A DNA stretch of 64,000 nucleotides from a virus. The notes under the pieces are model-generated. The model was not told where the DNA came from. It made no database searches and saw only the letters and a list, made by a program, of their open reading frames with translations. The translations under genes and the position numbers were made by a program. The stretch spans positions 1 to 64,000 of the IMG/VR virus record IMGVR_UViG_3300047509_000103. The stretch is one strand, 5' to 3'. This document shows, in pieces, positions 1-64,000 of this stretch; the stretch's first letter is position 1, and every line of letters starts with the position of its first letter.

Positions 1-219
1 AGCGCATAGACTGCGGTGGAAATTCTTGAACGCAGCAGTGTCATCCCCGCCAATCGTGCGATTGCGCAATTCAAAGGCATACGATTGCAGCCAGCCAGCG
101 GCATGAATCCTGTCCCTCATCGTGCATTCTTTTGACTCAAGCTGCGTCGCCAGCGCGCCTAATGCGTCGGCACGCTCCGCGTCGGTCTTGAGACCACCAG
201 TCGGTTCTGCGATGGTCAT
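1..219 (-). CDS. Hypothetical phage protein, C-terminus cut by window edge
   Basis: An open frame begins with ATG at 219 and runs off the left edge, giving 73 visible residues (MTIAEPTGGLKTDAERAD at the N-terminus). The start overlaps the stop of the gene at 216-665 as ATGA, the coupling used throughout this leftward operon, which supports both the frame and the start. The visible part is polar and probably helical, with no motif I recognise. Its function is unknown, and the rest of the gene lies outside the window. Confidence 0.6.
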   Translation of the reverse strand, partial: MTIAEPTGGLKTDAERADALGALATQLESKECTMRDRIHAAGWLQSYAFELRNRTIGGDDTAAFKNFHRSLCA

Positions 220-665
220 GTCGTTTTCTCGCTTTGGTGGACTGGCAATCTGTAATCGTATTTGTCCCACTCGAAAGCGAACGGCGGCGGCTTGACTTCG
301 GCGTCTATCCACACGCCATTGATAAGCGTTTCAACCGGCTTTCCTTTGCGAACTGACCATTCGATGTGATTGCGGCGCTTCAATTCCGGCCCATCAGGAT
401 TGGCGGGGTTTTCTCCGTAGTAGTCCTCACGCGCGCAGCAGTCGATTGCGAACGTGTCGTCGTCAAACTCCATACGTTCATCGCCAGCGGCAATCGGCAT
501 ACGCGTGACTTTTGAGCCAATGCCAGCGGTCCACATGACCATCGTCGGATTTTCCGCCTGCCACTGTTTGCAGACGATTTCAACCAGTGAGCACAACGCT
601 TGTTCCCAACCATCAGGAAGGTTTACCGGCGCAGGAAACGAAACCTCAATTTTGGAAATGCCCAT
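216..665 (-). CDS. Conserved-looking hypothetical phage protein, 149 aa
   Basis: This 149-residue frame starts at ATG 665, behind a good ribosome site (GAGG eight bases upstream), and ends in an ATGA overlap with the next gene. It is acidic in the middle (EFDDDTFAIDCCARED) and has a Trp/Pro/Tyr-rich C-terminal half. There is no signal peptide or membrane segment. I do not recognise the family. It is the second-last visible gene of the leftward early operon, where small host-takeover or counter-defence proteins usually sit, but nothing in the sequence assigns that role. Confidence 0.7.
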   Translation of the reverse strand: MGISKIEVSFPAPVNLPDGWEQALCSLVEIVCKQWQAENPTMVMWTAGIGSKVTRMPIAAGDERMEFDDDTFAIDCCAREDYYGENPANPDGPELKRRNHIEWSVRKGKPVETLINGVWIDAEVKPPPFAFEWDKYDYRLPVHQSEKTT

Positions 666-679
666 CTTAGTTACCTCGG

Positions 680-865
680 TTATTCAGATTGCTTGATAAG
701 AGTGCGTTTATTCGCGACAAAAATTTCCGCCGCTCGTTTGCCAGAACACATCGGCCCACTGCCCCAGGGCGAAACCTTGCGCGCGATCTTTGCGGCCTTG
801 GTCGCCGTCTCCGTCGTCTGTCGGAACGGATGGCGCGGATCGCCGAAGGGGATGCCGATGGTCAT
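680..865 (-). CDS. Small basic hypothetical protein, 61 aa
   Basis: I place the start at the ATG at 865 (MTIGIPFGDP), two bases after the stop of the HAD gene and nine bases after a GGAA ribosome site. An in-frame ATG at 880 is an alternative and would overlap that stop. The protein is basic and contains the short motif SPWGSGPMCSGKRAAE. No family is recognised. The tight packing between two solid genes supports it as real. Confidence 0.5.
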   Translation of the reverse strand: MTIGIPFGDPRHPFRQTTETATKAAKIARKVSPWGSGPMCSGKRAAEIFVANKRTLIKQSE

Positions 866-867
866 GC

Positions 868-1278
868 TTATTTGTTCCATGGTTTGGCTTTGTGGATCTG
901 ATCTACCGTCGGCCACGATTCCGGTCCAGTGAAACGCACGGCCCTGTCATCCAAGTAGATAAGAGCTGCTGGCTTAGTTTTGGCCAGAGTTATGTCCTCA
1001 AGCCCGCGCGCACCGACGCACTCGAAGAAAGCGCCACCACCGTGCTCGTAGAGCCAGCGTCGAATCGCTCTGCGGCCGCGCCATGTCTTGCAGCGGGTCG
1101 AAAAGATGACGACCTCGAACTTGGCTAGCATCGTAATCAGCCACAAGATCGCGCCCGCCACGGGCGGATCGGGAATCGTATGGGCGTTTATCCATGGCGT
1201 CGTGTACGAATGCAGAACGCCATCGAAGTCAACGCATACCGTATACTTTTTTTCCTTCACAACATCACCTTTCTTCAT
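868..1278 (-). CDS. HAD-superfamily phosphatase-like protein
   Basis: This is a 136-residue cytoplasmic protein with HAD motif I near its N-terminus (VCVDFDGVLHSY, the two Asp around residues 17 and 19). Later come a hydrophobic strand ending in FST, which fits motif II, and a C-terminal acidic motif (YLDDRAV) which fits motif IV. Short HAD proteins of this type are common in tailed phages and are usually annotated as hydrolases or phosphatases. The substrate cannot be deduced; nucleotide or polynucleotide 3'-phosphate processing is possible. The start at 1278 shares TGATG with the stop of the upstream ASCH gene. An upstream in-frame extension is open but lies inside that gene, so I reject it. 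Confidence 0.75.
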   Translation of the reverse strand: MKKGDVVKEKKYTVCVDFDGVLHSYTTPWINAHTIPDPPVAGAILWLITMLAKFEVVIFSTRCKTWRGRRAIRRWLYEHGGGAFFECVGARGLEDITLAKTKPAALIYLDDRAVRFTGPESWPTVDQIHKAKPWNK

Positions 1279-1652
1279 CACCACGGTGAATCGACGTTGA
1301 AGAAACTCAGTTGGCCGCGGCATGGAACAAACGGCCGCAGCACAGGATTGCGCAGTACGAAGCCCCACTTGCCGAAAAACCAGGGCGAGCTAGAAACCGC
1401 TGCGCAATCGAGTATGTCGACCGTGCCTATCAGACCACCGCGATCAAGTTCCTTCGCCGGCGGTAGGACGATGGAAGGGAAGCGATCGGCAAGAAAGTCT
1501 TCGACTTCGGCGTACTCGCGCTTCGTCATACCGCCGGATGCGTGCACAGCAATCGTGCCGCGCACGTGCGTCGGCCAGTCACGATTCTCGACGTCTTTGC
1601 TGGCGTGCATGATCAGCCACGCCCACGGTTGCCGGATGGAGAGAGCTTTCAC
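1278..1652 (-). CDS. ASCH-domain (PUA-like) protein
   Basis: This 124-residue protein opens with VKALSIRQPWAWLI, followed by DVENRDWP and the core GTIAVHASG. Together these are the signature of small ASCH proteins with the PUA-like fold, which bind RNA or modified nucleotides. GTG at 1652 is chosen because it lies three bases after the stop of the preceding gene and directly before the conserved N-terminus. Such proteins are frequent in phage early operons, and some relatives are RNases or RNA-binding regulators. The specific role here is unknown. A second, larger PUA-like protein is encoded at 5186-5953. Confidence 0.75.
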   Translation of the reverse strand: MKALSIRQPWAWLIMHASKDVENRDWPTHVRGTIAVHASGGMTKREYAEVEDFLADRFPSIVLPPAKELDRGGLIGTVDILDCAAVSSSPWFFGKWGFVLRNPVLRPFVPCRGQLSFFNVDSPW

Positions 1653-1654
1653 GA

Positions 1655-1861
1655 TCAGAAGAATTCCGGCTTCGCGACTGCGCGGGTGAGTGCCATCAAG
1701 CCCTGTTGCAGGTGCGTGGTGCCGATCGAGATCCACCGCTGGTCATAGTTTGGACCTCCCAAGGCGCCAACCAATTCAGCGAGTTCTTTGCCCGTCTCCT
1801 TGATTCGGTTGATCAGCGCAATTTCTTGCTCGTTCAACTCGCGATAGTGCTGGTTTTCCAT
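1655..1861 (-). CDS. acb2-like: Acb2/Tad1 hairpin-type protein, candidate anti-CBASS
   Basis: This is a 68-residue helical protein. Two blocks match my recollection of Acb2/Tad1 hairpin proteins: YRELNEQEIALINRIKETGK near the N-terminus, and at the C-terminus RW...GTTHLQQGLMALTRAV followed by AKPEFF. Acb2 proteins sequester cyclic di- and trinucleotide signals and so blunt CBASS defence. The ATG at 1861 has a GGAG site at good spacing. The frame is open further upstream, to an ATG at 2002 that lacks a ribosome site. The neighbours are other small early accessory proteins, which suits a counter-defence gene. The assignment rests on remembered family motifs only. Confidence 0.7.
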   Translation of the reverse strand: MENQHYRELNEQEIALINRIKETGKELAELVGALGGPNYDQRWISIGTTHLQQGLMALTRAVAKPEFF

Positions 1862-2060
1862 TGCATTCTCCAAATAAGTGCAGGCGACGAACGGGGCAGC
1901 AAACGGGGAAGGAAAACCGCCCGCTCGCCGCCTGCGTGAAAGGAATTTTGCGTCCCGTATACGCCGGGACCACGCGGATTTTTTTGACTTGTCTGTCGCC
2001 ATGCGCTTTCGTGCGCCCGCCTGCAACGCTCGGCTTCTGCTAAGGCACGCCGAGACAGCC

Positions 2061-2078
2061 GTGTAGTTACGCCTACAC
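2061..2078. repeat. Perfect 6-bp inverted repeat
   Basis: GTGTAG and CTACAC flank a six-base loop inside the otherwise poorly coding stretch 1862-2345. There is no T tract, so it is not an obvious terminator. It could be a small hairpin in the leftward transcript or a binding site. Apart from it and the weak frame at 2073-2186, I see nothing convincing in 1862-2345. Confidence 0.3.
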
Positions 2079-2186
2079 ATCGATCGAGTTCACTCCGCAT
2101 ATAGGCGCTGCAGTCACTCGACAAACCCGCCCACCTTCCGTTCGACGATCCATGTCGCATTCTTTGCACCGTCTGCCCGGGGCCAC
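2073..2186 (-). CDS. Possible 37-aa Cys-containing peptide
   Basis: This short frame starts at GTG 2186 with a good AAGGA ribosome site six to seven bases upstream. It encodes a peptide with a CxxC pair near the N-terminus (RRCKECDMDRR) and two further Cys residues. It is the best coding candidate in the 480-base space between the Acb2-like gene and the RdgC-like gene. No homology is recognised, and coding is uncertain. Confidence 0.3.
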   Translation of the reverse strand: MAPGRRCKECDMDRRTEGGRVCRVTAAPICGVNSIDV

Positions 2187-2345
2187 GGTGGTTCCTTCTA
2201 ACGCACGCGATCAATTGCCTATGCGGGAACCCTTCCCTCGTGGTGGGGTAGTGGCGCGAGCAAGCGGTCACACCTGTCAGGCCGGTTCTCTCGCGCAAGT
2301 ACAACCCGGCCGCTATGACTTCACTCCGTGCTGATGTCGCCACGG

Positions 2346-3884
2346 TCAACCCCTCTCTGGTGTATTTTGCTGTTGAATTACGGTGCGTTTTCCTGCGTGG
2401 TCAGGCGCCGACACGACGCCTTGTTCTTCCATCGTTTCGACCAGCTGCGCGGCGCGGTTGTAGCCGATCTTGAACACTCGCTGGACGTAGCTGATCGACA
2501 CCGCGCCAGCTTCGCGCACTGTGGCGATCGCCTTGGGCAGCAAATCGTCCGCTTCGCCGCCGCCAAAAGAAGCCAGCACTTCGCCGGTGTTTCCATCCGA
2601 TACGGTGGCGGTGACGCCCTGCTCCTTGCAGAGCCGGTCCATTTTCTTCACGGCCGCATGCACCTTCGGTGACGCCGCCGGTGCGCTCGGCTCGGTCATC
2701 TCGACTAGAGCGGCGAGGATCCACAACGATGTGTAGCCAGCGTTCTTGCCGTGGTTTTCTTTCGCCAGTGCGATCGCCGCCTCGGTGTCAGTCGTGCCGT
2801 CTTTCTTCGCCCGCTTTGTGATCGCCGCTGCACTGCTGGCCATCGTCTCGTCGAACTTGTGCCCGAGGAATTCGCGCGCGGTCTTCCGTGCCTCGTACAT
2901 CTTGGCAGTGATACCGATCACCTTCTCCCACTTGCCAGTCGTCTCCGCATCCCGCATGTGCTTCGGCGCGTCACCGCCATCGAGCGTGAGCTTCGGCGCC
3001 GCGCTGACCCCGAACGTTGATGCCAGCCAGTCCAGCACGCGCCGCAGCTCGAGCGTCATCAGCGCGAACTGCGAGTCGAACAGTTCCGCGGTGCTCTCGG
3101 CATCGCCGAGTTCGTCCTGCACCACATCCAGGAACCGCACCTTGTGCAGGCACAGCGCCTCGTCGAGTACGAACGAAACCCGATCATCGAACACCAGCGC
3201 CAGGCGAAACACCTGCTTGCCCGATTTCAGGTGCTCGCGCACTTCGTCCGATTCCAAGTCCTGATTCGTGCAGCGGACAACGGCGCCGGTTTCGGCTGGA
3301 TCTCGCAGCTCAATCTGATCACCGAGCACCAGATGCTCAGGCAGCTTGCCGTTGATCACCCAGTCGGTCATCAGCGCGCGCGGTGATTCTTCCGGCGAGA
3401 GCGGCACGCAGGGGAACGAGCCGGCCGCTTCGCGGATCGACGAGATGATGTTCTCGGCAACCTTGCGTGTAGCGTGGTCGATCACCAGCCAACCGTCTTT
3501 CGTGAAATAGGCGTTGGTGCGGCGCGTGCGCACGAACGCCTGCGGCAGCAGTGTGGTGAACACTTCGTCTTTGATGCGCTTGCGTTCTTTCGCGCCGACT
3601 CCCACGCCCGTCGCCGCTTCGATCGCGTCGATTTTGTGCGCCAGCACATCGCGCACCACGTCGGCCGGAAGCAACCTTTCCTGCTGCGCCACGGTGATCA
3701 GTTTGAAGTCGCCGACCACGTGCGTGTATGAGTCATCGAACCCATGCACGGGCGGCACGAAGCCGAACGTCGACAGTTCGAGTGGGCCACAGTCGCGCAA
3801 GGCGTGCTTTGGCAACGCATCGCAGAGCGCGCCCAGATCAATCTCTTGGCCGAAGCGGTAGCAAGTTAGGTTGCGGAAGAACAT
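2346..3884 (-). CDS. rdgC-like: RdgC-like recombination-associated protein fused to an FtsK gamma winged helix
   Basis: This 512-residue protein has two parts. Residues 1 to about 300 match RdgC: MFFRNLTCYRF at the start, then FGFVPPV, an LLPQAFVRT block, WLVIDHATRK, a PLSPEESP block and FDSQFALMTLEL. RdgC is a ring-shaped double-stranded DNA-binding protein that restrains RecA. After a charged linker, about residues 449-505 match the FtsK gamma domain (DDLLPKAIATV, SISYVQRVFKIGYNRAAQLV, MEEQGVV). Gamma is the winged helix that reads KOPS in FtsK. No translocase motor is present. Free bacterial RdgC is about 300 residues, so this is a genuine extension. It belongs to the recombination operon with RecT, exonuclease and SSB. 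Confidence 0.85.
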   Translation of the reverse strand: MFFRNLTCYRFGQEIDLGALCDALPKHALRDCGPLELSTFGFVPPVHGFDDSYTHVVGDFKLITVAQQERLLPADVVRDVLAHKIDAIEAATGVGVGAKERKRIKDEVFTTLLPQAFVRTRRTNAYFTKDGWLVIDHATRKVAENIISSIREAAGSFPCVPLSPEESPRALMTDWVINGKLPEHLVLGDQIELRDPAETGAVVRCTNQDLESDEVREHLKSGKQVFRLALVFDDRVSFVLDEALCLHKVRFLDVVQDELGDAESTAELFDSQFALMTLELRRVLDWLASTFGVSAAPKLTLDGGDAPKHMRDAETTGKWEKVIGITAKMYEARKTAREFLGHKFDETMASSAAAITKRAKKDGTTDTEAAIALAKENHGKNAGYTSLWILAALVEMTEPSAPAASPKVHAAVKKMDRLCKEQGVTATVSDGNTGEVLASFGGGEADDLLPKAIATVREAGAVSISYVQRVFKIGYNRAAQLVETMEEQGVVSAPDHAGKRTVIQQQNTPERG

Positions 3885-3897
3885 GAGTTACTCCGAA

Positions 3898-4215
3898 TCA
3901 GAGCCGTGAAGCGGCGACGCGCATCTCGGCGGCTTGCTGGCGTTTTTCGTACGCCTGCTTGTGGCACACCTGCGCCTGCTCGTCGTACGATCGTCCGTGG
4001 TGGGATAACTGATTTGCCTCCCGTTCCAATTCGGTCGCCTGCTCAAGCAGCAACCATGGAGGCGAGTTTTCGCGGTACGGGTTGGCCGGATTGATTGTCA
4101 CCGTAGCTGCGCACTCATTGACGCCATCGCGCGCGAGTGATCCGCCAAGGCTACCGATCGTCTCTGTGGCGCGACGTGGCGTGATGCGGTCGGTTTTTTC
4201 GTCGTTTCCATTCAT
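3898..4215 (-). CDS. Hypothetical protein with helical C-terminus, 105 aa
   Basis: The ATG at 4215 is preceded by an excellent GAGGT ribosome site, so I trim the longer open frame. The N-terminal third is polar and disordered. The C-terminal half is a charged helix rich in Glu, Gln and Ala (EQATELEREANQLS, YEKRQQAAEMR) and likely forms a coiled coil. It lies 13 bases upstream of the RdgC-FtsK-gamma gene in the same direction, so it is in the same operon. Function unknown. Confidence 0.65.
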   Translation of the reverse strand: MNGNDEKTDRITPRRATETIGSLGGSLARDGVNECAATVTINPANPYRENSPPWLLLEQATELEREANQLSHHGRSYDEQAQVCHKQAYEKRQQAAEMRVAASRL

Positions 4216-4378
4216 TGCTATTACCTCGTTGGTTGGTTGACGATGTGTCGACGTACTGCTGGCGGTAGGCCTGAAGTGCTGCCCACGACCAGACTCCTTG
4301 CTGGTGCAAGTCGTACGCGAGAATGAATAGCGCGGCCCAGGCACGCTGAATTGAATCGGCACGTCCCTGTGCCGTCAT
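4151..4378 (-). CDS. Small hypothetical protein overlapping its neighbour, 75 aa
   Basis: The ATG at 4378 shares ATGA with the stop of the SleB-like gene, and the 75-residue frame runs 65 bases into the next gene. Residues 1-45 look genuinely protein-like (SIQRAWAALFILAYDLHQQG, WSWAALQAYRQQ). The tail after about residue 53 is low-complexity and basic and coincides with the overlap. No family is recognised. Confidence 0.5.
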   Translation of the reverse strand: MTAQGRADSIQRAWAALFILAYDLHQQGVWSWAALQAYRQQYVDTSSTNQRGNSNEWKRRKNRPHHATSRHRDDR

Positions 4379-4902
4379 GGCCGGCGCCCTGTTGCTGTTG
4401 CCGCCAAACGTGGGCGAGCCGCCGCGTAGAAGTCGTGATGTTCGACAGTGCAGGTGAGCACCCAGTCGCCCCAACTCTCGCGCGGCGGCTCGGATCGAGC
4501 CTTGAAAGCGATAACCTCAGAACAAGGGGAGGGGATGGCGTAGTCGCCCGTAATGACCGCATTCGCGACGTCCAGAGCGTGAGCCCACGCCACGGGGTCA
4601 TCGGTCCACGGATGGCGTGGATACGACCACCGATCCATCCCCTCAAACTGTCCAGGCTCCATGACGACGTCACACGCGTCAGAGCCGTACGGAAGCAATG
4701 CTTGTCGATTGACAATGACCTGGGCGACGAGCGCCTGGCCGAACCACGACTCACTGCGCGCTTCGGAATACACCGCCAGCGCAACGCAGGTGAGACCGCG
4801 GTTTTCGATTCCGTTGGGAATCAGATCAGCGCGATCGACAGGACCGATGTCGAAGTCTATGCCGGAGGCGAGAATGCAGAGCGTGAGGATCAGTCCGCGC
4901 AT
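4375..4902 (-). CDS. SleB/Hydrolase_2-type cell wall hydrolase, exported
   Basis: This 175-residue protein has an N-terminal hydrophobic segment (MRGLILTLCILASGI), probably a signal peptide or anchor. Then comes a core typical of SleB-like hydrolases: CVALAVYSEARSESW, GQALVAQVIVNRQ and QFEGM. The Glu of YSEAR is the expected catalytic residue of this lytic-transglycosylase-like fold. It would cleave host peptidoglycan from the periplasmic side. It lies in the leftward early operon, far from the GH24 lysozyme at 34.7 kb, so it may be a second lysis enzyme or a regulated accessory one. It overlaps the next gene as ATGA. Confidence 0.75.
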   Translation of the reverse strand: MRGLILTLCILASGIDFDIGPVDRADLIPNGIENRGLTCVALAVYSEARSESWFGQALVAQVIVNRQALLPYGSDACDVVMEPGQFEGMDRWSYPRHPWTDDPVAWAHALDVANAVITGDYAIPSPCSEVIAFKARSEPPRESWGDWVLTCTVEHHDFYAAARPRLAATATGRRP

Positions 4903-5189
4903 GGTGGTTCCCTCAGCGGCAATGGCCCGCAGTGTTTGTATTCGGCCAATGGATCCTTCGCGAATTTGCCGTCGACGCGCAGCTTGACCATGTAGTCTCC
5001 GTCGAGCGTCCCTTCAGGCAAGCGCTCGTGCAGCTCGCGCATGAGGTCTACGAACTGCTCCTGCCACTCAATCGGCATTGAGCACAGCGCTCGGCGCGCC
5101 ACGACCAGATAACTTGCGTATGTGAGGCCGAATTCGTTCCACACAGGACCGTCTGCGTACTCTGGGCGATAGCCGATGTCTTCGCTCAT
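4890..5189 (-). CDS. Hypothetical protein, 99 aa
   Basis: This soluble 99-residue protein (GYRPEYADGPVWNEFGL, LPLREPP) starts at ATG 5189, overlapping the stop of the gene at 5186. It ends 13 bases inside the SleB-like gene. A central segment resembling FVDLMRELHERLPEG is predicted helical. I do not recognise the family. Its position between a PUA-like protein and a cell wall hydrolase gives no clear hint. Confidence 0.65.
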   Translation of the reverse strand: MSEDIGYRPEYADGPVWNEFGLTYASYLVVARRALCSMPIEWQEQFVDLMRELHERLPEGTLDGDYMVKLRVDGKFAKDPLAEYKHCGPLPLREPPCAD

Positions 5190-5953
5190 GGTGTCGCTCG
5201 CTTAAAAGTGAGAACCCAGATCCACGGGTTGCTATCCCATAACGCGCGCTTGGCATTGATCGAATCCCACAATTTCTGGAAGTCATCGCGTTCAGCCTTG
5301 CAGCCCTTTTCGTTGCAATCAGAACAGCCATCTGGCCCATAGCAGAATCCGTTCAGCGGCTTGATGCCTTCCGCTATTGCATCATCGGCGCTGATGTCCT
5401 GCAGCCGCTGAACGCGCACGTCGGTGATCTCAAGCGTGAGGCGTGAGGCCCATCGGTGCATGTGGATGGCGGTTACGGTTTTGCCAAACCGCCCGACGCA
5501 GTGCTCGTAGATCGGATGTGGATATTTCCACTCGCTCAGTGAGCGCTTTGCTTCGTCGGCTTTGTAGACGAGAAAATCTTCACCAGGCTCGGCTTCGGCC
5601 ATCACGCGCGACATCCAACGCTGATAACGCGCACCGTCTTTCGGCCTGCTACTCTCGTTGGAGCGCGGCGTGTGCCAGTCCTTTGGGCGATCAGGCTGTT
5701 CCCAGTATGTCGTCGTCTCGCGCACCCAGAGCCGATCACCTGGCTCGCCGTAAGGGCAACTTAGGTCCATGTAGTCCAGCGTGTCCGGATTCTTAAAGAA
5801 GTTTCCAGGATCGCCTGCCACCACAGTACCCATGTATTCGGTGAACGGTTCACGCAGCTTGATCAAGCGCCGCGTTTGCGTTTTGCTGCCGTCGAGCAGT
5901 GATCTGACCATCGGCGCCGAAAACAATATTGGTCTTTCCTTCACGGCGTTCAT
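5186..5953 (-). CDS. PUA/ASCH-like phage protein, 255 aa
   Basis: The N-terminus (KERPILFSAPMVRSLLDGSK, then TQTRR) and the later blocks GDRLWVRET, LEITDVRVQRLQDIS and EGI are the pattern of a widespread phage family with a PUA-like, ASCH-related fold. A Cys cluster in the middle of the C-terminal half (CYGPDGCSDCNEKGCKAE) could bind zinc. RNA or modified-base binding is inferred from the fold. It is coupled by ATGA overlaps to both neighbours. It is larger than the ASCH protein at 1278-1652 and not a close copy of it. Confidence 0.7.
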   Translation of the reverse strand: MNAVKERPILFSAPMVRSLLDGSKTQTRRLIKLREPFTEYMGTVVAGDPGNFFKNPDTLDYMDLSCPYGEPGDRLWVRETTTYWEQPDRPKDWHTPRSNESSRPKDGARYQRWMSRVMAEAEPGEDFLVYKADEAKRSLSEWKYPHPIYEHCVGRFGKTVTAIHMHRWASRLTLEITDVRVQRLQDISADDAIAEGIKPLNGFCYGPDGCSDCNEKGCKAERDDFQKLWDSINAKRALWDSNPWIWVLTFKRATP

Positions 5954-6192
5954 AGCGACCGCACCCGATCAATGACGGCCGCCGCCGAGAGTCTGGAAAA
6001 TGTCCAATCCATTCCCTTGTACTCATCGCTGAAAGCCAGGTCGTGAACGAAGCAATACAACTCGATGTTCTCAAGCGCCAGGCGTTGCGCCGTTCGCCGC
6101 TGCGCGCACGCGCACGTGAACAGCATGAGGAACGCGCCGATCACGAGGCCCAGGGCGAACGCGATGTAGAGCGGAGTCAGGGATGGGTTCAT
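5950..6192 (-). CDS. Single-span membrane protein, 80 aa
   Basis: A hydrophobic helix spans residues 7-30 (LYIAFALGLVIGAFLMLFTC), followed by a basic stretch and a soluble tail. This suggests one membrane span with a cytoplasmic C-terminus. ATGA overlaps couple it on both sides. It belongs to a run of five or six very small membrane proteins between 5950 and 7498. Function unknown; lysis or superinfection control are possibilities. Confidence 0.65.
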   Translation of the reverse strand: MNPSLTPLYIAFALGLVIGAFLMLFTCACAQRRTAQRLALENIELYCFVHDLAFSDEYKGMDWTFSRLSAAAVIDRVRSL

Positions 6193-6398
6193 CGACCTTC
6201 TCTCATGCCGTCTCGAATAGCGTTGCTGATCGCCGCTGATCCAGTGCAGCCGTACTTATCGCTGTCGCCCATAAAATCAGCGATTCGCTTCATGCTGACA
6301 GCGATAGAAAACAAGGCGCATTGCTCAGGGGAAAAATTCGACATTGCGAAAGCTGACGGTTCCACAAAGTCAAATACATTGTTCGTCTTGTTGATCAT
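6189..6398 (-). CDS. Small soluble hypothetical protein, 69 aa
   Basis: The ATG at 6398 has a GGAG site at proper spacing and shares ATGA with the tiny gene upstream, so the longer open frame is trimmed to it. The protein begins MINKTNNVFDFVEP and has a helical middle (CALFSIAVSMKRIADFMG). No family is recognised. It sits inside the cluster of small membrane proteins. Confidence 0.6.
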   Translation of the reverse strand: MINKTNNVFDFVEPSAFAMSNFSPEQCALFSIAVSMKRIADFMGDSDKYGCTGSAAISNAIRDGMREGR

Positions 6399-6511
6399 GG
6401 TCCACTCCACGTGCCAGGAGGCGCAAACAACGACACCAATACGAGGGCTAGCGCAGTCAGCCCGATCGCGATCAGCTCGAAGCGCGTTGCGAGAGAGCCG
6501 AGGTCTTTCAT
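6395..6511 (-). CDS. Tiny single-span membrane protein, 38 aa
   Basis: This 38-residue frame is read by eye from ATG 6511 to the TGA at 6395. It has ATGA overlaps at both ends, which strongly supports coding despite the length. It has a short polar N-terminus (MKDLGSLATRFE), then one hydrophobic helix (IAIGLTALALVLVSLF), then a short Pro/Gly tail. Function unknown. Confidence 0.6.
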   Translation of the reverse strand: MKDLGSLATRFELIAIGLTALALVLVSLFAPPGTWSGP

Positions 6512-6693
6512 GCAGGCACGCTCCAGCAGAAGAACAGCAGCGCGAGAAATAGCCACGCGATGGTGCGCAGCGCGCCAGGCGTGAGTTCAACGCCACGCAT
6601 GTCGCTGCAAACCTGTGATAGAAGCGAGTACGCGCCATACAGGCCGGTGATGTACGAGCACCACAGAAAGATGTGCTGTAAGCTCAAGCTCAT
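6508..6693 (-). CDS. Small two-span membrane protein, 61 aa
   Basis: Translation from ATG 6693 overlaps the preceding stop as ATGA. Two hydrophobic segments are visible, one near residues 5-22 (HIFLWCSYITGLYGAYSLL) and one at the C-terminus (TIAWLFLALLFFCWSV), so both ends could face the same side. Size and topology resemble small holins, but no family is recognised. It forms part of the membrane protein chain at 5950-7498. Confidence 0.6.
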   Translation of the reverse strand: MSLSLQHIFLWCSYITGLYGAYSLLSQVCSDMRGVELTPGALRTIAWLFLALLFFCWSVPA

Positions 6694-6767
6694 GGCTTCA
6701 TGCACCAGCCGAGCAACACAACCAGCGCACAGATCACAACGACGTAGAGAAGGGTGCGCGGCTTCAT
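6690..6767 (-). CDS. Tiny membrane peptide, 25 aa
   Basis: This 25-residue frame begins MKPRTLLYVVVIC and is one hydrophobic helix followed by a short KP tail. Its ATG shares ATGA with the stop of the 244-aa gene, and its own stop shares ATGA with the next start. Both-end coupling is the main evidence. Function unknown. Confidence 0.5.
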   Translation of the reverse strand: MKPRTLLYVVVICALVVLLGWCMKP

Positions 6768-7498
6768 AGCGCCGCCGCAATTTCAATGGCATCAATCGCC
6801 GCGGCAGCGCCGTGCATGACGCAGAGCACCTGCGCTGGCTTCGGGTCACCGGTACGTGCGGCAGCCTCAGCGACCTGGACCTGCCACCACGTCATCACGG
6901 CTTTGATCGGCAGCGCGAGACCGACCTCGACGAATTGGCCAGTCGCCAAACCAATGCCGGTCATCGCTGCATCGGCCGCGATGCACTTGCCCACTGGAAT
7001 CGTGACGGTGTGAGCTTGGACCCACTTGTCGCGCGTGACCTCGAACGCCTGAACGTTCTCAACCGTCGGCGCGGGACACGAATCGCACATCAACATCTTT
7101 GGCTCGCCGGCCAGGGCAACGACTTTCCCGTCCTGCTTGATCTGCTCGAGAACCTTGACCTTTATGTCTGAGCACCCAGAAAGCGGCGCGACCATGGCGA
7201 TGAACATCAGGATCAGCGCCAGCGCGAACCCGGCGCGCGACGGTGCGAGATGGCGCTCAAGCGTTTCGACCCGTGGCGGCAGTGGGATGATCGGCTGACC
7301 GGTGAATTCGGCCGCCACGCGAATGCCGCTGCAGATCGCGCGGTGAGCGGTGTCGCCTTCGCGGATTGCCTTGACGGCATCGTTGCCGCACCGCAAGGCC
7401 TGCTCGTCGTTGCAGCCCATTCGAGTGGCGATGCGCATGACGTGCGCGCGTACCGCGTTCGGACGAAGTGAAACAAAATCTGGTTGTTGCATGGTCAC
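6764..7498 (-). CDS. Membrane-anchored protein with an internal lipobox-like site, 244 aa
   Basis: GTG at 7498 follows a GGAG ribosome site by seven bases. Residues 1-80 are soluble and helical with two Cys (MGCNDEQALRCGNDA). Residues about 90-110 form a hydrophobic segment ending in APLSGCSD, which resembles a lipobox placed internally. The remainder would be periplasmic and ends in an Ala-rich helix. This layout suggests a single-span inner membrane protein. The spanin-like appearance is suggestive only. It heads the run of tiny membrane proteins. Confidence 0.6.
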   Translation of the reverse strand: MTMQQPDFVSLRPNAVRAHVMRIATRMGCNDEQALRCGNDAVKAIREGDTAHRAICSGIRVAAEFTGQPIIPLPPRVETLERHLAPSRAGFALALILMFIAMVAPLSGCSDIKVKVLEQIKQDGKVVALAGEPKMLMCDSCPAPTVENVQAFEVTRDKWVQAHTVTIPVGKCIAADAAMTGIGLATGQFVEVGLALPIKAVMTWWQVQVAEAAARTGDPKPAQVLCVMHGAAAAIDAIEIAAAL

Positions 7499-7570
7499 TT
7501 GCGTTCTCCAATAAGAAGGGTGATTTTTCGTTCATCCAATTGGTGGTCGAAACGGCGTCTACTGCTTAGC

Positions 7571-7719
7571 TCAAAATCCCAAATTGCCGATTACTGACTG
7601 GCGCGCGCGACGGAGCGCACGAGGCGAACCCGCGCGCCGTTGCCGCGGCTGGGGATGCCCACAGTGCCGAGGTCGAAATCGACGACGAAGGCGCAGTCGG
7701 AGTAGGAAGGGTCCGGCGT
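7571..7719 (-). repeat. DGR-type variable repeat VR1
   Basis: This 149-nt segment aligns without gaps to 10788-10936. The first 66 plus-strand positions (the 3' end on the coding strand, including the stop codon and 20 bases beyond) are identical. The remainder differs at 18 sites, all at codon positions 1 or 2 of 12 codons. In 14 of these one copy carries A on the coding strand. This fits adenine-directed mutagenic retrohoming from an AAC/AAT-rich template, with the invariant 3' block acting as initiation of mutagenic homing. No template copy was noticed in the window. Confidence 0.85.
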
Positions 7720-8010
7720 TGACGTCCAGACCCAATCACCATGCGAATTGAAAAGTGGATTGATCGCAGGGTTGAAAAGAGTGTCGTCGGTGATGCCGAA
7801 CAACTCCTTTCGTGTCGGCATCCTCCATTCGTTAGAGCCAGCAAGCGATGCCTCGGCGGCATACTTCACCGCAGCCGCGTGGTTCATTTCCTCAGGCGAC
7901 TCGTCGCGTGCCCACGTCAGATTGGTCAACGGGTCGTGCAAGGCAACGTAGTCCGTTGCATCGGCGGGAAGCTGCTCGTCTGTGCTGCTGATCTTTATCA
8001 AGGTATCCAT
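7591..8010 (-). CDS. DUF1566/Lcl-C-type protein, DGR target 1
   Basis: This 139-residue protein has the core WRMPTRKEL, followed by a WTSTP block and FVVDFDLGTV, and ends in RVRLVRSVARASQ. The pattern is that of the DUF1566 (Lcl C-terminal) C-type-lectin-like fold often diversified by retroelements. The C-terminal 40 residues lie in the variable repeat. Residues that differ from the second copy are clustered in putative ligand-binding positions. There is no signal peptide or tail-attachment domain. It lies between SSB and the membrane protein chain, not in the tail region, so where the displayed binding surface acts is unclear. Confidence 0.8.
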   Translation of the reverse strand: MDTLIKISSTDEQLPADATDYVALHDPLTNLTWARDESPEEMNHAAAVKYAAEASLAGSNEWRMPTRKELFGITDDTLFNPAINPLFNSHGDWVWTSTPDPSYSDCAFVVDFDLGTVGIPSRGNGARVRLVRSVARASQ

Positions 8011-8033
8011 GTGGTCCTCTTTTGGGGTAGTCG

Positions 8034-8498
8034 TCAGAACGGAATTTCGTCGTCGTCGAAACTGTTGGTATCGGACGGCGGCGGTGGAGCGTTTCGGGAG
8101 GATGGAGACGGCTGCGGCCCGCGTGCTGGACCGCGCTCGCGACGTTCACCACTGTCGGGCGTGCTCTTGGTGCCAAGCATTTGCATCACGTCGGCGATAA
8201 CATCCGTCGACCAGCGCTTGATTCCATCTTTCTCGTATTCCTCGGTTCGCAACTTTCCCTCGACATAGACCTGGCCACCTTTTTTCAGGTACTCGCCAGC
8301 GATCTCTGCCAAGCGGCCGAAGAACTTGATCCGATGCCATTCGGTGCGTTCCTGCTGTTCGCCGGTCTGTTTGTCTTTCCACGATTCGGACGTGGCGATG
8401 CGGATCGTCGTGATCGCCGTGCCGCTGGGCGTGTAGCGCGTTTCCGGATCGGCGCCGAGATTGCCCACCAGGATGCATTTATTGATTCCCCTGCTCAT
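8034..8498 (-). CDS. ssb: Single-stranded DNA-binding protein
   Basis: This is a 154-residue SSB. The OB-fold covers residues 1-110 ([20 protein letters not shown], then [30 protein letters not shown] and [11 protein letters not shown]). After a Pro/Arg-rich linker comes the acidic tip DDDEIPF, which recruits partner proteins. It coats single-stranded DNA during replication and RecT-mediated annealing. Its start overlaps the stop of the upstream gene as ATGA, and it lies in the same operon as RecT and the exonuclease. The length is slightly below the usual bacterial 170-180 residues but complete. Confidence 0.95.
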
Positions 8499-9241
8499 GC
8501 GCGTCGCACCGATAGGCCTTTGTCCTCGTACACGCGCACGCCAGGGATTCGCGTGGCACCCTTGAGTGAGCGCACAACGCCACCGATAGCCTGGTTCTCT
8601 TGCAGGTAGCCGAGCAGCGTGTCGTCGCCAGCCTCGGCCGCTTTGCCGGCGGCGATTACCAGCGCCTTGAAGTCGGTCACTTCGTACTTCCAGGTCGAGC
8701 GTGAGCCGATGCCGGCAGCCTTCGGCGCTGCGACCGTCGGCATCGAAACCGGCGCCACTTCGGCGAGCTCGATCGCCTCGCGCGCTGCTTCGACGCCGGC
8801 GACGTCGCCAGACTTCGCCGCCTCGGCTTGCTGCTTTTCGAGCGTTTCACGTGCGGCGCGCGCGATGGCTTCGGCCGCGCGCTTTTCGTCGTCAGCTTTC
8901 TTCTGCTGATCCCGTTGGAAACCGAGCATCGCAGCGCGTAGCGCGTTCTCCGCGTTCGCCATTATCTCATCGGGACCGCGAAACATCTCCATGATGCGCG
9001 ACTTGCTCTCGTCGAGCGGTCGCGTCAGGCTCTTGCGCAATTCCTCCATGTCCTTGCGGCGCGTGGAGATGTTGCGTAGTTCGTCGCCAGCGATGGCATA
9101 CATGTCCTGACTGTCGACGACGATGCTCAGCGCAATCGTGCGCGACTCCGTGGCCATAGCGTTCGCGCGCGCGAGCTCGGGAAGCGACAGCGCGGTTGAG
9201 CCTGGTGCCGGCTCTCCGGCTGGCATAAGTTGTGCGTTCAT
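8495..9241 (-). CDS. Conserved phage recombination-module protein with coiled coil, 248 aa
   Basis: The middle of this protein is a long Ala/Glu/Lys-rich helix (residues about 75-160) that probably forms a coiled coil. The C-terminal domain has [31 protein letters not shown] and the end [13 protein letters not shown] recall this C-terminal pattern from phage proteins encoded next to SSB, RecT and Cas4-like nucleases, usually left as hypothetical. A role with the annealing system is inferred from location only. It is ATGA-coupled on both sides. Confidence 0.75.
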
Positions 9242-9867
9242 TTGTGGTTGGCCTCGAATTGGTGAATGGTCAGCGCGGACAGGAACACGCGCGCGTCGTT
9301 TGGATCCTTGAATGGCACCAGTTGCCAGCGGTCAGGCGTCAGGTGCAGGGCATAGCGATTGATCCGACCGGCGCCAGGCCCGCAGACCGCACTTGCTACC
9401 GCCTCGGGACACGATTCGCGCAGCGCGATTTCGTAGCCCGCCGTTTGTGGCCGTGCGGTACGCGGCACTGCGGCGCAGCGCTTGGTGTCGATGAGCGCCG
9501 CCTCGGCGTTGAGTCGGCCAAAGTTGTCGAGCTTGCCGGCGTAGCCATAGCGTTTCGAGTACACAAGCTGCTCGCAGAGAATCGGCTCGTAGCCAGATGT
9601 CGCGAGGAACTCGCGCCACTGCGCTAGGTACGGTCGCAGCACATCGTCGAGTGCGTCTTCGTCCAGCACATGAGCGGTATCGAGCTCGATCAGCCGGTGC
9701 ACCGCTGTGCCAAGCAGCGCCGCGCGCTCCATTACGTCGCGATCGACACAGGCGTACTCGCGATCTGAAAGCGGCTTGAGCACTTTCGTCACGCTCGGGA
9801 CATCGGTGCCGTCGAGTAGATAGCGGTGGCCATCCTCGATGAATTGGAGTTGCGGCGCCGCGTTCAT
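9238..9867 (-). CDS. PD-(D/E)XK exonuclease (RecB/Cas4-like)
   Basis: This 209-residue nuclease has the RecB-family motifs in order: GTAVHRLIELD (motif with His), GYAGKLDNFGR (Asp of the PD motif), ALIDTKRC (the DxK pair), and QTAGYEIALRE (motif QxxxY). These fit a two-metal 5'-3' double-strand exonuclease. Such an enzyme makes the 3' tails on which the neighbouring RecT protein anneals. It is ATGA-coupled to both recT and the 248-aa gene, which makes an exonuclease-annealase pair very likely. Confidence 0.85.
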   Translation of the reverse strand: MNAAPQLQFIEDGHRYLLDGTDVPSVTKVLKPLSDREYACVDRDVMERAALLGTAVHRLIELDTAHVLDEDALDDVLRPYLAQWREFLATSGYEPILCEQLVYSKRYGYAGKLDNFGRLNAEAALIDTKRCAAVPRTARPQTAGYEIALRESCPEAVASAVCGPGAGRINRYALHLTPDRWQLVPFKDPNDARVFLSALTIHQFEANHK

Positions 9868-10769
9868 GCCGCGTTTGCCTTGTTGTTAGCCATCTCGCGC
9901 AGTTCGGCCAGCACCGCATTGAGATTGCTCAAGTCGATGCGGTGGTACTTCGCGATAAGCGCCTTCTCGTCGAGCCCGACGCTCTGCGCGCGCGCCTTGA
10001 GGATCGCCGCCTGAGAATCGCTCAGGTTGTGCAGACCTTCGGGCAACGTCTTGACATCGACCGCCGGCTTGTCCGCTTCCGGCTTTGCCTTCGCTTTCGG
10101 GTCGCTGAACGTCGCATCTTCGGCGGGCGCCGCGGTCGGTGTTGCTGCCGGCGTCGGTGTCGCAGCAGCTTTCGCCGTCGGCATCTGCACGACTGTTGCT
10201 GTGGCTGTTGCCGGCTCGTCGTCGAACTCGTCTGGCGTGTAGATGCCGAGCAGAGCTTCTGGAGCGTAACGGCGCGCCCATTGGCGCGTGCCGCGGTAGA
10301 CAAGCATGTCCTCGGGAATCTTGTCCCAGGCGTTGTCGACGCGGTTACCTGCCTTGTCCTTCCCGTATGTACGCCACTCTTTGACGGCGCCGGTAACCGT
10401 CTGCGGCTCGCCGTTGCCGCCCCGCGGTACACCAGTGACCTTGATCGAGGCGCCGGCCCCGCTACCAGTGATCTCGTAGTGCAAGCGCCCGTCGATCGCG
10501 CCCATGCTGTAGAGCACTGCGGCGACGAGCTTGCCTTCGTAGCAAAGGCGCTTGTGCACCACGCTCGTGCACTGCGCGACGCTGAGCGCATCCATACCCC
10601 AACGCTGCGCCTGCATCACCACGAGCAGGCAATCGCCTGGCTTGTTTTGCAGGTGCTCCGGTATCAAGCTCGATTTCGCCAGCGTCTCGGCCAGCTGCAC
10701 CGCTTCGGGCACAGAGCGCGGCACGAGTGCCTGCATCGACGTCGTTTGTTGCGTAGCTAGTTCACCCAT
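9864..10769 (-). CDS. recT-like: RecT-family single-strand annealing protein
   Basis: Residues 1-200 match RecT: PRSVPEAVQLAETLAKSSLI, the GMDALSVAQC block, LCYEGKLVAAVL, KEWRTYGKDK and the strongly conserved ARRYAPEALLGIYTPDEFD. Then comes a low-complexity Ala/Thr/Pro linker (about 195-230) and a C-terminal helical tail of about 60 residues (SDSQAAILKARAQSVGLDEK). The tail may contact partner proteins. The protein would pair complementary strands made by the adjacent exonuclease. It begins 19 bases downstream of the second variable repeat, with its ATG at 10769 behind a GGGAGA site. Confidence 0.9.
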   Translation of the reverse strand: MGELATQQTTSMQALVPRSVPEAVQLAETLAKSSLIPEHLQNKPGDCLLVVMQAQRWGMDALSVAQCTSVVHKRLCYEGKLVAAVLYSMGAIDGRLHYEITGSGAGASIKVTGVPRGGNGEPQTVTGAVKEWRTYGKDKAGNRVDNAWDKIPEDMLVYRGTRQWARRYAPEALLGIYTPDEFDDEPATATATVVQMPTAKAAATPTPAATPTAAPAEDATFSDPKAKAKPEADKPAVDVKTLPEGLHNLSDSQAAILKARAQSVGLDEKALIAKYHRIDLSNLNAVLAELREMANNKANAA

Positions 10770-10787
10770 CTCGTTCTCCCGTTGAAT

Positions 10788-10936
10788 TCAAAATCCCAAA
10801 TTGCCGATTACTGACTGGCGCGCGCGACGGAGCGCACGAGGCGAACCCGCGCGTTGGCGTTGCGGCCGTGGATGTACACAGTGCCGTAGTCGAAATTGAC
10901 GATGAAGGCGCAGTAGGAGACGGAAGGGACCGGCGT
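10788..10936 (-). repeat. DGR-type variable repeat VR2
   Basis: This is the partner of 7571-7719, displaced by exactly 3217 bases with no gap. The identity ends at the TCA shared by both copies on the low-coordinate side. On the other side it ends after the codons for Thr-Pro, beyond which wobble-position differences begin. This marks the edge of the exchanged segment. Confidence 0.85.
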
Positions 10937-11233
10937 GGATGTCCAGTAGTACGAAGGCTTGAAGTTCAACTCTGGATCCGCTGCTGGGTTGTAGCGAGTG
11001 CGGTCAACCACGGAGTTGTTCATCTCGTCGACAGTGGCGAAACGCCAGTCGTCGTGACCGAACAGGCGACACGCGTCGCGAATCTTTTCCGCTTCGGCAT
11101 ACGACACGCTTTTGTCTATCGCGTCGTTCGCGGCCCACATCAAACCGTTCTTGGTGTCGAGGAAAGCGGCCAACACGGGCGGCACTGGTGGCGCCATCTC
11201 GCGGCCATCACTTCCGATCTTCGTCATGTTCAT
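10808..11233 (-). CDS. DUF1566/Lcl-C-type protein, DGR target 2
   Basis: This 141-residue protein has the same fold cues as target 1: GLMWA, DDWRFATVDEM, YYWTSTPVPS, FIVNFDYGTV and the identical ending RVRLVRSVARASQ. Outside the C-terminal repeat the two proteins are clearly diverged. This argues for two long-standing targets, not a recent duplication, with the shared end maintained by template copying. AAGGGA precedes the ATG at 11233. In this copy several variable codons are AAC, TAC or CAC, closer to an Asn-rich template. It is the last gene before recT in the leftward operon. Confidence 0.8.
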   Translation of the reverse strand: MNMTKIGSDGREMAPPVPPVLAAFLDTKNGLMWAANDAIDKSVSYAEAEKIRDACRLFGHDDWRFATVDEMNNSVVDRTRYNPAADPELNFKPSYYWTSTPVPSVSYCAFIVNFDYGTVYIHGRNANARVRLVRSVARASQ

Positions 11234-11355
11234 AGAATTTCCCTTGGTTGGAATTCGTGCCGCGTCGCCGATCCGGCGCGGCCTCGGTTTGGCTTGGCCA
11301 TGCTCCTGGGGAGAGAAGGCATGGCCATCACGTCGGCGTCGTGGTGGGTTCTCAC
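11230..11355 (-). CDS. Small basic protein, 41 aa
   Basis: This frame starts at GTG 11355, which shares GTGA with the stop of the gene at 11352. It ends in an ATGA overlap with the start of DGR target 2. It fills the space between them exactly. The peptide is basic (PRSMAKPNRGRAGSATRHE). The double coupling is the evidence. Function unknown; a DNA-associated accessory role to the adjacent diversified gene is only a thought. Confidence 0.5.
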   Translation of the reverse strand: MRTHHDADVMAMPSLPRSMAKPNRGRAGSATRHEFQPREIL

Positions 11356-11612
11356 GGCTGAGCCTCTCTGCTGAGAAACTCGGAATCCATGATCGATTCC
11401 GGCCGCGGATCGGTGTAACGGTGTTGCCGGCAATACTCTTGCGGCAGCAAAATCTTCGGCTGCGCTTTCGGGAATTGCTTCACGCAACTAGGACAACCCA
11501 CGCCGTACTTCGCCCGCAGATACTTGCGGCGCTCACGCATGGCCTGGAATATCTCCACGCATTCGCTAACGCCCGTGTCGGGCTCGCGTTTGTGTTGTCC
11601 ATTGCGGCTCAT
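11352..11612 (-). CDS. Small Cys-containing hypothetical protein, 86 aa
   Basis: The frame is trimmed to ATG 11612 (MSRNGQHKREPD), which overlaps the stop of the next gene upstream. The protein has a basic helix (MRERRKYLRAKYG) and a CPSC pair followed by a further Cys in EYCRQHRY, which could form a small zinc site. No named family is recognised. It is part of the block of short genes at the front of the leftward operon. Confidence 0.65.
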   Translation of the reverse strand: MSRNGQHKREPDTGVSECVEIFQAMRERRKYLRAKYGVGCPSCVKQFPKAQPKILLPQEYCRQHRYTDPRPESIMDSEFLSREAQP

Positions 11613-11791
11613 GCAACTTTGTCCAGTTGCTTTACGCTGCGCATCTGATCCCACTCGATCGCGCGGCGTTTCAGCAGTGACTCAATTTTTGCCTTGTCCT
11701 CGATCGACAACGGCACATCGTTGAATCCAAGCACAGCGGCTTGCTCGATGATGTTCATCGCATGCCACACCTTCGTGTCGTCGAATTTCAT
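11609..11791 (-). CDS. Small helical hypothetical protein, 60 aa
   Basis: ATG at 11791 has a GGAGG site seven bases upstream and gives a soluble, mostly helical 60-residue protein (MKFDDTKVWHAMNIIEQAA, LLKRRAIEWDQMR). It is ATGA-coupled to the Cys-containing gene downstream. Function unknown. Confidence 0.6.
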   Translation of the reverse strand: MKFDDTKVWHAMNIIEQAAVLGFNDVPLSIEDKAKIESLLKRRAIEWDQMRSVKQLDKVA

Positions 11792-11844
11792 GCGGCCTCC
11801 AATTTCTGTTCGAAGTAGGAAACGTGACCGTCGAAATCGCGCCG

Positions 11845-12072
11845 TTACTCGCGGACGCAAATTCCAGTCTGTGCGTTGATGATTGAAGCGGTGCCGGGAA
11901 TGCCGCCGTAGCGCATGCGCGTTTCTGCTACGGCGCAAGATTCATCGAACGACCAGGTGTCGTCGGTTCCTTGAATCTCGCCGCCCACCTGGTTGCGCGA
12001 CCATTGCACGCGATGTGTTGCTGCGCGGTGCGGAGCAGCGTGGCCAGAGAAAGTACGCGGCGAATGGTTCAC
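11845..12072 (-). CDS. Hypothetical protein, 75 aa
   Basis: This frame starts at ATG 12072, sharing ATGA with the preceding stop, and ends at a TAA 53 bases before the next start. The sequence is mainly beta-like with DDTWSFDESCAVAET and GTASIINAQTGICV. No family is recognised. Confidence 0.55.
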   Translation of the reverse strand: MNHSPRTFSGHAAPHRAATHRVQWSRNQVGGEIQGTDDTWSFDESCAVAETRMRYGGIPGTASIINAQTGICVRE

Positions 12073-12230
12073 GGCGCCACCTTGGCCTGTTCGGCGTAGC
12101 GGCCTTGCCGAATGTCAGGGTCGCGGTTCGGGTCAGCGAGCAATTGTTCGCGTTCGATTGCAATTGCCGTGTTTGCCTTCGCGTATTCGCGCGTAGCTTC
12201 CCAAAAGGCTTTTTCCTGTTGTGCGTTCAC
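12069..12230 (-). CDS. Small helical protein, 53 aa
   Basis: The frame is taken from GTG 12230 (overlapping the preceding stop as GTGA). It gives a charged helical protein (QQEKAFWEATREYAKANTAI, DPDIRQGRYAEQAK). The upstream in-frame ATG at 12266 lies inside the neighbouring gene and is less likely. Function unknown. Confidence 0.55.
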   Translation of the reverse strand: MNAQQEKAFWEATREYAKANTAIAIEREQLLADPNRDPDIRQGRYAEQAKVAP

Positions 12231-12472
12231 GGCGACACCGCCAGTGCGGCGCGGGACACGATGCATGCATCAAGCGTCGCTGCATTCATGTCGATCACAT
12301 CACCGACGCGCTCGACGATCCTGCTGCGCGGAATCCACGCCCAACCTGAGCTGCCTTCGTAGCGAAAGACTGACCGCCCCGGATATCCCCACTTCGCGCC
12401 GTCGTCACAAACGGCTGTGACCGTCACGAGGTCAGCCGCGCGCTGCGTCTGTACGTTCATGGTGGTCTGCAT
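12227..12472 (-). CDS. First gene of the leftward early operon, 81 aa
   Basis: This 81-residue frame starts at ATG 12472 behind a GGGGAG site and is the first gene after the leftward promoter. It contains AVCDDGAKWGYPGRSVFRYE and PRSRIVERVGDVIDM, a beta-rich look. In lambdoid phages this position often holds an antiterminator or a regulatory peptide, but nothing here resembles N. Function unknown. Confidence 0.6.
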   Translation of the reverse strand: MQTTMNVQTQRAADLVTVTAVCDDGAKWGYPGRSVFRYEGSSGWAWIPRSRIVERVGDVIDMNAATLDACIVSRAALAVSP

Positions 12473-12514
12473 GGTGGCTCCCCGTTCGATAGCCGCATGG
12501 GCGGCGTGTGGGGA

Positions 12515-12557
12515 ACATTACCAAACAGTAATCACGCTGTCAACACCTTTTGGTAAT
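12515..12557 (-). promoter_or_regulatory. Leftward early promoter with two operators (PL-like)
   Basis: On the minus strand there is a consensus -35 TTGACA (12543-12538), a 17-base spacer and a -10 TAATGT (12520-12515). A near-palindrome of the TTACC-N4-GGTAA type covers the spacer and -10 (12517-12532: ATTACCAAACAGTAAT). A second, weaker site lies just upstream (12544-12557: CACCTTTTGGTAAT). The same motif recurs at the rightward promoter, so the repressor at 13150 very probably shuts both. Confidence 0.8.
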
Positions 12558-12593
12558 TTTCTTACTACGCTGATGCCATCCGATTTGCGGGCA

Positions 12594-12619
12594 TGAAAAA
12601 GCCGCCTGGTGGGCGGCTT
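12594..12619 (-). terminator. Rho-independent terminator of the repressor/moron transcript
   Basis: Read on the minus strand, AAGCCGCC and GGCGGCTT flank a five-base loop and run straight into TTTTTC. It lies 28 bases past the stop of the secreted protein gene and upstream of the leftward early promoter, so it insulates the two transcripts. Confidence 0.8.
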
Positions 12620-12646
12620 GGAAGGTATGCTGCGATGCGCGCGCTG

Positions 12647-13033
12647 CTAGCAGTTGTTGCCGTTCCACTTCCAGTCATAGATGACCCCGTTCGGGGACGT
12701 TGTGAACTCGGTGTTGCATACAAAATTCACGGTGTAGCCACCGTCTGAGTTGTACCCGCCAGCTCCGTCAGGGTATAGCTCGACTGGATCAGTGTATGAA
12801 GAAGTCCATGACCATCGGTAGATCACGTCGCCGTCAGGCATTCGATAATCACTCTGCGGCGCTCCCAATTTTCTAATGAGATCGTTGATATCTGCGCCGA
12901 TCCAGGATTGGCATATTTTCGACCATCGCGCGCCTTTGTCCCCTGTTTCCGCAGACGCGCCACAGAATGCCGTGACGCCGAATATCACGACAAGAAGGAG
13001 CGTCGCTAATTTTGCTTTCAGCGGTAAATTCAT
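12647..13033 (-). CDS. Secreted BamE/SmpA-like protein, candidate lysogenic conversion gene
   Basis: This 128-residue protein has a clear signal peptide (basic start, hydrophobic LLLVVIFGVTAF, then cleavage after GASA). The mature part contains CQSWIGADINDLIRKLGAPQ and YRMPDGDVIYRWSW, a pattern like the small SmpA/OmlA (BamE-like) periplasmic fold. It has Cys residues that may pair, and it ends in Cys. It lies directly behind the repressor and before its own terminator, so it is likely expressed in the lysogen. That is the place for a moron such as a superinfection-exclusion or envelope-modifying protein. Confidence 0.65.
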   Translation of the reverse strand: MNLPLKAKLATLLLVVIFGVTAFCGASAETGDKGARWSKICQSWIGADINDLIRKLGAPQSDYRMPDGDVIYRWSWTSSYTDPVELYPDGAGGYNSDGGYTVNFVCNTEFTTSPNGVIYDWKWNGNNC

Positions 13034-13045
13034 GGCGAATTTCTC

Positions 13046-13153
13046 CTAGTCAACGCAGGGTGATCCGGCTCTGGCCAACACTGTCGCCAATCTCAAGCCG
13101 TGCGATGCAGCTATGTTTTGATGTTCCACTACGGGGATGGAGGTAGCCTTCAT
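13046..13153 (-). CDS. Possible 35-aa frame after the repressor
   Basis: A short frame starts at ATG 13153 in an ATGA overlap with the repressor stop and ends at TAG 13046. Another frame through the same bases (stop near 13050) stays open back to 13268 and has more G/C at third positions. The coding status of this 115-base space is therefore unclear. Confidence 0.25.
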   Translation of the reverse strand: MKATSIPVVEHQNIAASHGLRLATVLARAGSPCVD

Positions 13154-13677
13154 GACTTTCGACGTACACGATCCGGAATTCGTGGTCTGGGTTGACGCTC
13201 AGAATCTTGCAGCAAAGCGCGAGCGACGGCGTTTGCCGCGATTCGCGGACCTTCGTCTGCAGTACCAAGCACTTGGCCTAGCAGGCCAGATTCAGGGTCA
13301 AAATTCGCTTTCTTCGCTTGTTGCCGCAACACAGCCGCAAACCCGACGGCTGCGCCTGGTGCATTCGCGGTAAGAACGATCATCAGGCTTCGTGCCAAAA
13401 ATTGCAGTGCGCGCACGTCGTTTGTCGCCTGGACTTCCAGTGCAGTGGTGAGCAGGTATCCCCGCGGCATGCCTGCCTGAATCTCGATATTCCGCGCCTT
13501 TTTCTCGCCGAAGGATTTGCGAGCAAGAAGACCGGAGAACTCGCCCTGATTGATTTTGTGCCCCCTACGCGCAGCATCCGCAAGGAAATCTGCCTGCGAG
13601 CCGGAAAAATTCTCATCTAACCAACGACGCAGTAAGACGCGTCTCTTGTTGGCTACATCTTTGTCTTCTTCGTTCAT
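13150..13677 (-). CDS. Phage repressor (CI-like, helix-turn-helix)
   Basis: This 175-residue protein has an N-terminal DNA-binding domain (RWLDENFSGSQADFLADAA, then the recognition-helix region INQGEFSGLLARKSFGEKKA, then MPRGYLL). It has an Ala-rich C-terminal half likely used for self-association. No LexA-type Ser-Lys protease motif is obvious, so induction may not be by self-cleavage. It is transcribed divergently from the Cro-like gene across a 79-base operator region, the classic immunity layout. The last 20 codons have low third-position G/C and could mark a changed frame. Confidence 0.8.
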   Translation of the reverse strand: MNEEDKDVANKRRVLLRRWLDENFSGSQADFLADAARRGHKINQGEFSGLLARKSFGEKKARNIEIQAGMPRGYLLTTALEVQATNDVRALQFLARSLMIVLTANAPGAAVGFAAVLRQQAKKANFDPESGLLGQVLGTADEGPRIAANAVARALLQDSERQPRPRIPDRVRRKS

Positions 13678-13692
13678 GGGCGCGATTTTCCG

Positions 13693-13748
13693 TTACCGTT
13701 TGGTATATCTCCAAACGGTATTGACAAATAATTACCAATCGGTAATAT
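13693..13748 (+). promoter_or_regulatory. Rightward early promoter with three operators (PR-like)
   Basis: TTGACA at 13721-13726, a 16-base spacer and TAATAT at 13743-13748 form a strong sigma-70 promoter nine bases before the Cro-like start. Three TTACC-N4-GGTAA-like sites lie in the region. TTACCGTTTGGTA is at 13693-13705. An inverted TACCGTTTGG is at 13711-13720. The perfect ATTACCAATCGGTAAT is at 13731-13746, over the spacer and -10. Leftward expression of the repressor must start in the same space, but I cannot place its promoter. Confidence 0.8.
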
Positions 13749-13756
13749 GTGCGGAC

Positions 13757-14017
13757 ATGGAAGACCTCCGCTCATATCTCAACTCCCTCGATAAAGACCA
13801 ACAACTCGCCTACGCGAATCGTTGCGGCACGTCGGTCGGCTACCTACGCAAAGCGTTGTCTATAGGCCAGCGGTTCAAGTTCGATTTGGCGCAAGCGTTG
13901 TCACGCGAAAGCTCCGACAAAGTGACGATGCGCGGCCTTGGCTACGACATTCCCGGCTCCGTGCCTACCAGCAAGCCCACCGCCAAACGCACGCCCAAAC
14001 CGATCTTGACCGGATAG
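13757..14017 (+). CDS. Cro/YdaS-like regulator
   Basis: This 86-residue protein begins MEDLRSYLNSLDKDQQLAYA and continues GTSVGYLRKALSIGQRF, the helix-turn-helix signature of the YdaS/Cro group. It ends in a Lys/Pro/Thr-rich tail. The ATG at 13757 is directly behind the rightward promoter; the longer open frame upstream is discarded because it crosses the repressor and the operators. It should act as the early switch protein that competes with the repressor at the shared operators. Confidence 0.8.
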   Translation: MEDLRSYLNSLDKDQQLAYANRCGTSVGYLRKALSIGQRFKFDLAQALSRESSDKVTMRGLGYDIPGSVPTSKPTAKRTPKPILTG

Positions 14018-14077
14018 GACACAGCGTAACGCGCAACAAAAGCTCAGCAACGCTTGAATTGGTAAACGGGGAGCAGC

Positions 14078-14566
14078 ATGGAAAAACCAGCAATGTGGCT
14101 CGACGCGACCTGGATGCAGCGCGGGTTGAGCGCACTACGCAACACCTTGGACGCTGACTCCAAGGATCAGATGATTCAGTTCCTGTTCGACACGGGGCTG
14201 TGGGATCCGGAAATTCTGACTGGCGACGCGGCAATCGCTCGATTCAACTCCGGACTCAACCCCGCAAAAGTCACGGTGAACTTCAAGCTCTGCGAGATCT
14301 GGGCGCTGATGCGCCACTTCGATCGGCACGAACTGTTTCACGTGATGGCGGACGACCTGGGCTACGAGATACGCAAGAAATCCAGCAACGAACGCGTTAT
14401 CGAATCCAATGAGCGACTCGCTCGCGCGATCGAGAATTCCAACCGCCTGCTAGCTGAGGCCGCTGGCGATAAAGCCCGGCTCACCGCACCGCAAACCGTT
14501 TCCCGAATCCACCCTGCCATCCAAGACGGACGCGGTTCGTTTTCGATGGAAGGGAAGGGGTTCTGA
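14078..14566 (+). CDS. Hypothetical protein at the CII position, 162 aa
   Basis: This 162-residue soluble protein starts at ATG 14078 with a GGGGAG ribosome site. The first 100 residues look like a compact helical domain (QMIQFLFDTGLWDPEILTG, LCEIWALMRHFDRHELF, VMADDLGYEIRKK). A Ser/Asn/Ala helical tail follows. It occupies the place of cII-like regulators, directly after the Cro-like gene. I do not recognise a helix-turn-helix in it. Its stop overlaps the methyltransferase start as TGATG. Confidence 0.65.
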   Translation: MEKPAMWLDATWMQRGLSALRNTLDADSKDQMIQFLFDTGLWDPEILTGDAAIARFNSGLNPAKVTVNFKLCEIWALMRHFDRHELFHVMADDLGYEIRKKSSNERVIESNERLARAIENSNRLLAEAAGDKARLTAPQTVSRIHPAIQDGRGSFSMEGKGF

Positions 14567-16380
14567 TGAATCAGAACCGATTCACGTTTCAACACGAGTT
14601 GATCGTCGACCTATTCGCCGGCGGTGGCGGCGCCTCGCTCGGCATCGAGCAAGCCTTCGGGCGGCCGGTCGACATCTGCGTAAACCACGACGCCGACGCG
14701 GTCGCGATGCACGCTGCGAATCACCCTGGCACCGAGCACCTGCGCTGCGATGTGTTCGAGGTTGATCCGATCAAAGCCACCGGCGGCCGCCAGATCGGCC
14801 TGCTCTGGGCATCGCCGGATTGCAAACACTTCAGCAAGGCCAAAGGCGGCAAGCCGCGCTCGAAGAAAATCCGCTCACTGGCATGGGTCGTAGTGAAGTG
14901 GGCCGACGTGGTTCGCCCGCGCATGATCATGCTGGAGAACGTGGAAGAGTTCGTCACGTGGGGCCCGCTGGGCAAGAACGGCCAGCCCTGCCCGAATCGC
15001 AAGGGTGCCACATTCAACCGCTGGGTCGCGAAGCTGCGCAAGCTGGGCTACAAGGTCGAATGGAATAACCTGCGCGCCTGCGACTACGGTGCGCCGACGA
15101 TCAGGAACCGATTCTTCCTGATCGCCCGCTGCGATGGTCTGCCGATCACCTGGCCAACGCCGACGCACCGCAAGCCGGATAGCGTCGCGGTCAAATCCGG
15201 GAAGCTGCTGCCGTGGCGCACGGCTGCTGAGTGCATCGACTTCACGCTGCCGACCCCGTCGATATTCCTGAGCAAAGACGAGGCCCGCGCGCTGGGCGTC
15301 AAGCGCCCGCTGGCGGAAGCCACCATGAAGCGCATCGCCAAGGGCATCGACAGGTTCGTGCTCAACGCGGCGAAACCATTCATCGTTCCGATTCAGAACT
15401 ACGGATGGGGCGATCGGTGCGCTAGCGTCGACGACCCAATGCGCACAGTCACCGCCGGGCCGAAGGGCGGCGCGTTCGCGCTGGCCGCGCCGACGCTGAT
15501 CCAAACCGGATACGGCGAGCGTGAAGGGCAAGCGCCTCGCGCGCCGGGGCTCGATGTTCCGCTCGGTACCGTGGTCGCTGGCGGCTGCAAACACGCGCTG
15601 GTGGCGGCAGCGATTGATCGACAGTTCGGCAAGTCGATGGGCAACGCGGCCGATGCGCCACTTGGCGCTACGACAGCCGGCGGACAAGGCAAGAGCGCAC
15701 TGGTCTCTGCCTTCCTTACGAAGTACAGGCCTGACAGCGCCGGCGCCGATGCGCAAGCGCCATTCCCCACGATCACCGCGAATGGCGAAAGCGATCGGCC
15801 CGGCGGAAATCCACCGCTGGCAGTCATCGCCGTGCACCTGGATCAAGCAAACGCCGGTTTCTACGACGGCGCTGGTCGCACGGTTGACGCGCCTGCAGCC
15901 ACTGTCTGCGCGCAAGGGAGCATGCAGCGGCTGGTCAGTTCCACGCTGGTCAAGCTCCGCGGCACCAGCAACACGGCCGATATCGAAACACCGCTGCACA
16001 CCGTCAGCGCGCAAGGCTTCCACCACGCCGAGGTGCGCGCATTCCTGATCAAGTTCTACAGCGAGGGCGGACAGCACGCGGCTTGCGGCGACCCGATGCA
16101 CACCGTCCCGACGCGCGACCGCATGGGGCTCGTCACGGTGGATGGATCTGACTACGCGATCGCCGACATTGGCCTGCGGATGCTGACACCGCGCGAACTG
16201 TTCCGCGCCCAGGGATTCCCGGAGAGCTACATCATCGATCGCGGTGTCGGCGGACGAAAGCTGCCGAAGGACGCGCAGGTGCGCATGTGCGGCAACAGCG
16301 TCTGCCCGCCACTGGCGCGCGCGCTGGTCGCGGCGAACGTGGGCGAGGTCGAACGGGCCTGGACGGAGCAAGCCGCATGA
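14566..16380 (+). CDS. DNA cytosine-5 methyltransferase with repeat-rich target region
   Basis: This is a 604-residue Dcm-like enzyme. Motif I is DLFAGGGGASLG (about residues 15-26), motif IV with the catalytic Cys is SPDCKHFSKAKGG (about 83-95), motif VI is LENVEEF, motif VIII is PTIRNRFFLIA, and motifs IX-X end in MCGNSVCPPLA. The active site reads P-D-C where classical enzymes have P-C-Q, a form I recall from other phage enzymes. Between about residues 285 and 540 there are seven imperfect repeats of the type DxPxxTVxAxG...LV, which likely form the target-recognition region. The enzyme would modify phage DNA against host restriction. It overlaps DUF4031 as ATGA. Confidence 0.9.
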   Translation: MNQNRFTFQHELIVDLFAGGGGASLGIEQAFGRPVDICVNHDADAVAMHAANHPGTEHLRCDVFEVDPIKATGGRQIGLLWASPDCKHFSKAKGGKPRSKKIRSLAWVVVKWADVVRPRMIMLENVEEFVTWGPLGKNGQPCPNRKGATFNRWVAKLRKLGYKVEWNNLRACDYGAPTIRNRFFLIARCDGLPITWPTPTHRKPDSVAVKSGKLLPWRTAAECIDFTLPTPSIFLSKDEARALGVKRPLAEATMKRIAKGIDRFVLNAAKPFIVPIQNYGWGDRCASVDDPMRTVTAGPKGGAFALAAPTLIQTGYGEREGQAPRAPGLDVPLGTVVAGGCKHALVAAAIDRQFGKSMGNAADAPLGATTAGGQGKSALVSAFLTKYRPDSAGADAQAPFPTITANGESDRPGGNPPLAVIAVHLDQANAGFYDGAGRTVDAPAATVCAQGSMQRLVSSTLVKLRGTSNTADIETPLHTVSAQGFHHAEVRAFLIKFYSEGGQHAACGDPMHTVPTRDRMGLVTVDGSDYAIADIGLRMLTPRELFRAQGFPESYIIDRGVGGRKLPKDAQVRMCGNSVCPPLARALVAANVGEVERAWTEQAA

Positions 16381-16697
16381 CGGTGTACGTCGACAACATG
16401 CGCGCCAATTTCGGTAGGCTCGTGATGTGTCACATGATCGCTGACACCGAGGCCGAGCTTCACGCGATGGCCGATACGATCGGCGTAGCGCGCAAATGGT
16501 TCCAGAAGAAGGCGAGTGGCGATCACTACGACATAGCGCTGAGCAAACGCGCGTTGGCGGTGAAAGCTGGTGCTGTCGAGATAACACTCAGGCAATGCGC
16601 GGCGATGTGCTACCGCCGCCGCAACATGGGAATTCTTGGCGCGCCGGCCGAAGCCATCGAATGGATGCAGCAGCGCAGACCGGACGTAGCCGCATGA
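16377..16697 (+). CDS. DUF4031 family protein
   Basis: This 106-residue protein begins MTVYVDNMRANFGRLVMCH and continues with MADTIGVARKWFQ and HYDIALSKRALAVKAGAV. These are the conserved blocks of DUF4031, a small family common in phages and of unknown function. The ATG at 16377 shares ATGA with the methyltransferase stop. It may act with modification or nucleotide metabolism proteins, judged only from company. Confidence 0.85.
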   Translation: MTVYVDNMRANFGRLVMCHMIADTEAELHAMADTIGVARKWFQKKASGDHYDIALSKRALAVKAGAVEITLRQCAAMCYRRRNMGILGAPAEAIEWMQQRRPDVAA

Positions 16698-17182
16698 GCA
16701 CGTTCGTAATCCATAAGGCCGGAGATAGCACGCGCGAAGGCGTAATGGCCAACGCTTTGCTCGCAGTTAGCGCTGTCGACCCGAAGGACGCATGGCGAAT
16801 CGACATCAAACGCTATCGCAAGCGGCGCTCGAATGACGCCAATGAATACCTGTGGTCAGGCGTCTATCCGCCGATGGTTCGCGAACTCGGATTCACCGCC
16901 GAAGAATGGCACGAGGAAATGCTGATCCGGTATTTCGGCAAGGTCGAGCACACGACGCCCGGCGGCCGGATCAATGTAACTCCGATCCGCACCACGACGA
17001 CGAACGAGAACGGCGACCGCGATGTTTTGCCTGGGAAGGACTTCTGGGATTTTGTGGAGTTCATTCGCAGACAGGCTTCGCTGGCTGGCGTCTATATCGA
17101 AGAGCCGGATCCGTTTTGGAAGGAGCGTCGCGAAAAGCTGTTGAAGGAAAAGCGCAGCGACGAATCGAGGGCGCAAGCATGA
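16694..17182 (+). CDS. ninB-like: NinB-like recombination protein
   Basis: This 162-residue protein contains WRIDIKRYRKRRSNDANEYL near residue 35, then MVRELGFTAEEWHEEM and GKDFWDFVEFIRR. The run of basic residues followed by Asn-rich text is the hallmark of NinB (lambda Orf-like recombination mediator), which binds single-stranded DNA and helps load annealing proteins. The start overlaps the preceding stop as ATGA. Its neighbours are nucleases and replication genes. Confidence 0.75.
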   Translation: MSTFVIHKAGDSTREGVMANALLAVSAVDPKDAWRIDIKRYRKRRSNDANEYLWSGVYPPMVRELGFTAEEWHEEMLIRYFGKVEHTTPGGRINVTPIRTTTTNENGDRDVLPGKDFWDFVEFIRRQASLAGVYIEEPDPFWKERREKLLKEKRSDESRAQA

Positions 17183-17352
17183 GCTGGCGCAACCTAAAAA
17201 AGCGGCAGATCGCTGCACTTGAAACCGCGGAGTATTACCGCCTTCGGATGCTGGCTGAGAAGAAGCCGCAACAGGACTATTCAGCACGCATCGCGGCTCA
17301 GCGCAGCAAAGCCAAAGCAATGATGAAAGACGCGCTGGGTCTGCTGAAATGA
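17179..17352 (+). CDS. Small basic helical protein, 57 aa
   Basis: This 57-residue protein is rich in Lys, Arg and Ala (MSWRNLKKRQIAALETAEYY, KAKAMMKDALGLL). Both ends overlap neighbouring genes as ATGA. It is probably nucleic-acid-associated, but no family is recognised. Confidence 0.6.
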   Translation: MSWRNLKKRQIAALETAEYYRLRMLAEKKPQQDYSARIAAQRSKAKAMMKDALGLLK

Positions 17353-17726
17353 GCCTCGACAAAACCCCACAGCTACGCGACGAGAAGTATCTCGCATGGG
17401 TGCGCACGCAACCTTCGTGCATCAGCGGCCAGCTCGGCTGCGTCGCACACCACGTCATCAGCAAGCGGTTCAGCTCGCAGAAGACGTCCGACTACATGGC
17501 TATCCCACTGACCGACGCAGAGCACAAGAAGCTGCACGAATCGTGGCCTGAATGGGAAAAGGTGCACGGCGAGCAGCGCATGCACTCACTGGCCACGCTG
17601 CTCAATGCCATCGCCGCAGGCTTCCCATTCCCGACGTCGACTGCAGCGCATGCGAAACCGCGCAAGCACGCTGCGGTTGGCACAGGCCTTACGTCTAGCA
17701 AAATTGTTGCGAGGCCATACGCGTGA
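17349..17726 (+). CDS. DUF968/HNH-like nuclease
   Basis: This 125-residue protein has KYLAWVRTQPSCISGQLGC, then AHHVISKRFSSQKTSDYMAI and LTDAEHKKLHESW. The His-His pair and later His residues resemble the compact HNH-type DUF968 nucleases found beside NinB in lambdoid phages. Only one or two of the usual structural Cys are present, so the zinc site may be reduced. A recombination role is inferred. Confidence 0.65.
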   Translation: MSLDKTPQLRDEKYLAWVRTQPSCISGQLGCVAHHVISKRFSSQKTSDYMAIPLTDAEHKKLHESWPEWEKVHGEQRMHSLATLLNAIAAGFPFPTSTAAHAKPRKHAAVGTGLTSSKIVARPYA

Positions 17727-17908
17727 ACTGCCCGGCACGCCAGCGGTGGAAGAAAGCCTACCGCGCTTTTCGAGTGTGGCGCCGTGAGACGAACAAGGCG
17801 TACGCCGATGAATTGATAAACGGCCGCGGTTTATTGGAACTGCCAACCGATCCAGACCAAGACGTCCGCCACATTCCGTGGGCCGAGGTGATTGGAGCGG
17901 TGGCATGA
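17723..17908 (+). CDS. Small hypothetical protein, 61 aa
   Basis: GTG at 17723 shares GTGA with the stop of the HNH-like gene, and the end overlaps the nuclease start as ATGA. The protein is basic at the N-terminus (RQRWKKAYRAFRVWRRE) and acidic later (PTDPDQDVRHIPW). Function unknown. Confidence 0.55.
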   Translation: MNCPARQRWKKAYRAFRVWRRETNKAYADELINGRGLLELPTDPDQDVRHIPWAEVIGAVA

Positions 17909-18291
17909 CTGCGCAGGCCGAGATGGCACTACGTCGCATAGTGCAGGAGCTGCCGCGATTCTCGTATCGCTTCGGCGACGAGGTGGAGCTGCACCAAGGC
18001 ATCGCGAAGGTGCTCACCGACGCGGGCATCGCCTTCGAGCGGGAGGTGGTCGCATCGAAGCAGGACCGTTTCGATTTCCTTTGCACCGGTGGCGTGGTGA
18101 TCGAGGCGAAGGTGCACGGTGCATTGATGCCAGCGATCGATCAATGCTCGCGCTATGCCGCGTTGCCAGACGTGCATTCGGTGGTCTTGGCGACGACGCG
18201 ATTCTGGGCCGGCATGCGACCGCTGAAAGCTGACGCGCAGCTCAACGGCAAACCGATCCTGGTGGTGAAGCTGAAGGGGATGTCGTTTTGA
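17905..18291 (+). CDS. PD-(D/E)XK-type nuclease partnered with SNF2 helicase
   Basis: This 128-residue protein has FEREVVASKQDRFDFLC followed by GGVVIEAKVHGAL and QCSRYAALPDVHSVVL. The spaced Glu...Asp...Glu-x-Lys pattern is that of the PD-(D/E)XK fold, in the compact form seen in phage and defence nucleases. It overlaps the SNF2 helicase start as ATGA, so the two are translated together and may form one nuclease-helicase machine. Confidence 0.7.
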   Translation: MTAQAEMALRRIVQELPRFSYRFGDEVELHQGIAKVLTDAGIAFEREVVASKQDRFDFLCTGGVVIEAKVHGALMPAIDQCSRYAALPDVHSVVLATTRFWAGMRPLKADAQLNGKPILVVKLKGMSF

Positions 18292-20033
18292 TCACCTACG
18301 GCGAAGTAAAACTCGGCAGTGGCGACTGGTGGATCAAGTGCGAGCCGTTCGTCAGCGCGCGGCTCAAGCGTGTGTTCCCGCGCGCGCCGCAAGCTGCGGC
18401 TGAGTGGCTGCGCATATCGGCATCGGCCGAGAACACGCGCGAGCTGCGCTGGTTCCTGCAGCGCTACCCGATGGCGGTGGACAACAAAAAAGAGCTGAAT
18501 CGCCGCGCGAACGAACACGTTGACAACGAGACGCGGCTTGCAGACCTGATGGCTGGTCACATTGCGCCGCCATCGATCGAACTGGCCGAGCCGCCGCGCG
18601 AGTACCAGACCTTTGCTGCGCAGATGCTCGACGTGCGCAAGGGCTATTTGCTAGCCGACGATCTCGGCCTGGGCAAAACGGTGTCAGCAATCTGCGGATT
18701 GGTGCACACGAATGGCCTGCCAGCCTTGGTGGTCTGCCCGGCGCACCTGCCGCGGCAGTGGCAGAAGATGATCAATCGATTCGCGCCAGCGCTGCGCACG
18801 CACATCCTAAAGAAAGGGCAGGTGTACGACTTGGCGCCGCGCAAACGTGTGCGCCAGGCGGATCTGCTGCCGAATTCTATTCCCGACGTGATAATCACCA
18901 GCTACCACAAGCTGCGCGGCTGGGCTGAAACGCTGGCCGGCCTGATAAAATTCGTGGTGTTCGACGAGTGCCAGGCGTTGCGCAGCCCCGGCACAGGCAT
19001 ATACCGCGCTGCAGATCTTGTTTCGGCTCGCGCCACCTGGCGTATGGGCTTGAGCGCGACGCCGATCTACAACTACGGTCACGAATTCCACCATGTGATC
19101 GACGTGCTCAATCCGGGTGGTCTGGGGCAGTACGACGAATTCATCCGCGAGTGGTGCTCGCCGCTGCCGAACGGCAAAGCGCGGATCAACGACACGAAGC
19201 AATTCGGCGCGTACATGCGCCGCGAAGGACTGATGTTGCGGCGCACGCGCGAAGAGGTGAAGCGCGAGTTGCCTGAGCTGACGAAGGTGATTCACGACAT
19301 CGACGCCGATGAAGCGGCGCTCGACGACATGAAGGGCAACGCTGTTGCACTGGCGAGGATCGTGCTCGGCCAAGCAGAGCGCTACCGCGGCGAGCGGATG
19401 CAAGCCGCAGGCGAATTCGATGCAATGATGCGCCAGGCCACCGGCATCGCAAAAGCGCCTTACGTAATCCAGTTCGTGGATATGCTGCTCGACAGTGGCG
19501 AGCCGATCGTGCTCTACGGCTGGCACCGCGCGGTGTATGCAATGTGGTGCGAAGCGCTCGCCAAGCACAACCCGGTGATGTACTCCGGGTCCGAGTCACC
19601 CACGCAGAAAGACGCCGCGATCGAGGCATTCGTAGCGGGTCGCACAAAGCTGCTGATCATGTCGCTACGCAGCGGCGCCGGCGTCGACGGGCTGCAGGGC
19701 ACAGCCAACACCGTCGTCTTCGGCGAACTGGATTGGAGCCCGGGGGTACACGAACAATGCGTCGGCCGAGTGCATCGCGACGGCCAGGATTCCGCGTGCA
19801 CTGCTTACTTTCTTGTTGCCCAAGCTGGCTCTGACCCTGTCATCGCCGAGGTGCTCGGCGTCAAGCGCGAACAGATCGAAGGTGTGCGCAACCCAGACGG
19901 CGCGATGGTCGAGCGCATCGAGACTGGAGAAAACAACATCCGCCGCCTTGCGCGCGAATTCCTGCAGCGCCGCGGGCACGCGCAGCCAGAAGAAACATCG
20001 GTCACTCCAATCAGCGAACTGGTGATGGCATGA
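18288..20033 (+). CDS. SNF2-family helicase/ATPase
   Basis: This 581-residue superfamily 2 enzyme has a Q-like motif PREYQTFAAQML, Walker A DDLGLGKTVSA (about residue 124), motif Ia PALVVCPAHLPRQW and Walker B VFDECQALR (about 225). Motif III is LSATPIYN, motif V is LLIMSLRSGAGVDGLQ, and motif VI is EQCVGRVHRDGQ (about 490). The length and motifs fit SNF2 translocases of phages. It probably tracks along double-stranded DNA during replication or recombination, with the nuclease at 17905 as partner. The N-terminal 100 residues are specific to this group. Confidence 0.9.
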   Translation: MITYGEVKLGSGDWWIKCEPFVSARLKRVFPRAPQAAAEWLRISASAENTRELRWFLQRYPMAVDNKKELNRRANEHVDNETRLADLMAGHIAPPSIELAEPPREYQTFAAQMLDVRKGYLLADDLGLGKTVSAICGLVHTNGLPALVVCPAHLPRQWQKMINRFAPALRTHILKKGQVYDLAPRKRVRQADLLPNSIPDVIITSYHKLRGWAETLAGLIKFVVFDECQALRSPGTGIYRAADLVSARATWRMGLSATPIYNYGHEFHHVIDVLNPGGLGQYDEFIREWCSPLPNGKARINDTKQFGAYMRREGLMLRRTREEVKRELPELTKVIHDIDADEAALDDMKGNAVALARIVLGQAERYRGERMQAAGEFDAMMRQATGIAKAPYVIQFVDMLLDSGEPIVLYGWHRAVYAMWCEALAKHNPVMYSGSESPTQKDAAIEAFVAGRTKLLIMSLRSGAGVDGLQGTANTVVFGELDWSPGVHEQCVGRVHRDGQDSACTAYFLVAQAGSDPVIAEVLGVKREQIEGVRNPDGAMVERIETGENNIRRLAREFLQRRGHAQPEETSVTPISELVMA

Positions 20034-20149
20034 CCCTCTTCGACCTACGCCACTTCTGTGAATCCCACGTGCCGTGGTGGTCACCGCTGATCGTTGCAGC
20101 GTCAATTATCGCGATCGTGCTGTACGTGATGTGGAGGGCAGGGCGGTGA
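20030..20149 (+). CDS. Small single-span membrane protein, 39 aa
   Basis: This 39-residue frame is found between the helicase and the HNH gene, with ATGA and GTGA overlaps at its ends. A hydrophobic helix (PLIVAASIIAIVLYVMW) follows a polar N-terminus containing HFCESHVPWW. The double coupling supports coding. Function unknown. Confidence 0.55.
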   Translation: MTLFDLRHFCESHVPWWSPLIVAASIIAIVLYVMWRAGR

Positions 20150-20601
20150 CGGACGAAAGGAAAGTCGATTCGCTTGGCCGATCGTATATCAGCCGAAAGA
20201 AGTTGCGACCTTGCGCTCAGTGCGGCGACCAGATTAAACGCAAGGGCACCGCCGTTAAGTATTGCTCGCGTAAATGCTACGGCACCGCGGCTGCTGGCGT
20301 CCCGAAACCACCTGAACAGGTAGCGGCCAGACAGGTTCCGCGCGGCGACAAGCATTGGGCTTGGAGTGGTGCGTCTGTTAGTGAAAAGGGCGGCAGAGCA
20401 CGCGCGCTTAGGCAGTACCGAAGCGCTGGCCGTTGTTCGCGTTGCGCCGCCACGCGCGGCGAGCGGCACCACAAAGACGGGAACACCGCGAACAACGACA
20501 CGTCGAACGTCGAGATCCTGTGTCGCCGTTGCCACATGGAGGTGGACGGTCGTCTCGCACTGCTGATTGCTAACCCAGGCAAAGGGTGTGTATGTCCGTG
20601 A
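20146..20601 (+). CDS. HNH endonuclease with zinc ribbon
   Basis: This 151-residue protein has an N-terminal zinc-binding part (CAQCGDQIKRKG, YCSRKCYG) and a C-terminal HNH domain (RCSRCAATRGERHHKDGNTA, then NVEILCRRCHMEVDG). The His-His-Lys-Asp-Gly and Cys-x2-Cys pairs are complete. This type is typical of phage homing-like nucleases. GTG at 20146 is chosen from the GTGA overlap. It lies between the SNF2 helicase and a methyltransferase. Confidence 0.85.
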   Translation: MTDERKVDSLGRSYISRKKLRPCAQCGDQIKRKGTAVKYCSRKCYGTAAAGVPKPPEQVAARQVPRGDKHWAWSGASVSEKGGRARALRQYRSAGRCSRCAATRGERHHKDGNTANNDTSNVEILCRRCHMEVDGRLALLIANPGKGCVCP

Positions 20602-22019
20602 AGATACTTACGGGCGATTGCCGCCAGGTGCTGGCCACGCTGCCAGCCGAGAGCGTGCACAGCATCGTGACCGACCCGCCGTACGGCATCGGGTTCATGG
20701 GCAAGGAGTGGGACCATAAGAACATCGTGGCGCGTGCCAAGCAACGCGCCGGCCACGCGCAGCCAAAGCATCGCAACGGCACCGAGCGCACAGCGCCTAG
20801 GCGAGCGCTCGCCGAAGAAGCTGGCGCATACGACCTCTCGCCAGCAGCGATGCGCGCTTTTCAAAGCTGGACTGCTGAATGGGCAGCGCAAGCGATTCGT
20901 GTGCTGAAGCCTGGCGGCATCGTTCTCTGCTTTGCTTCGACCAGGACGTATCACCGTATGGCCTGCGGTCTTGAGGACGCCGGTTTCGAGGTGTTCGATC
21001 AAATTGGCTGGCTGTTCGGGTCCGGCTTCCCGAAAAACCACGACTTCGCGAAAGATCAGGAGGCGAGCAAAGCTGCCGGTGCGCGCGTCATCAAAGCGGA
21101 ATTCACCGGGCACCAGATGGCCGTTGGCTTTGGTACCGCACTGAAACCGGGATGGGAGCCGATCGCCGTCGCGCGCAAGCCCATCAGCGGCACGTATGCA
21201 GAGAACGTTCTATTGCACGGTTGCGGCGCGCTGAATATCGACGGATGCCGAGTGGAGACAGAAGACCATATTGGCGGCGGTGCCTATTCGGCGAACGGGA
21301 ACCGAAACGTATCTGGATCGTTGTCACCAACTGGAATGAATCGCGCTGGCGCGACCGCTGCGCAAGAGTTCGTCCAGCCGAAAGGCCGGTGGCCAGCAAA
21401 CGTTGTGCACGACGGTAGTGATGAAGTTCTCGCCGCTTTTCCGAGTGTTGCCAGCGGCATACCCAGCGGCACCAAAGCCGGTAACAACAACAACGTTTTC
21501 GGTCAGTTTGCCGGCGGTATTCCGGTGACAGGCTACGGAGACGCCGGCAGCGCCGCGCGTTTCTACTATTGCGCCAAAGCTAGCAAGGCTGATCGCGAAG
21601 CCGGTTGCGATGGTCTTCCGACCAAACGCGGCGGGATGGTGAGCAATACCAGCGGCCAGCACATGACGCGGCGGGATGGTGGCGAGCCAGGCCAGCGCGC
21701 CAATCACCACCCCACGGTCAAACCCACCGAGTTGATGCGCTGGCTTGTGCGGCTCGTCACGCCACCGGGGGGGGCAGTGCTCGATCCATTCCTTGGTTCG
21801 GGCAGCACGGCGCGCGCGGCGAGCATCGATGGCTTCGACTGCATAGGCATCGAGCTGGACCCGGAATACGTGGCGATTGCCAAGCATCGGGTGAGCGGCG
21901 ACGCGCCGCTATTCGCCGATCACGCAGCCAGCGGCAGCGCCGGCAGCACCACAACAGCCAGTGCCTCATCCTCAAGCGATGGGTCGCCAGAGACCAGTTC
22001 GAGGTCGGCGCCGACATGA
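20592..22019 (+). CDS. N4/N6 DNA methyltransferase
   Basis: This 475-residue enzyme has the catalytic motif IV TDPPYGIGF near residue 30. Motif I is near the C-terminus (LDPFLGSGSTARAA, then FDCIGIELDPEY), which is the order of beta-class amino methyltransferases. ATG at 20592 follows AAAGGG and sits 10 bases inside the HNH gene. The long middle part (about 130-330) carries the target-recognition region. The C-terminus is a Ser/Thr-rich tail. It would methylate adenine N6 or cytosine N4 and, with the C5 enzyme, gives the phage two DNA modifications. Confidence 0.9.
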   Translation: MSVKILTGDCRQVLATLPAESVHSIVTDPPYGIGFMGKEWDHKNIVARAKQRAGHAQPKHRNGTERTAPRRALAEEAGAYDLSPAAMRAFQSWTAEWAAQAIRVLKPGGIVLCFASTRTYHRMACGLEDAGFEVFDQIGWLFGSGFPKNHDFAKDQEASKAAGARVIKAEFTGHQMAVGFGTALKPGWEPIAVARKPISGTYAENVLLHGCGALNIDGCRVETEDHIGGGAYSANGNRNVSGSLSPTGMNRAGATAAQEFVQPKGRWPANVVHDGSDEVLAAFPSVASGIPSGTKAGNNNNVFGQFAGGIPVTGYGDAGSAARFYYCAKASKADREAGCDGLPTKRGGMVSNTSGQHMTRRDGGEPGQRANHHPTVKPTELMRWLVRLVTPPGGAVLDPFLGSGSTARAASIDGFDCIGIELDPEYVAIAKHRVSGDAPLFADHAASGSAGSTTTASASSSSDGSPETSSRSAPT

Positions 22020-22135
22020 CGAAATACCAGGATGTTCGGCGAAGTTAGCAATTCAGTTTCCATAGCACTTATTCCAAGTTAGCCGAAGATTACGCGCGTT
22101 TAGCTGAACATACAACCAATATCGCGGAAGTTGAC

Positions 22136-22798
22136 ATGCAAACCCCTACGATAGCCGACTGTGTCAAAGCCCTCACGCCGAACGAGTTGACGCTAGACGT
22201 CCTTTCCCGTCGGCTGAACTACGAGCCGGCCAAATTGCTGCCGATGCTGCAGGCCGGCGCCAGCCTGGGCTACGTCCGCTGCGGCAAGTCGAACGGGCAG
22301 ATGTTCTGGAGTACCGGCGCGGCACCGCCGCCCGAGCCCGTGGCACCGCTGCCGAAGTACGTGCCATCGGTCAAGAAGTACAAGAAACGCCGTACCAAGG
22401 AGCAGATCGCCGCCGATCTGGCCGAATTGCAGCGTAAGCGGCTTGAGCGTGATGCCAACCGCACGCTGAAAAAGCGCCAGCGGATCAAGCCTGGCGAGCC
22501 CAACGTGATCACTGAGCCGCCCAAGCAAGAAAACCGCGTGGCCGGCTGGCCTAAGAAACAGCTCAGCGGCGCCGCCAAGCGCGCCCTGAGCAAGCTGCGC
22601 AACCAACACATCGTCGTGAGAGCCCATATGCCAGCACTGCCGGAGCTTTCGATCAGCAGCACCGAGCACGGCGTGAGCATCGAGACACGGATGGAGCCGA
22701 ACCAGGCGCCAGACCAGCAGGTGCACATCCTCGCCGGTGACGTGACCGCCCTGGTCGATGCGCTGATGAAAGTCGAATTGTTAGGAGCGCCGCGTTGA
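22136..22798 (+). CDS. Hypothetical DNA-binding-like protein, 220 aa
   Basis: The first 60 residues look like a winged-helix unit (ELTLDVLSRRLNYEPAKLLP, GYVRCGKSNGQMFW). A very basic linker follows (KKYKKRRTKEQIAADLAEL). The C-terminal 60 residues are beta-rich. The 116 bases before it (22020-22135) hold no gene that I can support. It stands just upstream of the replication initiator and may help initiate replication. No family is named with confidence. Confidence 0.65.
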   Translation: MQTPTIADCVKALTPNELTLDVLSRRLNYEPAKLLPMLQAGASLGYVRCGKSNGQMFWSTGAAPPPEPVAPLPKYVPSVKKYKKRRTKEQIAADLAELQRKRLERDANRTLKKRQRIKPGEPNVITEPPKQENRVAGWPKKQLSGAAKRALSKLRNQHIVVRAHMPALPELSISSTEHGVSIETRMEPNQAPDQQVHILAGDVTALVDALMKVELLGAPR

Positions 22799-22834
22799 AG
22801 ATTCAGCGCGAGATAGCAAAAGAGGGCGGCGGCG

Positions 22835-23746
22835 ATGCGTGAGTACGGCGCTGTATCGCCGAAGTTCTGGACGGGCCGGACAGGCAGGAAGCTGCGTGGG
22901 CAACCAGAGGCGCAGATCCTCGCGTTGTACCTGATGACCGCGCCGGGCTCGACGATGACCGGCGTTTACTACTGCCCACACGTCTCAATGGCAAGCGAAA
23001 CAGGTCTTGGAATAGAAGGGGCATCGAAGGGGCTTGCATGCCTCATCAAAGAGGGATTTTGCCAGTACGACGAGGAAAGCGAGACGGTGTTCGTCGTCAC
23101 GATGGCCGAGTGGCAGATTGGTGAATCGCTCGACCAGAAGGACAAGCGTGTGCTGGGTCTGCGCAAGGAAGTGGCGCGCATGACGCCTACCGCATTGCAG
23201 CGACGTTTCATCGATGTTTACGACGCGCTATATCACCTGCAAATGCTGCCAAAAGACGGATGGCCCTTGGAAGGGGCATCGAAGGGTGGTCGAAGCCAGG
23301 AGCAGGAGCAGGAACAAAGACAGGAACAAGAGCAAAAAGAAAGACACACGCAATCTGAAGCGTCTCTACAGGCGCCCCCAGAAAAAGCGCGTGTGTCAGA
23401 TCAAACGCCGCCGGAGCCAGAAGAAAAACCCAGCTTCGCCGGCACCGTGTGCAAATCGCTCCGGGCGATGGGAATTCTGATTACCCCAACCAACCCAGAA
23501 CTGCTGGATCTGATCAAGCAGGGCGTGACGATCCGCGAGCTGACCGATGCCGGCACGACGGCGCGGGAAGCGGGCAAGACATCGGCCGGCTACGTGTTCG
23601 GGATCATCCGCGGACAGCGCGAGGACGCCAAGCGCAAAGCTGCGCTTCCATCGGCTCGTGCCAGTCCAGGATTCAAGTCATCGCACATCACTGACGACTT
23701 CAGCGAAATCGACTACGGCAGCAACCTCCCGGAAAACCCAGCATGA
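22835..23746 (+). CDS. Phage replication initiator (O-like), 303 aa
   Basis: The N-terminal 120 residues form a winged-helix-like domain (VSPKFWTGRTGRKLRGQPEA, then YYCPHVSMASETGLGIEGAS, KGLACLIKEGF). This is the pattern of phage replisome organisers that bind the origin. A Gln/Glu-rich hinge (EQEQEQRQEQEQ) and a Pro-rich linker lead to a C-terminal helicase-loader-binding part (LIKQGVTIRELTDAG). It is coupled by ATGA to the DnaC-like gene. ATG at 22835 has a GAGGG site. In such phages the origin often lies in the initiator gene; the repetitive hinge region is a candidate. Confidence 0.75.
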   Translation: MREYGAVSPKFWTGRTGRKLRGQPEAQILALYLMTAPGSTMTGVYYCPHVSMASETGLGIEGASKGLACLIKEGFCQYDEESETVFVVTMAEWQIGESLDQKDKRVLGLRKEVARMTPTALQRRFIDVYDALYHLQMLPKDGWPLEGASKGGRSQEQEQEQRQEQEQKERHTQSEASLQAPPEKARVSDQTPPEPEEKPSFAGTVCKSLRAMGILITPTNPELLDLIKQGVTIRELTDAGTTAREAGKTSAGYVFGIIRGQREDAKRKAALPSARASPGFKSSHITDDFSEIDYGSNLPENPA

Positions 23747-24603
23747 ACGCGACTGCAGAAGCCAACCCAAACACCGTCACCGAGCCACGAACCTACACGC
23801 CGACGTGCGAAGAGCACGGCTACGCGATCGGCGATGACATGGTCTGCCCAACTTGCGAAGCCCAGCGCATGCTGCACGAGACGGCTGAGCACGATCGCTC
23901 CATGCAGGCAAAAACACGCTTGGTCGAAGCTCAGCGCATTGCCCAAGCCAAGATCGAGCGCCAGATCGAAAGCGCTGGACTGCCGGCACGATTCCGCGAC
24001 TACCGACTGGACACGTTCCCGCGCAGCGCGATCGTTCTGAAATCGGCAGAGCAGAAAGCCGAGCTAGACGTCGCGATCGCCGCATGCCGCACGTTCGTGA
24101 ACCGCTGGCCGCAGATGCGCAAGGACGGTACGAACCTGATCATGATCGGATCCACCGGTACCGGAAAAACCGGCCTGGCCTGCTCGATCGTCAACGCTGT
24201 TATGCAAGAGCACCACGCCACCGGAATGTTCATAAGCGCCTACGGCGCGGTGAGGCACCAGCGCGATACATGGGGCCGAAAGGGAAAACGCGAGATCGAT
24301 GCGCTCAGAGAACTGGTCGAGCCAGACATCCTGGTGCTGGACGAGGTTGGAGTAAGCCTCGGCGGCGACGCCGAAATGCTGATGCTCTGGGAAGTGATCA
24401 ATGGCCGGTACCAGGAATCAAAACCCACCATCCTGATCAGCAACGTGCCAATGGATGACTACGAGCAGCGCGCGATCAACGGTACGGTCGAAATGCGGGC
24501 AGGCCTGAAACGCCGTCTCGGCGGCCGTGCGATGGACCGACTGCTGGCAAACGAATCCAGCGTGATCCGCTGCCAATGGCCGAGTTTGAGAGCGAAGGCA
24601 TGA
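23743..24603 (+). CDS. dnaC-like: DnaC-like helicase loader ATPase
   Basis: This 286-residue AAA+ protein has an N-terminal zinc-binding pair (CEEHGYAIG, CPTCEAQ) and the conserved LPARFRDYRLDTF. Walker A is GSTGTGKTGLA (about 136-146), Walker B is ILVLDEVG (about 196), sensor I is ILISNVP, and an Arg-finger region lies at RLGGRAMDRLL. This is the DnaC/IstB-like loader that places the host replicative helicase on phage DNA brought by the initiator upstream. Confidence 0.9.
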   Translation: MNATAEANPNTVTEPRTYTPTCEEHGYAIGDDMVCPTCEAQRMLHETAEHDRSMQAKTRLVEAQRIAQAKIERQIESAGLPARFRDYRLDTFPRSAIVLKSAEQKAELDVAIAACRTFVNRWPQMRKDGTNLIMIGSTGTGKTGLACSIVNAVMQEHHATGMFISAYGAVRHQRDTWGRKGKREIDALRELVEPDILVLDEVGVSLGGDAEMLMLWEVINGRYQESKPTILISNVPMDDYEQRAINGTVEMRAGLKRRLGGRAMDRLLANESSVIRCQWPSLRAKA

Positions 24604-24902
24604 ACCGCCGCCGTGACGACCGTCGCGGCCCTAGCGAGGAAACTCGGATGAGCGGCAACCGCGGAAATGGAAATATCGCTGACGGCGACAAGCAGATGGC
24701 GCTGATCGCGCGAATTCTCGCGTGCACAAGGCCTACACCGATCAACGAGGTTATCGCCGCAACCCAATGCGCCAGGGCGACGGTGTATCGGGTCGTAAAC
24801 CGGATGCAGAAGCACTTCCCGTTGGAATACGTGCGCGGCAACAACTGGCAGCCGGGCCGCATCCACATGCGCCACGCCATCGGCGGTAGGAGATATCAAT
24901 GA
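24600..24902 (+). CDS. Small helix-turn-helix protein, 100 aa
   Basis: After a basic disordered N-terminus (MNRRRDDRRGPSEETR), residues 35-85 form a winged-helix-like unit (ALIARILACTRPTPINEVIA, CARATVYRVVNRMQ). It is ATGA-coupled on both sides. It could regulate or assist replication; the partner is unknown. Confidence 0.65.
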   Translation: MNRRRDDRRGPSEETRMSGNRGNGNIADGDKQMALIARILACTRPTPINEVIAATQCARATVYRVVNRMQKHFPLEYVRGNNWQPGRIHMRHAIGGRRYQ

Positions 24903-25384
24903 GCCAGCTACTGCTGTGCGCACTGCATCGCCGTGGCAAGCCGAGCACGGCCGGCGACATTCACGAGACCGCGCTCGGCCTGGCGATGAATGCTGGCTGG
25001 CCGCGATCGGAATGGCCGACCAACCCGAAGCAGGTGGCAGCGCTGCTTAAGGGGATGATCAAAGCGGGGGATGTGATGCAGGTTGATTGCAGCCGAGAAA
25101 ACGGCCGCGACGTGCCGATGTTTCAACCGATCTGCGGCGCTGGTTTCGACTCGGAGTACGAGATGCCGGATCCGCCGGCGAAGCCGAAGAAAAGCGACCT
25201 GGATGGAATGACCAAACCCCAGATCTACGCGCTGGTCGACGTGCTCGAAGCCCTGGTGCACGAAGGCGCGCGGCAACGGCGCGAGCTCGGCTCACTGTTG
25301 GTCCGCCAACTGGAAGAGTTCGAACGCACCACCGAGCGCGCCAAACGCCAGCTACTGGCTGCCGGCATCGAGGGCAAGCTATGA
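24899..25384 (+). CDS. Winged-helix-like hypothetical protein, 161 aa
   Basis: Residues 1-85 resemble a winged helix (GDIHETALGLAMNAGWPRSE, NPKQVAALLKGMIKAGDV, MQVDC). The C-terminal 60 residues are a coiled-coil-like helix (ALVHEGARQRRELGSLLVRQ). It is the second such protein in a row and overlaps its neighbours. No family name. Confidence 0.6.
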   Translation: MSQLLLCALHRRGKPSTAGDIHETALGLAMNAGWPRSEWPTNPKQVAALLKGMIKAGDVMQVDCSRENGRDVPMFQPICGAGFDSEYEMPDPPAKPKKSDLDGMTKPQIYALVDVLEALVHEGARQRRELGSLLVRQLEEFERTTERAKRQLLAAGIEGKL

Positions 25385-25932
25385 GCAAGAACACTGTGCG
25401 CTGGACTGAGGAAGAGTACGCAGCGGTGCTTGCGAACGGAACGCAGGATTTGGGAAATATCCAGATATTGCGGCGCAGTCAAATGTTCAAAGTGCCACTG
25501 AGCGCGGGTATCCACCACGGCAATCAAATAGCCGTCAAACAGGAAACCAAGACTCGCCGCGGAGATCCAGAGCACCAGGAACAGGCCCAATTCATCGCCG
25601 AGCTTGAGGCGCTGGCCAAGCGCGACCGCCGCTACGCGCTCGCGGTGCATCGCACCTACGCAATTCCGAATGGTGGGCACAAGAGCAAGCGCGTGCGCGG
25701 ACGACACAAGGCTGAAGGGCTCAAGTCGAGCGTTCCTGATCTGTTTGTGAGTCTGCCCGTCAACGACTTCTCGGGCTGCTACATCGAGATGAAAAGCCTC
25801 ACCGGTGACCCCGACCGCGACCAGCGCAAGTGGCTGAACGAATCGATCGACCTGGGCTACATGGCCGCGTGCTGCCGCGGCTGGAAGCAAGCAATGATCG
25901 TCTGGCTTGCCTACGTGGATCCGTCGCTATGA
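25381..25932 (+). CDS. VRR-NUC domain nuclease
   Basis: This 183-residue protein contains EHQEQAQFIAELEALAKRD, then the nuclease core YAIPNGGHKSKRVRGRHKAE, VPDLFVSLP and CYIEMKSLTGDPDRDQRKW. The PD...E-x-K arrangement with GxxK defines VRR-NUC, a Holliday-junction or flap nuclease fold common in phages. ATG at 25381 overlaps the preceding stop as ATGA; the long open frame upstream is not used. It probably processes branched intermediates of replication and recombination. Confidence 0.85.
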   Translation: MSKNTVRWTEEEYAAVLANGTQDLGNIQILRRSQMFKVPLSAGIHHGNQIAVKQETKTRRGDPEHQEQAQFIAELEALAKRDRRYALAVHRTYAIPNGGHKSKRVRGRHKAEGLKSSVPDLFVSLPVNDFSGCYIEMKSLTGDPDRDQRKWLNESIDLGYMAACCRGWKQAMIVWLAYVDPSL

Positions 25933-26279
25933 GCAAGCCAATCCTGACGCTCAAGCTGACTCCGTACCCGTGGACGCTCACGTTGTGGACCGATCGGCAG
26001 GCAATGGACCGGCATCTGAAGAAGATGCGCCCTGACCGCGAGACGGATCCGACAGACGTCGGTGGCCGCTGCGTGTCGATGCTCGATATGCGGCACACCG
26101 CGCTTGGAATCTACCAGCGAGATCTGGGTGTGCTGGTCCACGAACTACAACACGCGCTTTGCCACATTTTCGACGAGATTGGAATTCAGACAAATGCCGG
26201 AAACAGCGAGCCAGCGGCATACATGCTGCAGTTCATGTTCAACGAGTGCCGGCGCGCGATGTTTGGGAGAAGGAAGTGA
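25929..26279 (+). CDS. HEXXH zinc-protease-like phage protein
   Basis: This 116-residue protein contains VHELQHALCHI, a HExxH zinc motif, followed by an acidic NSEPAAYMLQ segment which may supply the third ligand (Glu). Small proteins with this layout occur in phage early operons. Substrate unknown; it could also be a zinc-binding protein without proteolysis. The stop overlaps the next start as TGATG. Confidence 0.65.
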   Translation: MSKPILTLKLTPYPWTLTLWTDRQAMDRHLKKMRPDRETDPTDVGGRCVSMLDMRHTALGIYQRDLGVLVHELQHALCHIFDEIGIQTNAGNSEPAAYMLQFMFNECRRAMFGRRK

Positions 26280-27367
26280 TGCAGCCGCGGCACCTGACCG
26301 CCGAGATCCTGCGCGCACTCGAAGCAGCGCCGATGACGCTGACCGAGCTGTGCCAAGCGCTCTGGGTCGTCACTGGAATCGAGGTGAGCCGTCGCCTGAA
26401 GCGCTTGGCAGCACTCGGCTACGTCCGTGCGCGCTACGTGCACACCTACACCACAAAAATCCCGATAACCAAGATCGAAGGGTTGTCGCGTGTCGTCTGG
26501 TACCTGAAGAGTCAGCCGGCACCGACGATCGATGTGCGCCGCGATCAGAAGCCGCCAGCGCTACCAAAGCGCACCAGCGAGCCACGCGCGCAGCGGCAGA
26601 AGGTCAACCCATTCGCCAACGAGCGCCGCGAGCCTGCCGAGGTACTGGCGATGCTCGCCGGCCGCACAAACTTCCTGACACCGAACGAGGGGCGATCGAC
26701 TGATGGCTCCAAGCTGGTGCCGATAGACGTTGCGCACGCCTTGCCAGCCGCATCCGACAAGTTCGGCGCAGCGGTCGCAATGGCTGTGGCGTGCCAGCGC
26801 GAGGCAGAGTGGCCAAAGGTGAACAAGTTGGGGTTTGTGCCGCTGTTGCGCGAGCTCATACGCCAGCGCGCGTTCCCTGGCGTGGTTTCTGGCCCGCTCA
26901 AGCACCGCGCCCGCATCGTGCTATGGGACGCGTTCCACGACTACATCCGCCCGAAGCAGCGGCAGTCGTTTAGGAAAGCCGCCAAAGCTGCCCGCATCAC
27001 TGAAAGCGCCTACCGGTTTCTGCACAAGTACATCACCGCATATCTGGAAGACCACAAGAACACCGCCGCTGGCGAGGCGTGTTTCTTCCTGTTCGCTCCA
27101 GCAGCAGCGAAGCGTGGCGAGCACGCACTCGTGCTAACCGACGACGAGGGCAAGGTGAGTGTGCTGCACGCGATCAATGCGCTCGAGCTGATGATCGCCG
27201 CCGACAACCTATTCAGCAGCCAGGCCGACGAGAGCGAACGCGTCGTGGCCCTGATGGCAGAAATAGCAAACGCACGCGGTCGCAGCCGATCGGTAGGCGT
27301 CTTGCGCCTGCACGGCGTCGACCATGTTGCGGTGTACATCAACCCAACTGAGGAAGCAACTGCATGA
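26279..27367 (+). CDS. Large regulator-like protein with N-terminal winged helix, 362 aa
   Basis: This 362-residue protein starts at ATG 26279, which gives a winged-helix N-terminus (LTAEILRALEAAPMTLTELC, IEVSRRLKRLAALGYVRARY). A basic linker and a mostly helical C-terminal half follow. It is the last gene of the rightward replication block and the place is right for a late-gene regulator of the Q type. I see no similarity to known antiterminators. Function unknown. Confidence 0.6.
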   Translation: MQPRHLTAEILRALEAAPMTLTELCQALWVVTGIEVSRRLKRLAALGYVRARYVHTYTTKIPITKIEGLSRVVWYLKSQPAPTIDVRRDQKPPALPKRTSEPRAQRQKVNPFANERREPAEVLAMLAGRTNFLTPNEGRSTDGSKLVPIDVAHALPAASDKFGAAVAMAVACQREAEWPKVNKLGFVPLLRELIRQRAFPGVVSGPLKHRARIVLWDAFHDYIRPKQRQSFRKAAKAARITESAYRFLHKYITAYLEDHKNTAAGEACFFLFAPAAAKRGEHALVLTDDEGKVSVLHAINALELMIAADNLFSSQADESERVVALMAEIANARGRSRSVGVLRLHGVDHVAVYINPTEEATA

Positions 27368-27603
27368 AAAACATCACAGGTTTCGTTCTGAGCTTGGCGA
27401 TCGGCATCGCCGCCGGCGAGATCCACAACCGGCTGCACGCCGCGGCGCCGACAGTGCCAGCACCGATCACCATCACAGCAACCGACGCCCTGGGCAACGT
27501 GCGCACCGGCACCGCGACCTGGACGAGCATGGACTACAACGCCAACGCGATCACCATCGCCTACACGCACGACACGCTGACGTGCAACGGGTTCGAGCCA
27601 TGA
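27364..27603 (+). CDS. Small exported or anchored protein, 79 aa
   Basis: An N-terminal hydrophobic segment (ITGFVLSLAIGIAAGEI) is followed by a short beta-rich Thr/Ala domain (ITITATDALGNVRTGTATW). This suggests a periplasmic or membrane-anchored protein. It overlaps the previous stop as ATGA. Function unknown. Confidence 0.6.
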   Translation: MKNITGFVLSLAIGIAAGEIHNRLHAAAPTVPAPITITATDALGNVRTGTATWTSMDYNANAITIAYTHDTLTCNGFEP

Positions 27604-27665
27604 CCACCCAACCAGCGATGACAGGCGAGGAAGTGCTGGATGCGATGCTACTCGCTCTTGCTTGA
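27600..27665 (+). pseudogene. 21-codon fragment duplicating the start of the 27865 gene
   Basis: This frame encodes MTTQPAMTGEEVLDAMLLAL and stops. Its first 15 codons repeat the start of the gene at 27865, with one extra Thr codon. A 33-base identity links 27606-27638 and 27868-27900. It looks like the left half of a duplication left when the gene at 27677 was inserted or when homologous ends recombined. It may still be translated through the ATGA overlap. Confidence 0.55.
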
Positions 27666-27676
27666 GAGGGACTGTG

Positions 27677-27868
27677 ATGGCCAATAAGAAGGTGAATATT
27701 CCAGAAGGTTGGGCTTTGGTGCCAGTCAATCCCACCAATAAGCAGTTTATGGCTGCCGAGAAAACAGGGTTTCATTCTTACACCGGAACGTTCTGCCTTG
27801 ATCCTTTCGCGGTTTACGAAGCGATGATTAAGGCAGCGCCGAAGTACAAACAAGCGAGGCAGCCATGA
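27677..27868 (+). CDS. Small phage protein with VPxxPT...AMIxAAP motif, 63 aa
   Basis: This 63-residue protein contains GWALVPVNPTNKQFMAAEKT and YEAMIKAAPKYK. This motif is widespread in phage accessory proteins, including the C-terminus of the mosaic protein at 31372 (VLVPREPTQAMREAA ... AMIAAAPPP). It acts as an interchangeable module of unknown function. It lies between the two copies of a duplicated gene start. Confidence 0.65.
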   Translation: MANKKVNIPEGWALVPVNPTNKQFMAAEKTGFHSYTGTFCLDPFAVYEAMIKAAPKYKQARQP

Positions 27869-28257
27869 CCCAACCAGCGATGACAGGCGAGGAAGTGCTG
27901 CGCGAATTGGATGATGTTGTGGGAGTGCCTGTGCCGGTCGGCCCTTACGGCAAGAAATTACATCGCATCCGCACCGCCGTCGCCTCCCTGCTGGCCGAAC
28001 GGGATGGGTTAAAGGTGGAGAATGAGCGTATCGCTAGATTTGCCGAAATAGGATCGCTTGATAGCTGGATACGGCTTTCTGATGACGACAAACGCAAGTG
28101 GTTCGTGATGTTCACTGATCGTGAAGCTGAGTACCGAGAAATTATCAGAGACTTGTGCGAACTGAGACAAGAGGGCTGGAACATCTGCACAAAGCCTGTT
28201 TGGCAGGAACGGGTACAGAAAGCGTGGGCACGCGCGTTCGGGTTGTTCGAGCCGTGA
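27865..28257 (+). CDS. Accessory hypothetical protein, 130 aa
   Basis: This 130-residue helical protein begins MTQPAMTGEEVLRELDD and has a coiled-coil middle (AVASLLAERDGLKVENERIA). The end is Trp-rich. The first 15 codons are duplicated at 27600. Function unknown; many phage accessory genes share the ASLLAERD-type helix. Confidence 0.6.
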   Translation: MTQPAMTGEEVLRELDDVVGVPVPVGPYGKKLHRIRTAVASLLAERDGLKVENERIARFAEIGSLDSWIRLSDDDKRKWFVMFTDREAEYREIIRDLCELRQEGWNICTKPVWQERVQKAWARAFGLFEP

Positions 28258-28331
28258 CCCCTACCGCTGCCACCCAAGGCTAGTGAGTGAGTGTTAGAAG
28301 CGCGAAAAGCTCGTTGATTTGAAACCTGGCC

Positions 28332-28349
28332 TTACTAACTTACTTTGAG
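28332..28349 (+). repeat. Leader motif copy 1
   Basis: CTAACTTACTTTGAGGAA precedes the gene at 28358, and a close variant (CTAACCTAACTTGAGGAA-like) precedes the VWA gene. The GAGG part is the ribosome site; the common A/T-rich lead-in suggests that the two genes moved with the same 5' leader. The 100 bases of 28258-28357 hold nothing else that I can name. Confidence 0.35.
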
Positions 28350-28357
28350 GAATCGTT

Positions 28358-28828
28358 ATGGGACGTGAAGTGAAACGAGTACCGATGGATTTTGATTTTC
28401 CGATTGGCGCGTCGTTCGCGGATGCTGAATACAACAAGCACTGCGCGACGTGTGACAAGGAAGACCATGACGATTGCGAGTGGCCTTTAAATGATCCGCC
28501 GACCGGCGAAGGTTGGCAGCTTTGGCAGACCGTTAGCGATGGTCCGATCAGTAAGGTCTACGCGACCGCCGATGAACTGATCGACTGGATGTGTCAGCCC
28601 GTGCCGAAGGAAAAACAAACACACAGTTGGCGTGATCCGCGCGAAAACCCGGAGTACCCGCACATGCCATGGGCGCAGGGCTGGCGCAGAGAAATAGCAG
28701 AGCCGTTTGTGAAACAATGTGGATGGGCACCGAGCATGATTGTCTGTGGGGGAAAGGTGATGGATGGCGCAACGGCAATGGTCGAAGGACTCGACAACTC
28801 GGTTAGTAATCCCGGTTCAACAGAGTGA
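28358..28828 (+). CDS. Phage protein starting GREVKRVPMDFDFP, 156 aa
   Basis: This 156-residue protein begins MGREVKRVPMDFDFPIG, a start I recall from many phage and mobile-element proteins of unknown function. It has a CATCDKEDHDDC cluster that could bind metal and an aromatic middle (PPTGEGWQLWQTVS). Base composition is more A/T-rich than the flanking replication genes, which suggests later acquisition. Confidence 0.65.
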   Translation: MGREVKRVPMDFDFPIGASFADAEYNKHCATCDKEDHDDCEWPLNDPPTGEGWQLWQTVSDGPISKVYATADELIDWMCQPVPKEKQTHSWRDPRENPEYPHMPWAQGWRREIAEPFVKQCGWAPSMIVCGGKVMDGATAMVEGLDNSVSNPGSTE

Positions 28829-28873
28829 GGGATTTTCGCGCTCTTTCCATATGGCTGGATTTACTACCGGGAT

Positions 28874-28892
28874 AACTAACCTAACTTGAGGA
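28874..28892 (+). repeat. Leader motif copy 2
   Basis: ACTAACCTAACTTGAGGAA lies before the VWA gene start at 28901 and resembles the leader at 28332-28349. It contains the GAGG ribosome site. Confidence 0.35.
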
Positions 28893-28900
28893 AAACTGAA

Positions 28901-29575
28901 ATGAAAGCAAAAGCGAAAACCAATGTAAAAGCGAAAACTGGCCCGATTGAAATTGCTGTGATTGCGGATCGTTCCGGATCGATGTTGTCAATCGTAGACG
29001 ACGCAATCGGCGGATTTAACGAGTTCCTTGCTCAGCAGAAGAAGGAAAAGGCACCGTCCAATGTGACGCTGCTGTTGTTCGATACCGCGTTCGACTACTA
29101 CTGCAAAAACCAGCCGGTCAAGGATGTTGTACCGCTGAATCGTACCACCTTCGTTCCGCGCGGTAGCACGGCTCTGAACGACGCCATTGGTCGCACGCTG
29201 GCTGACCTTGAGGCTCGCGCACCAGCAAAGGCCATCATCTGCATTCTGACTGACGGCCAGGAAAACGCCTCGCGCGAGTTCACGACTGCGCAAGTGAAAG
29301 AGAAAATCAAGGCAGCGGAAGCGCGCGGCTGGAACGTCGTGTATCTGGCCGCTAATCAGGACGCTTTTGCGGTCGGCGCTGCGTTCGGGATCAACGTACA
29401 GAACACCAGCAACATCCAGGCGACTGGCGCGGGCATGCGCGGATTCAGCGCATCTCTTTCAACCGCAACGCAAAACTATGCGGCGACCGGATCGGCAACG
29501 ATGAGTTCAACTGGAGAGTCAGCATCCATGCAAGCGACCTACGACGCAGCGCTCAAGAAACAAAAGGCGAGTTAG
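28901..29575 (+). CDS. VWA-domain protein
   Basis: This 224-residue protein has a Lys/Ala-rich start, then IEIAVIADRSGSMLSIVDDA with the MIDAS motif DRSGS (about residue 24). Later come PRGSTALNDAIG (the conserved Thr) and ILTDGQENAS (the second Asp). The metal site is therefore complete, and the domain should bind divalent metal and a protein partner. The C-terminal 60 residues are Ser/Thr/Ala-rich. VWA proteins often act with AAA+ ATPases, but no such partner is adjacent. ATG at 28901 is preferred over TTG 28886 because GAGG lies upstream of it. Confidence 0.8.
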   Translation: MKAKAKTNVKAKTGPIEIAVIADRSGSMLSIVDDAIGGFNEFLAQQKKEKAPSNVTLLLFDTAFDYYCKNQPVKDVVPLNRTTFVPRGSTALNDAIGRTLADLEARAPAKAIICILTDGQENASREFTTAQVKEKIKAAEARGWNVVYLAANQDAFAVGAAFGINVQNTSNIQATGAGMRGFSASLSTATQNYAATGSATMSSTGESASMQATYDAALKKQKAS

Positions 29576-29643
29576 TAATCCCACCGCCTGAGCGCGTTAG
29601 CTGTTCGCGCTTTTGACAAGCGCCTATTGAGAGAGGTGAGGAA

Positions 29644-29934
29644 GTGAAGCAGGTATTGGTGGAAGTGGATATAGGCTTCCATGGTGCGTGGGTTGTCCAT
29701 CGGCGCGTTGTCGATTGGTCTTATTGGAACGGTGACGTTTACCGCGCCATGATTCAGCAGGCGATTGACGAATACACGCGCATCTACGGATGGCGAGGTC
29801 CGCATGGAGCGAAGTGGATGCTGCAACACCGAGAAAACTGCGTTAGACATTCCGCAACGGGACCGTATGGCCCCATTCGCTTACCGACTGAACCAAAGCC
29901 TATTTCACTTATAGATTACGAGGCAACCCCATGA
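29644..29934 (+). CDS. Hypothetical protein, 96 aa
   Basis: GTG at 29644 follows a long GAGAGGTGAGG site. The protein is beta-rich at the start (KQVLVEVDIGFHGAWVVHRR) and Pro/His-rich later. The 68 bases before it contain a weak hairpin (AGCGCG...CGCGCT then TTTT at about 29592-29616) that could end the VWA transcript. Function unknown. Confidence 0.55.
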   Translation: MKQVLVEVDIGFHGAWVVHRRVVDWSYWNGDVYRAMIQQAIDEYTRIYGWRGPHGAKWMLQHRENCVRHSATGPYGPIRLPTEPKPISLIDYEATP

Positions 29935-30254
29935 ACACATCAGCGGTCAAAACGGATAGGGCGAGCGTGGAGGCGATGGTGCAGTGGCTACGTGATTTCG
30001 GCTATCTTGATCATGGACGACTGCTAGAGGCCCTGCTCGCCGAGCGTGAGAAGGCGGACACGCAGTACGCGCTATTGCTGGCCGCGAGTAAACAGGGCGA
30101 GAAGGCGCACGAAATTCGCGCCAAGATTATTCACGAACTGGAAACCAAGCTCGCCGCCGCCGAAGCCGAGCGTGAGGCGCTGCGCAAGGGCGAGTACATT
30201 TGCAAAGAATGCGGGTTGCGCAAAAACGCACAGAGTGAGCCGGCGACGTTCTGA
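29931..30254 (+). CDS. Coiled-coil protein with C-terminal Cys pair, 107 aa
   Basis: This 107-residue protein is mostly a charged helix (LEALLAEREKADTQYALLL, LETKLAAAEAEREALRKG) ending in YICKECGLRKN. It precedes and overlaps the TnpB-like gene as TGATG. No family is named. Confidence 0.6.
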   Translation: MNTSAVKTDRASVEAMVQWLRDFGYLDHGRLLEALLAEREKADTQYALLLAASKQGEKAHEIRAKIIHELETKLAAAEAEREALRKGEYICKECGLRKNAQSEPATF

Positions 30255-31375
30255 TGAAAGCCCTGCGCCTCAAAGTTCACCCCGAATCGTGGCCTTGGCT
30301 AGATCAGGCAGCGCGAGAGGTCAATTTTGCTTGGAACTTCTCGAACGAAACTCGCCACAAAGCCGCGCACCCGTTCTTCGGTAAGCCACGCTACCTGTCT
30401 GGATGGGACCTGGACAAGCTGGCCACCGGAGCTGGCGAAGTCCTGAAACGGATCGGCACGGATACCATCTGCCGCGTCAATAGCGAGCTTGTAACCAAGT
30501 GCAAGGCAGTCCGGCGTTCAAGGCTGCGTTGGCGTGTCAGTGCTGGTCCGCGTCGTTCGCTTGGTTGGGTGCCGTTCAAGTCGGCCAACCTCCGCCGACA
30601 TGGCAACGCAATCCGATTCCGTGGCAAGACATTCCGCGTATTCAATGCCGGATTGCTCACTGGCGCGAAGCTGCGACAAGGGTCGTTTTCGCAGAATGCG
30701 CTTGGTGAATGGTTCATCAACATAGCGGTTGAAACCGCCTCTACGGACGTACCGGCAGAGCACGCCGTCGTCGGCATTGACCTTGGCCTCAAAAGCGCTG
30801 CAACAACGTCAGACGGCGACGTGCTTGAAGCCAGTCAGTTCTACCGCGGCATCGAGCCACGCATTGCCCAGGCGCAGCGTCGCGGCCACAAGCGGCAGGC
30901 TAAGCGGCTGCACCTGAAAGCTAAGAACCGGCGCGCTGACGCCCTGCATAAGTTCAGCACAAAGATCGTTGCGCAGTATCAGAACATCCGCATCGGCGAC
31001 GTGAGCAGTTCCAAGCTGGCGAAGACCAAGATGGCAAAGTCCGTCTTGGACGCTGGCTGGTACATGCTCAAAACGCAGCTTCAGTACAAGGGCCAGCAGG
31101 CCGGTCGCAGCGTTGAAGTGGTCGATGAGGCATACACAACACGCGCATGCAGCAACTGCGGAGCCTTAACCGGCCCAGCAGGTTTGGACATGCTCGCTGT
31201 AAGGTCGTGGCGCTGCTCGGATTGTGGAACCGAGCACGAGCGGGACGTTAACGCCGCTCGCAATATCGCCATGACCCCGCCGAGATGCCGGCGGCCATCT
31301 GCGGGAACGAGAGCCAGAACTGGCGTCACGAGGATCGAATCGCAGGCGGTTGAGCATCATCGGAGAATTTTATGA
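30254..31375 (+). CDS. tnpB-like: TnpB/IS605 OrfB-like protein (phage-encoded)
   Basis: This 373-residue protein has the TnpB layout: a basic N-terminal domain with the phage-type block RRSLGWVPFKSANLRR, RuvC I GIDLGLKSAATTSDG (about 174), a basic bridge-helix-like stretch, and a zinc ribbon (CSNCGALTGP ... CSDCG). RuvC III is ERDVNAARNIA (about 328). The usual RuvC II sequence I-x-x-E-D-L reads IRIGDVSSSKL (about 244-254), so the expected Glu is Gly. No IS ends or TnpA are seen, and the gene is tightly embedded between phage genes. It may be a domesticated RNA-guided protein, perhaps with altered cleavage. Confidence 0.85.
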   Translation: MKALRLKVHPESWPWLDQAAREVNFAWNFSNETRHKAAHPFFGKPRYLSGWDLDKLATGAGEVLKRIGTDTICRVNSELVTKCKAVRRSRLRWRVSAGPRRSLGWVPFKSANLRRHGNAIRFRGKTFRVFNAGLLTGAKLRQGSFSQNALGEWFINIAVETASTDVPAEHAVVGIDLGLKSAATTSDGDVLEASQFYRGIEPRIAQAQRRGHKRQAKRLHLKAKNRRADALHKFSTKIVAQYQNIRIGDVSSSKLAKTKMAKSVLDAGWYMLKTQLQYKGQQAGRSVEVVDEAYTTRACSNCGALTGPAGLDMLAVRSWRCSDCGTEHERDVNAARNIAMTPPRCRRPSAGTRARTGVTRIESQAVEHHRRIL

Positions 31376-32925
31376 ATCAGGCAGAGCTGGCCAACATCGT
31401 TGCGGAGATGCGTTCGCAGGCAAATAATGAGTGGAACGACAAGCTTGGCAAGCACGCCGACAAAGACGACTTGAACGACTGGGCAGACCGTCTAACCGCC
31501 CTTGGGTCGCCTGCACCTAACGCGGAAGCACTCAGGGCGCTGGTTCGGAAGTGGCGTGCGCACTTTGGCGGCGACAGAATTGTTAGCGGCGAATGGAATC
31601 TTGGCTATACAGGCGCAGGAATCGAATGCGCGAACGAACTGGAAGCCGCCCTTGGGTCAGGCCCGGATGGGAAGATGGGTGAAGCGGGCGCATCCGGGCC
31701 AACTGAAACGCCAACCGTTGAGGCGTTGCGTGCGGCATTGCTGGAATGCGCGCGGATGGCTGAGGCGCTCAAGCTGCCGTGCGGCGATGATCCAGAAAGC
31801 GCGCAGGCGATTCGCAACGGACAGTATGCCTCGATAAGCCATGTGGCCCATATCGCACTCGGCACAATAAAAGGCGCGGCTATACAAACTTCTGCGCAAA
31901 TAGCATGGGATTTGCGCTATTCCATAGATTACATGATCACTTACCTTGAAGACGCCCCAACGGAAGTTGTGCGCAATTGGAAGCGCGTTGAGGCTTCTGC
32001 CAAGAAGGATGGTAAGCAACTCTCAGCGTTGAACGTGACTATGTGTGAAATACCTGATTTTTGGATATGCGTAGCCGGAGATGGTCGCGATGCTGAGTGC
32101 ACCATAGCATTCGGTCCTATCAAACGAGACGATCCGAACAAGGGGGAAGTCGAGCGCGAGCTATGCAATCAACACATAAACGATTTGCTGATTGAAGAAC
32201 CTGGCAAGCAATTTCACCTTGTCGCTGCTTACCTGCACCCGGCCTCACCCTCAACGCAGCGCGAGGAAGATCACTCCATCCCGCTTGGCACTGATGCTAT
32301 ACCCGACCTTCCTTTCGAGCTTGACGTACTCGCTGGTCATATTGGGCTAGTCGAAGACATCATTTGGGACGCTGAAAACCACGTACCCAATCACACAACA
32401 GATGCTGGTATTGGTGGCATCCGAGCGGTAGCGCAGAACCTACTTGGCGGAATGAAAGGAACGCAGGAACGTTTGCAAGCCTGCGTCGGCAAAGGAACCT
32501 CGCCGTCAAACGCTGAGAGTTGCTCAACTCAATCCCCGCTTCTCACAAAAGGTGTACCGGCAGGGGGTGAGGCGGAGCCGGTGGCGTGGCAATACCGCTA
32601 CATCGATCCGCAGGAAGGTCCGGGGTTGTGGCAATCGTTGCATGAGCAAAATTTGGAAACTATCAGGCGCAGAAAAGATCACGAAGTGCGTGCACTCTAC
32701 ACCCACCCACCGCTTGCGAAAGCCCCTTTGGGTGACATGGTGCTGGTGCCGAGGGAGCCGACGCAGGCAATGCGTGAAGCTGCCGCAAACGCGGCAGTAC
32801 CGGATAACGGTACGTTCTATTACCCATTTGACGCGAACGATATTCAGCATGCCTACAAAGCCATGATTGCTGCGGCACCGCCACCCGCTGAGCCTCACCC
32901 TGAAACGCCAAAGGGTGAGGAATGA
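31372..32925 (+). CDS. Mosaic accessory protein, 517 aa
   Basis: This 517-residue protein appears stitched from phage modules. It has an N-terminal helical part (NQAELANIVAEMRSQANNEW) and an ALRALVRKWRA block. A middle with MCEIPDFWICVAGDGRDAEC follows. Towards the C-terminus are EPVAWQYRYID, EVRALYTHPP and the VLVPREPTQAM ... AMIAAAPPP pair. The last blocks recur in Eaa-like accessory proteins of temperate phages. The function is unknown. It overlaps the TnpB-like gene as ATGA. Confidence 0.65.
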   Translation: MNQAELANIVAEMRSQANNEWNDKLGKHADKDDLNDWADRLTALGSPAPNAEALRALVRKWRAHFGGDRIVSGEWNLGYTGAGIECANELEAALGSGPDGKMGEAGASGPTETPTVEALRAALLECARMAEALKLPCGDDPESAQAIRNGQYASISHVAHIALGTIKGAAIQTSAQIAWDLRYSIDYMITYLEDAPTEVVRNWKRVEASAKKDGKQLSALNVTMCEIPDFWICVAGDGRDAECTIAFGPIKRDDPNKGEVERELCNQHINDLLIEEPGKQFHLVAAYLHPASPSTQREEDHSIPLGTDAIPDLPFELDVLAGHIGLVEDIIWDAENHVPNHTTDAGIGGIRAVAQNLLGGMKGTQERLQACVGKGTSPSNAESCSTQSPLLTKGVPAGGEAEPVAWQYRYIDPQEGPGLWQSLHEQNLETIRRRKDHEVRALYTHPPLAKAPLGDMVLVPREPTQAMREAAANAAVPDNGTFYYPFDANDIQHAYKAMIAAAPPPAEPHPETPKGEE

Positions 32926-33179
32926 ACGTTGGCGACATGGTGATGCTTATTGGCTGCGACGACTTCATGCCGCCAATCGGCAGCGTTGGTGAAATCGTTG
33001 GAACCGACCTAACTGGCGGCATCTTTGACTTCGAGGTGCATTTCCCGGATCACCCGTGGCCCGGTTCGCGTGTCGATCCAACGTGGCCAAACTGGCTGAT
33101 ACCACCGTACTGGCTGATGAAAATCGAGCCGCCGAAACGAGCCGTCGTCAGCACGACTGTAGGGTCGAGCACAGCTTAA
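32922..33179 (+). CDS. Small beta-rich protein, 85 aa
   Basis: This 85-residue protein has a compact beta pattern (NVGDMVMLIGCDDFMPPIGS, GEIVGTDLTGGIFDFEVHF) and a Trp/Pro segment (DPTWPNWLIPPYWLMKIE) like an SH3-type barrel. It ends the accessory block and overlaps the 517-aa gene as ATGA. Function unknown. Confidence 0.65.
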   Translation: MNVGDMVMLIGCDDFMPPIGSVGEIVGTDLTGGIFDFEVHFPDHPWPGSRVDPTWPNWLIPPYWLMKIEPPKRAVVSTTVGSSTA

Positions 33180-33212
33180 AATTCAGATGCGGGACACATT
33201 TGCACAAAACAC

Positions 33213-33241
33213 TTGACAGCGCGCTCGCAAAGGTTCAATTT
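33213..33241 (+). promoter_or_regulatory. Possible late promoter (TTGACA, weak -10)
   Basis: TTGACA at 33213-33218 is followed after 17 bases by CAATTT, a poor -10. It stands about 100 bases before a strong terminator (33310-33328) and upstream of the lysis and head genes. This spacing recalls the lambda pR'-tR' leader that needs antitermination. The -35 is clear; the start site is an inference. Confidence 0.4.
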
Positions 33242-33307
33242 CCCCATCCGGGATAAGAGGTAAACTCCCTCTACGTCCGCACACATTTGAATTTTTTACG
33301 ATCAGAT

Positions 33308-33340
33308 GAGGCCCGCCAAGCGCGGGCCTTTTGCTTTTTC
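33308..33340 (+). terminator. Rho-independent terminator before the late genes
   Basis: GGCCCGC (33310-33316) and GCGGGCC (33322-33328) flank a five-base loop and are followed by TTTTGCTTTTT. It is the strongest terminator on the plus strand outside the head region. It separates the accessory block from the lysis and morphogenesis genes. Confidence 0.8.
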
Positions 33341-33399
33341 CTGCCGCCCATATTGTCTGTCCTTCGGCAGAGACCTGGCCCACTGCGTGATCAGGCCGG

Positions 33400-33560
33400 T
33401 CTATTCGATTCACCCCGCAGCGGGCTCCAGACGGAATACACCTAGCAGCGCCGAGTGGCGCCGCGTCCCAATCGAGCGTTGTCTGGTACGGTGCGCAAAT
33501 TGCCATCGTCGCAAAACGGCTCGTGAATTAGGTTGGTTTAGAGGTTCAAAAGCCGCCTGA
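33400..33560 (+). pseudogene. HNH endonuclease C-terminal remnant
   Basis: The frame ending at 33560 encodes ERCLVRCANCHRRKTARELG just before its stop, a typical end of HNH nucleases (CANCH with a basic helix). The upstream part, open back to 33306, shows no matching HNH N-terminus and overlaps the terminator. It is therefore most likely the tail of a decayed nuclease. The space 33341-33651 holds otherwise nothing that I can support. Confidence 0.45.
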
Positions 33561-33651
33561 TCCGAGGATACGCCGGGCGCCTTGTAACCGAAGCGCCCCG
33601 TCATTTTCAGGTCTGGCGACAACCGCGCCGACACCACAATCAGGAGTCACC

Positions 33652-34359
33652 ATGTCACGCACACCACCCGTACCCGCTATTGCACCCGAGTTCGACACCG
33701 TCACAGGCTGGGATAAGCACCCAAGCAAGGTTGGCGGTCTTCGCAACCGATTCGTCGCCGAAGCAATCGCTGACATCGCGGCCGCCGGCTCACCCGAGAT
33801 TGCAGCACACATCCCGCCGATCACCGTGGGCCGGTTCCTGATCGCGCCCGACAGCGGCACCAGCCTGCTCGAGCCGGATCTGGAGCGCTATCAGGTGCCC
33901 GACGCGGCGCAGGCGGCAGCCCTTGGCCTGACGGCGCAAGACCTTGTCCAGATTCGCGATAACCTGCGCCTGCTCAATGACTGGCAGGTATCCGTGTTCA
34001 AGGAGTCTGGCAAGTACGAAAGCAAGCCGCAGGACACCTACCGTGGCGAAGCCGGCCGCAGTGGATTCCCGAAGTACGTGCCGATCATGCAGCCGAAGTT
34101 TGGCCCGGACGGCAGCCCGGTCATGGCGACCATCTCGCCCATGGAAGCGGCACTCCAGTGGCAGTTCTACCACGCTTGTGTCGCCGAAGAGCAGACGAAT
34201 TGGGCTGGCCAGACGTATCTGGCCCATGGCCCCATCCAAGGCGATCACTTCGTCGCCGACTCGTGGTTCGATCTGCGCGACGGTCGCAACCTCGCGCGCT
34301 ACTACCGCAGCTGGGCCATCTCGTTCGGCGTCGACATCGATCCCGAACCGTCCACCTGA
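33652..34359 (+). CDS. Hypothetical late protein, 235 aa
   Basis: ATG at 33652 follows CAGGAG. The protein is soluble and begins PPVPAIAPEFDTVTGWDKHP. The middle is helical (LVQIRDNLRLLNDWQVSVF), and the C-terminal part is aromatic and acidic (ADSWFDLRDGRNLARYYRSW). No family is recognised. It is the first intact gene after the terminator and precedes the lysis genes. Confidence 0.65.
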   Translation: MSRTPPVPAIAPEFDTVTGWDKHPSKVGGLRNRFVAEAIADIAAAGSPEIAAHIPPITVGRFLIAPDSGTSLLEPDLERYQVPDAAQAAALGLTAQDLVQIRDNLRLLNDWQVSVFKESGKYESKPQDTYRGEAGRSGFPKYVPIMQPKFGPDGSPVMATISPMEAALQWQFYHACVAEEQTNWAGQTYLAHGPIQGDHFVADSWFDLRDGRNLARYYRSWAISFGVDIDPEPST

Positions 34360-34362
34360 CTT

Positions 34363-34503
34363 GTGAGCGCCGCGGACAGCCAATGGTGGTTATGGGTAGG
34401 TATTGCCATGGCCATCATTGTCCCGGCGCTTTGCGGTTTGTTTTACCTGCATTGCCGCGAGAAGCGGCTCCAAGTCGACGAAAGCGACGCTGCAGGATGT
34501 TGA
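34363..34503 (+). CDS. Small single-span membrane protein, 46 aa
   Basis: The GTG at 34363 opens a 46-residue frame with a strong hydrophobic helix (WLWVGIAMAIIVPALCGLFY) and a short basic and acidic tail. It lies four bases past the 235-aa gene and just before DUF3309 and lysozyme, so a holin-like or lysis-regulating role is plausible but unproven. Confidence 0.55.
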   Translation: MSAADSQWWLWVGIAMAIIVPALCGLFYLHCREKRLQVDESDAAGC

Positions 34504-34516
34504 CTGGAGAACGGTT

Positions 34517-34672
34517 ATGAGCCTCGGCGCGATCTTGTTGATCATCCTGATCCTGGCGCTGGTCGGCGCCTTCCCGGCATGGGGTTACCACAATTACGGC
34601 TACTACCCTTCGGGTGGCGTTGGCCTGCTCCTGCTGATTGTCATCGTCCTGCTGGTGCTCGGCCGCATCTAG
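34517..34672 (+). CDS. DUF3309 family membrane protein
   Basis: This 51-residue protein has the exact DUF3309 layout: MSLGAILLIILILALVGAFP, a Tyr/Gly turn with YPSGGVG, then LLLLIVIVLLVLGRI. There are two hydrophobic helices around a short loop. Such proteins are widespread in proteobacteria and appear in some phages. Immediately before the lysozyme gene it could act as a small holin, though the family has no proven function. Confidence 0.8.
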   Translation: MSLGAILLIILILALVGAFPAWGYHNYGYYPSGGVGLLLLIVIVLLVLGRI

Positions 34673-35143
34673 GTGTATCCGCCCAGCTTGCAGGCTCTCG
34701 CCGATGGACGTCGGTGGGAAGGGTACTCGCTTGTCGTTTACCCAGACTCACGCGGTCTGCCGACGCAAGGGATCGGTCGTCACCACGGTGTGAACTTTGG
34801 TGATGCGCCAATTACCGATGCCATCGCCAGCCTGTGGTTCGCGCAAGACTGGCAGGATGGTTACGCGACCGCGCACGGGATGTTTCCAGCGATCGACACT
34901 ATCGATCAAGTGCGCCGCGAGTCACTGATTTGGATCCTGTTCAATATGGGGCAGGGCACGCTTTCTCAGTTCGTCGCGTTCATCCAGCACGTCAACGCTG
35001 GAGAGTGGCCAGAGGCCGCGTTCCACGTGCTGACGAATATGGCTCATCACTTGACGCCTTACGTGCAGCAGGTCGGCGCGCGCGCTGAAGAAACCGGACT
35101 ACGCATCGCCACTGGCGAAGTCTTATTGGAATTCAGAGCTTAG
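34673..35143 (+). CDS. Phage lysozyme (GH24 muramidase)
   Basis: This 156-residue enzyme has the T4-type catalytic block near its start: RRWEGYSLVVYPDSRGLPTQ, then GIGRHHGV. The Glu of WEGY (about residue 16) is the catalytic acid, with the Asp/Thr pair downstream. There is no signal peptide, so release through a holin is expected. GTG at 34673 directly follows the DUF3309 stop. It cuts host murein at lysis. Confidence 0.85.
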   Translation: MYPPSLQALADGRRWEGYSLVVYPDSRGLPTQGIGRHHGVNFGDAPITDAIASLWFAQDWQDGYATAHGMFPAIDTIDQVRRESLIWILFNMGQGTLSQFVAFIQHVNAGEWPEAAFHVLTNMAHHLTPYVQQVGARAEETGLRIATGEVLLEFRA

Positions 35144-35153
35144 GAGATCACTC

Positions 35154-35414
35154 ATGCATTACAGGAACGGCCGTGAGGCCAAGAACGGTGACAAGGTTGT
35201 ATCTCTGGCTGGCTACGGCAGCGGACCGGTCAACATCAATGCCATTGGCGTTCTGTTCGATGCCGCGCCCGGCAACGACTTCTGCAATGGCTACATCGCT
35301 TCGATCATTGGCGGCCCAGTCGTCGTCGCATGTATGTGCGATTGCCTGCATCTTGATGATCTTGCGGCCCTGATCGTCGCCGCCGGCCTGGACAAGCGCC
35401 CGCCCGGGAAATAG
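35154..35414 (+). CDS. Small phage protein GREAKNGDKVV type, 86 aa
   Basis: This 86-residue beta-rich protein begins MHYRNGREAKNGDKVV and contains NDFCNGYIASI and CDCLHLDDLAALI. The same order of motifs occurs in small proteins of many tailed phages. Function unknown. It is transcribed with the lysozyme. Confidence 0.7.
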   Translation: MHYRNGREAKNGDKVVSLAGYGSGPVNINAIGVLFDAAPGNDFCNGYIASIIGGPVVVACMCDCLHLDDLAALIVAAGLDKRPPGK

Positions 35415-35416
35415 CC

Positions 35417-35626
35417 ATGAAAGCGGAAAACTTCTGCTTCTGGCTGCAAGGCTTCTTCGAGCTGACAGACCCGAAGCAAGTGACACCCGAACAGGCCGAG
35501 CAAATCAAGACGCATCTCGCGCTTGTGTTTCAGCACGATCCGGCGATGGCGCACAAAGCGCCACCGCCAATTCCGGTGCTGGTGCCGCACCGCACTCCCG
35601 GCCGCGAACCAGTGCTGTTCTGCTGA
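35417..35626 (+). CDS. Small phage protein, 69 aa
   Basis: This 69-residue protein begins MKAENFCFWLQGFFELTDPK, then EQAEQIKTHLALVFQHD. The Gln-Gly-Phe-Phe-Glu motif is common in small late phage proteins that follow GREAKNGD-type proteins. Function unknown. Confidence 0.7.
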   Translation: MKAENFCFWLQGFFELTDPKQVTPEQAEQIKTHLALVFQHDPAMAHKAPPPIPVLVPHRTPGREPVLFC

Positions 35627-35627
35627 C

Positions 35628-35933
35628 ATGCGCACCGTATCCGGGATCTGCAACATGTGCGGGCGCCTAGCTCGCCAGCTCGAGCGATCGAAAGGCTGGA
35701 GCGTTGTGCAGATAGGCGTCACGCAATTGCAGATGCACCACGAGTGCGCTGAGCAGTATCGCGGCGACGGGTTGCTCCCGACAGCGACGTACAGGCGCCG
35801 CACGGATTCACTGCGTGAGCGAGTAGAGCGCGCTAATGCTGTTGAGACATTGCCGCGTCGCCGCCCGCGGCCGCCGGAAGGCAAGCTGTGGTTCGGCGGT
35901 CTGCGCGACGAACGCGCCCTTAACTTCCACTGA
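35628..35933 (+). CDS. Small zinc-binding-like protein, 101 aa
   Basis: The frame is taken from ATG 35628, two bases after the preceding stop. It has an N-terminal CNMCGRLARQLERSKG and a Cys/His in MHHECAEQY, a likely small zinc site. The C-terminus is basic and Arg-rich and ends in Gly/Leu/Asn. Function unknown. Confidence 0.6.
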   Translation: MRTVSGICNMCGRLARQLERSKGWSVVQIGVTQLQMHHECAEQYRGDGLLPTATYRRRTDSLRERVERANAVETLPRRRPRPPEGKLWFGGLRDERALNFH

Positions 35934-35941
35934 GGCGGCAC

Positions 35942-36325
35942 ATGAAAGTCCAGTGCAACACTCGTTGCCAGCGCGTCATCGCGTACCTGCTGATCAAGCT
36001 GAACCAGCCCACGACATGGGCAGGGTTCGCGACCGCTGCAACCGCGTTTGGGATCAACTTCTCGCCCGAGAAGTGGCAGGTCATATCGACCACTGGCATG
36101 TCCGTCGTGTCCTTCTGCCTGTTCCTGGCGAGCGAAGGGCGAAACAAGCCGGACAACCCCAATCTGAGCACTGTGCTGAGGGGCGAAATGCCGCCGCCCA
36201 AGGCTGCCATCGTGCCGCCCAGCACCGATGGGATGGCAACGCTGACCCAAGCCCAGGTGAAAAGCGAGGTTGTGGATCCGGCCGGCGAAGTGCACGCGCA
36301 ACCTACGGACAAGCCAAATGGCTGA
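35942..36325 (+). CDS. Holin-like membrane protein, 127 aa
   Basis: Two hydrophobic segments (TWAGFATAATAFGINF and ISTTGMSVVSFCLFLAS) are followed by a long polar tail of about 55 residues. This is the layout of phage class II holins. No family signature is certain. It lies 0.8 kb past the lysozyme among small late genes. Confidence 0.55.
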   Translation: MKVQCNTRCQRVIAYLLIKLNQPTTWAGFATAATAFGINFSPEKWQVISTTGMSVVSFCLFLASEGRNKPDNPNLSTVLRGEMPPPKAAIVPPSTDGMATLTQAQVKSEVVDPAGEVHAQPTDKPNG

Positions 36326-36419
36326 CCTGATCGCATCGGCGCACTGGTGGCTACCACTGGTGCTTGGCGCCGGAGTCGAACTGATTCTCGGTTGGATGAA
36401 GATGCGGGGGCGCAGATGA
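36318..36419 (+). CDS. Tiny membrane protein, 33 aa
   Basis: This 33-residue frame opens at ATG 36318, overlaps the holin-like gene by eight bases and abuts the next start. It is one hydrophobic helix (WWLPLVLGAGVELILGW) with a basic end (KMRGRR). It could be a small lysis protein or antiholin. Confidence 0.5.
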   Translation: MADLIASAHWWLPLVLGAGVELILGWMKMRGRR

Positions 36420-36752
36420 ATGACAACGCCACTGGAACAAGCCGACCTCATCATCACGGAAGTGGAGGGGATTTTCGCAGACCCGACTTTGAACGCCGCC
36501 CAGCGGGCTGGCAGTCTCTTACCTTATGTGCCGAGGCTCCTAAACGCGACGAAGGATCTACGAGAATTCCATCTTGGGTACAGCTTGGAACATCGCCGCA
36601 TTTCCGCGCTGGTATCAAAGCTGCTGCGAACGATGCTCGACGCATCTACTGGGGAGCTGAAGTGGGTTGCGGACTTGCCGCCTGGGAAAGCGCCGGAATT
36701 CCGGCGTGCGTTGACTGACCTTCAAACCCATTTTAAGCAGACCCCAGTATGA
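36420..36752 (+). CDS. Helical hypothetical protein, 110 aa
   Basis: This 110-residue soluble helical protein begins MTTPLEQADLIITEVEGIF and has a basic centre. It begins directly after the stop of the tiny membrane gene and overlaps the lipase start as ATGA. Function unknown. Confidence 0.6.
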   Translation: MTTPLEQADLIITEVEGIFADPTLNAAQRAGSLLPYVPRLLNATKDLREFHLGYSLEHRRISALVSKLLRTMLDASTGELKWVADLPPGKAPEFRRALTDLQTHFKQTPV

Positions 36753-37585
36753 CCACAGCGGCAGAGTACGCATGCCTTGCCGGTTACGCGGAAGCGATGA
36801 ATGCGGCAGGCTTGTTGGCGCCACCGATCGACACGCGCGCGAACGATTGGCAAATCGTCGGCTATATCACCGCCCAGAACGCGCTGTTCAACCTGCAGCG
36901 CGTTGGCGTCGGCCAGCGCGTGTTCTTCGGTTTCCACGCGTTCAGAATGTCCGATCCAAGAGAGCACGTCGTCGTCATACGCGGCACCGAGAGCGCGATC
37001 GAATGGATAGAGGACGCCGACGCGATACTGGCGCCGGGACCGCCCATCGGGTTAGTGCATCGTGGTTTCTGGAGCATCTACCAGAGCGCGCGATACTTCT
37101 CGCACGGCGCGCTTGGTGATGGCTTGCTCGCCGCGCAGGGCATCACCGCAGCAATGCCGATCGGCGCATCGGTGACATTCATCGGTCACAGCCTAGGCGG
37201 ACCAATAGCTACATACATGGTACATGACACCGCGCGTATTCCATTCGCCCCGCGGCAGCGTGAATTCTCTCTCGGTGCTGTGCTGTTCGCGAGCCCGCGC
37301 CCAGGCGACCGTGCCTACGTCGAGAACTTCGACGAGGTGGTCGGCAAGCTGAACTATTCATGTTACGCATACGAACGCGACCGCGTTCCGCACTTGCCGG
37401 TCTGGATTCCGACGCTGCCGTTCAAGTCACTGCTTGGCACGACATGGATCAAGCCATCGCAGTCGCAGGCAATCATCAGCGATACGCCTGGGTGCTGCCA
37501 TGCAGCCACGTCTTACGCACGAATGCTTGATTATGCTAGTGCCGACGGCACAAATAGCTGTGTATTGGGACCGAGACCCAGCTGA
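36749..37585 (+). CDS. Class 3 lipase (alpha/beta hydrolase)
   Basis: This 278-residue protein has the lipase nucleophile elbow GHSLGGPIATY (about residues 145-155) preceded by VVVIRGTESAIEW, and a following ASPRPGDRAYVENF block with the catalytic Asp. A His (DRVPHLP) completes the set. There is no signal peptide. Phage-borne lipases may act on host or other membranes at lysis, or be carried as an accessory gene. The gene sits between the helical protein and an HNH nuclease. Confidence 0.85.
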   Translation: MTTAAEYACLAGYAEAMNAAGLLAPPIDTRANDWQIVGYITAQNALFNLQRVGVGQRVFFGFHAFRMSDPREHVVVIRGTESAIEWIEDADAILAPGPPIGLVHRGFWSIYQSARYFSHGALGDGLLAAQGITAAMPIGASVTFIGHSLGGPIATYMVHDTARIPFAPRQREFSLGAVLFASPRPGDRAYVENFDEVVGKLNYSCYAYERDRVPHLPVWIPTLPFKSLLGTTWIKPSQSQAIISDTPGCCHAATSYARMLDYASADGTNSCVLGPRPS

Positions 37586-38067
37586 TGTTCGACAAGATCG
37601 CTTGGCAGCGCCAATGGCGCGCTGAGAATAAAGAACGCAACACCGGATATCACATTGCCGCTTACAGGCGCGATCCGGAAAAGCACAAAGCAGCGCACAA
37701 CAAATGGCGCGATGCGAACGTGCAAAAAGCGAATGACGCGACATCGCAATGGCGTGGCAGGAACAAGGAAAAACTGCTCGCTTACTCGCGCGACTACGCT
37801 GCTAGAAATAGAGCAAGCCGTGCCGCGAATCAAGCGAAGCGTCGCGCTTTGAAGCTATTGGCAACACCGCTGTGGGCAGACCACGAGTTGATTGAACTCA
37901 TCTATGCCGAGGCTGCGCATCGTGGCTTGGAAGTTGATCACGTGATACCGCTTCAAGGCAAGACTGTTTGTGGCTTGCACGTGCATACGAACATGCAATT
38001 GCTCAGTGCTGGCGAGAATTACAGCAAGCGCAACAAGTACCCGTATCCATCAAGGATTCCACTATGA
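37585..38067 (+). CDS. HNH endonuclease
   Basis: This 160-residue protein has a very basic N-terminal helical region rich in Arg/Asn/Lys. It ends in the HNH core RGLEVDHVIPLQGKTVCGLH, then TNMQLLSAGENYSKRNK. The Asp-His and Asn residues are in place. It shares one base with the lipase stop (TGATG) and ATGA with the lipoprotein gene. It is probably a mobile or packaging-associated nuclease. Confidence 0.85.
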   Translation: MFDKIAWQRQWRAENKERNTGYHIAAYRRDPEKHKAAHNKWRDANVQKANDATSQWRGRNKEKLLAYSRDYAARNRASRAANQAKRRALKLLATPLWADHELIELIYAEAAHRGLEVDHVIPLQGKTVCGLHVHTNMQLLSAGENYSKRNKYPYPSRIPL

Positions 38068-38675
38068 AACGCATCTCGCAGTTGTGTCTCATCGTCGCAT
38101 TCGCAGCCATTTCTGGCTGCGCTGCGCTTCAAGCTACGAATTCCAAAATTCAGCAGGATGTGCAGAAGGTCGAGGCGAAGATTGCCACCGACGTTCAAGC
38201 CGCATCGGTGCCGGACTTGGAGAATGCAAAGCTCGGCGCCGCGAACCTGCCGGAACCGCAGAAAACTGACGCGCTGACCTGCATCAACGAGCAGGAAGTG
38301 TATCTTGGCTCGGTCGTTACAGCGCTCACGGCTGTTCAGACAACGACTACGACGCCTGGGCCCGCTTTCAATCCGTTGCAGCCCGGTATTTTTACATTGG
38401 CCGTTGACGCCCAGTTGCAGGCCAATACGAGCAACATCGATCCGCTGGCGCTATTGACCGCTGCGATACCGCAGGTTCCGCATCAACTGGTGAAGGACTG
38501 CCTGATCGTGATCACTGATTCAAAGGTGGCAATCGCAAAGCTCGGACTACAAGCGGCAACGTTGGCGGCTAGCGTCGCGAACATAGGTGCTGCAGCCAAG
38601 CTCAAGGCTGGTGCTTCGGCGCTAAAAGCCGGAGAGGCCGCCTTGAAGGTCGAAGCAGCTGCGGTGCATCCATAG
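38064..38675 (+). CDS. Putative lipoprotein, 203 aa
   Basis: An N-terminal signal ends in a lipobox (LIVAFAAISGCAAL), so the mature protein would start at Cys 19 and be lipid-anchored. The rest is Ala-rich with coiled-coil tendency (KIQQDVQKVEAKIATDVQAA) and no conserved core. Next to lysis genes it could be a spanin-like or envelope protein, but only the lipobox is certain. Confidence 0.7.
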   Translation: MKRISQLCLIVAFAAISGCAALQATNSKIQQDVQKVEAKIATDVQAASVPDLENAKLGAANLPEPQKTDALTCINEQEVYLGSVVTALTAVQTTTTTPGPAFNPLQPGIFTLAVDAQLQANTSNIDPLALLTAAIPQVPHQLVKDCLIVITDSKVAIAKLGLQAATLAASVANIGAAAKLKAGASALKAGEAALKVEAAAVHP

Positions 38676-38873
38676 GTGGCTGCGGTCAAATCCTCAGCCG
38701 TCTCGGACATCGAGTACGACCACGCCAAGCAGCAAATGCACGTCGTGTTCAAGGGTGGGAAGAAGTACACCTACCACGACGTGCCGGCCAAGGTTCATAG
38801 CACGGTGGTCAGTGCCGCCAGCATCGGCCAGGCGATGGCCAAGCACGTGCTCGGCAAGTATCGACACACGTAG
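38676..38873 (+). CDS. KTSC domain protein
   Basis: This 65-residue protein matches KTSC domains: SSAVSDIEYDHAKQQMHVVF, KGGKKYTYHDVPAKV and SIGQAMAKHV. These tiny domains are frequent in phages and bacteria, and their function is not settled. GTG at 38676 directly follows the lipoprotein stop. Confidence 0.85.
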   Translation: MAAVKSSAVSDIEYDHAKQQMHVVFKGGKKYTYHDVPAKVHSTVVSAASIGQAMAKHVLGKYRHT

Positions 38874-38884
38874 GAGAAATACCA

Positions 38885-39148
38885 ATGAACCGGCGTGAGT
38901 TCTTCGCGATGACTGCAGGCGCTGCGTTGGGCGGGATAGTTGCTGGCGCGGTTGCCAATCAGCTGACTCCAGCGCGCCCGGCGATTGTACCGGCGTGCAT
39001 GGAGATGTCGCCAGATCTGCCGCAGAGCAATACGGCGCAGTTGATGCGTTCGACTTTTCCGAGCGTTTCGGAGATTCAGGAGCAGTTGGCGAATTCGGCG
39101 ATGTCTGCCGTAAATGTCGGCGCTAGCATTCGTAGGGATCAACCATGA
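38885..39148 (+). CDS. Small protein with Tat-like signal, 87 aa
   Basis: The N-terminus MNRREFFAMTAGAALGGIVA is a twin-arginine signal followed by a hydrophobic stretch and cleavage-like GAVANQ. The mature part is short and polar. Tat export of a phage protein is unusual. It overlaps the next gene as ATGA. Confidence 0.65.
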   Translation: MNRREFFAMTAGAALGGIVAGAVANQLTPARPAIVPACMEMSPDLPQSNTAQLMRSTFPSVSEIQEQLANSAMSAVNVGASIRRDQP

Positions 39149-39357
39149 AGATCACAACCAAACAGCGCGACGCGTTGCCGGCGAGCAAGTTCGCGTTGCC
39201 CGAGCAGCGCAAGTATCCGGTTAACGACCGAGCTCACGCCGCGAACGCCAAGGCGCGCGCCACGCAGCAGTTCGACAAGGGCAACCTGAGCATGTCGGCC
39301 AAGCAGCAGGTTGTCAGGGCCGCGAACCGCACGCTCAGTCGTGGCCGGGGTAGCTGA
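39145..39357 (+). CDS. Small phage protein RKYPxNDRAHAANAKARA type
   Basis: This 70-residue protein contains LPEQRKYPVNDRAHAANAKA and later MSAKQQVVRAANRTLSRG. I recall this motif from small proteins near phage terminase and structural genes; they are of unknown function. It lies just before terS. Confidence 0.75.
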   Translation: MKITTKQRDALPASKFALPEQRKYPVNDRAHAANAKARATQQFDKGNLSMSAKQQVVRAANRTLSRGRGS

Positions 39358-39365
39358 GAATCGTC

Positions 39366-39923
39366 ATGGCAACCAAGCAGCGTAAACGCCGGGACGGCCA
39401 TGTTCCGGCGAAAGGTCAGCAGGACGTCACCAAAGCTGCGCAGCCAAAGCGTAAGAAGCGCAAAGCAAAAGCCCCAAAGCCTAACGGTAGACCGTCTGAC
39501 TACAGGCCGAGGTTTTGCAAGAAGGCGCAGGAAATGGCGCATGGAGGCGCAACCGATCGCGAAATCGCGGAAAAGCTGGGGGTGCACGAAGTCACACTCT
39601 ATCGCTGGCAGCACGAGCACCCAGAGTTTCGCAGTGCCATAAAGCTCGGGAAGGAGGCTGCAGACAAGCGCGTCGAGCAATCTCTCTACCGTCGCGCCAT
39701 TGGCTACAGCCACGACGCCACGAAGATCATGCAGAACAACGGTGTCCCGGTGATCGTTCCGTACGTCGAGCACTTTCCGCCTGATCCGACATCAATGATC
39801 TTCTGGCTAAAGAACCGCAAGCCGAAGGATTGGCGCGACAAGATCGACCACGAGCACGCTGGTGCGAATGGTGGACCGATTGAACTGACAGCGATCAGAT
39901 TGGTGCCATTGGGGCGCGAGTGA
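39366..39923 (+). CDS. terS: Terminase small subunit
   Basis: This 185-residue protein has a basic N-terminus followed by the helix-turn-helix GGATDREIAEKLGVHEVTLY, RWQHEHPEF and an acidic/aromatic C-terminal part (FPPDPTSMIFWLKNRKPKDW, RDKIDHEH). This matches small terminase subunits that recognise the packaging site. It overlaps the large subunit as GTGA. The C-terminal beta part contacts the motor. Confidence 0.9.
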   Translation: MATKQRKRRDGHVPAKGQQDVTKAAQPKRKKRKAKAPKPNGRPSDYRPRFCKKAQEMAHGGATDREIAEKLGVHEVTLYRWQHEHPEFRSAIKLGKEAADKRVEQSLYRRAIGYSHDATKIMQNNGVPVIVPYVEHFPPDPTSMIFWLKNRKPKDWRDKIDHEHAGANGGPIELTAIRLVPLGRE

Positions 39924-41311
39924 ACAGCGATGCGGGTGTGTTGCGAATAGCGATTCCGGAGAAACTGATTCCGGTATTCGAGGGGCGCGCGGACGTGCGC
40001 GGCGCCTATGGCGGCCGCGGCTCTGCCAAGACCCGCAGTTTCGCGAAGATGGCAGCCGCATTCGGAATGCGGTATGGGCAAGCTGGTATCAAGGGTCAAA
40101 TCCTGTGCGCCCGCCAGTACATGAATTCACTGGACGATTCCTCACTTGAAGAGGTCAAGCGGGCGATCGAAGAAGAGCCGTTTTTAGCGGCGTACTACGA
40201 GGTCGGTGAGAAATACATCTGCAGCCGCGACGGGAACATCAGTTTCGGGTTCGCTGGGTTGCACCTGAGCATCGATAGCATCAAGTCGAAGGGCCGCATC
40301 CTGTTGTGCTGGGTCGACGAAGCAGAGCCAGTGCTTGAATCGGCATGGAATACGCTGGAACCGACGCTGCGCGAAGAAGCCGACGGCTGGAATGCCGAGC
40401 TGTGGGTGACGTGGAATCCGAAGCGCAAGAGTGCCGCAGTCGAGAAGCGTTACCGCAATAGCTCGGATCCACTGATCAAGATTGTCGAGCTGAACTGGCG
40501 CGACAACCCCAAGTTCCCTGGCAAGCTGGAGCGCCAGCGTGAACGAGATCTGGAAGGAAGTCCGGACGAGTACCCACACATCTGGGACGGCGCTTACCAG
40601 ACGGTCGTCAAAGGCGCTTACTACGCGCAGCAGATTGCGGCCGCAAAAGCCAGCGGTCGAGTCAGCCGTGTGGCTGCCGATCCTTTGCTGACGTTTCGTG
40701 TCCACTGCGATATCGGCGGAACCGGAATCAATTCTGACGCCTTCGTGATGTGGGCTGACCAGATTGTTGGTCGCGAAGTTCGGCTGCTGGACTATTACGA
40801 GGTCCAAGGCCAGCCGGCCGCTGCGCATGTATTGTGGCTACGCGAGCACGGTTACGTTCCAGGCAATACGACGATTGTGTTGCCGCACGACGGTGCCCAG
40901 GCTGACAAGGTTTTCGCAATCACGTATCAAGGCGCATTCCAGGCAGCTGGGTACGACACGATCGTTATCCCCAACATGGGCAAAGGTGCTGCGAAGCTAC
41001 GCATCGAGGCTGGTCGCCGATTGTTTGGCGCAATGTGGTTCGACGCAGATGGCACCGAAGTTGGGTTGGACACGCTGGCGTGCTATCACGAGAAGATCGA
41101 CGAGAAGCGCGACATCGGACTGGGACCGGAACACGACAGTGCATCGCACTGCGGTGACTCCTTTGGTCTGATAGCGGTTGATTACGAGCTCAACAAGCCA
41201 AGTGGCACGCGTGTTGGCGGTAATAGTGACACCTACAACGCGGTCGCTCACTGGAAGCGCAAGCTGCGCCAGCGAAATGGAACCACTGGTCGAGGGGCAA
41301 TGACGGCCTGA
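39920..41311 (+). CDS. terL: Terminase large subunit
   Basis: This is a 463-residue packaging motor of the PBSX/P22-like type. Walker A is GGRGSAKTRS (about residues 31-40) and Walker B with catalytic Glu is ILLCWVDEAE (about 127-136). The motif WVTWNPK lies in the coupling region, and the nuclease part has VHCDIGGTGINSDAF and later DSASHCGDSFGLI. GTG at 39920 overlaps the terS stop. It is followed by a candidate terminator. Confidence 0.95.
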   Translation: MNSDAGVLRIAIPEKLIPVFEGRADVRGAYGGRGSAKTRSFAKMAAAFGMRYGQAGIKGQILCARQYMNSLDDSSLEEVKRAIEEEPFLAAYYEVGEKYICSRDGNISFGFAGLHLSIDSIKSKGRILLCWVDEAEPVLESAWNTLEPTLREEADGWNAELWVTWNPKRKSAAVEKRYRNSSDPLIKIVELNWRDNPKFPGKLERQRERDLEGSPDEYPHIWDGAYQTVVKGAYYAQQIAAAKASGRVSRVAADPLLTFRVHCDIGGTGINSDAFVMWADQIVGREVRLLDYYEVQGQPAAAHVLWLREHGYVPGNTTIVLPHDGAQADKVFAITYQGAFQAAGYDTIVIPNMGKGAAKLRIEAGRRLFGAMWFDADGTEVGLDTLACYHEKIDEKRDIGLGPEHDSASHCGDSFGLIAVDYELNKPSGTRVGGNSDTYNAVAHWKRKLRQRNGTTGRGAMTA

Positions 41312-41341
41312 GCATTTTGGCGCAGTAGACGTTCACCACAG

Positions 41342-41370
41342 ACCCGGCCTCGAGCCGGGTTTCGCATTTC
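41342..41370 (+). terminator. Putative terminator between terL and portal
   Basis: ACCCGGC and GCCGGGT flank a five-base loop, followed by TTCGCATTTC. The T tract is poor, so read-through to the portal is likely. It is also close to the portal ribosome site (GAGG at 41374). Confidence 0.5.
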
Positions 41371-41383
41371 TGAGGACTGACCA

Positions 41384-43639
41384 TTGGCAGCGATCCCAAA
41401 CAATGTCGCCGCCCCATACGGCGCACCTGGCGATCCTGGCAACGAAGCCGAAACGGCGATGGGGGTATTCCAGCGCATCGAGGAAAAGTATTACCGCGGG
41501 CATATCGACTACATGCTGCACGCGCGGCGCATGGAGGACATGTACCTCGCCGGCGGCCGCCAGTGGCGCGCAGACGATGCGGCAAAGCTGGAACAAGAGG
41601 GCCGACCTGCATACGAGGTCGACATCATCAAGCCGGCTATCAACGCGATCATCGGCTACCAAATCGCGAACCGTGTTGACCTTTCCTTCGTTCCGCGCGG
41701 CGGCGACAGCGACGAAAACTCCGCTCGCATAATGAGCAAAGTTGTCCGGCAGATGTTGGATAACGTTAAGTGGCGCCAGATCGAGACGAATTGTGTACTG
41801 GACGGTTTGATCCAGCAGCGCGGGTATCTCGACTTGCGCATGAGCTACGACAACAACGATCTCGGCGAGTTGGAGATCCGCTGCATCGACCCGTTGGATG
41901 CGATGCCGGATTTGGACGCCAACGAATACGACCCCGACAAGTGGGCTGATTTTGACGAATCACGCTGGCTGACGGCGACGCAGATCGAGTCGCAGTACGG
42001 CAAGGACGCGGCCGATCAAATCGTCGGATTCTCCGATCACTTGTCGGACGAAGAGAACTGGGGCGTTGAAAACGGTGTCGATCGCCGCGGCTTCGACGAC
42101 TACTTCGGCGCCTACGCCTACGGACGTGCGTACTACGGTCGCAAAGGGCCATGGCGGCGCTACCGCATCGTGCATCGCCAGGTGAACGAGTACGCGAGCA
42201 CCTTGGTGGCGCGCTGGCCTACCGGCGATGTGCGATCGTTGACCGGTTCCTCGCGTGAGGAAATTGGATACCTGCTACAGAAAGGCATCCCCGTATTCAA
42301 GCGCCGCATGCGTCAAGTACGCATGATGGTTGCAGCACCAGGCACGATGCTGTTCGACGGCAGGAGCCCGTACAAGCACATGACGCCGGTGCCGTTCTTC
42401 CCCTACTTCCGCCGCGGACGGACGATAGGTGCCGTGGACGCCCTGGCGAGCGTGCAGGAGATGCTCAACAAGTTCATCTCGCAGTATGGCCACGTCATCA
42501 ACAGCAGCGCGAACGGTGGATGGGAAGGCGAGGCCGACAGTCTTGCCAACATGGACGACGGCGAGTTCGTGGATCGCGCTTCGGAAACCGGCCTCGTGTT
42601 GCTGACGAAGCCAGGTAAGAAAGCGCCGACGAAGATCAAACCGAACGACGTGCCGCAAGGCATCGCTGAAATGATCCAGTTCGCGTACAAAAACGCGCAG
42701 ATGGTGAGCGGCGTTGACGAGAACCTGATGGGCGCCAACCAGAAGGACTTGTCCGGCGTTGCGGTGCAGAGCTACCAGTACGCGAGCCAGATGAAGCTGG
42801 CACCCATGCTCGACAACGTGAGTTTGATGCGGCAAACGATGCTGGGCCGCGTCCTCGATATAACGCAGGAGTACATGGGCGCAGAACGCGTGATGCGGAT
42901 CAGCGAGGAAAACTCCTACGGCGCGCAGCAACATATTCCGTACACGTTGAACCAGCGCATGGACGACGGCTCGGTATTGAACGACCTGACGATTGGCACC
43001 TACGACCTGGTTGTCGATGAGCAACCGGCACAGATCACTTTCGACAATTCGCAATTCGAGCAGATGGAAACAATGCGCAAGATGGGCATTCCGATCTCGG
43101 ACGCCCGGATGATTCGCGCATCGAATCTGTCGAACAAGAGCGAGATCGCTGAGGAAGCGGAACAGAAGGCCAATACCGCGGCCAACATGAGCGCGCAACC
43201 GAATCCGCTGGCGGACGCGAGCATTGCCCTGGCTCAGGCCAAGGCTGCTCTGGCGCAGGCGCAGGCACGCAAGGCGCAGGCCGAAGCGGTCGAGGCGGCC
43301 ATCGAGTCGGAGTTCAGCGCAGTGCAAACCGCGCAGACCATCGTTATGACCCCAGCCGTCGCGACGCTGGCCGACCAGTTGCTCAAGTCTGGCGGCTTCG
43401 TCGACGCCGATGCGCCACCGATCGTGCCGCAGGTTCCCCCAGGCACGCAGATGACGCCGGCACAAGAGGCCGAAATCGCTGGGCAGCACAAGAACACGCA
43501 CCCGCTGTTCCCTGCGCATGCCGACACGGGGCTGAACAAGGGAATCAGCAAGCCAGCTGATCCAACCGCAGTTCCTGTCGGCGCACCGCAACCACCCGGG
43601 TCAGTACACAACCCGGACGACGGTATTTCTTCGTTCTGA
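41384..43639 (+). CDS. P22-type portal protein
   Basis: This 751-residue protein has the portal pattern of P22-like phages: ARRMEDMYLAGGRQW, RPAYEVDIIKPAINAIIGYQ, GLIQQRGYLDLRMSYDNNDL, TPVPFFPYFRRGRTIGAVDA, MQFAYKN-like text and an acidic C-terminal helix with long coiled repeats of Ala/Gln (ALAQAKAALAQAQARKAQAE). The C-terminal 150 residues are Pro/Ala-rich. TTG at 41384 is used because GAGG precedes it. It forms the ring in the capsid vertex through which DNA enters. Confidence 0.9.
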   Translation: MAAIPNNVAAPYGAPGDPGNEAETAMGVFQRIEEKYYRGHIDYMLHARRMEDMYLAGGRQWRADDAAKLEQEGRPAYEVDIIKPAINAIIGYQIANRVDLSFVPRGGDSDENSARIMSKVVRQMLDNVKWRQIETNCVLDGLIQQRGYLDLRMSYDNNDLGELEIRCIDPLDAMPDLDANEYDPDKWADFDESRWLTATQIESQYGKDAADQIVGFSDHLSDEENWGVENGVDRRGFDDYFGAYAYGRAYYGRKGPWRRYRIVHRQVNEYASTLVARWPTGDVRSLTGSSREEIGYLLQKGIPVFKRRMRQVRMMVAAPGTMLFDGRSPYKHMTPVPFFPYFRRGRTIGAVDALASVQEMLNKFISQYGHVINSSANGGWEGEADSLANMDDGEFVDRASETGLVLLTKPGKKAPTKIKPNDVPQGIAEMIQFAYKNAQMVSGVDENLMGANQKDLSGVAVQSYQYASQMKLAPMLDNVSLMRQTMLGRVLDITQEYMGAERVMRISEENSYGAQQHIPYTLNQRMDDGSVLNDLTIGTYDLVVDEQPAQITFDNSQFEQMETMRKMGIPISDARMIRASNLSNKSEIAEEAEQKANTAANMSAQPNPLADASIALAQAKAALAQAQARKAQAEAVEAAIESEFSAVQTAQTIVMTPAVATLADQLLKSGGFVDADAPPIVPQVPPGTQMTPAQEAEIAGQHKNTHPLFPAHADTGLNKGISKPADPTAVPVGAPQPPGSVHNPDDGISSF

Positions 43640-43651
43640 GTAAGCCGCCGC

Positions 43652-43867
43652 ATGAAAACCGCCGAATACTGGTCAGATTTGCGTCGTTGCATTCAGCGCA
43701 TCATCCAAGCGGCTCGGCCGATCAATCTCTACCTGTCCCAATGTGGGCATCCAACGTTTATGCCTGGCGTCGGCTGTTCGCTGGTCGGCACATATACGAC
43801 GCAGGTGACGTTGCAGCAGCTTATTGACGATATCGATGAAGCGGATCGCGAGCGCCGGGAAAGGTAA
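43652..43867 (+). CDS. Small hypothetical protein after portal, 71 aa
   Basis: This 71-residue protein begins MKTAEYWSDLRRCIQRIIQA and ends in an acidic helix (IDDIDEADRERRER). No family is recognised. It lies 13 bases past the portal and could be a minor head protein. Confidence 0.55.
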   Translation: MKTAEYWSDLRRCIQRIIQAARPINLYLSQCGHPTFMPGVGCSLVGTYTTQVTLQQLIDDIDEADRERRER

Positions 43868-43906
43868 ACATTCGCGAAAACGGTTTTTATTCAACGGAGC
43901 ACTCCA

Positions 43907-44128
43907 ATGGCAAAGTCGAAGAACAGCACAATGATGGGCGGTATGGATCCCGACTGGCAGACCGAGAGCGACGTTCGCACGCTCGGCGAGGCGCATCGCA
44001 TCAAGGGCGATCCGAAGCGGCTCAAGGCAGCGAAGGAGCATGCGAAGAAGAAGTTGGAGTCGATGGCTCGGATCGCATCTACGTCTGCCGTAGACGACGA
44101 CGGCGACGACGATAACAACAACGACTGA
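43907..44128 (+). CDS. Small charged protein, 73 aa
   Basis: This 73-residue protein is basic in the middle (KGDPKRLKAAKEHAKKKLES) and ends in an Asp/Asn run. It has a GGAG ribosome site. It stands between portal and scaffold and is probably a minor head component, but has no recognised family. Confidence 0.65.
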   Translation: MAKSKNSTMMGGMDPDWQTESDVRTLGEAHRIKGDPKRLKAAKEHAKKKLESMARIASTSAVDDDGDDDNNND

Positions 44129-44144
44129 TCGCAAGACCAGCAGC

Positions 44145-44170
44145 AAGCCGCCCCGAAGGGTGGTTTTTGT
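44145..44170 (+). terminator. Weak terminator-like hairpin
   Basis: GCCGCCC (44147-44153) and GGGTGGT (44158-44164) pair with two G-T wobbles, followed by TTTTG. It sits 17 bases past the charged protein gene and before scaffold. Confidence 0.45.
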
Positions 44171-44191
44171 GCATGAAATTTGGAGCAAGCA

Positions 44192-45238
44192 ATGGCTGAC
44201 AAAGAAAACGAGCCGCAGAAAGAACTGCCGCTCGACAACCAGCAGGTGGACGATGCTGATATTTCCGACTTCGACGATGCGGCAGCCGGTGTCGGTTCAC
44301 CGCCGGCCGCTGCGCCAGCGCAGGATGACGCCAGCACTGCTGCTGCCGAGCAACCGGATGGCAAGCAAGCGGAAGAGGAAATAGATCCGGAAATTCTCAA
44401 GGCCATTGCGGCTGATGATGAGTCGCCAGCTGCAGCGGCAACCGACGACGATCGAATGATCCCGAAGGCGCGCTTTGATGAGGTCAACGGCAAGTTCAAG
44501 GACGTCGCGTCGCGCCTTGATGCTATTGAGGCCGACCGCAAGCAGGCCCAAGCGAAGGCCGCTCCCGGCCGCGACTTCGACGCTGAAGAAAAGGAGTTGG
44601 AGGCCAAGCAGAAGGACTTGGAGGACAAATTCGAAAGCGGTGAAATCGACGCCGACGCGCACCGCGCGCAGGCTGCCGACTACGTCAAGCAACTGCGCCA
44701 GCTCGACCGCGAACGCGGCCACGCTGAAGGACTTGGTACAGGCCTTCAAGAAGCGGATAAGCGCGTCGCCAAAGAACGCCAAGAGGCCGCGCAGAAGGCA
44801 TGGCAGGCGAAGATTGGTGCGTGGGAGAAGGCCAACGCCGACAAACTCGAAAATGCCGCCTACAAGGACAAGGTCGAGGAACTGTTCACGAAGTTCGGCA
44901 AAGACCCGAGCTTGTCGGATGACGACCTGATTGCCAAGGTCGAGGAAGGTGCCCAGGCATGGGTTTCGCAGATGGCGAAACTACTTGGCCTCGGCGAGAA
45001 GACGCCGGTAGCCGATCCTGATGCAGTTCCTGCAGCCGATCCGCACGCCGCTCGCAACGCGAAGGACGCAACAGCGCAGGCGCGCGCTAGCGCATTGCCA
45101 TCGGCATCCGTGCCAGGCAGCGCCGGAAACCGCAGCACGCGCGGCGCGATACCTGGCAAGGTCCAGGATCTTACTCAAAAGGAAATCGATGGGCTGCTCA
45201 AGGAAGACGGCGCCGCGAAAGATATCGCAGACTTCTGA
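44192..45238 (+). CDS. Scaffolding protein
   Basis: This 348-residue protein is acidic, Ala/Asp/Glu/Lys-rich and almost wholly helical. It has coiled-coil stretches (ARFDEVNGKFKDVASRLDAI, EEKELEAKQKDLEDKFESGE) and a conserved-looking C-terminal helix (VQDLTQKEIDGLLKEDGAA). The composition, size and place between portal and capsid fit a phage scaffold that guides head assembly and leaves it. ATG at 44192 follows GGAGC. Confidence 0.85.
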   Translation: MADKENEPQKELPLDNQQVDDADISDFDDAAAGVGSPPAAAPAQDDASTAAAEQPDGKQAEEEIDPEILKAIAADDESPAAAATDDDRMIPKARFDEVNGKFKDVASRLDAIEADRKQAQAKAAPGRDFDAEEKELEAKQKDLEDKFESGEIDADAHRAQAADYVKQLRQLDRERGHAEGLGTGLQEADKRVAKERQEAAQKAWQAKIGAWEKANADKLENAAYKDKVEELFTKFGKDPSLSDDDLIAKVEEGAQAWVSQMAKLLGLGEKTPVADPDAVPAADPHAARNAKDATAQARASALPSASVPGSAGNRSTRGAIPGKVQDLTQKEIDGLLKEDGAAKDIADF

Positions 45239-45256
45239 ACCTAAGAGGAATTTTCA

Positions 45257-45889
45257 ATGAGCACCGTAGATTCCCAGTATGCGATAGGCGCGAATGCGCA
45301 GGAGCTGTCTGACTCTGTCGCCGCCTTGATCGCGCTTGGCTATGAGCCGACGGATAGTCCGTCTTTCAACGGCACGCACTTCATCCAGCGTTGCGACAAT
45401 GACGGCGGTGCATCGATTGGCGACGGTGCGACCATCGCCGTGCATAACTCTGCCGGGGCGGATTCGCACAATGCCGTAGCGGAGGTCGCTGCTGGTGTTC
45501 TGACGGATGTGAAGTTTGCGTCCACCATTGCGATGGTGGACAACGCCGATACGGTCGTCGTGAACAATTCCGCCGGTTCTCCTGTGGCCGGAACGCACAG
45601 CGCCGAAGTTGCCGCCGGTGTCCTGACGGATGTGAAACTGGCGGCTACGGTTGCCCCGGTCGTGAATGCTGCGACCGTCGCCGTACACAATTCGGCTGGC
45701 TCGGTAGTCGCAGGTACACACGTTGCCGAAGTTGCGGCAGGCGTTCTGACCGACGTAAAACTCGCCGCCACCATTGCGCCGGTTGCAAGTGGGCTGGCGC
45801 TCACTGGAGTTACGCCGACCGGATCGTACGTGACCACGGTCACGTTCACTGTTACGGCCGGCGTCATCACGGCGATTGCACTGAGCTAA
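45257..45889 (+). CDS. Repeat-containing decoration/head fibre-like protein, 210 aa
   Basis: The N-terminal 45 residues (YAIGANAQELSDSVAALIAL, GYEPTDSP...FIQRCD) resemble the N-terminus of the next gene. After that come three near-identical repeats of about 42 residues, each with EVAAGVLTDVKLAATIAPV and a VAVHNSAGS-like part, then a Thr-rich C-terminus. The repeats predict a beta fibre or stacked domain. It may bind to the capsid. Its position between scaffold and capsid supports a head decoration role. Confidence 0.7.
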   Translation: MSTVDSQYAIGANAQELSDSVAALIALGYEPTDSPSFNGTHFIQRCDNDGGASIGDGATIAVHNSAGADSHNAVAEVAAGVLTDVKFASTIAMVDNADTVVVNNSAGSPVAGTHSAEVAAGVLTDVKLAATVAPVVNAATVAVHNSAGSVVAGTHVAEVAAGVLTDVKLAATIAPVASGLALTGVTPTGSYVTTVTFTVTAGVITAIALS

Positions 45890-45932
45890 AGCAGATACAT
45901 CCACAAAACCGTTAAAGCAGGAGAATTTTCAA

Positions 45933-46394
45933 ATGACCATTTCCAGTTCATCGTTTGCAGTCGGAGTCGACGTAAAGTCGCTGAGTGACTCAATCGCTGC
46001 CCAGATCGCGCTTGGCTTTCAACCAGCCGATAACCCCATCCAAATGCACAACCTGCTTATTCAGCGTTGCGATAAGGTGACAAGCTCGCAAGTGCTCGCC
46101 GCTGGCGATGGTGCGATCGCCGTTGCGCAAGGCACGGTCATCATCACCAAAGGAAGTGCCGCGGCACTGACTCTGGCTGCGCCCACGACCGCGCAGGCTG
46201 GCACGCGTATCACGATCACCAGTTCGACGGCCTTTGCGCACGTCATCACTGCGACCGGTCTACTTGAAAACGGTACGACAGGCGGTCCGCACAACACCGC
46301 GACCTTCGCGGCGTTCCCGGGTGCCACCATCACGCTCGAGGCCTACAACGGTCTGTGGTTCCTCGTGTCTAGCGTTCTCGTGACGATCGCGTAA
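45933..46394 (+). CDS. Head-decoration-like protein with shared N-terminal module, 153 aa
   Basis: The first 40 residues (FAVGVDVKSLSDSIAAQIAL, GFQPADNP, LLIQRCD) copy the N-terminus of the gene at 45257. The rest is a compact Thr/Ala-rich beta domain (GDGAIAVAQGTVIITKGSAA). It lies right before the capsid gene and ends in a 327-base gap. It is likely a capsid decoration or trimeric spike protein sharing an anchor with its neighbour. Confidence 0.7.
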   Translation: MTISSSSFAVGVDVKSLSDSIAAQIALGFQPADNPIQMHNLLIQRCDKVTSSQVLAAGDGAIAVAQGTVIITKGSAAALTLAAPTTAQAGTRITITSSTAFAHVITATGLLENGTTGGPHNTATFAAFPGATITLEAYNGLWFLVSSVLVTIA

Positions 46395-46406
46395 GACATT
46401 TGTCTC

Positions 46407-46433
46407 CATGAGCCGATGAAAGTCGGCTCTATG
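46407..46433. repeat. Hairpin in the leader of the capsid gene
   Basis: GAGCCGA (46410-46416) and TCGGCTC (46423-46429) flank a six-base loop. There is no T tract. It is the clearest structure in the 327-base space 46395-46721, which carries no supported gene. A processing or stability hairpin for the abundant capsid message is one explanation. Confidence 0.5.
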
Positions 46434-46721
46434 CCAGCGATGGCCTGGCTCGCTGATCGAGAACGATCGTTTCAATTTTTGAGAATACCTCGCTTCGGGA
46501 ATCGAATGCGGGTCGGGTTATTGCGTGCCTAAAACGCAATTCGATCGCTGAGTACAGCGGTTCCGCAGCACACGGCTGCGATACCAACGTGTGCCCTTTG
46601 GCGGGCTCAACGCCACGGCTTCGTCCCACGACATAGGGACGGTTCCGCGTGACCGGCGAGACGGGTCGTTTGTGTCGATTCCCAAACCACTCCTTTTCCA
46701 TCTCTCACGAGGTAACTCATC

Positions 46722-47840
46722 ATGGCCGTTACTGGCAATTTATCCCCAGCAGAAAAGAAGTTCCTTTTCCGCAAAAAGCTGCAGCAGGAATACCAGGAAG
46801 ACTTTTTCTTCACTGGCGCGGAAGGTCAGGGCACGGCTGTGATCGAGAAGATCACCGAGCTGTCCCGCAACTCCAAGGGCGAAGAAGCTGCGTACTTCCC
46901 GCTGATCCCACGCCTGACCGGCGGTGGCATCATCGGCGACAACACGATGCATCATCGTGAGCGCCAGGCAAGTGCTGCATGGCAGAAGTGCAACTTCTCC
47001 GCGTTCGCCAACGCGATCGTCAACAAAGGCGCATTGTCGGATCAGAAATCGCTGATTCAGGTGCGCACGATCCAGCGTCCGGTGCTCGGCAAGTGGCTGG
47101 CCGACGCGAACGAGGATCAGGCCGTTCTCACCGCTTCCGGCATCAGCTACCTCTACAACACGGATGGCTCGCTGCGCGTCACGCCGGAAGGTCAGGATCC
47201 ATGGACGATGCTGGACTACGCCAACGACGTATCGGCGCCGTCTGTCAACCGTCACTACAACTGGAACGCCAGCTCAAATTCGTTGGCGTTGGTAGCTGAT
47301 CACGCACTGGTCTCAACGGACAAGTCTTCCTACGGCTTGCTGCCGGAGATGAAGGCCATTGCGATGGACAAGCGCATCACACCGAGCCGTCTCGGGGGTC
47401 GTGATGTGCACGTCGCGCTCTGCCACACAAGCGTGATGTCGGGACTGTGGAAGGACGATGACTTCCGCAGGTCAGTCGTGCAATCCGGGGAACGTGGCTC
47501 GAACAACGCGTTCTTGAAGTTCGGTCACTTCACCATTCACGACCTGCTGATCGTTCCGTACTCGCGTTGCTACAACACGCGAGGCGCCGTATCCGGCACC
47601 AACAAGTTCGGATCCGGATTGAACGTGGATGGCTCACGCATTCTGCTGATGGGTGCGCAAGCACTTGCCCGTGCCGACTTGGGTCCGCCCGAGTGGTTGG
47701 AGCAGAAGGACGACTACGGCCGCACGACCGGTTTCGGCGTGCAGCACTTCGGTGGCTGGCTCAAGCCGGTGTTTCCGAGCTCCTACGACAACGGTTCGAA
47801 CGAGGACTTCTCGATCGTATCCGTCGACGTGGCGATCTGA
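46722..47840 (+). CDS. Major capsid protein (N4 gp56-like)
   Basis: This 372-residue protein matches the N4 gp56 major capsid family: an N-terminal charged helix (AEKKFLFRKKLQQEYQEDFF), then GGIIGDNTMHHRERQ, a SYLYNTD block, and late strands (DVHVALCHTSVMSGLWKDDD, ILLMGAQALARADLG). The size is normal for this family. ATG at 46722 has a GAGGT site. It lies between scaffold and decoration genes. It should form the HK97-fold shell. Confidence 0.9.
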   Translation: MAVTGNLSPAEKKFLFRKKLQQEYQEDFFFTGAEGQGTAVIEKITELSRNSKGEEAAYFPLIPRLTGGGIIGDNTMHHRERQASAAWQKCNFSAFANAIVNKGALSDQKSLIQVRTIQRPVLGKWLADANEDQAVLTASGISYLYNTDGSLRVTPEGQDPWTMLDYANDVSAPSVNRHYNWNASSNSLALVADHALVSTDKSSYGLLPEMKAIAMDKRITPSRLGGRDVHVALCHTSVMSGLWKDDDFRRSVVQSGERGSNNAFLKFGHFTIHDLLIVPYSRCYNTRGAVSGTNKFGSGLNVDGSRILLMGAQALARADLGPPEWLEQKDDYGRTTGFGVQHFGGWLKPVFPSSYDNGSNEDFSIVSVDVAI

Positions 47841-47849
47841 CCCGCGCAC

Positions 47850-47876
47850 GGCGGCCAGTCGTAAGGGCTGGTCGCC
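47850..47876. repeat. Strong hairpin after the capsid gene
   Basis: An 11-pair stem (GGCGGCCAGTC with GGGCTGGTCGCC, two G-T wobbles) around a short GTAAG loop lies 10 bases past the capsid stop. No T tract follows. It may protect the capsid message or end it partly. Confidence 0.55.
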
Positions 47877-47903
47877 ACTTCACCCAACACGAGGTAAAAA
47901 TTC

Positions 47904-48302
47904 ATGAGCACGACCAATCAGTTCCAGCGCACCGTCCCGCTCGTCTCTCCAGTGGAACTTGGAAAGGCGAACAACGGCATCGGCAATGCCATCAATACGA
48001 TTTTGAGAAGTGGTGCAACTCTCACCAACATCAAGGCGTATGTCCGGACCGCATTCGATGGCTCCGGCACGGTCACCCTGACTGTGACCGATGGTACGAC
48101 GACGTTCATCAACGCGCAGAGCGTCAAGACGGCCAGCGCCACTACGCCGCTGACAAACGCCGACTCGGACAACGACTATCCGACCGGCGGCACGATCCAG
48201 GCCTACATCACCGACCAGAACAGCGACAGCACGAAAGGCCAAGTCGTCGTCAAGTTGTTCTACGAGGACGGCAAGGTCGTCGACATCTACGACAACGGCT
48301 AA
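47904..48302 (+). CDS. Head decoration-like protein, 132 aa
   Basis: This 132-residue beta-rich protein (SGATLTNIKAYVRTAFDGSG, TVTLTVTDGTTTFINAQS, VVVKLFYEDGKVVDIYDNG) has ATG 47904 behind a GAGG site. It immediately follows the capsid gene and is closed by a strong terminator, so it is probably expressed at high level. A capsid-cementing role is likely. Confidence 0.7.
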   Translation: MSTTNQFQRTVPLVSPVELGKANNGIGNAINTILRSGATLTNIKAYVRTAFDGSGTVTLTVTDGTTTFINAQSVKTASATTPLTNADSDNDYPTGGTIQAYITDQNSDSTKGQVVVKLFYEDGKVVDIYDNG

Positions 48303-48332
48303 TCCAGCAGCCCAAGAGACGCGCAGTAAGCA

Positions 48333-48366
48333 AGCCGGCGGCACATTTCGTCGCCGGCTATTTTTT
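48333..48366 (+). terminator. Rho-independent terminator after the head genes
   Basis: AGCCGGCG (48333-48340) pairs with CGCCGGCT (48352-48359) around an 11-base loop, then ATTTTTT. It closes the scaffold-capsid-decoration block. Confidence 0.85.
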
Positions 48367-48377
48367 GGAGTAAGCAC

Positions 48378-48761
48378 ATGCGTTTCAGACATAAAACCGG
48401 AGTCAGGTTGGCATCCCTGGCCGGCCCGATCGTTTGGGTTGGCAAGGACTGGTTGGAACTTCCGCCGAGCCTGTTCCAAGAAATGGCGATGAAAGCGGGA
48501 TGTGAAGTCGACACGAGCACGATTCCGTCGTTGCCTCCTGCACCGGAGCCAGTCACCTCGCCGCTCATGGTGAGCGATAACGTGCGGCAGGTCACGCGCA
48601 CCGCGCTGATTAAGATGATTTCGCGCAATGCGGATGGTGATTTCACCAAAGAAGGATTGCCAAACCTCAAGACACTGTTGCGCGAGTCCGGCACTCCTGT
48701 CGACAAAGAAGTTGCGTTGTCGATCTTCGCCGAGCTGCAGCGTGAGGCAGAAGAAACGTGA
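48378..48761 (+). CDS. Hypothetical head-tail region protein, 127 aa
   Basis: This 127-residue protein begins MRFRHKTGVRLASLAGPIVW (beta-rich). It has a Pro-rich linker and a helical C-terminal half (RTALIKMISRNADGDFTKEG, KTLLRESGTPVDKEVALSIF). It overlaps the connector gene as GTGA. No family is recognised; a minor head-completion role is possible. Confidence 0.6.
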   Translation: MRFRHKTGVRLASLAGPIVWVGKDWLELPPSLFQEMAMKAGCEVDTSTIPSLPPAPEPVTSPLMVSDNVRQVTRTALIKMISRNADGDFTKEGLPNLKTLLRESGTPVDKEVALSIFAELQREAEET

Positions 48762-49480
48762 CCGTAGATGACCTGGTTTGCACATTCAGGCAACGGGCAG
48801 GCGATAACGCTTTGCCGCATCTGTGGCATACCAGTTTTCTGTATCAAGTCGCGAGCGAAGCAGAACGCGAAGCATGCGTTCGCGCTCGCCTGATATGGGA
48901 CGAGACGAGCAGCTTTCTTACCATTCCCATCGTCGCTGATCAGCCGATTTATGCGCTCGATCAGCGCATCGACCGTATTGAGCGCGTGACATTTTTCCCG
49001 ACAACGGGGCGGCCGTGGGATTTGATTTTGGCCGGGATCGATCGAATCGAGCAGCAGCGCGGCGGCCACTTGTATACCGGATGGGACTGGCACACCGGAT
49101 ACGGCAACGATTCGGACTGGCAACGCAGAAAAGGACGCCCAGAGTACGCAGTGCGCCTTGAGAACACGCTTCGGCTGTGGCCAATGCCGCATGGCAACTA
49201 TGGTAGTGGCACGATCCAGATCGCGTGCTACCGCTATCCGCTCGATGCGATGGAAACGCCGGTAGACGAGCCGGAAATTCCTGTCGAAAACCACGACGGC
49301 TTGGTCGACTGGATGCTGTACAGAGCCTATTCGACGAAGGACCAGGACGACCAGGACGATCAGCGCGCACTGGGTGCACTTGCGACGTTCAACGCGCGCT
49401 TCGGCGAACGCCCCAGTGCCGACGTATTGCGCAGGCATCGCGAGAAGCGTCGCGTAACGACACGCTACGGAGGTATTTGA
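48758..49480 (+). CDS. Head-tail connector (P22 gp4-like adaptor)
   Basis: This 240-residue protein begins MTVDDLVCTFRQRAGDNALP and contains ARLIWDETSSFLTIPIVADQ, IERVTFFPTTGRPWDLILAG and LVDWMLYRAYSTKDQDDQDD. This order (helix, beta core, acidic helix near the end) is that of the adaptor proteins that sit under the portal in podoviruses. GTG at 48758 is coupled to the preceding gene. The acidic DQDD repeat is unusual. Confidence 0.7.
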   Translation: MTVDDLVCTFRQRAGDNALPHLWHTSFLYQVASEAEREACVRARLIWDETSSFLTIPIVADQPIYALDQRIDRIERVTFFPTTGRPWDLILAGIDRIEQQRGGHLYTGWDWHTGYGNDSDWQRRKGRPEYAVRLENTLRLWPMPHGNYGSGTIQIACYRYPLDAMETPVDEPEIPVENHDGLVDWMLYRAYSTKDQDDQDDQRALGALATFNARFGERPSADVLRRHREKRRVTTRYGGI

Positions 49481-49481
49481 A

Positions 49482-49640
49482 ATGGCTGCCACTTACAGCG
49501 CATACACCATTCTTGTTTACCCGTCGATGGCCGAACTGATTACAGCGGTCGCGGCGCTGCTTTCGACACAAAATCCGATTGGGGCGCCATTCCCCGATCA
49601 TGAAGGCAATTGGTGCCAGGCGATGGGCACGTTTATCTGA
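49482..49640 (+). CDS. Small tail-region protein, 52 aa
   Basis: This 52-residue frame opens at ATG 49482 with an AGG ribosome site directly after the connector. The sequence (YTILVYPSMAELITAVAALL, PIGAPFPDHEGNWCQAMG) reads like a real protein. Function unknown. Confidence 0.6.
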   Translation: MAATYSAYTILVYPSMAELITAVAALLSTQNPIGAPFPDHEGNWCQAMGTFI

Positions 49641-49699
49641 TGGCAACCCAATTTGGTTCCTACTCGCCCGTTGTTTTGGGCAACACCGAAACGCTCTGA
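49640..49699 (+). CDS. Possible 19-aa peptide
   Basis: ATG at 49640 shares TGATG with the preceding stop and encodes a 19-residue peptide (MATQFGSYSPVVLGNTETL). It precedes the next gene by nine bases. Coding is possible only because of the coupling. Confidence 0.3.
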   Translation: MATQFGSYSPVVLGNTETL

Positions 49700-49708
49700 G
49701 GACGAGTC

Positions 49709-50167
49709 ATGGAGAAACGTTTCGGGCAATACAGCACCACGGTGCCGATGGCGCTGACGTGGGTCGAGCAGATCACGTTGTATCAAGATGAAGAGCAGAC
49801 GATGCCGGTTGATTTGACCGGACTTGCCGCACGCGCGCAACTGCGTCTCACGAAATGCACGTATGTGGATCCAATCGCTGGCGCGCCAAATCCTGTTCTG
49901 GAATTGACGACTCCAAACTACTACGGACCCACGCCGCCAGAAGTCCCCGTTCCGGCGTGGCCAGTGCTGGCCGTCCTGTCTATTCCAACACCGGCCAACG
50001 GAACCATTCTGCTCGACGCGCTGAAATCTCAATACGTTCGATACTTGAGCCCAACGAACGCCAAAGTGAAATACTACTGGCAGATCGTTTTGGTAAACCA
50101 AGAGACGCTTGACTACGCGCCCGTCGTTGAGGGCGCTGTGGTGCTGTTGCCGGCCACGACCCTATGA
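49709..50167 (+). CDS. Hypothetical tail protein, 152 aa
   Basis: This 152-residue protein is Pro/Thr/Val-rich beta ([56 protein letters not shown]). It is ATGA-coupled to the collagen-like gene and probably forms a minor tail part or holds the fibre. No family is named. Confidence 0.6.
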
Positions 50168-50937
50168 CGGGTGTCTATTGCGGTGACGGCTCGGTGAAAG
50201 TTTCTCTGAGCAGTGAACAGGTAAGCAGGGTCGATCAGATCCGGCCGGTCAATACCGGTGGCCAGGGATTTCAGGGCCCGCCCGGTGCAACGGGCGCAAC
50301 CGGAGCAACCGGTGCAACCGGTACCACAGGATCTACAGGTATTACTGGCGCAACGGGCGCAACCGGCGCAACCGGCGCACAGGGGGCAATAGGTTCTACT
50401 GGTGCTGTCGGGGCCACTGGTGGAGTAGGCCCTACAGGAGCAGTAGGCCCTACGGGCGCACAAGGTATTACTGGCGCTACAGGCGCCACCGGTGCAACTG
50501 GTCCCGTCGGTCCTACCGGTCCAACAGGACCGGCAGCACCGTTCAACTCGGCGATGACGAACGGCGAAGCGACAACAATAGTTGCTGGAATGGCCGTCTA
50601 TATCAGCGCCGCTGACACGGTGAAGATGGGCCTGGCAAGTGCGATGGCCACGAGCAACATCTTCGGAATAGTGACAGCCGCCAGCATTGCAGCAAGTGCG
50701 ATAGGAAACGTCCAGCACGTCGGCGTGGTGTCGCTAGCGACTGCGCTATGGGATGCGGTCACAGGGCAATCAGGCGGCCTCACTGCTGGCTCGATGTACT
50801 ACCTGGATCCGGCGACCGCCGGGCACATGACTACCACGGTGCCTGGCAGCGGAAACATCGTTGCCGTGCTCGGCCAGGCGAAAAGCACAACCGATTTCAA
50901 GTTCCAGCCACGTTTACCGGAAGGACCGTTACCTTGA
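50164..50937 (+). CDS. Collagen-like fibre protein
   Basis: This 257-residue protein has a short N-terminus ([20 protein letters not shown]), followed by about 30 Gly-x-y triplets, mainly GAT and GPT, from about residue 36 to 126. The C-terminal 130 residues are a beta-rich domain ([20 protein letters not shown]). Collagen-like triplets form a triple-helical stalk in phage fibres. The DNA of the triplet stretch is also repetitive. It overlaps the tailspike as TTGA. Confidence 0.85.
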
Positions 50938-53900
50938 TTCGCTACCTACTTGCACTGCTGCTGACTGCCAACGCGTTTGCAGCGACGAACACGCTCGTCA
51001 CCAGCAATCCACCGAATCACGGCTTGGTGGCAGCAAAGGACACCAGTGCCGGTGCCGGCGATGCGGCCAAGGTGCCACTGCTCAATTCATCTGGCCTCAT
51101 CGATCGCACGATGATACCGGTGCTTGGCACGACGACGTATTCAGTCGATTCCTACGGTGCTGTCGGAGACGATTCAACCGACGACTCTACCTCTGTGCAG
51201 AACGCAATCAACGCGGCTGCGGCAACTGGCGGCGTCGTTACGTTCCAGGCAAAAACCTATCTCATCAATTCGCAGCTGACTATTCCGAACGATGCAGGAA
51301 GTCCGGTAGCGCATCAACGTCCGATCAGGTTGCAGGGTGCAGGTTCGCACATGAACGGCCAAGGCGTCGCGGCGCCGTATGGCGGGACGATTCTGGATCT
51401 ACGCACCAACGCCACAGACGGCAAGTTGGTCAGCTATGGCCTTGGCTTGCTCGAGCTGCGCGACATTACGTTCACCGATAAAGGTACAAATTCAAATGTA
51501 TATGTGCTCGTCACGAACACGACATTGCACGCGCAGGACAATGCCTTCATAGGTAATCCGTCGAAGTCAGCTACTACCTGCGACCAAGATGCGATCGTAC
51601 TGGGCGGAACAACGCACACGTTTGGCAACGGGCCGACGAATTCGTTTCAAGGTTACGGCACCGTCATCAGCAACAACTTCTTTGATCGCATTCGCCGCGC
51701 GGTCTATCTGCGCGTGGATGCGAACACGAGCATCGTTCGCGATAACACGGTCTGGACGAACAGCGGAAGCAATCTGGCCAATGGCGCAGTGATTGAGTTG
51801 GATGGTGGAGTCTATACGGCCACTGGCAACACGATTGAAGGCAACCTGGTCGAGATCGGCAACTACACCTATGGGATCAAGCTAGCGAACGGCAGCGCCA
51901 ACACACTCATTGGCAACGATGCCTTTGATGCCAGTGGCTCGACCATTGCGATGGTGCGCGCTGAATCCACAGCGACGCGCAACGTCATTGTCGGAAGTCT
52001 GGCTGGCGGTTCGCCGGCGATATATTTCAGCGACGGCAATTCATCGCCGTCAAGCAATACCTATGTATCCACCGATCAAGGCCATCCGTCGAACTTTGGG
52101 CCTGCGTACTTTTTCGACGACGCTGGCAATCAGCCGACGAAGTTCGACAACGTATTGTTTCCCGGTGGCAATGGCAAGACGACGATTCAGCCAGCAGCCA
52201 CGTCGACTGGTTCAGCGCTCATGCTGCGGGCACTGCGCAGTGCAGCAGAGTCAACGTGCCCAAGCGGCAGTGCATGGGACATCACCTATGCCGGCGACAT
52301 CGACTTTTACAGTTCAAGCTCTTGCGGCACGCAGCTTGGGCAGATCACGAACTTTGGTCGCAACTGGCTCGCCAGCGGAACCGGCGGCGCAATGTTGCAG
52401 GACAGTGGGAGCGGTGGATCGAACTTCACGCTGAAAAACGCAACGGTCCTATTTCAGAATCACGCTGGAACGCAATACGCATCGATCGGATCGAGCGCAA
52501 CGTCATTCACGCCGCAAGTAAGCGCCGCGAGCTACGTCGCCAACGGTACGGGCGGGGCTGGATACATCGAATTGCAAACGCAGTCGGCGAAGCCAGGAAC
52601 GCCTGGCACAAGTAACCTGCGCATGTATTCCGATGCCTCGGGGCGGTTGGCGTGGATCGGCTCAAACGGATTCCAGCGCGTTTTCGACGGCACAGGCAAC
52701 ACGGCAGATCGAATCTACACGCTGCCTGACGTCGCTGGAACGATGCTTAACACGGGCAACGTGGTGAATATCCTCACCACAACCGGCGCATTGAAGGGCA
52801 ACGGAAGCGGCACGATAACGCAAGCCGCGTGCGCTGATCTGTCCAACGGCGCGGCCGGATGCTCTGCAACATCGCTGCCGCCGAACGGATCAGCCGGTGG
52901 CGATCTAGCTGGCACGTATCCCAACCCGACGCTGGCCAATATCTCCACCGGCACGACGATGCCGGGAACGATCGTCGCGACGAATACGGCCGCACCGTCC
53001 TCGCCAGCATCAGGTAAGGACACGCTTTACACCGACTCGACTGATCTGCGACTGCACGACAAGAACGCATCAGGCGTTATCGGTACAACTGTCGTTGCCG
53101 ACACTGGCGCGACGAACAATTTCCTAACGGCAATATCTGCTGCTGGTGCAATATCCAAGGCGCAGCCTTCGTGTGCGAGTCTTAGCAATTCCGTTGCTAG
53201 CTGTTCAACTGACGCGACGAACGCGACGAACATTTCGAGCGGCACGCTCGGCGCGGCGCGGCTTCCAAACCCCACTGCGTCAACTTTGGGCGGCGTTGAG
53301 TCGCTAGCCGCTACCTCGCATCAATGGATCAACACGATCAGCACGAGCGGCGTGCCATCGAGCACGCAGCCCGCATCGACAGATTTAAGCGATAGCGCGA
53401 CTGTCGCAAAGACCACTGACGTACAGGTATTCACATCCACTGGAACATGGACGAAGCCGACAGGCGCGCTTGCAGTATTCGTATATGCAGTTGGCCCAGG
53501 CGGTGGTGGCGGGTCAGGACGGCGCGGCGCAACCTCATCAATAGTGGGCGGCGGCGGTGGTGGCGGAGGTGGCGCGGTCGTGTTTATGACTATGCCAGCT
53601 ACGGTCCCTGGCGCAACTGTCGCTGTGACAATCCCTGCTGGCGGGACTGGTGGCACCGCTCAGACTGTAGATTCAACCGATGGCGTTGCTGGTGGACTAC
53701 CAACAGGTAGCACGCAGTTCGGCGCTTTGTTACTCGCAGCGCGCGGCGGCGGCGGGGCAGCTGGAACGAATGGTGCGGCGACCGGCGGCGGTGGCGGTAC
53801 TGGTGTCTTAAATGGTGGTGCCGGTGGTGCTGCCAGCGCTACTGGTTTGCTCGGAGCGAATGGCGCAAACGGCAACGGCGGCGGCGGCGGCGGCGCGGGC

Positions 53901-54227
53901 GCAGGCATAACGTCAGGCAATGCCGTGAGCGCCGGTGGCAACGGCGGCATTGGCAACGCCATGTCCACTCTTTTTACTGGCGGAACAGGTGGCGCTGCGA
54001 CTGGCGCGAACGGAACGCAAGGCACCGCATCAACAACCAACTTCGCAGTGGGTGCTGGCGGCGGCGGCGGCGGCGGAAGTCTGCTCGCTGGGGTAGGCGG
54101 TTCCGGCGCGGCGGGTCAGTTGTACGGATCAGGCGGCGGCGGCGGCGCTGGCGCCAACAATGGCAACAATTCAGGAGCTGGCGGTGCTGGGGGTGGTGGC
54201 GTCGTGGTTGTGATTACCACGCGATGA
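50934..54227 (+). CDS. Pectin-lyase-fold tailspike with Gly-rich C-terminus
   Basis: This 1097-residue protein starts at TTG 50934, behind GGAAGGA at good spacing. Residues 1-18 ([14 protein letters not shown]) look like a signal peptide. About residues 60-500 match right-handed beta-helix spikes ([40 protein letters not shown], repeated N/T/I-rich coils). Then come beta linkers with repeated [15 protein letters not shown] text. The last 270 residues are Gly-rich ([13 protein letters not shown], then many GGAGG blocks), as in adhesin tips. It should bind or cleave surface polysaccharide. No catalytic residues can be named. Confidence 0.85.
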
Positions 54228-54477
54228 CCACGCCCGACAAGTCCATCGCCGAGCGCGCGTTCTGCGCAATCGAGAAGCGGTCGACGGCTATCGCTTGAAC
54301 ATCGTGCCAGCAGAAGAACGCGAGCGCCGCAAGGCGCTCTGCGCCGCATGCCCGTACCTAAAAGTTTTTCAGCCCGTAAGGCCCTTTCCGCCAATCGACC
54401 GGTGCGGCAAGTGCGGCTGCCCGATCCACACAAAAGTGCATGCAAAGGCCGGCAGTTGTCCTGACGGCAAGTGGTAA
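54224..54477 (+). pseudogene. Zinc-ribbon protein with a frameshift in its N-terminal part
   Basis: ATG at 54224 (ATGA overlap with the tailspike) encodes [20 protein letters not shown] and then stops at 54298. The next frame, open from TTG 54295, gives NIVPAEERERRKALCAACPY and a CGKCGCPIHTKVH ribbon ending in CPDGKW. Read back upstream in the second frame one sees VDGYRLNIVPAEERERRK, which continues the first part sensibly. A one-base deletion near 54277-54283, or a sequencing error, would split an intact protein of about 83 residues. The paralog at 55782 is intact. Confidence 0.6.
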
Positions 54478-54504
54478 TAACCTCTGAGCAGGCTTAAAGA
54501 AACG

Positions 54505-55785
54505 ATGGCGACTAAGGGCGGCCAAGAACCAGTCACGCTGGCGTTCGGCGGCGGCGTCGCCAACCGCATGTCCGAGACGAAAGTCCCAGAAGGCTTCGCG
54601 CGAGCAGCGAAGGACGTGGACATTTCGGAAGACGGTGTTGTGTCCAAGCGCGGTGGCTTCACGCAGTTCATCGCGCTGGCCGGAGCGAACTCGTTCTGGT
54701 CCGATCCGCAACTGGACTTCGCGCTGGTCGCAGCGGCCAATACGCTGTACCACATGGATGCGTCAGGCGTGTTGACTGCGCTTGCGACCAACCTGACCGG
54801 CGCGGACGTGCACTACTGCATGACGCCCATTGGGGTTTACTGGTCTGACGGCCAGGTCTGCGGTTGCGTGGATGTGCTCGGCGCTGCGCACCCGTGGGGC
54901 GTAGAGACGCCGCGGTTCGTCACGGTGTCGCAGGGCGCAGGCTCGCTGCCAGCCGGCGAATACGCGGTGACGGCGACGTTCTCGAGTGCGCGCGGCGAGG
55001 GCGGCGCGCCGGCCTCGCTTTTCATTACGCTCGCTGCGCCTGGTGGTATCTCGGTAACAATCAGTTCCGCGCTCGACACCAGCATCGACGAAGCGCGCGT
55101 CTATGTCACGACGCCGAACGGTCAGGAGCTGCAATACGCGGCATCGTGGGCGCCGGGCGGCACGCTCGTGATAGGCAACACGCCGCGCGGCCGGCCCCTG
55201 CGTACTCAGTACCTGATGCCGTTGCCGCCGCTGCGCTATCCAGCGCTGTCGAAGGGGCGTTTGTTCGGCGCAGTGGATCGCTTCCTGATCTGGTCGGAGC
55301 CGCTGTACTACGGCCTGTACAACCCGACCAAGAACTTCACTGCGCTGCGCGGGCAGACCATCACGATGGTCGCGTTGGCCGACGAGGCAGGGTTCTGCGC
55401 CTACATTGGCACCGATCGCTTCACTTACAAGTTTGCTGGTGATTCGATCGAAACAGCGACCATGACGCCCGTATCGCACTGCGGTGTGATGCCCGGGTCC
55501 ATGGCGCGCGTCGCGCCGGACGCAGTGAAGATCGAAGGCACGCAAACGTGGGTGCCGGCATGGGTCGACTCACGCGGTGTTCCGTGGGCCGGGGCGAACG
55601 GCAACGTAGTGCAGTTACACGACAAGTTCGCCTACCCGCAGTTCGACCACGTTGCGGCGATCTTTGACCAGCGCGATGGCAACAGCCGCTACATCCTCAG
55701 CGGTCGCGGCGGTACGCCATCGGTACTTGCCTTCAAGGATTCCTTCACCGCGCAGGTCATTGATGCTGGCGGCGGTAGTGCTTGA
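54505..55785 (+). CDS. Tail-associated structural protein, 426 aa
   Basis: This 426-residue beta-rich protein begins with a variant of the text found in podovirus stabilisation proteins: LAFGGGVANRMSETKVPEGF, AKDVDISEDGVVSKRGGF. Blade-like strands follow (VHYCMTPIGVYWSDGQVCG, LIWSEPLYYGLYNPTKNF, MARVAPDAVKIEGTQTWV). The layout suggests a propeller-like tail stabilising or tube protein as in P22 gp10-type proteins. It is coupled to the zinc-ribbon gene downstream as TTGA. Confidence 0.75.
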   Translation: MATKGGQEPVTLAFGGGVANRMSETKVPEGFARAAKDVDISEDGVVSKRGGFTQFIALAGANSFWSDPQLDFALVAAANTLYHMDASGVLTALATNLTGADVHYCMTPIGVYWSDGQVCGCVDVLGAAHPWGVETPRFVTVSQGAGSLPAGEYAVTATFSSARGEGGAPASLFITLAAPGGISVTISSALDTSIDEARVYVTTPNGQELQYAASWAPGGTLVIGNTPRGRPLRTQYLMPLPPLRYPALSKGRLFGAVDRFLIWSEPLYYGLYNPTKNFTALRGQTITMVALADEAGFCAYIGTDRFTYKFAGDSIETATMTPVSHCGVMPGSMARVAPDAVKIEGTQTWVPAWVDSRGVPWAGANGNVVQLHDKFAYPQFDHVAAIFDQRDGNSRYILSGRGGTPSVLAFKDSFTAQVIDAGGGSA

Positions 55786-56000
55786 ATAGGGCTATCGATC
55801 TTCTCAAAGCCGCTCTGCCGGCGACAGCAGCAACCACGCAAGTCATAGCGCATCGGCGCGCAGTGTGTGATGCGTGCCCAATGAGCGAAACAAAACCGCA
55901 GCGCAGCGGAGAGCCGCTGCAGGTGTGCAAGGTGTGCAATTGTCCAATCCAGCGCAAAACGGCCAGGGCCGATTCCCATTGTCCACAGTCAAAATGGTGA
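55782..56000 (+). CDS. Small zinc-ribbon protein, paralog of 54295 ribbon
   Basis: This 72-residue protein has the same Cys pattern as the gene at 54224: RRAVCDACPMSET, then VCKVCNCPIQRKTARADSHC and the ending PQSKW. It starts at TTG 55782, overlapping the preceding stop. The pair flanks the 426-aa structural gene. Small proteins with CxxCP ... CxxCxCP ... CPxxKW are common near phage tail genes; their function is unknown, with metal binding expected. Confidence 0.75.
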   Translation: MNRAIDLLKAALPATAATTQVIAHRRAVCDACPMSETKPQRSGEPLQVCKVCNCPIQRKTARADSHCPQSKW

Positions 56001-56004
56001 AACC

Positions 56005-56607
56005 ATGAATTTTTCTGCTGCTGTCCGCAACGAATTGGGTCGCGCGCTGCGGGGCCATAAGTATGACAAGACACCGAGCGGCATCATGTTCCCAGCCGCC
56101 GGAATCCTGTTCGGTGGAGTTTTCGGTCGCAAGGATCTTCCGCCAGGCGCGCATCCAGAAGATATGCCGTGGGCATTTGGCCCAAACGCCGTCGGCAACG
56201 AATTTATCAACGACGTGTTGAACGCGAAGTTCAACGGAGTCGGTGGCGGCACCGCCTGGTACTTCGCACCATTCGCCGATAACTTGGCACCCACCAGTTC
56301 GCTTACCGCAGCGACATTCGCAGGAACCCAGGGCGAGTACACCACGCAGTACACCGAGGGCAGCCGTCAGACCTTCACGAGCAACGGCACGTCGACGGCG
56401 CAGAGCGTGAGCAACTCTGCTTCGCCAGCGGTGATCACCGTGGGTGGCTCGCCGATCACCCCCTATGGGGCGGGCATTCTGTCGGTGAACACCAAGGGCG
56501 GCACGACGGGAGTCTTTGGCGCTGGCGGCCTATTTGGGTCTGCCAACGCGCTGTCTTCGGGAAGCAAGTTGATGATGACGTACACGCTCACAGGGACTTC
56601 AGTTTGA
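56005..56607 (+). CDS. Tail structural protein, 200 aa
   Basis: This 200-residue Gly/Thr/Ser-rich beta protein (FPAAGILFGGVFGRKDLPPG, FVG-like turns, STAQSVSNSASPAVITVGGS, GGTTGVFGAGGLFGSANALS) has ATG 56005 four bases after the previous gene. No family is recognised. It lies among the tail genes. Confidence 0.65.
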   Translation: MNFSAAVRNELGRALRGHKYDKTPSGIMFPAAGILFGGVFGRKDLPPGAHPEDMPWAFGPNAVGNEFINDVLNAKFNGVGGGTAWYFAPFADNLAPTSSLTAATFAGTQGEYTTQYTEGSRQTFTSNGTSTAQSVSNSASPAVITVGGSPITPYGAGILSVNTKGGTTGVFGAGGLFGSANALSSGSKLMMTYTLTGTSV

Positions 56608-56616
56608 GCTGAAGCA

Positions 56617-59550
56617 ATGCTCCCGAACTACAACCTCGTCGAGCTCGGCGAGCGGGCTTCTGTTTACGCGCGCGCATTCGGTCGAAAGATGATCGCGCTT
56701 ATTGCAGCCTCGAGGATCAAGAACAACAAGCTGTACCGGTTGCTTGAAGACGGCACTGAACTGATTGCGACACGCGCGAACAAGCAGTACCGACTGACCA
56801 TCACGACGCCAGTTAGCGCGCAGCCGATATTCACCACACTCATGTCGTCGATCTGGATACCACGCGGTTTTGTTGTGCATCCAGCATCTGATGCGGCGCC
56901 GGCGGGTTGGGGATTCCCGATCATCCCGCTGTCGACGCTGCCGGGAGGCGAGTTGAACCCGTTCAATCTCGCGCCGGGAACTGACCCCTTCTACTGGACT
57001 GTCGGCGGTGGCTTAGGGCAAGTGCTGCTCACGCGTGTTGGTTCGCTTGGATCGGGTGTTCCGTTGTACCCAAAGGCAGGAGGAATCGCGCCTCCCATGC
57101 TGTTTTGCTACACCGCTGGGCTGGCCCCAAAATTGCTGGCTACGCCCAAGGATGTCACGCTGGACAAGACGGCAAATGACTCTGCTTTGCCGTACACGGC
57201 CTACCGTGCGGAATTGCAGCCGTACTACGCTAATTCGCCTTCATCTGGCGCGAGCGAAGCGGCAACGATCGCGCTCAACAAGGAAACCGAGTACGGATTG
57301 CTGAATGCGCACCGTGTCGGCATGGGCCTTCAGCCGCTAAACCGCTCGCTGCGTGGTTACTACGACTCCGGCCAGATCAAGGCCGAGATGGAATTTGCCA
57401 ATAGCATCTTTGGGCACTACAGCGCGGCGCTTCCACTGACTTACCGAACGCCGGAAGACGCCATTTCGCGCGATGGGGTGACGCGGTTGATCACCGCGAG
57501 CGCGGCAGATGATCGCAATATCAATCTGAGTGGCGCGGAGATCCTGATTGTGTTGACGCAGGATGGAGGCGTGACGCAGATCGGCACTGATCCGCACGGC
57601 TTCGGGATTTATAACGTCACCGCGCCCGGACCGGCGATCAACCCCAGCGCCGCATTCTCTGGCTGGCTGTCATCGCCGCCGCATAAGGCGATCATCGAAG
57701 ACACGTTGTGGCAGAGCAGCAACTCTTTCTTTGAGCCAGGCTTCAAACATGGGTGGGCGAACGCGCACTTCGTGCAGCGCGAACAGTGGATTGCTTGCGG
57801 CAATCAGAGTTGGTTTTCAAGCAACGTCGAAATTCCGGTGGTTACGTGGAACGCGCCGCCGTCGCTGGCACTGACGTGGGAAACTTGGCCCGTCACTCTT
57901 AGCGGCAATCCGGCCAATCCATTCAACAGCTCGCCATGGTTTCCGCTGACGGATCCGGCGACGGGCGTCTTCTGGCTCAGTCAAGCGCTGGTTGGTTCGA
58001 CATTCGAGCTGGAGGGATTCGACAACCGCATATTCATTCGTGGGCGTTGTATCGCCGTGGCGCCGGAGGGAGGCTTGATCTGGGCGGCAGGCGTCCAGAA
58101 GTTTGCAACTCCGGGAGTTCCAGCGGTCCCGGCAACGTCAACGACCCAAGCCATCGCCGCGCAGCCGCCTGGCGCGTACCGCCTGATCGCGCTGGTGCAC
58201 AACGCCGCCGATCAGCCGGTTGGCATCCAGACCGCCGGCATGACGTCGGTGCTGCACGTCTACTATGTGGATCTTCCTGACAAGCTGCTCTATGCCTGCA
58301 ATCCGCAGTGTGTGATTCGCGGCGTCTACGGCAAGGAAGATGCCGCCGCGTGGCCTTGGATCACCCTGAATAGCCCCTTCTCGTGGCGCGACGCGGGCAC
58401 GGTGGATGTTTCGCGCAGTGTGGTAGCAGGTTCGCAGAACCTGCTCAAGTACGCCAGCCAGTGGCGCTTCAGCCCTGACGGAACGCGTGCGTGCTGCCTG
58501 CGTGATGTTGGCGCCTACACTGATTACTCCGCCGTGTACGACAACGGCGCAAGTATCGGCACAGGGTATTTTGTCTCGACCGGCTTGCAGCCTGGACTGC
58601 TTGAGCTGGTGTTCAACTCAACCGCCATCGGCATGTCGGCGGTGCTCAATTATCGCGGGTTGGCTCCCGGCGCGACACCAGTTCACGTCGCGGGTGACCA
58701 ATACAGCGAAGGCAGCGCCGTCCGCGTGATGACGCCCATCGCGGTGGATTACGATGCGAACAACAACGTGCTGGCGGCGTTTTCAATCCAGACCGCCGAC
58801 CCGGCGCTGATGCCACCGTTCGCTGACTTCAATCAAAAGACAGAGAATGGGCGCTTCGATGTTGGCTTCGGGCCGTTTACCTCAGCCGCACCAAGTAGCC
58901 TAACCTACCTTTCTCGGGTCGGTTCCTACCTCGTCACGCCGGATTTGCCAGTGCACCCGCAACCGCCCATCGTGCTGGACGTGGTGGACGGTGTATTTGT
59001 GTCCGTTGGCACGCGCACCAGCGGGCTCGCCGATACTGGCGACGACGAGATAGGCATCGACAACCCCGCCTTCGTGCCTTGCCTCATCGGCACCGACGTG
59101 CCAGTCATTCGCGTTGACGTTTACCGGCAAGGACAGCGCCTGAACGAAGCGTGGTACGGCAACCCAACGAACACGATAGTCACCTTTCAGGACGTGTCGC
59201 CTTACTTGGCCGGCGTACGGCAAAACGCGTATCAACTGCTCTACACGACCTGCTCCCTGGTGGTGCCGGCGTATGCGAAGAATCGCAATGCAGACTGGAT
59301 GCTGACCTACAACCTGATTCCGCAGCCCTTCGTCAGTCAGAAGCTGCCAATGACCGCAGACCTGGATTGCACGACCAATCCGACCCACGCGCCGCGTGTC
59401 GATCCAACGGTGCTCGTGTTCAACGAGTACACCGACGTGACCTGGCTAGGTGGCTGGTGTGGATCTTCATTCCTGGCGCAAGACGCCCTGCAAACGGAAA
59501 TCGGCACCACGGGTAGCAACCCGAGGCTGCTCTACGCGAGGACGGTTTGA
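56617..59550 (+). CDS. Large tail protein with CAP-like domain, 977 aa
   Basis: This 977-residue protein has a beta-rich start (SVYARAFGRKMIALIAASRI). About residues 215-390 resemble a CAP/SCP domain (LLNAHRVGMGLQPLNRSLRG, then the typical W/S/H motif GWLSSPPHKAIIEDTLW). The remainder is beta-rich with many Trp and Gly, including YYVDLPDKLLYACNPQCVIR and DDEIGIDNPAFVPCLIGTDV. It could be a tail hub or fibre. CAP similarity is from motif spacing only. No signal peptide is seen. Confidence 0.65.
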   Translation: MLPNYNLVELGERASVYARAFGRKMIALIAASRIKNNKLYRLLEDGTELIATRANKQYRLTITTPVSAQPIFTTLMSSIWIPRGFVVHPASDAAPAGWGFPIIPLSTLPGGELNPFNLAPGTDPFYWTVGGGLGQVLLTRVGSLGSGVPLYPKAGGIAPPMLFCYTAGLAPKLLATPKDVTLDKTANDSALPYTAYRAELQPYYANSPSSGASEAATIALNKETEYGLLNAHRVGMGLQPLNRSLRGYYDSGQIKAEMEFANSIFGHYSAALPLTYRTPEDAISRDGVTRLITASAADDRNINLSGAEILIVLTQDGGVTQIGTDPHGFGIYNVTAPGPAINPSAAFSGWLSSPPHKAIIEDTLWQSSNSFFEPGFKHGWANAHFVQREQWIACGNQSWFSSNVEIPVVTWNAPPSLALTWETWPVTLSGNPANPFNSSPWFPLTDPATGVFWLSQALVGSTFELEGFDNRIFIRGRCIAVAPEGGLIWAAGVQKFATPGVPAVPATSTTQAIAAQPPGAYRLIALVHNAADQPVGIQTAGMTSVLHVYYVDLPDKLLYACNPQCVIRGVYGKEDAAAWPWITLNSPFSWRDAGTVDVSRSVVAGSQNLLKYASQWRFSPDGTRACCLRDVGAYTDYSAVYDNGASIGTGYFVSTGLQPGLLELVFNSTAIGMSAVLNYRGLAPGATPVHVAGDQYSEGSAVRVMTPIAVDYDANNNVLAAFSIQTADPALMPPFADFNQKTENGRFDVGFGPFTSAAPSSLTYLSRVGSYLVTPDLPVHPQPPIVLDVVDGVFVSVGTRTSGLADTGDDEIGIDNPAFVPCLIGTDVPVIRVDVYRQGQRLNEAWYGNPTNTIVTFQDVSPYLAGVRQNAYQLLYTTCSLVVPAYAKNRNADWMLTYNLIPQPFVSQKLPMTADLDCTTNPTHAPRVDPTVLVFNEYTDVTWLGGWCGSSFLAQDALQTEIGTTGSNPRLLYARTV

Positions 59551-60032
59551 TGCAAGTCTCCACTGGATTCAAGAGCCTGATCTTGGGGCGCAACAGTTTC
59601 AGCGATATTTTCAACGGCGGCGCGATCAAGATTTACAACAATGCGCAGCCGCCCAGTCCGGACATCGAAGACTTCGGCGCCACCGTCATCGGTATGATTA
59701 CGTTGAATGGGCAGCCCTGGAACTTTGGCAGCTCAACCAACGGCATCACCTTCGTTCTTGAAGGCGCCTACGTCTACAACAACAATGCAGAGAACTGGAT
59801 CCTCACGCCATCAGTGTCGCTTGAGGCTGCCTGGTTCCGGCTCTACAGCCCGGTAGTTGGCGACGTTGGCCAATCCTCCACCGAGTTCGCGCGCATCGAC
59901 GGCACGATCTCGGAGTTGGGCTCTGCCATCGGCGCAGACATGTACATGGCCGACACCGCACTCACTGTCGGATCCGGCTTGGTCGCGAACTATTTCCTTT
60001 ACACGATTCTTCCCATACCCACCGGAGATTAA
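59550..60032 (+). CDS. Tail protein, 160 aa
   Basis: This 160-residue beta-rich protein begins MQVSTGFKSLILGRNSFSDI, FNGGAIKIYNNAQPPSPDIE. It shows a pattern similar to the next gene (short helix then Thr/Gly strands). ATG at 59550 overlaps the preceding stop (TGATG); an in-frame TTG at 59547 is less likely. Probably a minor tail subunit. Confidence 0.65.
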   Translation: MQVSTGFKSLILGRNSFSDIFNGGAIKIYNNAQPPSPDIEDFGATVIGMITLNGQPWNFGSSTNGITFVLEGAYVYNNNAENWILTPSVSLEAAWFRLYSPVVGDVGQSSTEFARIDGTISELGSAIGADMYMADTALTVGSGLVANYFLYTILPIPTGD

Positions 60033-60035
60033 CCC

Positions 60036-60545
60036 ATGTCGCAATACTCCATCACGTTGCGTGACGCGCTGCTAGCCGCGATGAAATCGTCGCTTGGCAG
60101 CACGCTGCAGATGACCCTCTACAATTCGGCCACAGGCACCATCCCAGCTACCGCGGATGAAGTGCTGACGTCGCTGTTGAGCACGGACATCACCAAACTG
60201 TGCGTGTTGACAGCGAACGCCGGCTCAAGTCCAGGCATGACCTTCGGCACACCGGCCAGTGGCATCATCAACAAGACCGGCGCGGAGACGTGGCAGAGTA
60301 ACGCGACCATCGGCGCATTCACTGGTTTCCAGTCAGGTGCCAGCGCATTGCCAGCACACTTCTTCCGGTTGTGTGTCTATGGCAACGACGGCTCGGCCGG
60401 CGACACCGGATCGACGGCTATCTTCCAGGGAACGGTCGGCACGGTGGCCGGCGTGTTCGATCTGTACCTACCCACAGCGACAATCACTGTCGGTACGCAG
60501 GTAGGGCCGGTCTCGGCCTTCCAGGTCGTCGACGGGAATGGCTAG
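60036..60545 (+). CDS. Tail protein, 169 aa
   Basis: This 169-residue protein (ITLRDALLAAMKSSLGSTLQ, MTLYNSATGTIPATADEVL, FFRLCVYGNDGSAGDTGSTA) has a general similarity of layout to the gene before it and overlaps the next. It is probably a paralogous tail subunit. No named family. Confidence 0.65.
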   Translation: MSQYSITLRDALLAAMKSSLGSTLQMTLYNSATGTIPATADEVLTSLLSTDITKLCVLTANAGSSPGMTFGTPASGIINKTGAETWQSNATIGAFTGFQSGASALPAHFFRLCVYGNDGSAGDTGSTAIFQGTVGTVAGVFDLYLPTATITVGTQVGPVSAFQVVDGNG

Positions 60546-61272
60546 TTGGAAAGACATCACCGGACCTGCCTACTGGCAAGCAGCAACACTGGTAGATAGC
60601 GGGCATGCGATTCCGGCATTCGGAGAGTTGATAGACACAGCGCTGAGTGCTGACTTCTGCGTACTCCCGGCGATCTTTTATGCACTCAGCGGCGGCAGCG
60701 TCTATCTGAACGCCGTCGGTGTCGCGCCCATTGATGGCGCGTACATGGCCCGGGCCGGAACGTTAGGCTATCCGCACTACGTTTTCTCTGTTGGTATGTG
60801 GGTTCCTACGGGCCTAACCTATTCGGCACGCATTCTGCCAATCTTGAAGTACATTGGCCCGGTGATACCCAGTCGCAGCGATGTGCGTGTGACCGTCAGC
60901 GCCCCGTCTGCTGGATCAGGTGTGACGACAGTGTTCAACGTGCCTGGTCCTTGGAGCGCGGTGACTGCCATCCCGCAGCCATCCGGTTTCGGTGCATCGG
61001 GCAACATGACCGTGCCAGCGGTTTATTCGCCTTCTTTCGACCCCATGCTTGGCGGCAGTGCCGTCGCAACACTGGGAACAGGTGCCGCTTTTTCTCCGAT
61101 CGGCGGGGTTGCGTTCCCCTATCCTAATGGGCCGGATATCCTGAGCGGCATCGTGGCATCGGCGCAGGACTCGTCGGGGCATCTGGTGTCAGTCGCCACG
61201 ATCACGAAAATCGAAGTCTACAGCGACTTTGTCGAACCATTCTGGGCTGAATTGCTTGGCACGGAGCAGTAA
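60538..61272 (+). CDS. Tail protein, 244 aa
   Basis: This 244-residue beta-rich protein begins MASWKDITGPAYWQAATLVD and has long stretches of Val/Ser/Pro strands (ALSGGSVYLNAVGVAPIDGA, GVTTVFNVPGPWSAVTAIPQ) and a conserved-looking end. It overlaps both neighbours. Tail location is inferred. Confidence 0.65.
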   Translation: MASWKDITGPAYWQAATLVDSGHAIPAFGELIDTALSADFCVLPAIFYALSGGSVYLNAVGVAPIDGAYMARAGTLGYPHYVFSVGMWVPTGLTYSARILPILKYIGPVIPSRSDVRVTVSAPSAGSGVTTVFNVPGPWSAVTAIPQPSGFGASGNMTVPAVYSPSFDPMLGGSAVATLGTGAAFSPIGGVAFPYPNGPDILSGIVASAQDSSGHLVSVATITKIEVYSDFVEPFWAELLGTEQ

Positions 61273-61526
61273 TGGCACTGACAAAAATCACACCCTCGGT
61301 GAACGTGCCACCGATCCTTCCAACGCCACCGATTAGCGCGTACACCTACTGTCCACCACCGCCTCCAGCACCGCCTCCGATCCAGCCATCCAATCCACCC
61401 GCCACACCGCCAGGTAGCGGAAACAATGGCGGTGGCGGTGGTGAATGCTTAATACTGATCATTCCGCCTTTCTGTCCGCCGGGACTGCCGTGCCAGCCTG
61501 GCACCGTTGAGATTATCTGTCCATGA
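61272..61526 (+). CDS. Pro-rich small protein, 84 aa
   Basis: This 84-residue protein is mostly Pro/Thr (YCPPPPPAPPPIQPSNPPAT) with a Gly run and a C-terminal hydrophobic Cys-containing stretch (CLILIIPPFCPPG). It could be a flexible linker protein in the tail tip. The stop of the preceding gene overlaps as TAATG. Confidence 0.6.
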   Translation: MALTKITPSVNVPPILPTPPISAYTYCPPPPPAPPPIQPSNPPATPPGSGNNGGGGGECLILIIPPFCPPGLPCQPGTVEIICP

Positions 61527-62005
61527 GCGGCGACTGCGTTACCTACCCAGGCAGGCCTGGGTCACCAGGCCGGGCAGGATACATCGACTACAAGCCGGAC
61601 TTCGGCTGGGACGCTGGTGCGAACAGCTCGGCGCAGATCAATGGACCCTGCATTTTGGACTTCACTGTGCCAAACCCGGTCGGCGTACTTATCGGATTGA
61701 CGGACGTGCTGAACCAGTTCCTCAACCCCCACACGTACTTTCACGCACTACTTTTCCAGACGGCTGGAGGCCTGTCGACGTGGAGCGTGCTCGAGCGTGG
61801 CGTCGTCGTGCAAGCGGCGCAGGTACGCACGTTCACCACGACTGACGAAAACGGGCAGCCCGCAGACGATTTTTCCATTGAGCGCACCGGCAACTCCGTC
61901 AACTACTACATGAACGGCACCATCGTGCTGGTGCGACCGTGCCTGTTCACTGGCATCGCCCTTGTCTCGGCCATGCTTTACGCCTCGGGCGATTACGTCG
62001 GATGA
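61523..62005 (+). CDS. Tail protein, 160 aa
   Basis: This 160-residue beta-rich protein has a short Pro/Gly start (CVTYPGRPGSPGRAGYIDYK) and a lectin-like jelly pattern (VLIGLTDVLNQFLNPHTYFH, FSIERTGNSVNYYMNGTIVL). Start and stop overlap its neighbours. No family is recognised; a minor tail or fibre tip protein is likely. Confidence 0.65.
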   Translation: MSGDCVTYPGRPGSPGRAGYIDYKPDFGWDAGANSSAQINGPCILDFTVPNPVGVLIGLTDVLNQFLNPHTYFHALLFQTAGGLSTWSVLERGVVVQAAQVRTFTTTDENGQPADDFSIERTGNSVNYYMNGTIVLVRPCLFTGIALVSAMLYASGDYVG

Positions 62006-63411
62006 GCATTACCTTCACCTCCAGTTCCACGTCTGACGCACTCGTCGGGCAGGTCTTCACCAAATCGCGGCGCAATTCGTGCGTAGCCACCGAGTGGACG
62101 GCTTTTGCGCTGATTCATTCGCGCCGCAACAAGCTGCGAATGCCAACGCAGCCCTGTGCGCTGACGCAGACCAACAAGCGCAACCGTACCTTCGCACGAA
62201 CATTGGGAACGGCCGGAGCGTTTATCACGTCGCGTCGCAATAGCGACTTCGGCGTGGTGTTCGAGATTCCGCAGCCATCTGTCGGCTTGTGCCACACCAA
62301 GCGCAACACACTGACCGCGCAATGCGTCATCGCCATCCCCGGCGTGGCTGATGTCACCAGCAAGCGCAATCGGCTGACCGCAACCACTTACAGCCGCTTC
62401 CTGATTGAGCGTAGCCGCCGCAATCTGTGCTTCGGAATCCAACGACCGCCCATCCAGAACCCGATCATTCTAGAGCAGTACGGCGGGTATTTACTGATTG
62501 AGTTCCGGGCAGATACCGCCTACAAGATCCTGTTCGACAACATCGGATTCCACGCGGGCTCGCCATCGGCGCAAGCGGTGCTCGCGCTCCTGGACAGCAT
62601 CGCGTTCCACGGGACGGTGACGCAGCAGGTGAACTTGCATGCGCTGATTGCGGCGCAGTTGGCGTTTGGCGACGTGTCGTTCGGCGCGCCTGCTGGCATC
62701 CTGAGCGACACGGTGAGGTTCTCGGATTCCAACATCGCACTGGCGATGCGTTTGGCCACATTGCTTGACTCGTTCGCGGTGTCGGCGGCACTGACCCGCA
62801 GTGCCGCGATCTTCGCGTTCCTGTCCGACGCATTCGAGTTCGATGCCAGCCTAAGCGTTCAGCAGCATATTTTGCAGGCGCTGCAGGACGGGTTTGAGTT
62901 CGGCATGACGCTGTTCACCGGCGCCGATACCTATACGGCGTGGGTGATGACGACACAGACGCGCGCGATGACCAGTTACTCGAACTACGCCTTCAACAGC
63001 TACGCGCCGTTCTGCCGCAGGCTGTTCGCCGCAAAAGACGACGGCGTGTACGTCCTCGAAGGCGCCACGGATGCTGGGCAAGCGATCAATGCCAGCGTGC
63101 GCTCTGGCCTTCTTGATTTCGGCTCACGGCAGTTGAAGCGCGTCGAGCGCGCGTACCTGGGTTACACCGCGGACGGCACGCTGGCATTGCGCGTCACGAC
63201 AACATCGCCGCAAGGAAAAAAGATTGCGTACACCTACCGCATGGTCAAGACGCCGAGCGCCGACGCGCCGCGCGAAACACGCGTCATCATCGGCAAGGGA
63301 TTGCAGTCCGTCTATTGGGCGTTCGAACTTGACAACAGCCTGGATGGTGGCGACTTCGAACTGCACGACGTAACCGTGCTGCCGATTATTCTCTCAAGGA
63401 AGGTACGCTGA
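62002..63411 (+). CDS. Repeat-rich tail protein, 469 aa
   Basis: This 469-residue protein has two repeat sections. Residues about 20-150 carry seven [S/T/N]-[R/K]-R-N tetrads about 20 residues apart (KSRRNSC, HSRRNKL, NKRNRTF, SRRNSDF, TKRNTLT, SKRNRLT, SRRNLCF). Then follow about six repeats with S/D-x-F-x-F type text (LLDSIAFHG, FGDVSFGA, SDTVRFSD, SDAFEFDA, QDGFEFGM). The C-terminal third has a conserved beta end (VERAYLGYTADGTLALRVTT). ATG at 62002 is used, with ATGA overlap. It probably forms a tail fibre or tube linker. Confidence 0.7.
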   Translation: MSITFTSSSTSDALVGQVFTKSRRNSCVATEWTAFALIHSRRNKLRMPTQPCALTQTNKRNRTFARTLGTAGAFITSRRNSDFGVVFEIPQPSVGLCHTKRNTLTAQCVIAIPGVADVTSKRNRLTATTYSRFLIERSRRNLCFGIQRPPIQNPIILEQYGGYLLIEFRADTAYKILFDNIGFHAGSPSAQAVLALLDSIAFHGTVTQQVNLHALIAAQLAFGDVSFGAPAGILSDTVRFSDSNIALAMRLATLLDSFAVSAALTRSAAIFAFLSDAFEFDASLSVQQHILQALQDGFEFGMTLFTGADTYTAWVMTTQTRAMTSYSNYAFNSYAPFCRRLFAAKDDGVYVLEGATDAGQAINASVRSGLLDFGSRQLKRVERAYLGYTADGTLALRVTTTSPQGKKIAYTYRMVKTPSADAPRETRVIIGKGLQSVYWAFELDNSLDGGDFELHDVTVLPIILSRKVR

Positions 63412-64000
63412 TGGCTGCCCCGCTGATTTTACCCATCGAACTGACACCAGCGGTTCCGATTGTCCAAGACGCCTACGCGAACTGGAGCGGCATCGCGCTG
63501 ACTGCGTTCAAGACTGCGCAGCAGCTTGTCTACAATCTCACCGATGTCAGCATGTCATGGACGGACTTCAACATTCCGTTCGATGTTGGCGCAGCGCCGA
63601 CCCCACGCTCACCGCCAACGGCGCCGATCCCGCTCGATGTAAATGATCCAGGCGCGCCACCAGCGCCACCGTCGTTTCCGGCATTCAGTCTGACGAACAC
63701 GTTGATCGGAATTAATCCGCCAAACGAAAACTTCTCGTTCACGCCAGGCCAGTACGCCGACGACATGCTCGGCAATGTGAAGTCGACGATCAAGGCCATG
63801 ATGGCTGGCGATTTCGTGCTGCCGGAGCCGGCGGCCACAGCGTTGCGCAACCGCGCGTTCGACGCGGCCAACAAGGAAGAGGCACGCAACACCGACCTGG
63901 CAATCAGCGACTTCGCCGCTCGTGGATTCGACGAGCCACCGGGCTTACTCAACGCGCGCTTGGTCATCGTGCGCGACGCCGCGCAGTTGGCGCGCATGGG
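63411..64000 (+). CDS. Tail protein, C-terminus cut by window edge
   Basis: ATG 63411 (TGATG overlap with the preceding stop) opens a frame that runs off the right edge after 196 residues. The start is beta (PLILPIELTPAVPIVQDAYA), then a Pro-rich linker, then NRAFDAANKEEARNTDLAIS followed by DFAARGFDEPPGLLNARLV. The last block recurs in podovirus tail and internal proteins that I recall only vaguely. The real length is unknown. Confidence 0.75.
   Translation, partial: MAAPLILPIELTPAVPIVQDAYANWSGIALTAFKTAQQLVYNLTDVSMSWTDFNIPFDVGAAPTPRSPPTAPIPLDVNDPGAPPAPPSFPAFSLTNTLIGINPPNENFSFTPGQYADDMLGNVKSTIKAMMAGDFVLPEPAATALRNRAFDAANKEEARNTDLAISDFAARGFDEPPGLLNARLVIVRDAAQLARM

Follow-up and report, generated by a model that had tools for sequence, protein, structure and literature searches.

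We identified a minus-strand gene (1655..1861) that very probably encodes an Acb2 cyclic-oligonucleotide sponge of 68 residues in a 64,000-nucleotide window, which is part of an 80,857-base virus record from an uncultivated phage (IMGVR_UViG_3300047509_000103). We place the probability of this reading at about 0.88, because the family match is full-length, the confidently predicted hairpin superposes on the solved Acb2 and Vs.4 structures, and the conserved Tyr, Lys and Arg residues are present. The protein is a new member of an already known family, and it is ordinary apart from a five-residue gap close to its N-terminus.

Gene call and family assignment

The minus-strand product of 1655-1861 is MENQHYRELNEQEIALINRIKETGKELAELVGALGGPNYDQRWISIGTTHLQQGLMALTRAVAKPEFF (68 aa; ATG at 1861, stop at 1655). 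The coordinates and length given in an earlier note on this DNA are exact, and all of the motifs that it quoted are found in the minus-strand translation. The strand, which that claim left out, is minus; a plus-strand reading of the same interval was rejected as an unrelated frame without the described protein. A putative ribosome-binding motif, GGAG, is present in the upstream sequence 6 nt 5' of the ATG (1868..1871, minus). The open frame continues upstream to 2080 (141 aa in all), and this longer form was rejected, as the extension is not conserved and relatives start at MENQH. Since MENQH is the conserved start of the relatives in the alignment, 68 aa is the likely length. Compared with ten relatives, differences fall on the three codon positions at 28%, 17% and 53%, a pattern that averages over the whole divergence from those relatives and is that of a protein under purifying selection, as for a real coding gene. 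On the sequence evidence the open reading frame is a real gene, beyond chance, because the GGAG motif, the conserved MENQH start, the codon-position pattern and a whole-length Pfam match coincide.

The only Pfam-A family matched was PF24729, the Acb2/Tad1 hairpin (64.9 bits against a curated cut-off of 27 bits; profile positions 2-58 of 58), and this is the single PF24729 match in the 80,857-base record. The protein was assigned by PHROGs to phrog_717 (PHROG 717), the group used to collect Vs.4 homologues in work on T4 (PMC10097602), and its top PDB sequence matches are the Acb2 chains 8h2j (E 2.8e-10) and 8ixz (E 3.7e-10). Matches to it were found in 228 of 50,697 phage records, and nearly all of the Acb2 relatives among the matches listed are labelled 'hypothetical protein'. 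The earlier note had described the protein as Acb2/Tad1-like. The Acb2 half of that description is borne out by the profile, the sequence match to solved Acb2 and the predicted fold, while the Tad1 half does not extend beyond the shared hairpin. Tad1, an anti-Thoeris sponge, has the same C-terminal hairpin family, PF24729, but carries its own N-terminal beta-sheet domain (PMC12043709), for which a 68-aa protein has no room and of which the model has none. Because this beta domain is absent, the protein is Acb2 alone and not Tad1.

Predicted fold

A single-chain AlphaFold2 model from an input alignment of 42 sequences (pLDDT 91.8, pTM 0.73) consists of two helices, at residues 11-33 and 41-63, and contains no strands. 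In a Foldseek comparison with the PDB, ranks 1-8 were all Acb2 (8h2x, 8h2j) or T4 Vs.4 (7uq2), with E values of 1.7e-3 to 0.4, and the next rank stood at E 1.5. The comparison returned no match at E 0.001 or better, which is plausibly explained by the shortness of the hairpin. With VIA-align 2, the model superposed on Acb2 with Z 8.2 (rmsd 2.0, 67 residues) and on Vs.4 with Z 7.9 (rmsd 2.8, 68 residues), compared with Z of at most 6.6 for unrelated bundles, although a Z of about 8 for a helical hairpin is not decisive by itself. The structure prediction and comparison with Acb2 proposed in the earlier note therefore gave convincing fold matches only to Acb2 and T4 Vs.4. A control model of L022, an undeleted relative of 73% identity, reached pLDDT 88.4 and Z 7.7, so the five-residue deletion appears to carry no visible cost in the monomer model.

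Ligand-contact residues and predicted function

In T4 Vs.4, Y8 and F82 stack on cGAMP, polar contacts to the ligand are made by Y8, H11, K23 and R79, and the hexamer interface includes L29, A66, A73 and A77 (PMC10097602). From the alignments and these published contacts, Tyr6 of the window protein (codon 1844..1846, minus) corresponds to the base-stacking Y8 of Vs.4 and to Y11 of the PaMx protein, Lys21 (1799..1801, minus) to the cGAMP-contacting K23, and Arg60 (1682..1684, minus) to the cGAMP-contacting R79; all three are invariant in the alignments. The interface residue L29 is retained as L27, and A66 and A73 are replaced by Gly47 and Gly54, as they also are by Gly in other close relatives. 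Identity to Vs.4 is 29%, and H11, S74, A77 and F82 are replaced by Leu9, Leu55, Leu58 and Ala63. These replacements appear to follow clade and to offer no argument against function, because the PaMx43 protein departs from T4 at the same positions (Leu, Met, Ile and Ala); by this comparison H11, S74 and F82 would not be family-defining. The resemblance to the PaMx33/PaMx43 Acb2 proteins of Pseudomonas phages (8h2j, 8h2x) takes in the PF24729 hairpin, the pocket Tyr, Lys and Arg, the RW...G.T..Q.G.MA..RA.A.P core and the C-terminal Phe, as well as the superposition over 67 residues. Unlike the window protein with its 68 residues and short tip, the PaMx proteins fall in a class of 93-94 aa whose hairpin tip is long.

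Because the cGAMP-binding Tyr, Lys and Arg of T4 Vs.4 are conserved as Y6, K21 and R60, the predicted function is likely the sequestering of cyclic oligonucleotides, which would block CBASS-type signalling. The Acb2 hexamer takes up three cyclic dinucleotides, lodged between its protomers, along with two cyclic trinucleotides, which occupy the ends of its central channel, and it releases its ligands intact upon denaturation (PMC12043709; PMC10097602); the two kinds of site are reported to be independent (PMC12043709). The same sequestering activity also releases Panoptes toxicity (PMC12657218). Most likely, the window protein acts like this published family, by analogy with which its hexamer, ligands and phenotype are predicted. 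It may be produced early in infection, since acb2 shares its strand with the RecT and exonuclease genes. It would then assemble into a hexamer, with CBASS cyclic di- and/or trinucleotides held in inter-protomer pockets, and thereby prevent the activation of effectors such as CapV or NucC.

Phage genome and neighbourhood of acb2

The phage encodes a P22-like portal, a terminase and a capsid protein, and its RecT and exonuclease genes lie on the minus strand, the same side as acb2. Among 50,697 phage records there is no near DNA match for the first 25 kb. Outside the window, the record encodes an integrase as well as a polyvalent protein of 3,093 aa whose matches are of the DarB-like antirestriction kind (L142 3422-12703; record about 66421-75702). 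The phage looks temperate from its gene content, including this integrase. Within the window, this phage genome also encodes a TnpB/Cas12f-like protein (30254-31375, plus; PF07282 and PF01385).

In the window, acb2 is flanked by an rdgC-ftsK-gamma gene and, directly downstream, by a gene for an ASCH-domain protein (1278..1649, minus; PF04266 E 2.5e-4; phrog_3193 E 1.5e-47) that is probably co-transcribed with it. This phrog_3193 gene and a phrog_874 gene at 5186-5953 (minus) belong to conserved phage families of unknown function. The product of the rdgC-ftsK-gamma gene (2346-3884, minus) is a fusion in which RdgC (E 2e-93) carries an FtsK gamma winged helix (E 1.9e-22) at its C-terminus. This architecture recurs, with 15 phage records matching both ends and the matches listed being Pseudomonas aeruginosa phages; our literature search found no name for the combination. 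The 484-nt gap between this gene and acb2 (1862-2345) contains no convincing gene, and an RNA element there was rejected because Rfam gave no match anywhere in the window.

The earlier note had placed acb2 in a likely counter-defence island, a proposal that its neighbours do not bear out. The flanking genes either have no match or match ASCH, HAD, RdgC-FtsK gamma, a cell-wall hydrolase, RecT and exonucleases, and no known anti-defence family was found by Pfam, PHROG or PADLOC among the neighbours in the 0.2-7.5 kb block, where most genes are of unknown function. PADLOC, a library of defence and not anti-defence proteins, picked out nothing but two DNA methyltransferases, one at 14.6 kb and the other at 20.6 kb. 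These genes (14566-16380 and 20592-22019, both plus), of C5-cytosine and N4/N6 types, have possible anti-restriction functions. A conserved acb2-ASCH gene pair was considered and rejected, as relatives' loci have no ASCH homologue beside acb2; the only genes recurring in those loci encode RdgC (3 loci) and a methyltransferase (1 locus), both kilobases away. In named phages, acb2 lies beside differing genes (portal, terminase and DNA polymerase region). Since its neighbours do not recur beside it and differ in the named phages, this variety is consistent with acb2 being an accessory gene passed from phage to phage.

A five-residue gap before the stacking tyrosine

The earlier note had also regarded the protein as short and possibly a minimal form. 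It is about six residues below the commonest, 74-aa class, but most close relatives are themselves only 74-75 aa, and so the shortness is real and the contrast small. The 74-75-aa homologues from uncultivated phages and prophages, of which L022 is an example, belong to the same family at nearly the same length. Their hairpin from the Tyr to the final Arg is one residue longer (55 residues, compared with 54 in the window protein), and their Tyr is preceded by about ten residues that end in I-x-G/S, instead of by five. The real peculiarity of the window protein is this five-residue gap. Whereas relatives start M-[ED]-N-Q-H-R-x-I-[KTSA]-G-Y, the window protein starts M-E-N-Q-H-Y, and the R-x-I-x-G directly before the stacking Tyr6, which is present in the PaMx proteins, is absent.

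Exactly ten residues precede the Tyr in 63 of 72 distinct viral relatives; the other nine retain the I-x-G-Y end of the segment, with Ser in place of Gly in two of the 72. Among relatives from bacterial genomes, the same spacing of ten is seen in 65 of 76, and the remainder retain [IL]-x-G-Y except for three without the Tyr; a count of 3 returned for L161 is an artefact of the pattern used for counting. The segment is thus kept in all but three of about 148 sampled relatives, and five residues before the Tyr were found in none of the 72 viral and 76 bacterial-genome sequences. The three exceptions are an Azonexus relative (L157), in which the G-Y motif and with it the stacking Tyr is lost, and two Burkholderiales relatives (L182 and L185) with I-T-G-H in place of the Tyr-ended motif; from their sequences, all three are naturally occurring sponges that may be blind to dinucleotides.

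A short N-terminus does not by itself disable an Acb2, because T4 Vs.4 has only seven residues ahead of its Tyr and binds cGAMP all the same (Kd near 30 nM; PMC10097602), yet it keeps an I-K-G-Y that the window protein does not have. Most likely the protein tolerates the gap, though its affinity for dinucleotides may be altered. A stronger effect is possible but improbable, namely that the N-terminal deletion impairs the dinucleotide pocket and spares the trinucleotide sites, leaving a sponge selective for cyclic trinucleotides. The missing R-x-I-x-G adjoins the stacking Tyr, the independence reported for the two kinds of site (PMC12043709) would permit such a separation, T4 escapes Panoptes when dinucleotide binding is lost, and lesions of Acb2 are noted as occurring naturally in T2 and PaMx41 (PMC12657218). 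The retention of Y6, K21 and R60 argues the other way, as does the similarly short N-terminus of Vs.4, for all that the latter has its I-K-G-Y. If trinucleotide-selective, the protein could blunt NucC-type CBASS or cA3-type CRISPR signalling while sparing the dinucleotide pool guarded by Panoptes. We consider it improbable that it is a naturally N-trimmed Acb2 with its dinucleotide pocket retuned or lost and trinucleotide binding kept, which would counter trinucleotide defence without triggering Panoptes.

It is very unlikely that acb2 is instead decaying or non-functional, with the deletion as a loss-of-function step. A unique deletion within an otherwise highly conserved segment would suit such decay, and Panoptes can select for acb2 loss (PMC12657218), but the deletion is in frame, the start, ribosome-binding motif and C-terminus are intact, the codon pattern is that of purifying selection, albeit averaged over the whole divergence, and model confidence matches that of the undeleted relative. 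That this is a two-helix structural or lysis accessory protein functionally unrelated to Acb2 is highly improbable, for although helical hairpins are common and fold alone is weak evidence, the whole-length match lies above the curated cut-off, the ligand residues are conserved and the best PDB sequence match is Acb2.

As a probable Acb2 sponge, the protein adds to the family a member from a phage without a near relative in the phage collection. Its five-residue gap puts two questions to a natural test: which N-terminal parts are required for the dinucleotide pocket, and whether CBASS and Panoptes, pressing in opposite directions, lead phages to retune the specificity of Acb2.

Follow-up and report, generated by a model that had tools for sequence, protein, structure and literature searches.

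To our knowledge, the principle by which a gamma domain sets the place where a protein is loaded onto DNA has so far been known for the FtsK/SpoIIIE pump only. In Escherichia coli, the reading of KOPS by gamma requires residues N1296, R1300, and E1303 (PMC2533119). Contacts with XerD are made by Q1288, R1289, R1292, I1293, G1294, and N1296 and form a subset of the DNA contacts of the domain, and residues 1289-1297 by themselves suffice to activate XerD (PMC5052618). Dimers of RdgC are ring-shaped and likewise bind DNA without specificity (PMC11077077), and GapR is a tetrameric ring with non-specific DNA binding in its channel (PMC6853979).

The window, which is the whole stretch of 64,000 nucleotides analyzed here, is part of an IMG/VR record of 80,857 bases. 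In one of its open frames, on the minus strand (2346-3884, ATG start, 512 aa), RdgC and an FtsK gamma domain are fused, as indicated by the open frame, Pfam, and PDB sequence matches (RdgC: 2owy and 2owl; FtsK gamma: 2j5p, 2ve8, and 5dcf). The RdgC ring domain covers residues 1-292 (3009-3884, minus strand; PF04381, 2e-93, and E 1.3e-95) with a full-length Pfam match of 313 bits against a cut-off of 25, and the gamma winged-helix domain covers residues 444-503 (2376-2555, minus strand; PF09397, 1.9e-22 and 6.8e-25) where the match scores 79.2 bits (cut-off 30.6) and takes in 60 of the 63 positions. NCBIfam agreed on RdgC and confined the FtsK match to residues 407-504. The RecA-fold motor domain expected of an FtsK/SpoIIIE translocase gave no hit in the protein with either Pfam or NCBIfam. 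Between the two domains lies an unnamed all-helical domain (about residues 305-421; 2622-2972, minus strand), which gave no match in a PDB sequence search and is common to a distant RdgC-gamma clade (L042-L050, L062, and L063; blastp, E down to 3e-9); present in two distant RdgC clades, this middle domain may also have been exchanged. The first-pass annotation, which had read the gene as phage RdgC joined to a genuine gamma domain, was thus borne out by profile and structure comparison of the C-terminal part, and its limits for that part (440-512) were nearly right, but it missed the helical domain and the recurrence of the fusion.

An AlphaFold2 model of the protein, built from 40 relatives, reached a mean pLDDT of 86 and a pTM of 0.61, with a confidence of 92-96 in the gamma region and helices predicted at residues 319-421. 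When the model was compared by Foldseek, its RdgC part had the toroidal fold of 2owy and 2owl (TMt 0.90-0.92; rmsd 1.6 A for 2owy), and its gamma part superposed on the winged helix of KOPS-bound gamma in 2ve8 and 2ve9, the latter from P. aeruginosa (about 60 residues aligned with rmsd 0.6-1.8 A, the closest superpositions at 0.7-1.1 A; TMt up to 0.93). The linkers on either side of the helical domain (residues 298-320 and 423-443) have pLDDT below 50, so that the model does not fix where gamma sits with respect to the ring, and these low-confidence linkers suggest that the tail is flexibly attached.

The record belongs to a tailed phage, in which terminase, portal, and major head protein were found, and the closest portals are those of Acidovorax phage AP1 and Pseudomonas KPP25-like phages. 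The minus strand also encodes, upstream of the fusion, a RecT-like annealing protein (9864-10769; phrog_561, 2.3e-51; PF03837, 5.8e-12) and two exonucleases (9238-9867; phrog_298, 1.9e-26, and 8495-9241; phrog_10477, 9.1e-25), and a recombination-module setting with SSB, RecT, and nuclease genes is also seen elsewhere in the RdgC-gamma family. In the RdgC tree, the domains closest to that of the window came from the viral contig L086, Rhodanobacter plasmids, and Vulcaniibacterium, which suggests a host in the Lysobacterales. Directly downstream of the fusion gene, an Acb2/Tad1 hairpin protein (1655-1861, minus strand; PF24729, 7.6e-18) is likely a sponge for CBASS/Thoeris signal molecules. The phage also encodes two DNA methyltransferases (14566-16380 and 20586-22019 (+)), and an open frame of 3093 aa occurs in the remainder of the record (L003, 2421-11702).

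RdgC-gamma proteins were found by tblastn in phages of Pseudomonas (Hollowayvirus), Vibrio, and Pararheinheimera, and on plasmids of Rhodanobacter, Pseudomonas, and Vogesella. A scan of IMG/VR with the pattern QRx[FL][KR]IG[YV]N, which makes the set biased at those positions, gave 80 loci, nearly all with RdgC and gamma in one frame; searches of viral contigs with the whole window protein or the RdgC part alone gave no matches. A quick tree built from 72 RdgC domains, in which some branches are long, requires 13 changes of the tail, and at least 9 of these are forced by supported branches. The gamma tail is rare on chromosomes, since a second gamma was listed in 5 of the 263 genomes with a match, among the matches listed in a class-wide FtsK scan. 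Recent capture of the tail from a host FtsK was rejected, as the window gamma is at most 62% identical to the FtsK domains compared; it is at best 60% identical to other fused gamma domains, and no recent source was seen among the FtsK and fused domains compared. The family also presents an annotation problem, because some RdgC-gamma proteins are named DNA translocase FtsK. At L036 (5001-6161), for example, the frame is a full RdgC-gamma and the annotation under that name covers the gamma end only, and on a Pseudomonas putida plasmid (L039, 5001-6166) RdgC and gamma lie in two overlapping frames, a frameshift or pseudogene, of which the gamma piece bears the same name.

The same tail was observed on other proteins. 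Over 914 bp of rdgC, Pseudomonas phages BR228a and H66 are 98.5% identical, after which BR228a continues into the gamma tail, whereas H66 has a stop codon followed by a gene for NdpA, a nucleoid-associated protein. Because the two genomes rejoin 43 bp ahead of the stop codon, NdpA of H66 ends with DGSREVLS, which is the end of gamma. Among H66-like loci, NdpA was the neighbour in none with gamma on RdgC and in 14 without it. NdpA-gamma fusions were present at L190 and L193 (H66-like loci) and at L068 (from the other scan), and Pseudomonas plasmids match NdpA-gamma across 99% of its length (tblastn coverage). Rhodobacter phage RcDormio encodes a protein in which GapR follows two gamma domains, and a diverged gamma-GapR protein (35% identity) occurs in Ruegeria phage 45A6; GapR-gamma had no match in IMG/VR. 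Gamma also occurs in mid-protein in unnamed proteins adjoining RecT and a PD-(D/E)XK nuclease in Pseudomonas phages phi297 (L023, 3009-3980) and YMC11/07/P54 (L025, 3036-3968), and gp40 of a Vibrio phage (L030, 3372-3689, 105 aa) is a stand-alone gamma protein. Judged from these sequences, gamma is a shuffled tail on nucleoid and DNA-ring proteins of mobile elements. Both domains of the window protein are known and their combination is already in databases; of greater interest is the recurrence of gamma on RdgC, NdpA, and GapR. Searches of open-licence full texts turned up no publication that connects RdgC to FtsK gamma or describes the reuse of the tail.

Repeated use of gamma on RdgC, NdpA, and GapR suggests that phages employ it as a targeting part. 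The reading that we favour, although we would put it at somewhat below even chances, is that the tail tethers or loads the RdgC ring on duplex DNA, with a preference that is looser or changed in the window protein. RdgC and GapR rings would by themselves settle on DNA without sequence preference, and one gamma tail per subunit could bias where, or which way round, the ring settles on double-stranded DNA, by analogy with gamma setting the loading place of FtsK hexamers. Within a recombination module (RecT and exonucleases here, SSB in the wider family), RdgC might thus be placed to restrain host RecA, or the placement might protect phage duplex or annealed intermediates. A wider version, in which gamma is a mobile reader tail that sets where, or in which direction, non-specific clamps (RdgC, NdpA, GapR) sit on DNA, we hold more doubtfully; NdpA counts against tethering or loading as a general account, being a nucleoid protein whose ring form is not established here.

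The recognition surface of the window gamma (residues 468-483; 2436-2483, minus strand) was compared by alignment with the residues whose roles are described in PMC2533119 and PMC5052618. Q468 and R469 correspond to 1288 and 1289, and K472, I473, G474, Y475, N476, and R477 to 1292-1297. Of the three residues needed for KOPS reading, N476 (N1296) and E483 (E1303) are retained and R1300 is replaced by Q480, which counts against tethering or loading and against targeting to KOPS, and the preference of this protein would probably be looser than, or different from, GGGNAGGG. Every XerD-contact position is retained, with R1292 as K, and the activation patch RQFRIGYNR reads RVFKIGYNR. With this patch intact, the suggestion of the first-pass annotation that host XerCD is restrained may still hold. 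Because these positions are kept, the main rival, ahead of a decoy of host FtsK, is that the tail is a handle for host XerD, by which RdgC-gamma would recruit, activate, or sequester this recombinase, for example in resolving phage or plasmid DNA multimers or in disturbing host dimer resolution; we regard this as fairly improbable. In its favour, Q1288, R1289, G1294, and N1296 are invariant (100%) across the 15 fused domains that tblastn found, whereas R1300, which serves KOPS only, varies; the larger fused set is no evidence for it because the search pattern fixes these residues. The same residues face DNA in FtsK gamma, and since the two surfaces overlap, DNA reading and XerD binding are inseparable by sequence or conservation. 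Against the XerD handle, R1292 is G and R1297 is A in the GapR-gamma proteins.

The sites on which XerD would act point the same way. The first-pass annotation had suggested a target near dif, and for this phage the suggestion found no footing: the 80.9-kb record, which is possibly incomplete, yielded neither a dif-like site nor a tyrosine integrase and does not look like that of a Xer activation factor or a dif-using element, and dif-like sites with at most 2 mismatches were present in 4 of 56 fusion-carrying elements. In favour of the XerD handle, one of these four, the 114-kb Pseudomonas plasmid CP018759 (L035), has a perfect dif-like core, CGCATAATACCGATTATGTTAA, at 64437-64458, with the RdgC-gamma gene about 6 kb away.

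A further alternative, to which we give about the same low probability as to the XerD handle, is that the tail acts as a generic winged helix, adding non-specific DNA affinity or autoregulation without a sequence target. The drift of two residues in fused domains is consistent with it: after dereplication, position 1300 holds R in 95% of 41 FtsK domains (taken from high-scoring matches, so that conservation is somewhat inflated), 86% of the 15 fused domains from tblastn, and 71% of all 52 fused domains, and position 1303 holds E in 97%, 86%, and 84% of the same sets, respectively. R1300 is therefore missing from about 29% of dereplicated fused domains as against 5% of FtsK domains, a loss that also counts against tethering or loading; the asymmetry is modest, with kinship uncorrected. 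The repeated gain or loss of the tail and phage genomes without motif signal would also fit a generic winged helix. Most of the DNA-facing surface is nevertheless retained in fused domains, strongly so at the four positions invariant in the tblastn set, and one specific domain has been reused on three unrelated partners, both of which argue against a generic winged helix and are in keeping with tethering or loading. A role as decoy for host FtsK or as its inhibitor, in which the tail would compete for KOPS or XerD and block segregation or division during infection, is very unlikely: stand-alone gamma proteins such as gp40 in Vibrio phages would suit it, but a decoy does not need fusion to RdgC, NdpA, or GapR, and R1300Q would be expected to weaken a decoy for KOPS.

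KOPS counts gave the tethering or loading reading no help. Polar KOPS had been proposed as the target, and counting of the octamers in the phage genome was suggested with it; GGGNAGGG occurs at 9 sites in the 80.9-kb record, where about 5.5 would be expected, with a strand split of 6/3 (6/2 for the reversed control), and neither excess nor polarity was thus found in this record. Across phages with gamma, the majority-strand fraction of KOPS was 0.891 against a composition-matched mean of 0.727, and it was 0.756 in RdgC phages without gamma on RdgC (0.885 in their NdpA subset) and 0.854 in P2-like control prophages, in which gamma was absent in 45 of 45. KOPS polarity was accordingly discarded as a sign of gamma function, because gamma-less P2-like prophages show it too and the family hardly exceeds them; it is a general property of such prophages. 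Polarity was 0.94 where R1300 is retained and 0.83 where it is lost, a weak difference with kinship uncorrected. Plasmid CP018759 has KOPS at 8/34 by strand. Work on Salmonella and E. coli, as cited in PMC5993296, had already reported KOPS polarity of prophages.

Nature thus offers RdgC rings that carry a reader whose DNA complex has been solved beside near-identical rings without the tail, as in the Hollowayvirus pair at 98.5% identity. Because such rings with and without gamma exist, the in vivo DNA target of RdgC can be tested by a single deletion.

Compared with known systems, the window protein shares the full ring domain (42% identity in the 2owy structural match) and the recombination setting with RdgC of E. 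coli and P. aeruginosa (2owl, 2owy), but cellular RdgC ends at about 300 aa, whereas the window protein continues for another 220 residues with the helical domain and gamma. XafT, the Xer activation factor of the TLC-phi satellite phage, can act on XerD in place of FtsK, whereas the window phage record lacks dif or an integration context. Lambda RexA is likewise a phage protein with an RdgC-like fold and non-specific DNA binding, but it is a structural rather than a sequence relative and has no gamma domain (PMC11077077). Gamma of FtsK/SpoIIIE (2j5p, 2ve8, 2ve9, 5dcf) has the same fold and most of the same DNA and XerD surface, but in the window protein it is attached to RdgC in place of the FtsK motor and has Q at R1300. 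RdgC-gamma of Hollowayvirus and Vibrio phages, annotated as RdgC, exonuclease recombination-associated, or DNA translocase FtsK, has the same two-domain order, but in most of these proteins R1300 is retained and the helical middle domain is absent. NdpA (NA37)-gamma of phages and plasmids and GapR-gamma of phages, in which gamma precedes GapR, carry the same tail on unrelated partner domains.

Follow-up and report, generated by a model that had tools for sequence, protein, structure and literature searches.

The Lcl_C genes and their neighbourhood

The window, that is the 64,000-nucleotide stretch of viral DNA that was analysed (positions 1 to 64,000 of the 80,857-bp record IMGVR_UViG_3300047509_000103), carries two genes of the Pfam family Lcl_C, formerly DUF1566, both on the minus strand. 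Target gene 1 (7591-8010; 139 aa) and target gene 2 (10808-11233; 141 aa) matched PF07603 with E values of 8.1e-22 and 2.6e-20, respectively, and are paralogues with an overall identity of 43%. Target 2 lies directly upstream of the gene for a RecT-type annealing protein (9864-10769; Pfam RecT, E 5.8e-12), and the interval between the targets also holds, again on the minus strand, genes for an exonuclease (9238-9867; phrog_298, E 1.9e-26), a conserved protein without a Pfam match (8495-9241) and a single-strand binding protein (8034-8498; Pfam SSB, E 1.8e-35). The exonuclease is 58% identical to its homologue in the related record G037, where the conserved gene also has a homologue, aligning in two pieces (58% and 45% identity). 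Elsewhere in the window, a gene at 18288-20033 had been considered as a terminase; this was dropped, as Pfam gave an SNF2-type helicase.

The structure predicted for target 1 (pLDDT 87.8, pTM 0.82) has the C-type-lectin fold looked for in the target protein of a diversity-generating retroelement (DGR), the model giving Z scores of 13.3 to the C-terminal domain of Lcl (8q4e) and 9.1 to TvpA (2y3c). The position of the targets amid recombination genes, not tail genes, hints at a putative intracellular binding role.

The two genes differ in the manner of DGR targets

The original prediction described the ends of the two genes as variable repeats (VRs) of a DGR, and this was confirmed on recomputation. 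VR1 (7571-7719) and VR2 (10788-10936), each taken with the shared 3' tail and both on the minus strand, align over 149 nt without gaps and differ at 18 sites, spread over 12 of 43 codons (the stop counted). None of the differences falls in a third codon position, all being in positions 1 and 2 (chance (2/3)^18 = 7e-4), and at 14 of the 18 one copy has A (binomial p 1.5e-4 for at least 14, base composition taken into account). The last base is C or T in each of the 12 variable codons and in 22 of the 31 invariant codons (p = 0.036). Over the lowest 66 nt (7571-7636 and 10788-10853, minus strand) the two copies are identical through the stop codon, as had been claimed, and for 20 nt past it; this invariant block includes the 17-nt tail GCCRGTCAGTAATYGGC, for which 63 of 68 matches in viral contigs were at the ends of Lcl_C frames. 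Besides the 18 sites there are 0 differences, and the pair shows no drift. Each target gene has, at its C-terminal end, a VR with A-directed changes.

Scans of complete DGRs in relatives also showed A-biased differences, and 28 distinct real templates from these relatives were compared with the window's VRs. Over a 19-codon core, all nine variable codons of the window fell on A-containing template codons and 7 of the 10 invariant codons fell off them (p 0.0024, a value that is not blind, since the register, anchored at an NNG motif, was a second attempt). An earlier register, in which codons were numbered from the stop, had a p of 0.62 and was abandoned since tail lengths differ. The core leaves out three of the 12 variable codons; the one of these that was compared, at position -10, has A in only 21% of the templates. 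The real templates bear out the AAC/AAT-type template codons that had been predicted, and together with the A-type pattern they support the proposed two-target footprint. Judged from sequence, the VR pair is a genuine DGR footprint, because the relatives' templates carry A at all nine comparable variable codons. That these are ordinary duplicated genes, with differences brought about by selection, would be in keeping with their being paralogues, but is hardly credible in view of the lack of third-position differences, the A bias, the agreement with real templates and a VR tail that is common to complete DGRs.

The record lacks the remaining parts of a DGR

Neither a reverse transcriptase (RT) nor a third copy of the repeat had been noticed in the window, and neither occurs there or in the remainder of the 80,857-bp record, which is linear, its end-to-end junction being unsampled. 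The record gave no RVT_1 match, no match at E<=5 to a profile of 40 relatives' RTs, and no third VR copy or A-tolerant template match. For Avd, an accessory protein of most DGRs, the best match to the relatives' profile reached only E 0.87; PF22296 also had no match in the record (G000), in a search that likewise overlooked the avd pieces of G037 and G067, which are truncated. Thus RT, template repeat and Avd were all missing from the 80,857 bp. Exact scans of viral contigs gave 0 matches for the predicted template fragment and 0 for the invariant block, and the best template compared with the window's VRs left 30 non-A mismatches in 120 nt. There was also no match in a single-protein scan with target 1, in tblastn searches of a phage collection with target 2 and with a relative's target, or in a megablast search with window positions 20000-44900. 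Among 398 genomes evenly drawn from the order of Dyella halodurans, VR2 found one weak match (Dyella lutea, 72%), and a host-borne template was rejected on this account. A hairpin or cruciform just 3' of the VR, as in a subset of phage DGRs, was also considered; the conserved 17-nt tail is present, and no hairpin is proposed, since the window's tails fold less stably than shuffles (z +1.7 and +2.0).

As the record may be incomplete, an RT cassette could lie across the junction from position 80857 to 1, and in two relatives (L005 and L006) the cassette does adjoin a homologue of the window gene at 2346-3884, near the window's left end. This is very unlikely, however. The relatives' Avd, identified by phrog_3206 (and by NF033474 and PF22296, both below curated cut-offs), has a profile match directly upstream of the RT at 41 of 43 RT loci (loci not deduplicated; the two exceptions, L171 and L172, are weak matches to the RT profile as well), and the target is nearby; in G013, for example, the Lcl_C match ends at 36272 and the RT match begins at 37110. 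Both targets of the window, in contrast, are flanked by kilobases without RT. Moreover, homologues of 2346-3884 and 1278-1736 flank the cassette in L006, and in the window these two genes are about 600 bp apart; a cassette site is already marked elsewhere, by the probable RT stub at 7510-7569.

A probable RT remnant beside target 1

Although without RT, template repeat and Avd, the record has a short frame that resembles an RT where the cassette would be expected. Positions 7510-7569 (minus strand), inside an open frame at 7498-7590, resemble the C-terminal end of the relatives' DGR RTs and adjoin target 1 on its downstream side, where the shared VR sequence stops (7571). In the comparison with a profile of RT C-termini this short stretch, which was detected after other profiles had been tried, ranked first of the 2050 own segments (10.0 bits, E 0.092); its score was reached by none of 20000 shuffles and none of 12154 own windows, and 10 of its 20 residues are identical to the end of a Dyella lutea RT. 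Its mean score over all RT ends was less exceptional and was reached in 3 of 1500 shuffles and, among the own windows, in 4 of 1500. A decayed DGR would keep its VRs and remnants of cassette genes at the cassette site; of the latter the record has this one probable stub, at the predicted place, and no avd or template piece. We consider 7510-7569 to be the probable deletion scar of a DGR RT. The stub had escaped the first reading of the sequence.

RT loss in related phages

The occurrence of RT was surveyed at 51 of 59 tail loci, in 50 records; five loci (L060, L082, L094, L106 and L110) were omitted as ending no Lcl_C frame, and three further ones as lying in records already included. The counts are based on Pfam, a clean Lcl_C profile and an RT profile filtered for the motifs G[LI]P[IL]G and Y.DDF; the first half of LPIGNLSSQ was thus selected, not found. 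An RVT_1 match was missing from 12 of the 50 records with an Lcl_C tail, and three of the 12 (G029, G044 and G055) have the target within a few hundred bases of an edge and have probably been truncated. Three RT-less relatives (G037, Stenotrophomonas sp. 278 and L009) have retained avd pieces together with RT stubs that are clearer than the window's, and in two of them an HNH endonuclease gene lies between the avd piece and the stub. In G037 the avd piece and RT stub lie directly 3' of the Lcl_C gene equivalent to target 1, and its gene order (integrase, Lcl_C, 8495-like gene, exonuclease, RecT, Lcl_C, 13150-like gene) is that of the window's record, provided that the record's two ends are joined. 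In the VR pair of Stenotrophomonas sp. 278, whose genome, like that of Dyella halodurans, is a draft, three of four third-position differences fall in codons 38-41, which are probably not part of the VR; the VR itself has a single third-position change and a single further non-A change, compared with none in the RT-less G037. A contrast between this pair and the driftless pair of the window was dropped after the third-position differences were recounted.

Probable deletion of an ancestral cassette

The original prediction had left the choice between a distant RT and decay; the stub in the window and the clearer ones in the three RT-less relatives favour decay, a distant RT being less likely. 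We put at about 75% the probability that an ancestral cassette beside target 1 was deleted and that the two Lcl_C genes are its remaining targets. The phage DGR that the genes formerly served as targets (or serve as non-autonomous ones) would then have had its cassette, in the order avd, template repeat, RT, directly 3' of target 1. Through a deletion, the final ~20-25 RT codons may have become joined to the end of the conserved 3' tail of VR1 (about 7570), taking away Avd, the template and the RT core, nearly the whole of the RT. The targets would remain intact, as small C-type-lectin-fold proteins around ssb, exonuclease and recT, and would stay fixed in the variants left by the last round of rewriting, unless a further element whose template fits acts on them. 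Since the VR pair shows no drift, either the loss was recent or rewriting went on in trans, and the lack of drift therefore cannot separate the two; the deletion reading is independent of it and was never based on it.

Rewriting in trans, in which a second prophage of the same cell supplies RT and template, would make the targets non-autonomous, their own RT having been lost or never present, and is compatible with a deletion scar, the two not being mutually exclusive. Inside single phages, templates do fit targets 4-6 kb away (84 of 91 mismatches at template A, six loci). In addition, in G064 (Lysobacteraceae UBA6001, a MAG) a VR on contig C1, in a target-only prophage, differs from a template on contig C104 by 17 mismatches, all at template A, with 0 non-A mismatches in 105 nt; the same VR occurs in the RT-less record G050, and a serine recombinase is next to the C104 cassette. 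However, the identical 105-nt template occurs in three phages, so that the fit is not specific to this genome, and a MAG may mix strains. For the window itself, the template comparison and the 398-genome search gave nothing that fits its VRs, and the RT stub points to a cassette formerly in place. We regard trans-rewriting of the window's targets as unlikely. The more general idea that target-only phages are a regular non-autonomous state, in which the RT core is shed by deletion or by replacement with an HNH endonuclease gene and intact lectin-fold targets, amid the recombination genes, go on being rewritten by other prophages of the cell through a template shared across phages, seems rather unlikely, if conceivable. 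The footprint is best read, with the deletion, as what is left of a system of known kind, the phages concerned being a Lysobacterales family with recurring core loss. Such remnants show that internal deletion or HNH replacement can end a DGR and leave its targets in place, and they open trans-diversification between prophages to direct testing.

Comparison with known systems

The nearest known systems are complete Lcl_C-target DGRs of Lysobacterales phages (for example L058 and L151 in Stenotrophomonas rhizophila, where the prophage has a distal target in addition to the cassette, and L152 in Dyella lutea), which have the same target family, VR tail and variable codons, and carry the avd, template repeat and RT that the window's record lacks. 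The best match to the stub among the RT C-termini compared (L176) and the sole order-wide DNA match are both from Dyella lutea. The target of the Bordetella phage BPP-1 DGR is also a C-type-lectin protein; unlike the window's targets, it is a tail protein. In BPP-1 the VR is described as C-terminal and as followed closely by an element that is required (PMC3240598); this element is a hairpin whose stem has 8 bp, a fold that was not found at the window's VR tails. A Stenotrophomonas sp. DGR with many targets, compared here by its description alone, is mentioned from the same bacterial group as the window's relatives (PMC10743442). VRs with A-directed differences and no RT gene are described in Nanoarchaeota and read by the authors as fossils or as remotely diversified (PMC4372165); these are archaeal, belong to orphan target genes and, in the passages concerned, come with no RT stub or endonuclease replacement. 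DUF1566 is given as the commonest annotated DGR target domain in human microbiomes (47 proteins), identified there via complete DGRs (PMC4159848), and a large survey is described as requiring an imperfect repeat <=20 kb from an RT gene (PMC8144416). Such surveys start from the RT and therefore miss target-only genomes, whereas the 17-nt VR tail locates targets independently of it.

The target genes carry the pattern of a diversity-generating retroelement

The two Lcl_C (DUF1566) genes of the window, target 1 (7591-8010, minus strand) and target 2 (10808-11233, minus strand), share a 149-nt 3' segment that aligns without gaps, and a re-count agreed with the original observation that their variable repeats (VR1 and VR2) differ at 18 sites, all in first or second positions of 12 codons (0/18 in third positions). 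One copy has A at 14 of the 18 sites, no difference occurs at the other 131 positions, and the final 66 nt are the same in both copies, including the stop codon and the 20 nt after it, the common sequence stopping at 7571. The probability of the codon-position bias alone arising by chance is ∼7e-4 and that of the A bias ∼1.5e-4. Over their whole length the two proteins are 43% identical.

The variable codons were also compared with 28 distinct templates of relatives (17 distinct peptides), anchored at the NNG motif over a 19-codon core. All nine of the window's variable codons in the core coincided with template codons carrying A at position 1 or 2 (A being present at each in at least 89% of templates), and 7 of the 10 invariant codons fell on template codons without A (Fisher p 0.0024, in a test that came after an earlier register). 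That earlier register, based on the stop codon, gave no association and was abandoned because tail length varies. Of the three variable codons beyond the core, the one that was compared has A in just 21% of templates. As judged from this alignment, the window's variable codons are those that the relatives' templates would vary.

The record contains targets but no detectable DGR core

The parent virus record is linear (80,857 bp), and its other 16,857 bases (L001) were included in the searches; the negative results apply to the linear record, the end-to-end junction being unsampled. There were no RVT_1 matches, no matches at E<=5 to a profile built from 40 relatives' DGR RTs and no template for VR1 or VR2, even with template A free to differ; the invariant 31-mer occurs in exactly two copies. 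The relatives' Avd profile gave a best match of only E 0.87, and Pfam bAvd gave none in a search that also overlooks the truncated avd remnants which two relatives carry. The absence of an RT and of a third copy, as originally noted, thus held for the linear record, and the suggestion that template, RT or Avd might lie in the rest of the genome found no support in the remaining bases. Because all three were looked for and not found, we do not class the pair as a functional DGR. Elsewhere in the record, a perfect 33-nt direct repeat occupies 27606-27638 and 27868-27900 (262 bases start to start), a transposase-family protein is encoded at 30254-31375 (plus strand; phrog_506, E 6e-62), and a 17-mer at 44-60 recurs, by eye, inverted at the very end of L001 (its final 17 bases); this may reflect either the assembly or a genuine feature of the ends.

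The RT C-terminal profile (87 positions, from 40 relatives' RTs) was scanned against the record's 2050 six-frame segments. The top match was a frame directly after target 1 (7498-7590, minus strand; 10.0 bits, E 0.092), whose score was reached by 0/20000 shuffled peptides and 0/12154 of the record's own windows. The residues of 7510-7569 equal the end of the Dyella lutea RT at 10 of 20 positions, with a pairwise score (58) equalled by 0/1500 shuffles and 0/1500 own windows; averaged over all RT ends, the score was reached by 3/1500 and 4/1500, respectively. Among 398 sampled genomes, that of D. lutea alone also matched VR2 in DNA (72%). Since the sharing between VR1 and VR2 ends at 7571, the RT-like sequence begins where the VR tail stops. 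The match is short and was found after other profiles had been tried, and our trust in it comes chiefly from its lying where relatives' cassettes carry the RT. The frame is probably a deletion scar of a DGR RT.

Relatives include complete cassettes and repeated core losses

A profile of both targets identified 10 loci in viral contigs; RVT_1 was present in five of these records, and an A-biased repeat scan found template/variable repeats at the loci of exactly those five. The 17-nt VR tail GCCRGTCAGTAATYGGC alone gave 68 matches in 59 stretches of viral contigs, 63 of them at the end of an Lcl_C frame, and Pfam Lcl_C matched in 50/50 records then searched (49 above cut-off). A slightly longer form gave 33 matches in 28 stretches of genome contigs; 14, in nine stretches, are Lcl_C and the remaining 19 are chance or unrelated. 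The Lcl_C stretches are titled Stenotrophomonas, Dyella, Pseudoxanthomonas, Rudaea and Lysobacteraceae, all of which we take to be Lysobacterales. Relatives' cassettes run Lcl_C, often a second Lcl_C, avd, template repeat and RT, with an Avd match adjoining the RT in 41/43 RT loci (not deduplicated). LPIGNLSSQ, the DGR-type RT motif, or a close form was present in all 40 profile RTs, which had been chosen by its first half. At four loci (L005, L007, L010 and L012; RT loci L014, L016, L017 and L018) the template repeat is in frame close to where the RT frame begins, and low-scoring Lcl_C matches within long RT frames suggest that other records may hold it likewise. The draft genome of Dyella halodurans (L145) has a single Lcl_C VR; neither an RVT_1 match nor another VR copy was found there.

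Loss of the core appears more clearly in the sequences of relatives than in the window. G037, a 30,979-bp record in which no RT was found, has the order integrase, Lcl_C, a homologue of the conserved window gene at 8495-9241, exonuclease (58% identical to the window's), RecT, Lcl_C and a homologue of the window gene at 13150, which is the window record's order once its two ends are joined; no counterpart was found of ssb, which lies between the window's targets. Directly after the equivalent Lcl_C, G037 retains the beginning of avd (E 5e-28), followed by an HNH endonuclease gene (L185:6126-7154, minus strand) and an RT C-terminal stub (E 6e-8). The layout recurs in Stenotrophomonas sp. 278, where avd is truncated (E 1e-46), the HNH gene shares 64-66% identity with its G037 counterpart and an RT stub follows (E 2e-11); no RVT_1 match turned up in this 4.7-Mb draft genome, nor a third VR-like copy, bar one 26-bp match at E 0.03. 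The HNH gene that belongs to one family with that of G037 is located at about 30010-31012 of contig C199 in genome G067 (= L188:12410-13412), and in both phages the HNH gene stands where the template and RT core would be, between the avd start and the RT stub. At locus L009, part of avd and an RT stub (E 8e-5) remain, and no HNH gene was matched. As the breakpoints differ, the losses may be independent.

Frozen targets or rewriting in trans

RT-less G037 has no non-A-type changes inside its VR, and Stenotrophomonas sp. 278 has two. Because G037 is drift-free too, the drift-free window pair is compatible with frozen targets and with rewritten ones. Rewriting at a distance has parallels: at six loci, templates fit targets 4-6 kb off in their own phage (84/91 mismatches at template A), and in the MAG G064 a VR on contig C1 differs from the cassette template on contig C104 at 17 positions, all template A. 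The same VR occurs in the RT-less record G050. C104 carries a serine recombinase (Pfam) and, by eye, nuo genes up to 15.4 kb followed by phage genes, and two other phages carry a template identical to its own. Since the template is shared and the MAG may mix strains, this fit is compatible with trans service rather than proof of it. Trans service is plausible for the Lysobacterales Lcl_C DGR family; none of the templates compared fits VR1 or VR2. One and the same 105-nt template core is found in three phages of different sources (L180, L084 and L104), which would fit conservation of templates or their exchange between phages.

Possible role of the targets and comparison with known systems

Target 1 was predicted with good confidence to adopt a C-type-lectin fold (pLDDT 87.8). 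Its closest structural match is the C-terminal domain of Legionella Lcl (Z 13.3, rmsd 2.2, 111 aligned), and it also resembles TvpA, a variable protein of Treponema (Z 9.1). The two targets flank genes for SSB, an exonuclease and RecT, and we infer an early, intracellular binding role; variable cytosolic VR proteins binding viral proteins are imagined in an excerpt of a review (PMC10053308).

The window pair are DGR-derived targets, probably with a deletion scar, and core loss recurs within this Lysobacterales phage DGR family. In earlier work, DUF1566 is described as frequent among DGR targets (PMC4159848), as are a DGR of Stenotrophomonas that has as many as eight targets (as cited in PMC10743442) and distant targets that retain A exchanges and no other mutations (2012 survey; PMC3521204); a very large survey uses the RT as anchor (PMC8144416). 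Among the open-licence papers that searches on the subject listed, titles and abstract openings yielded no description of target-only phages or HNH replacement. A likeness is seen in Nanoarchaeota, where RT-less VRs were reported to show A-directed changes, as the window pair does, and were read as fossils or as remotely diversified (PMC4372165).
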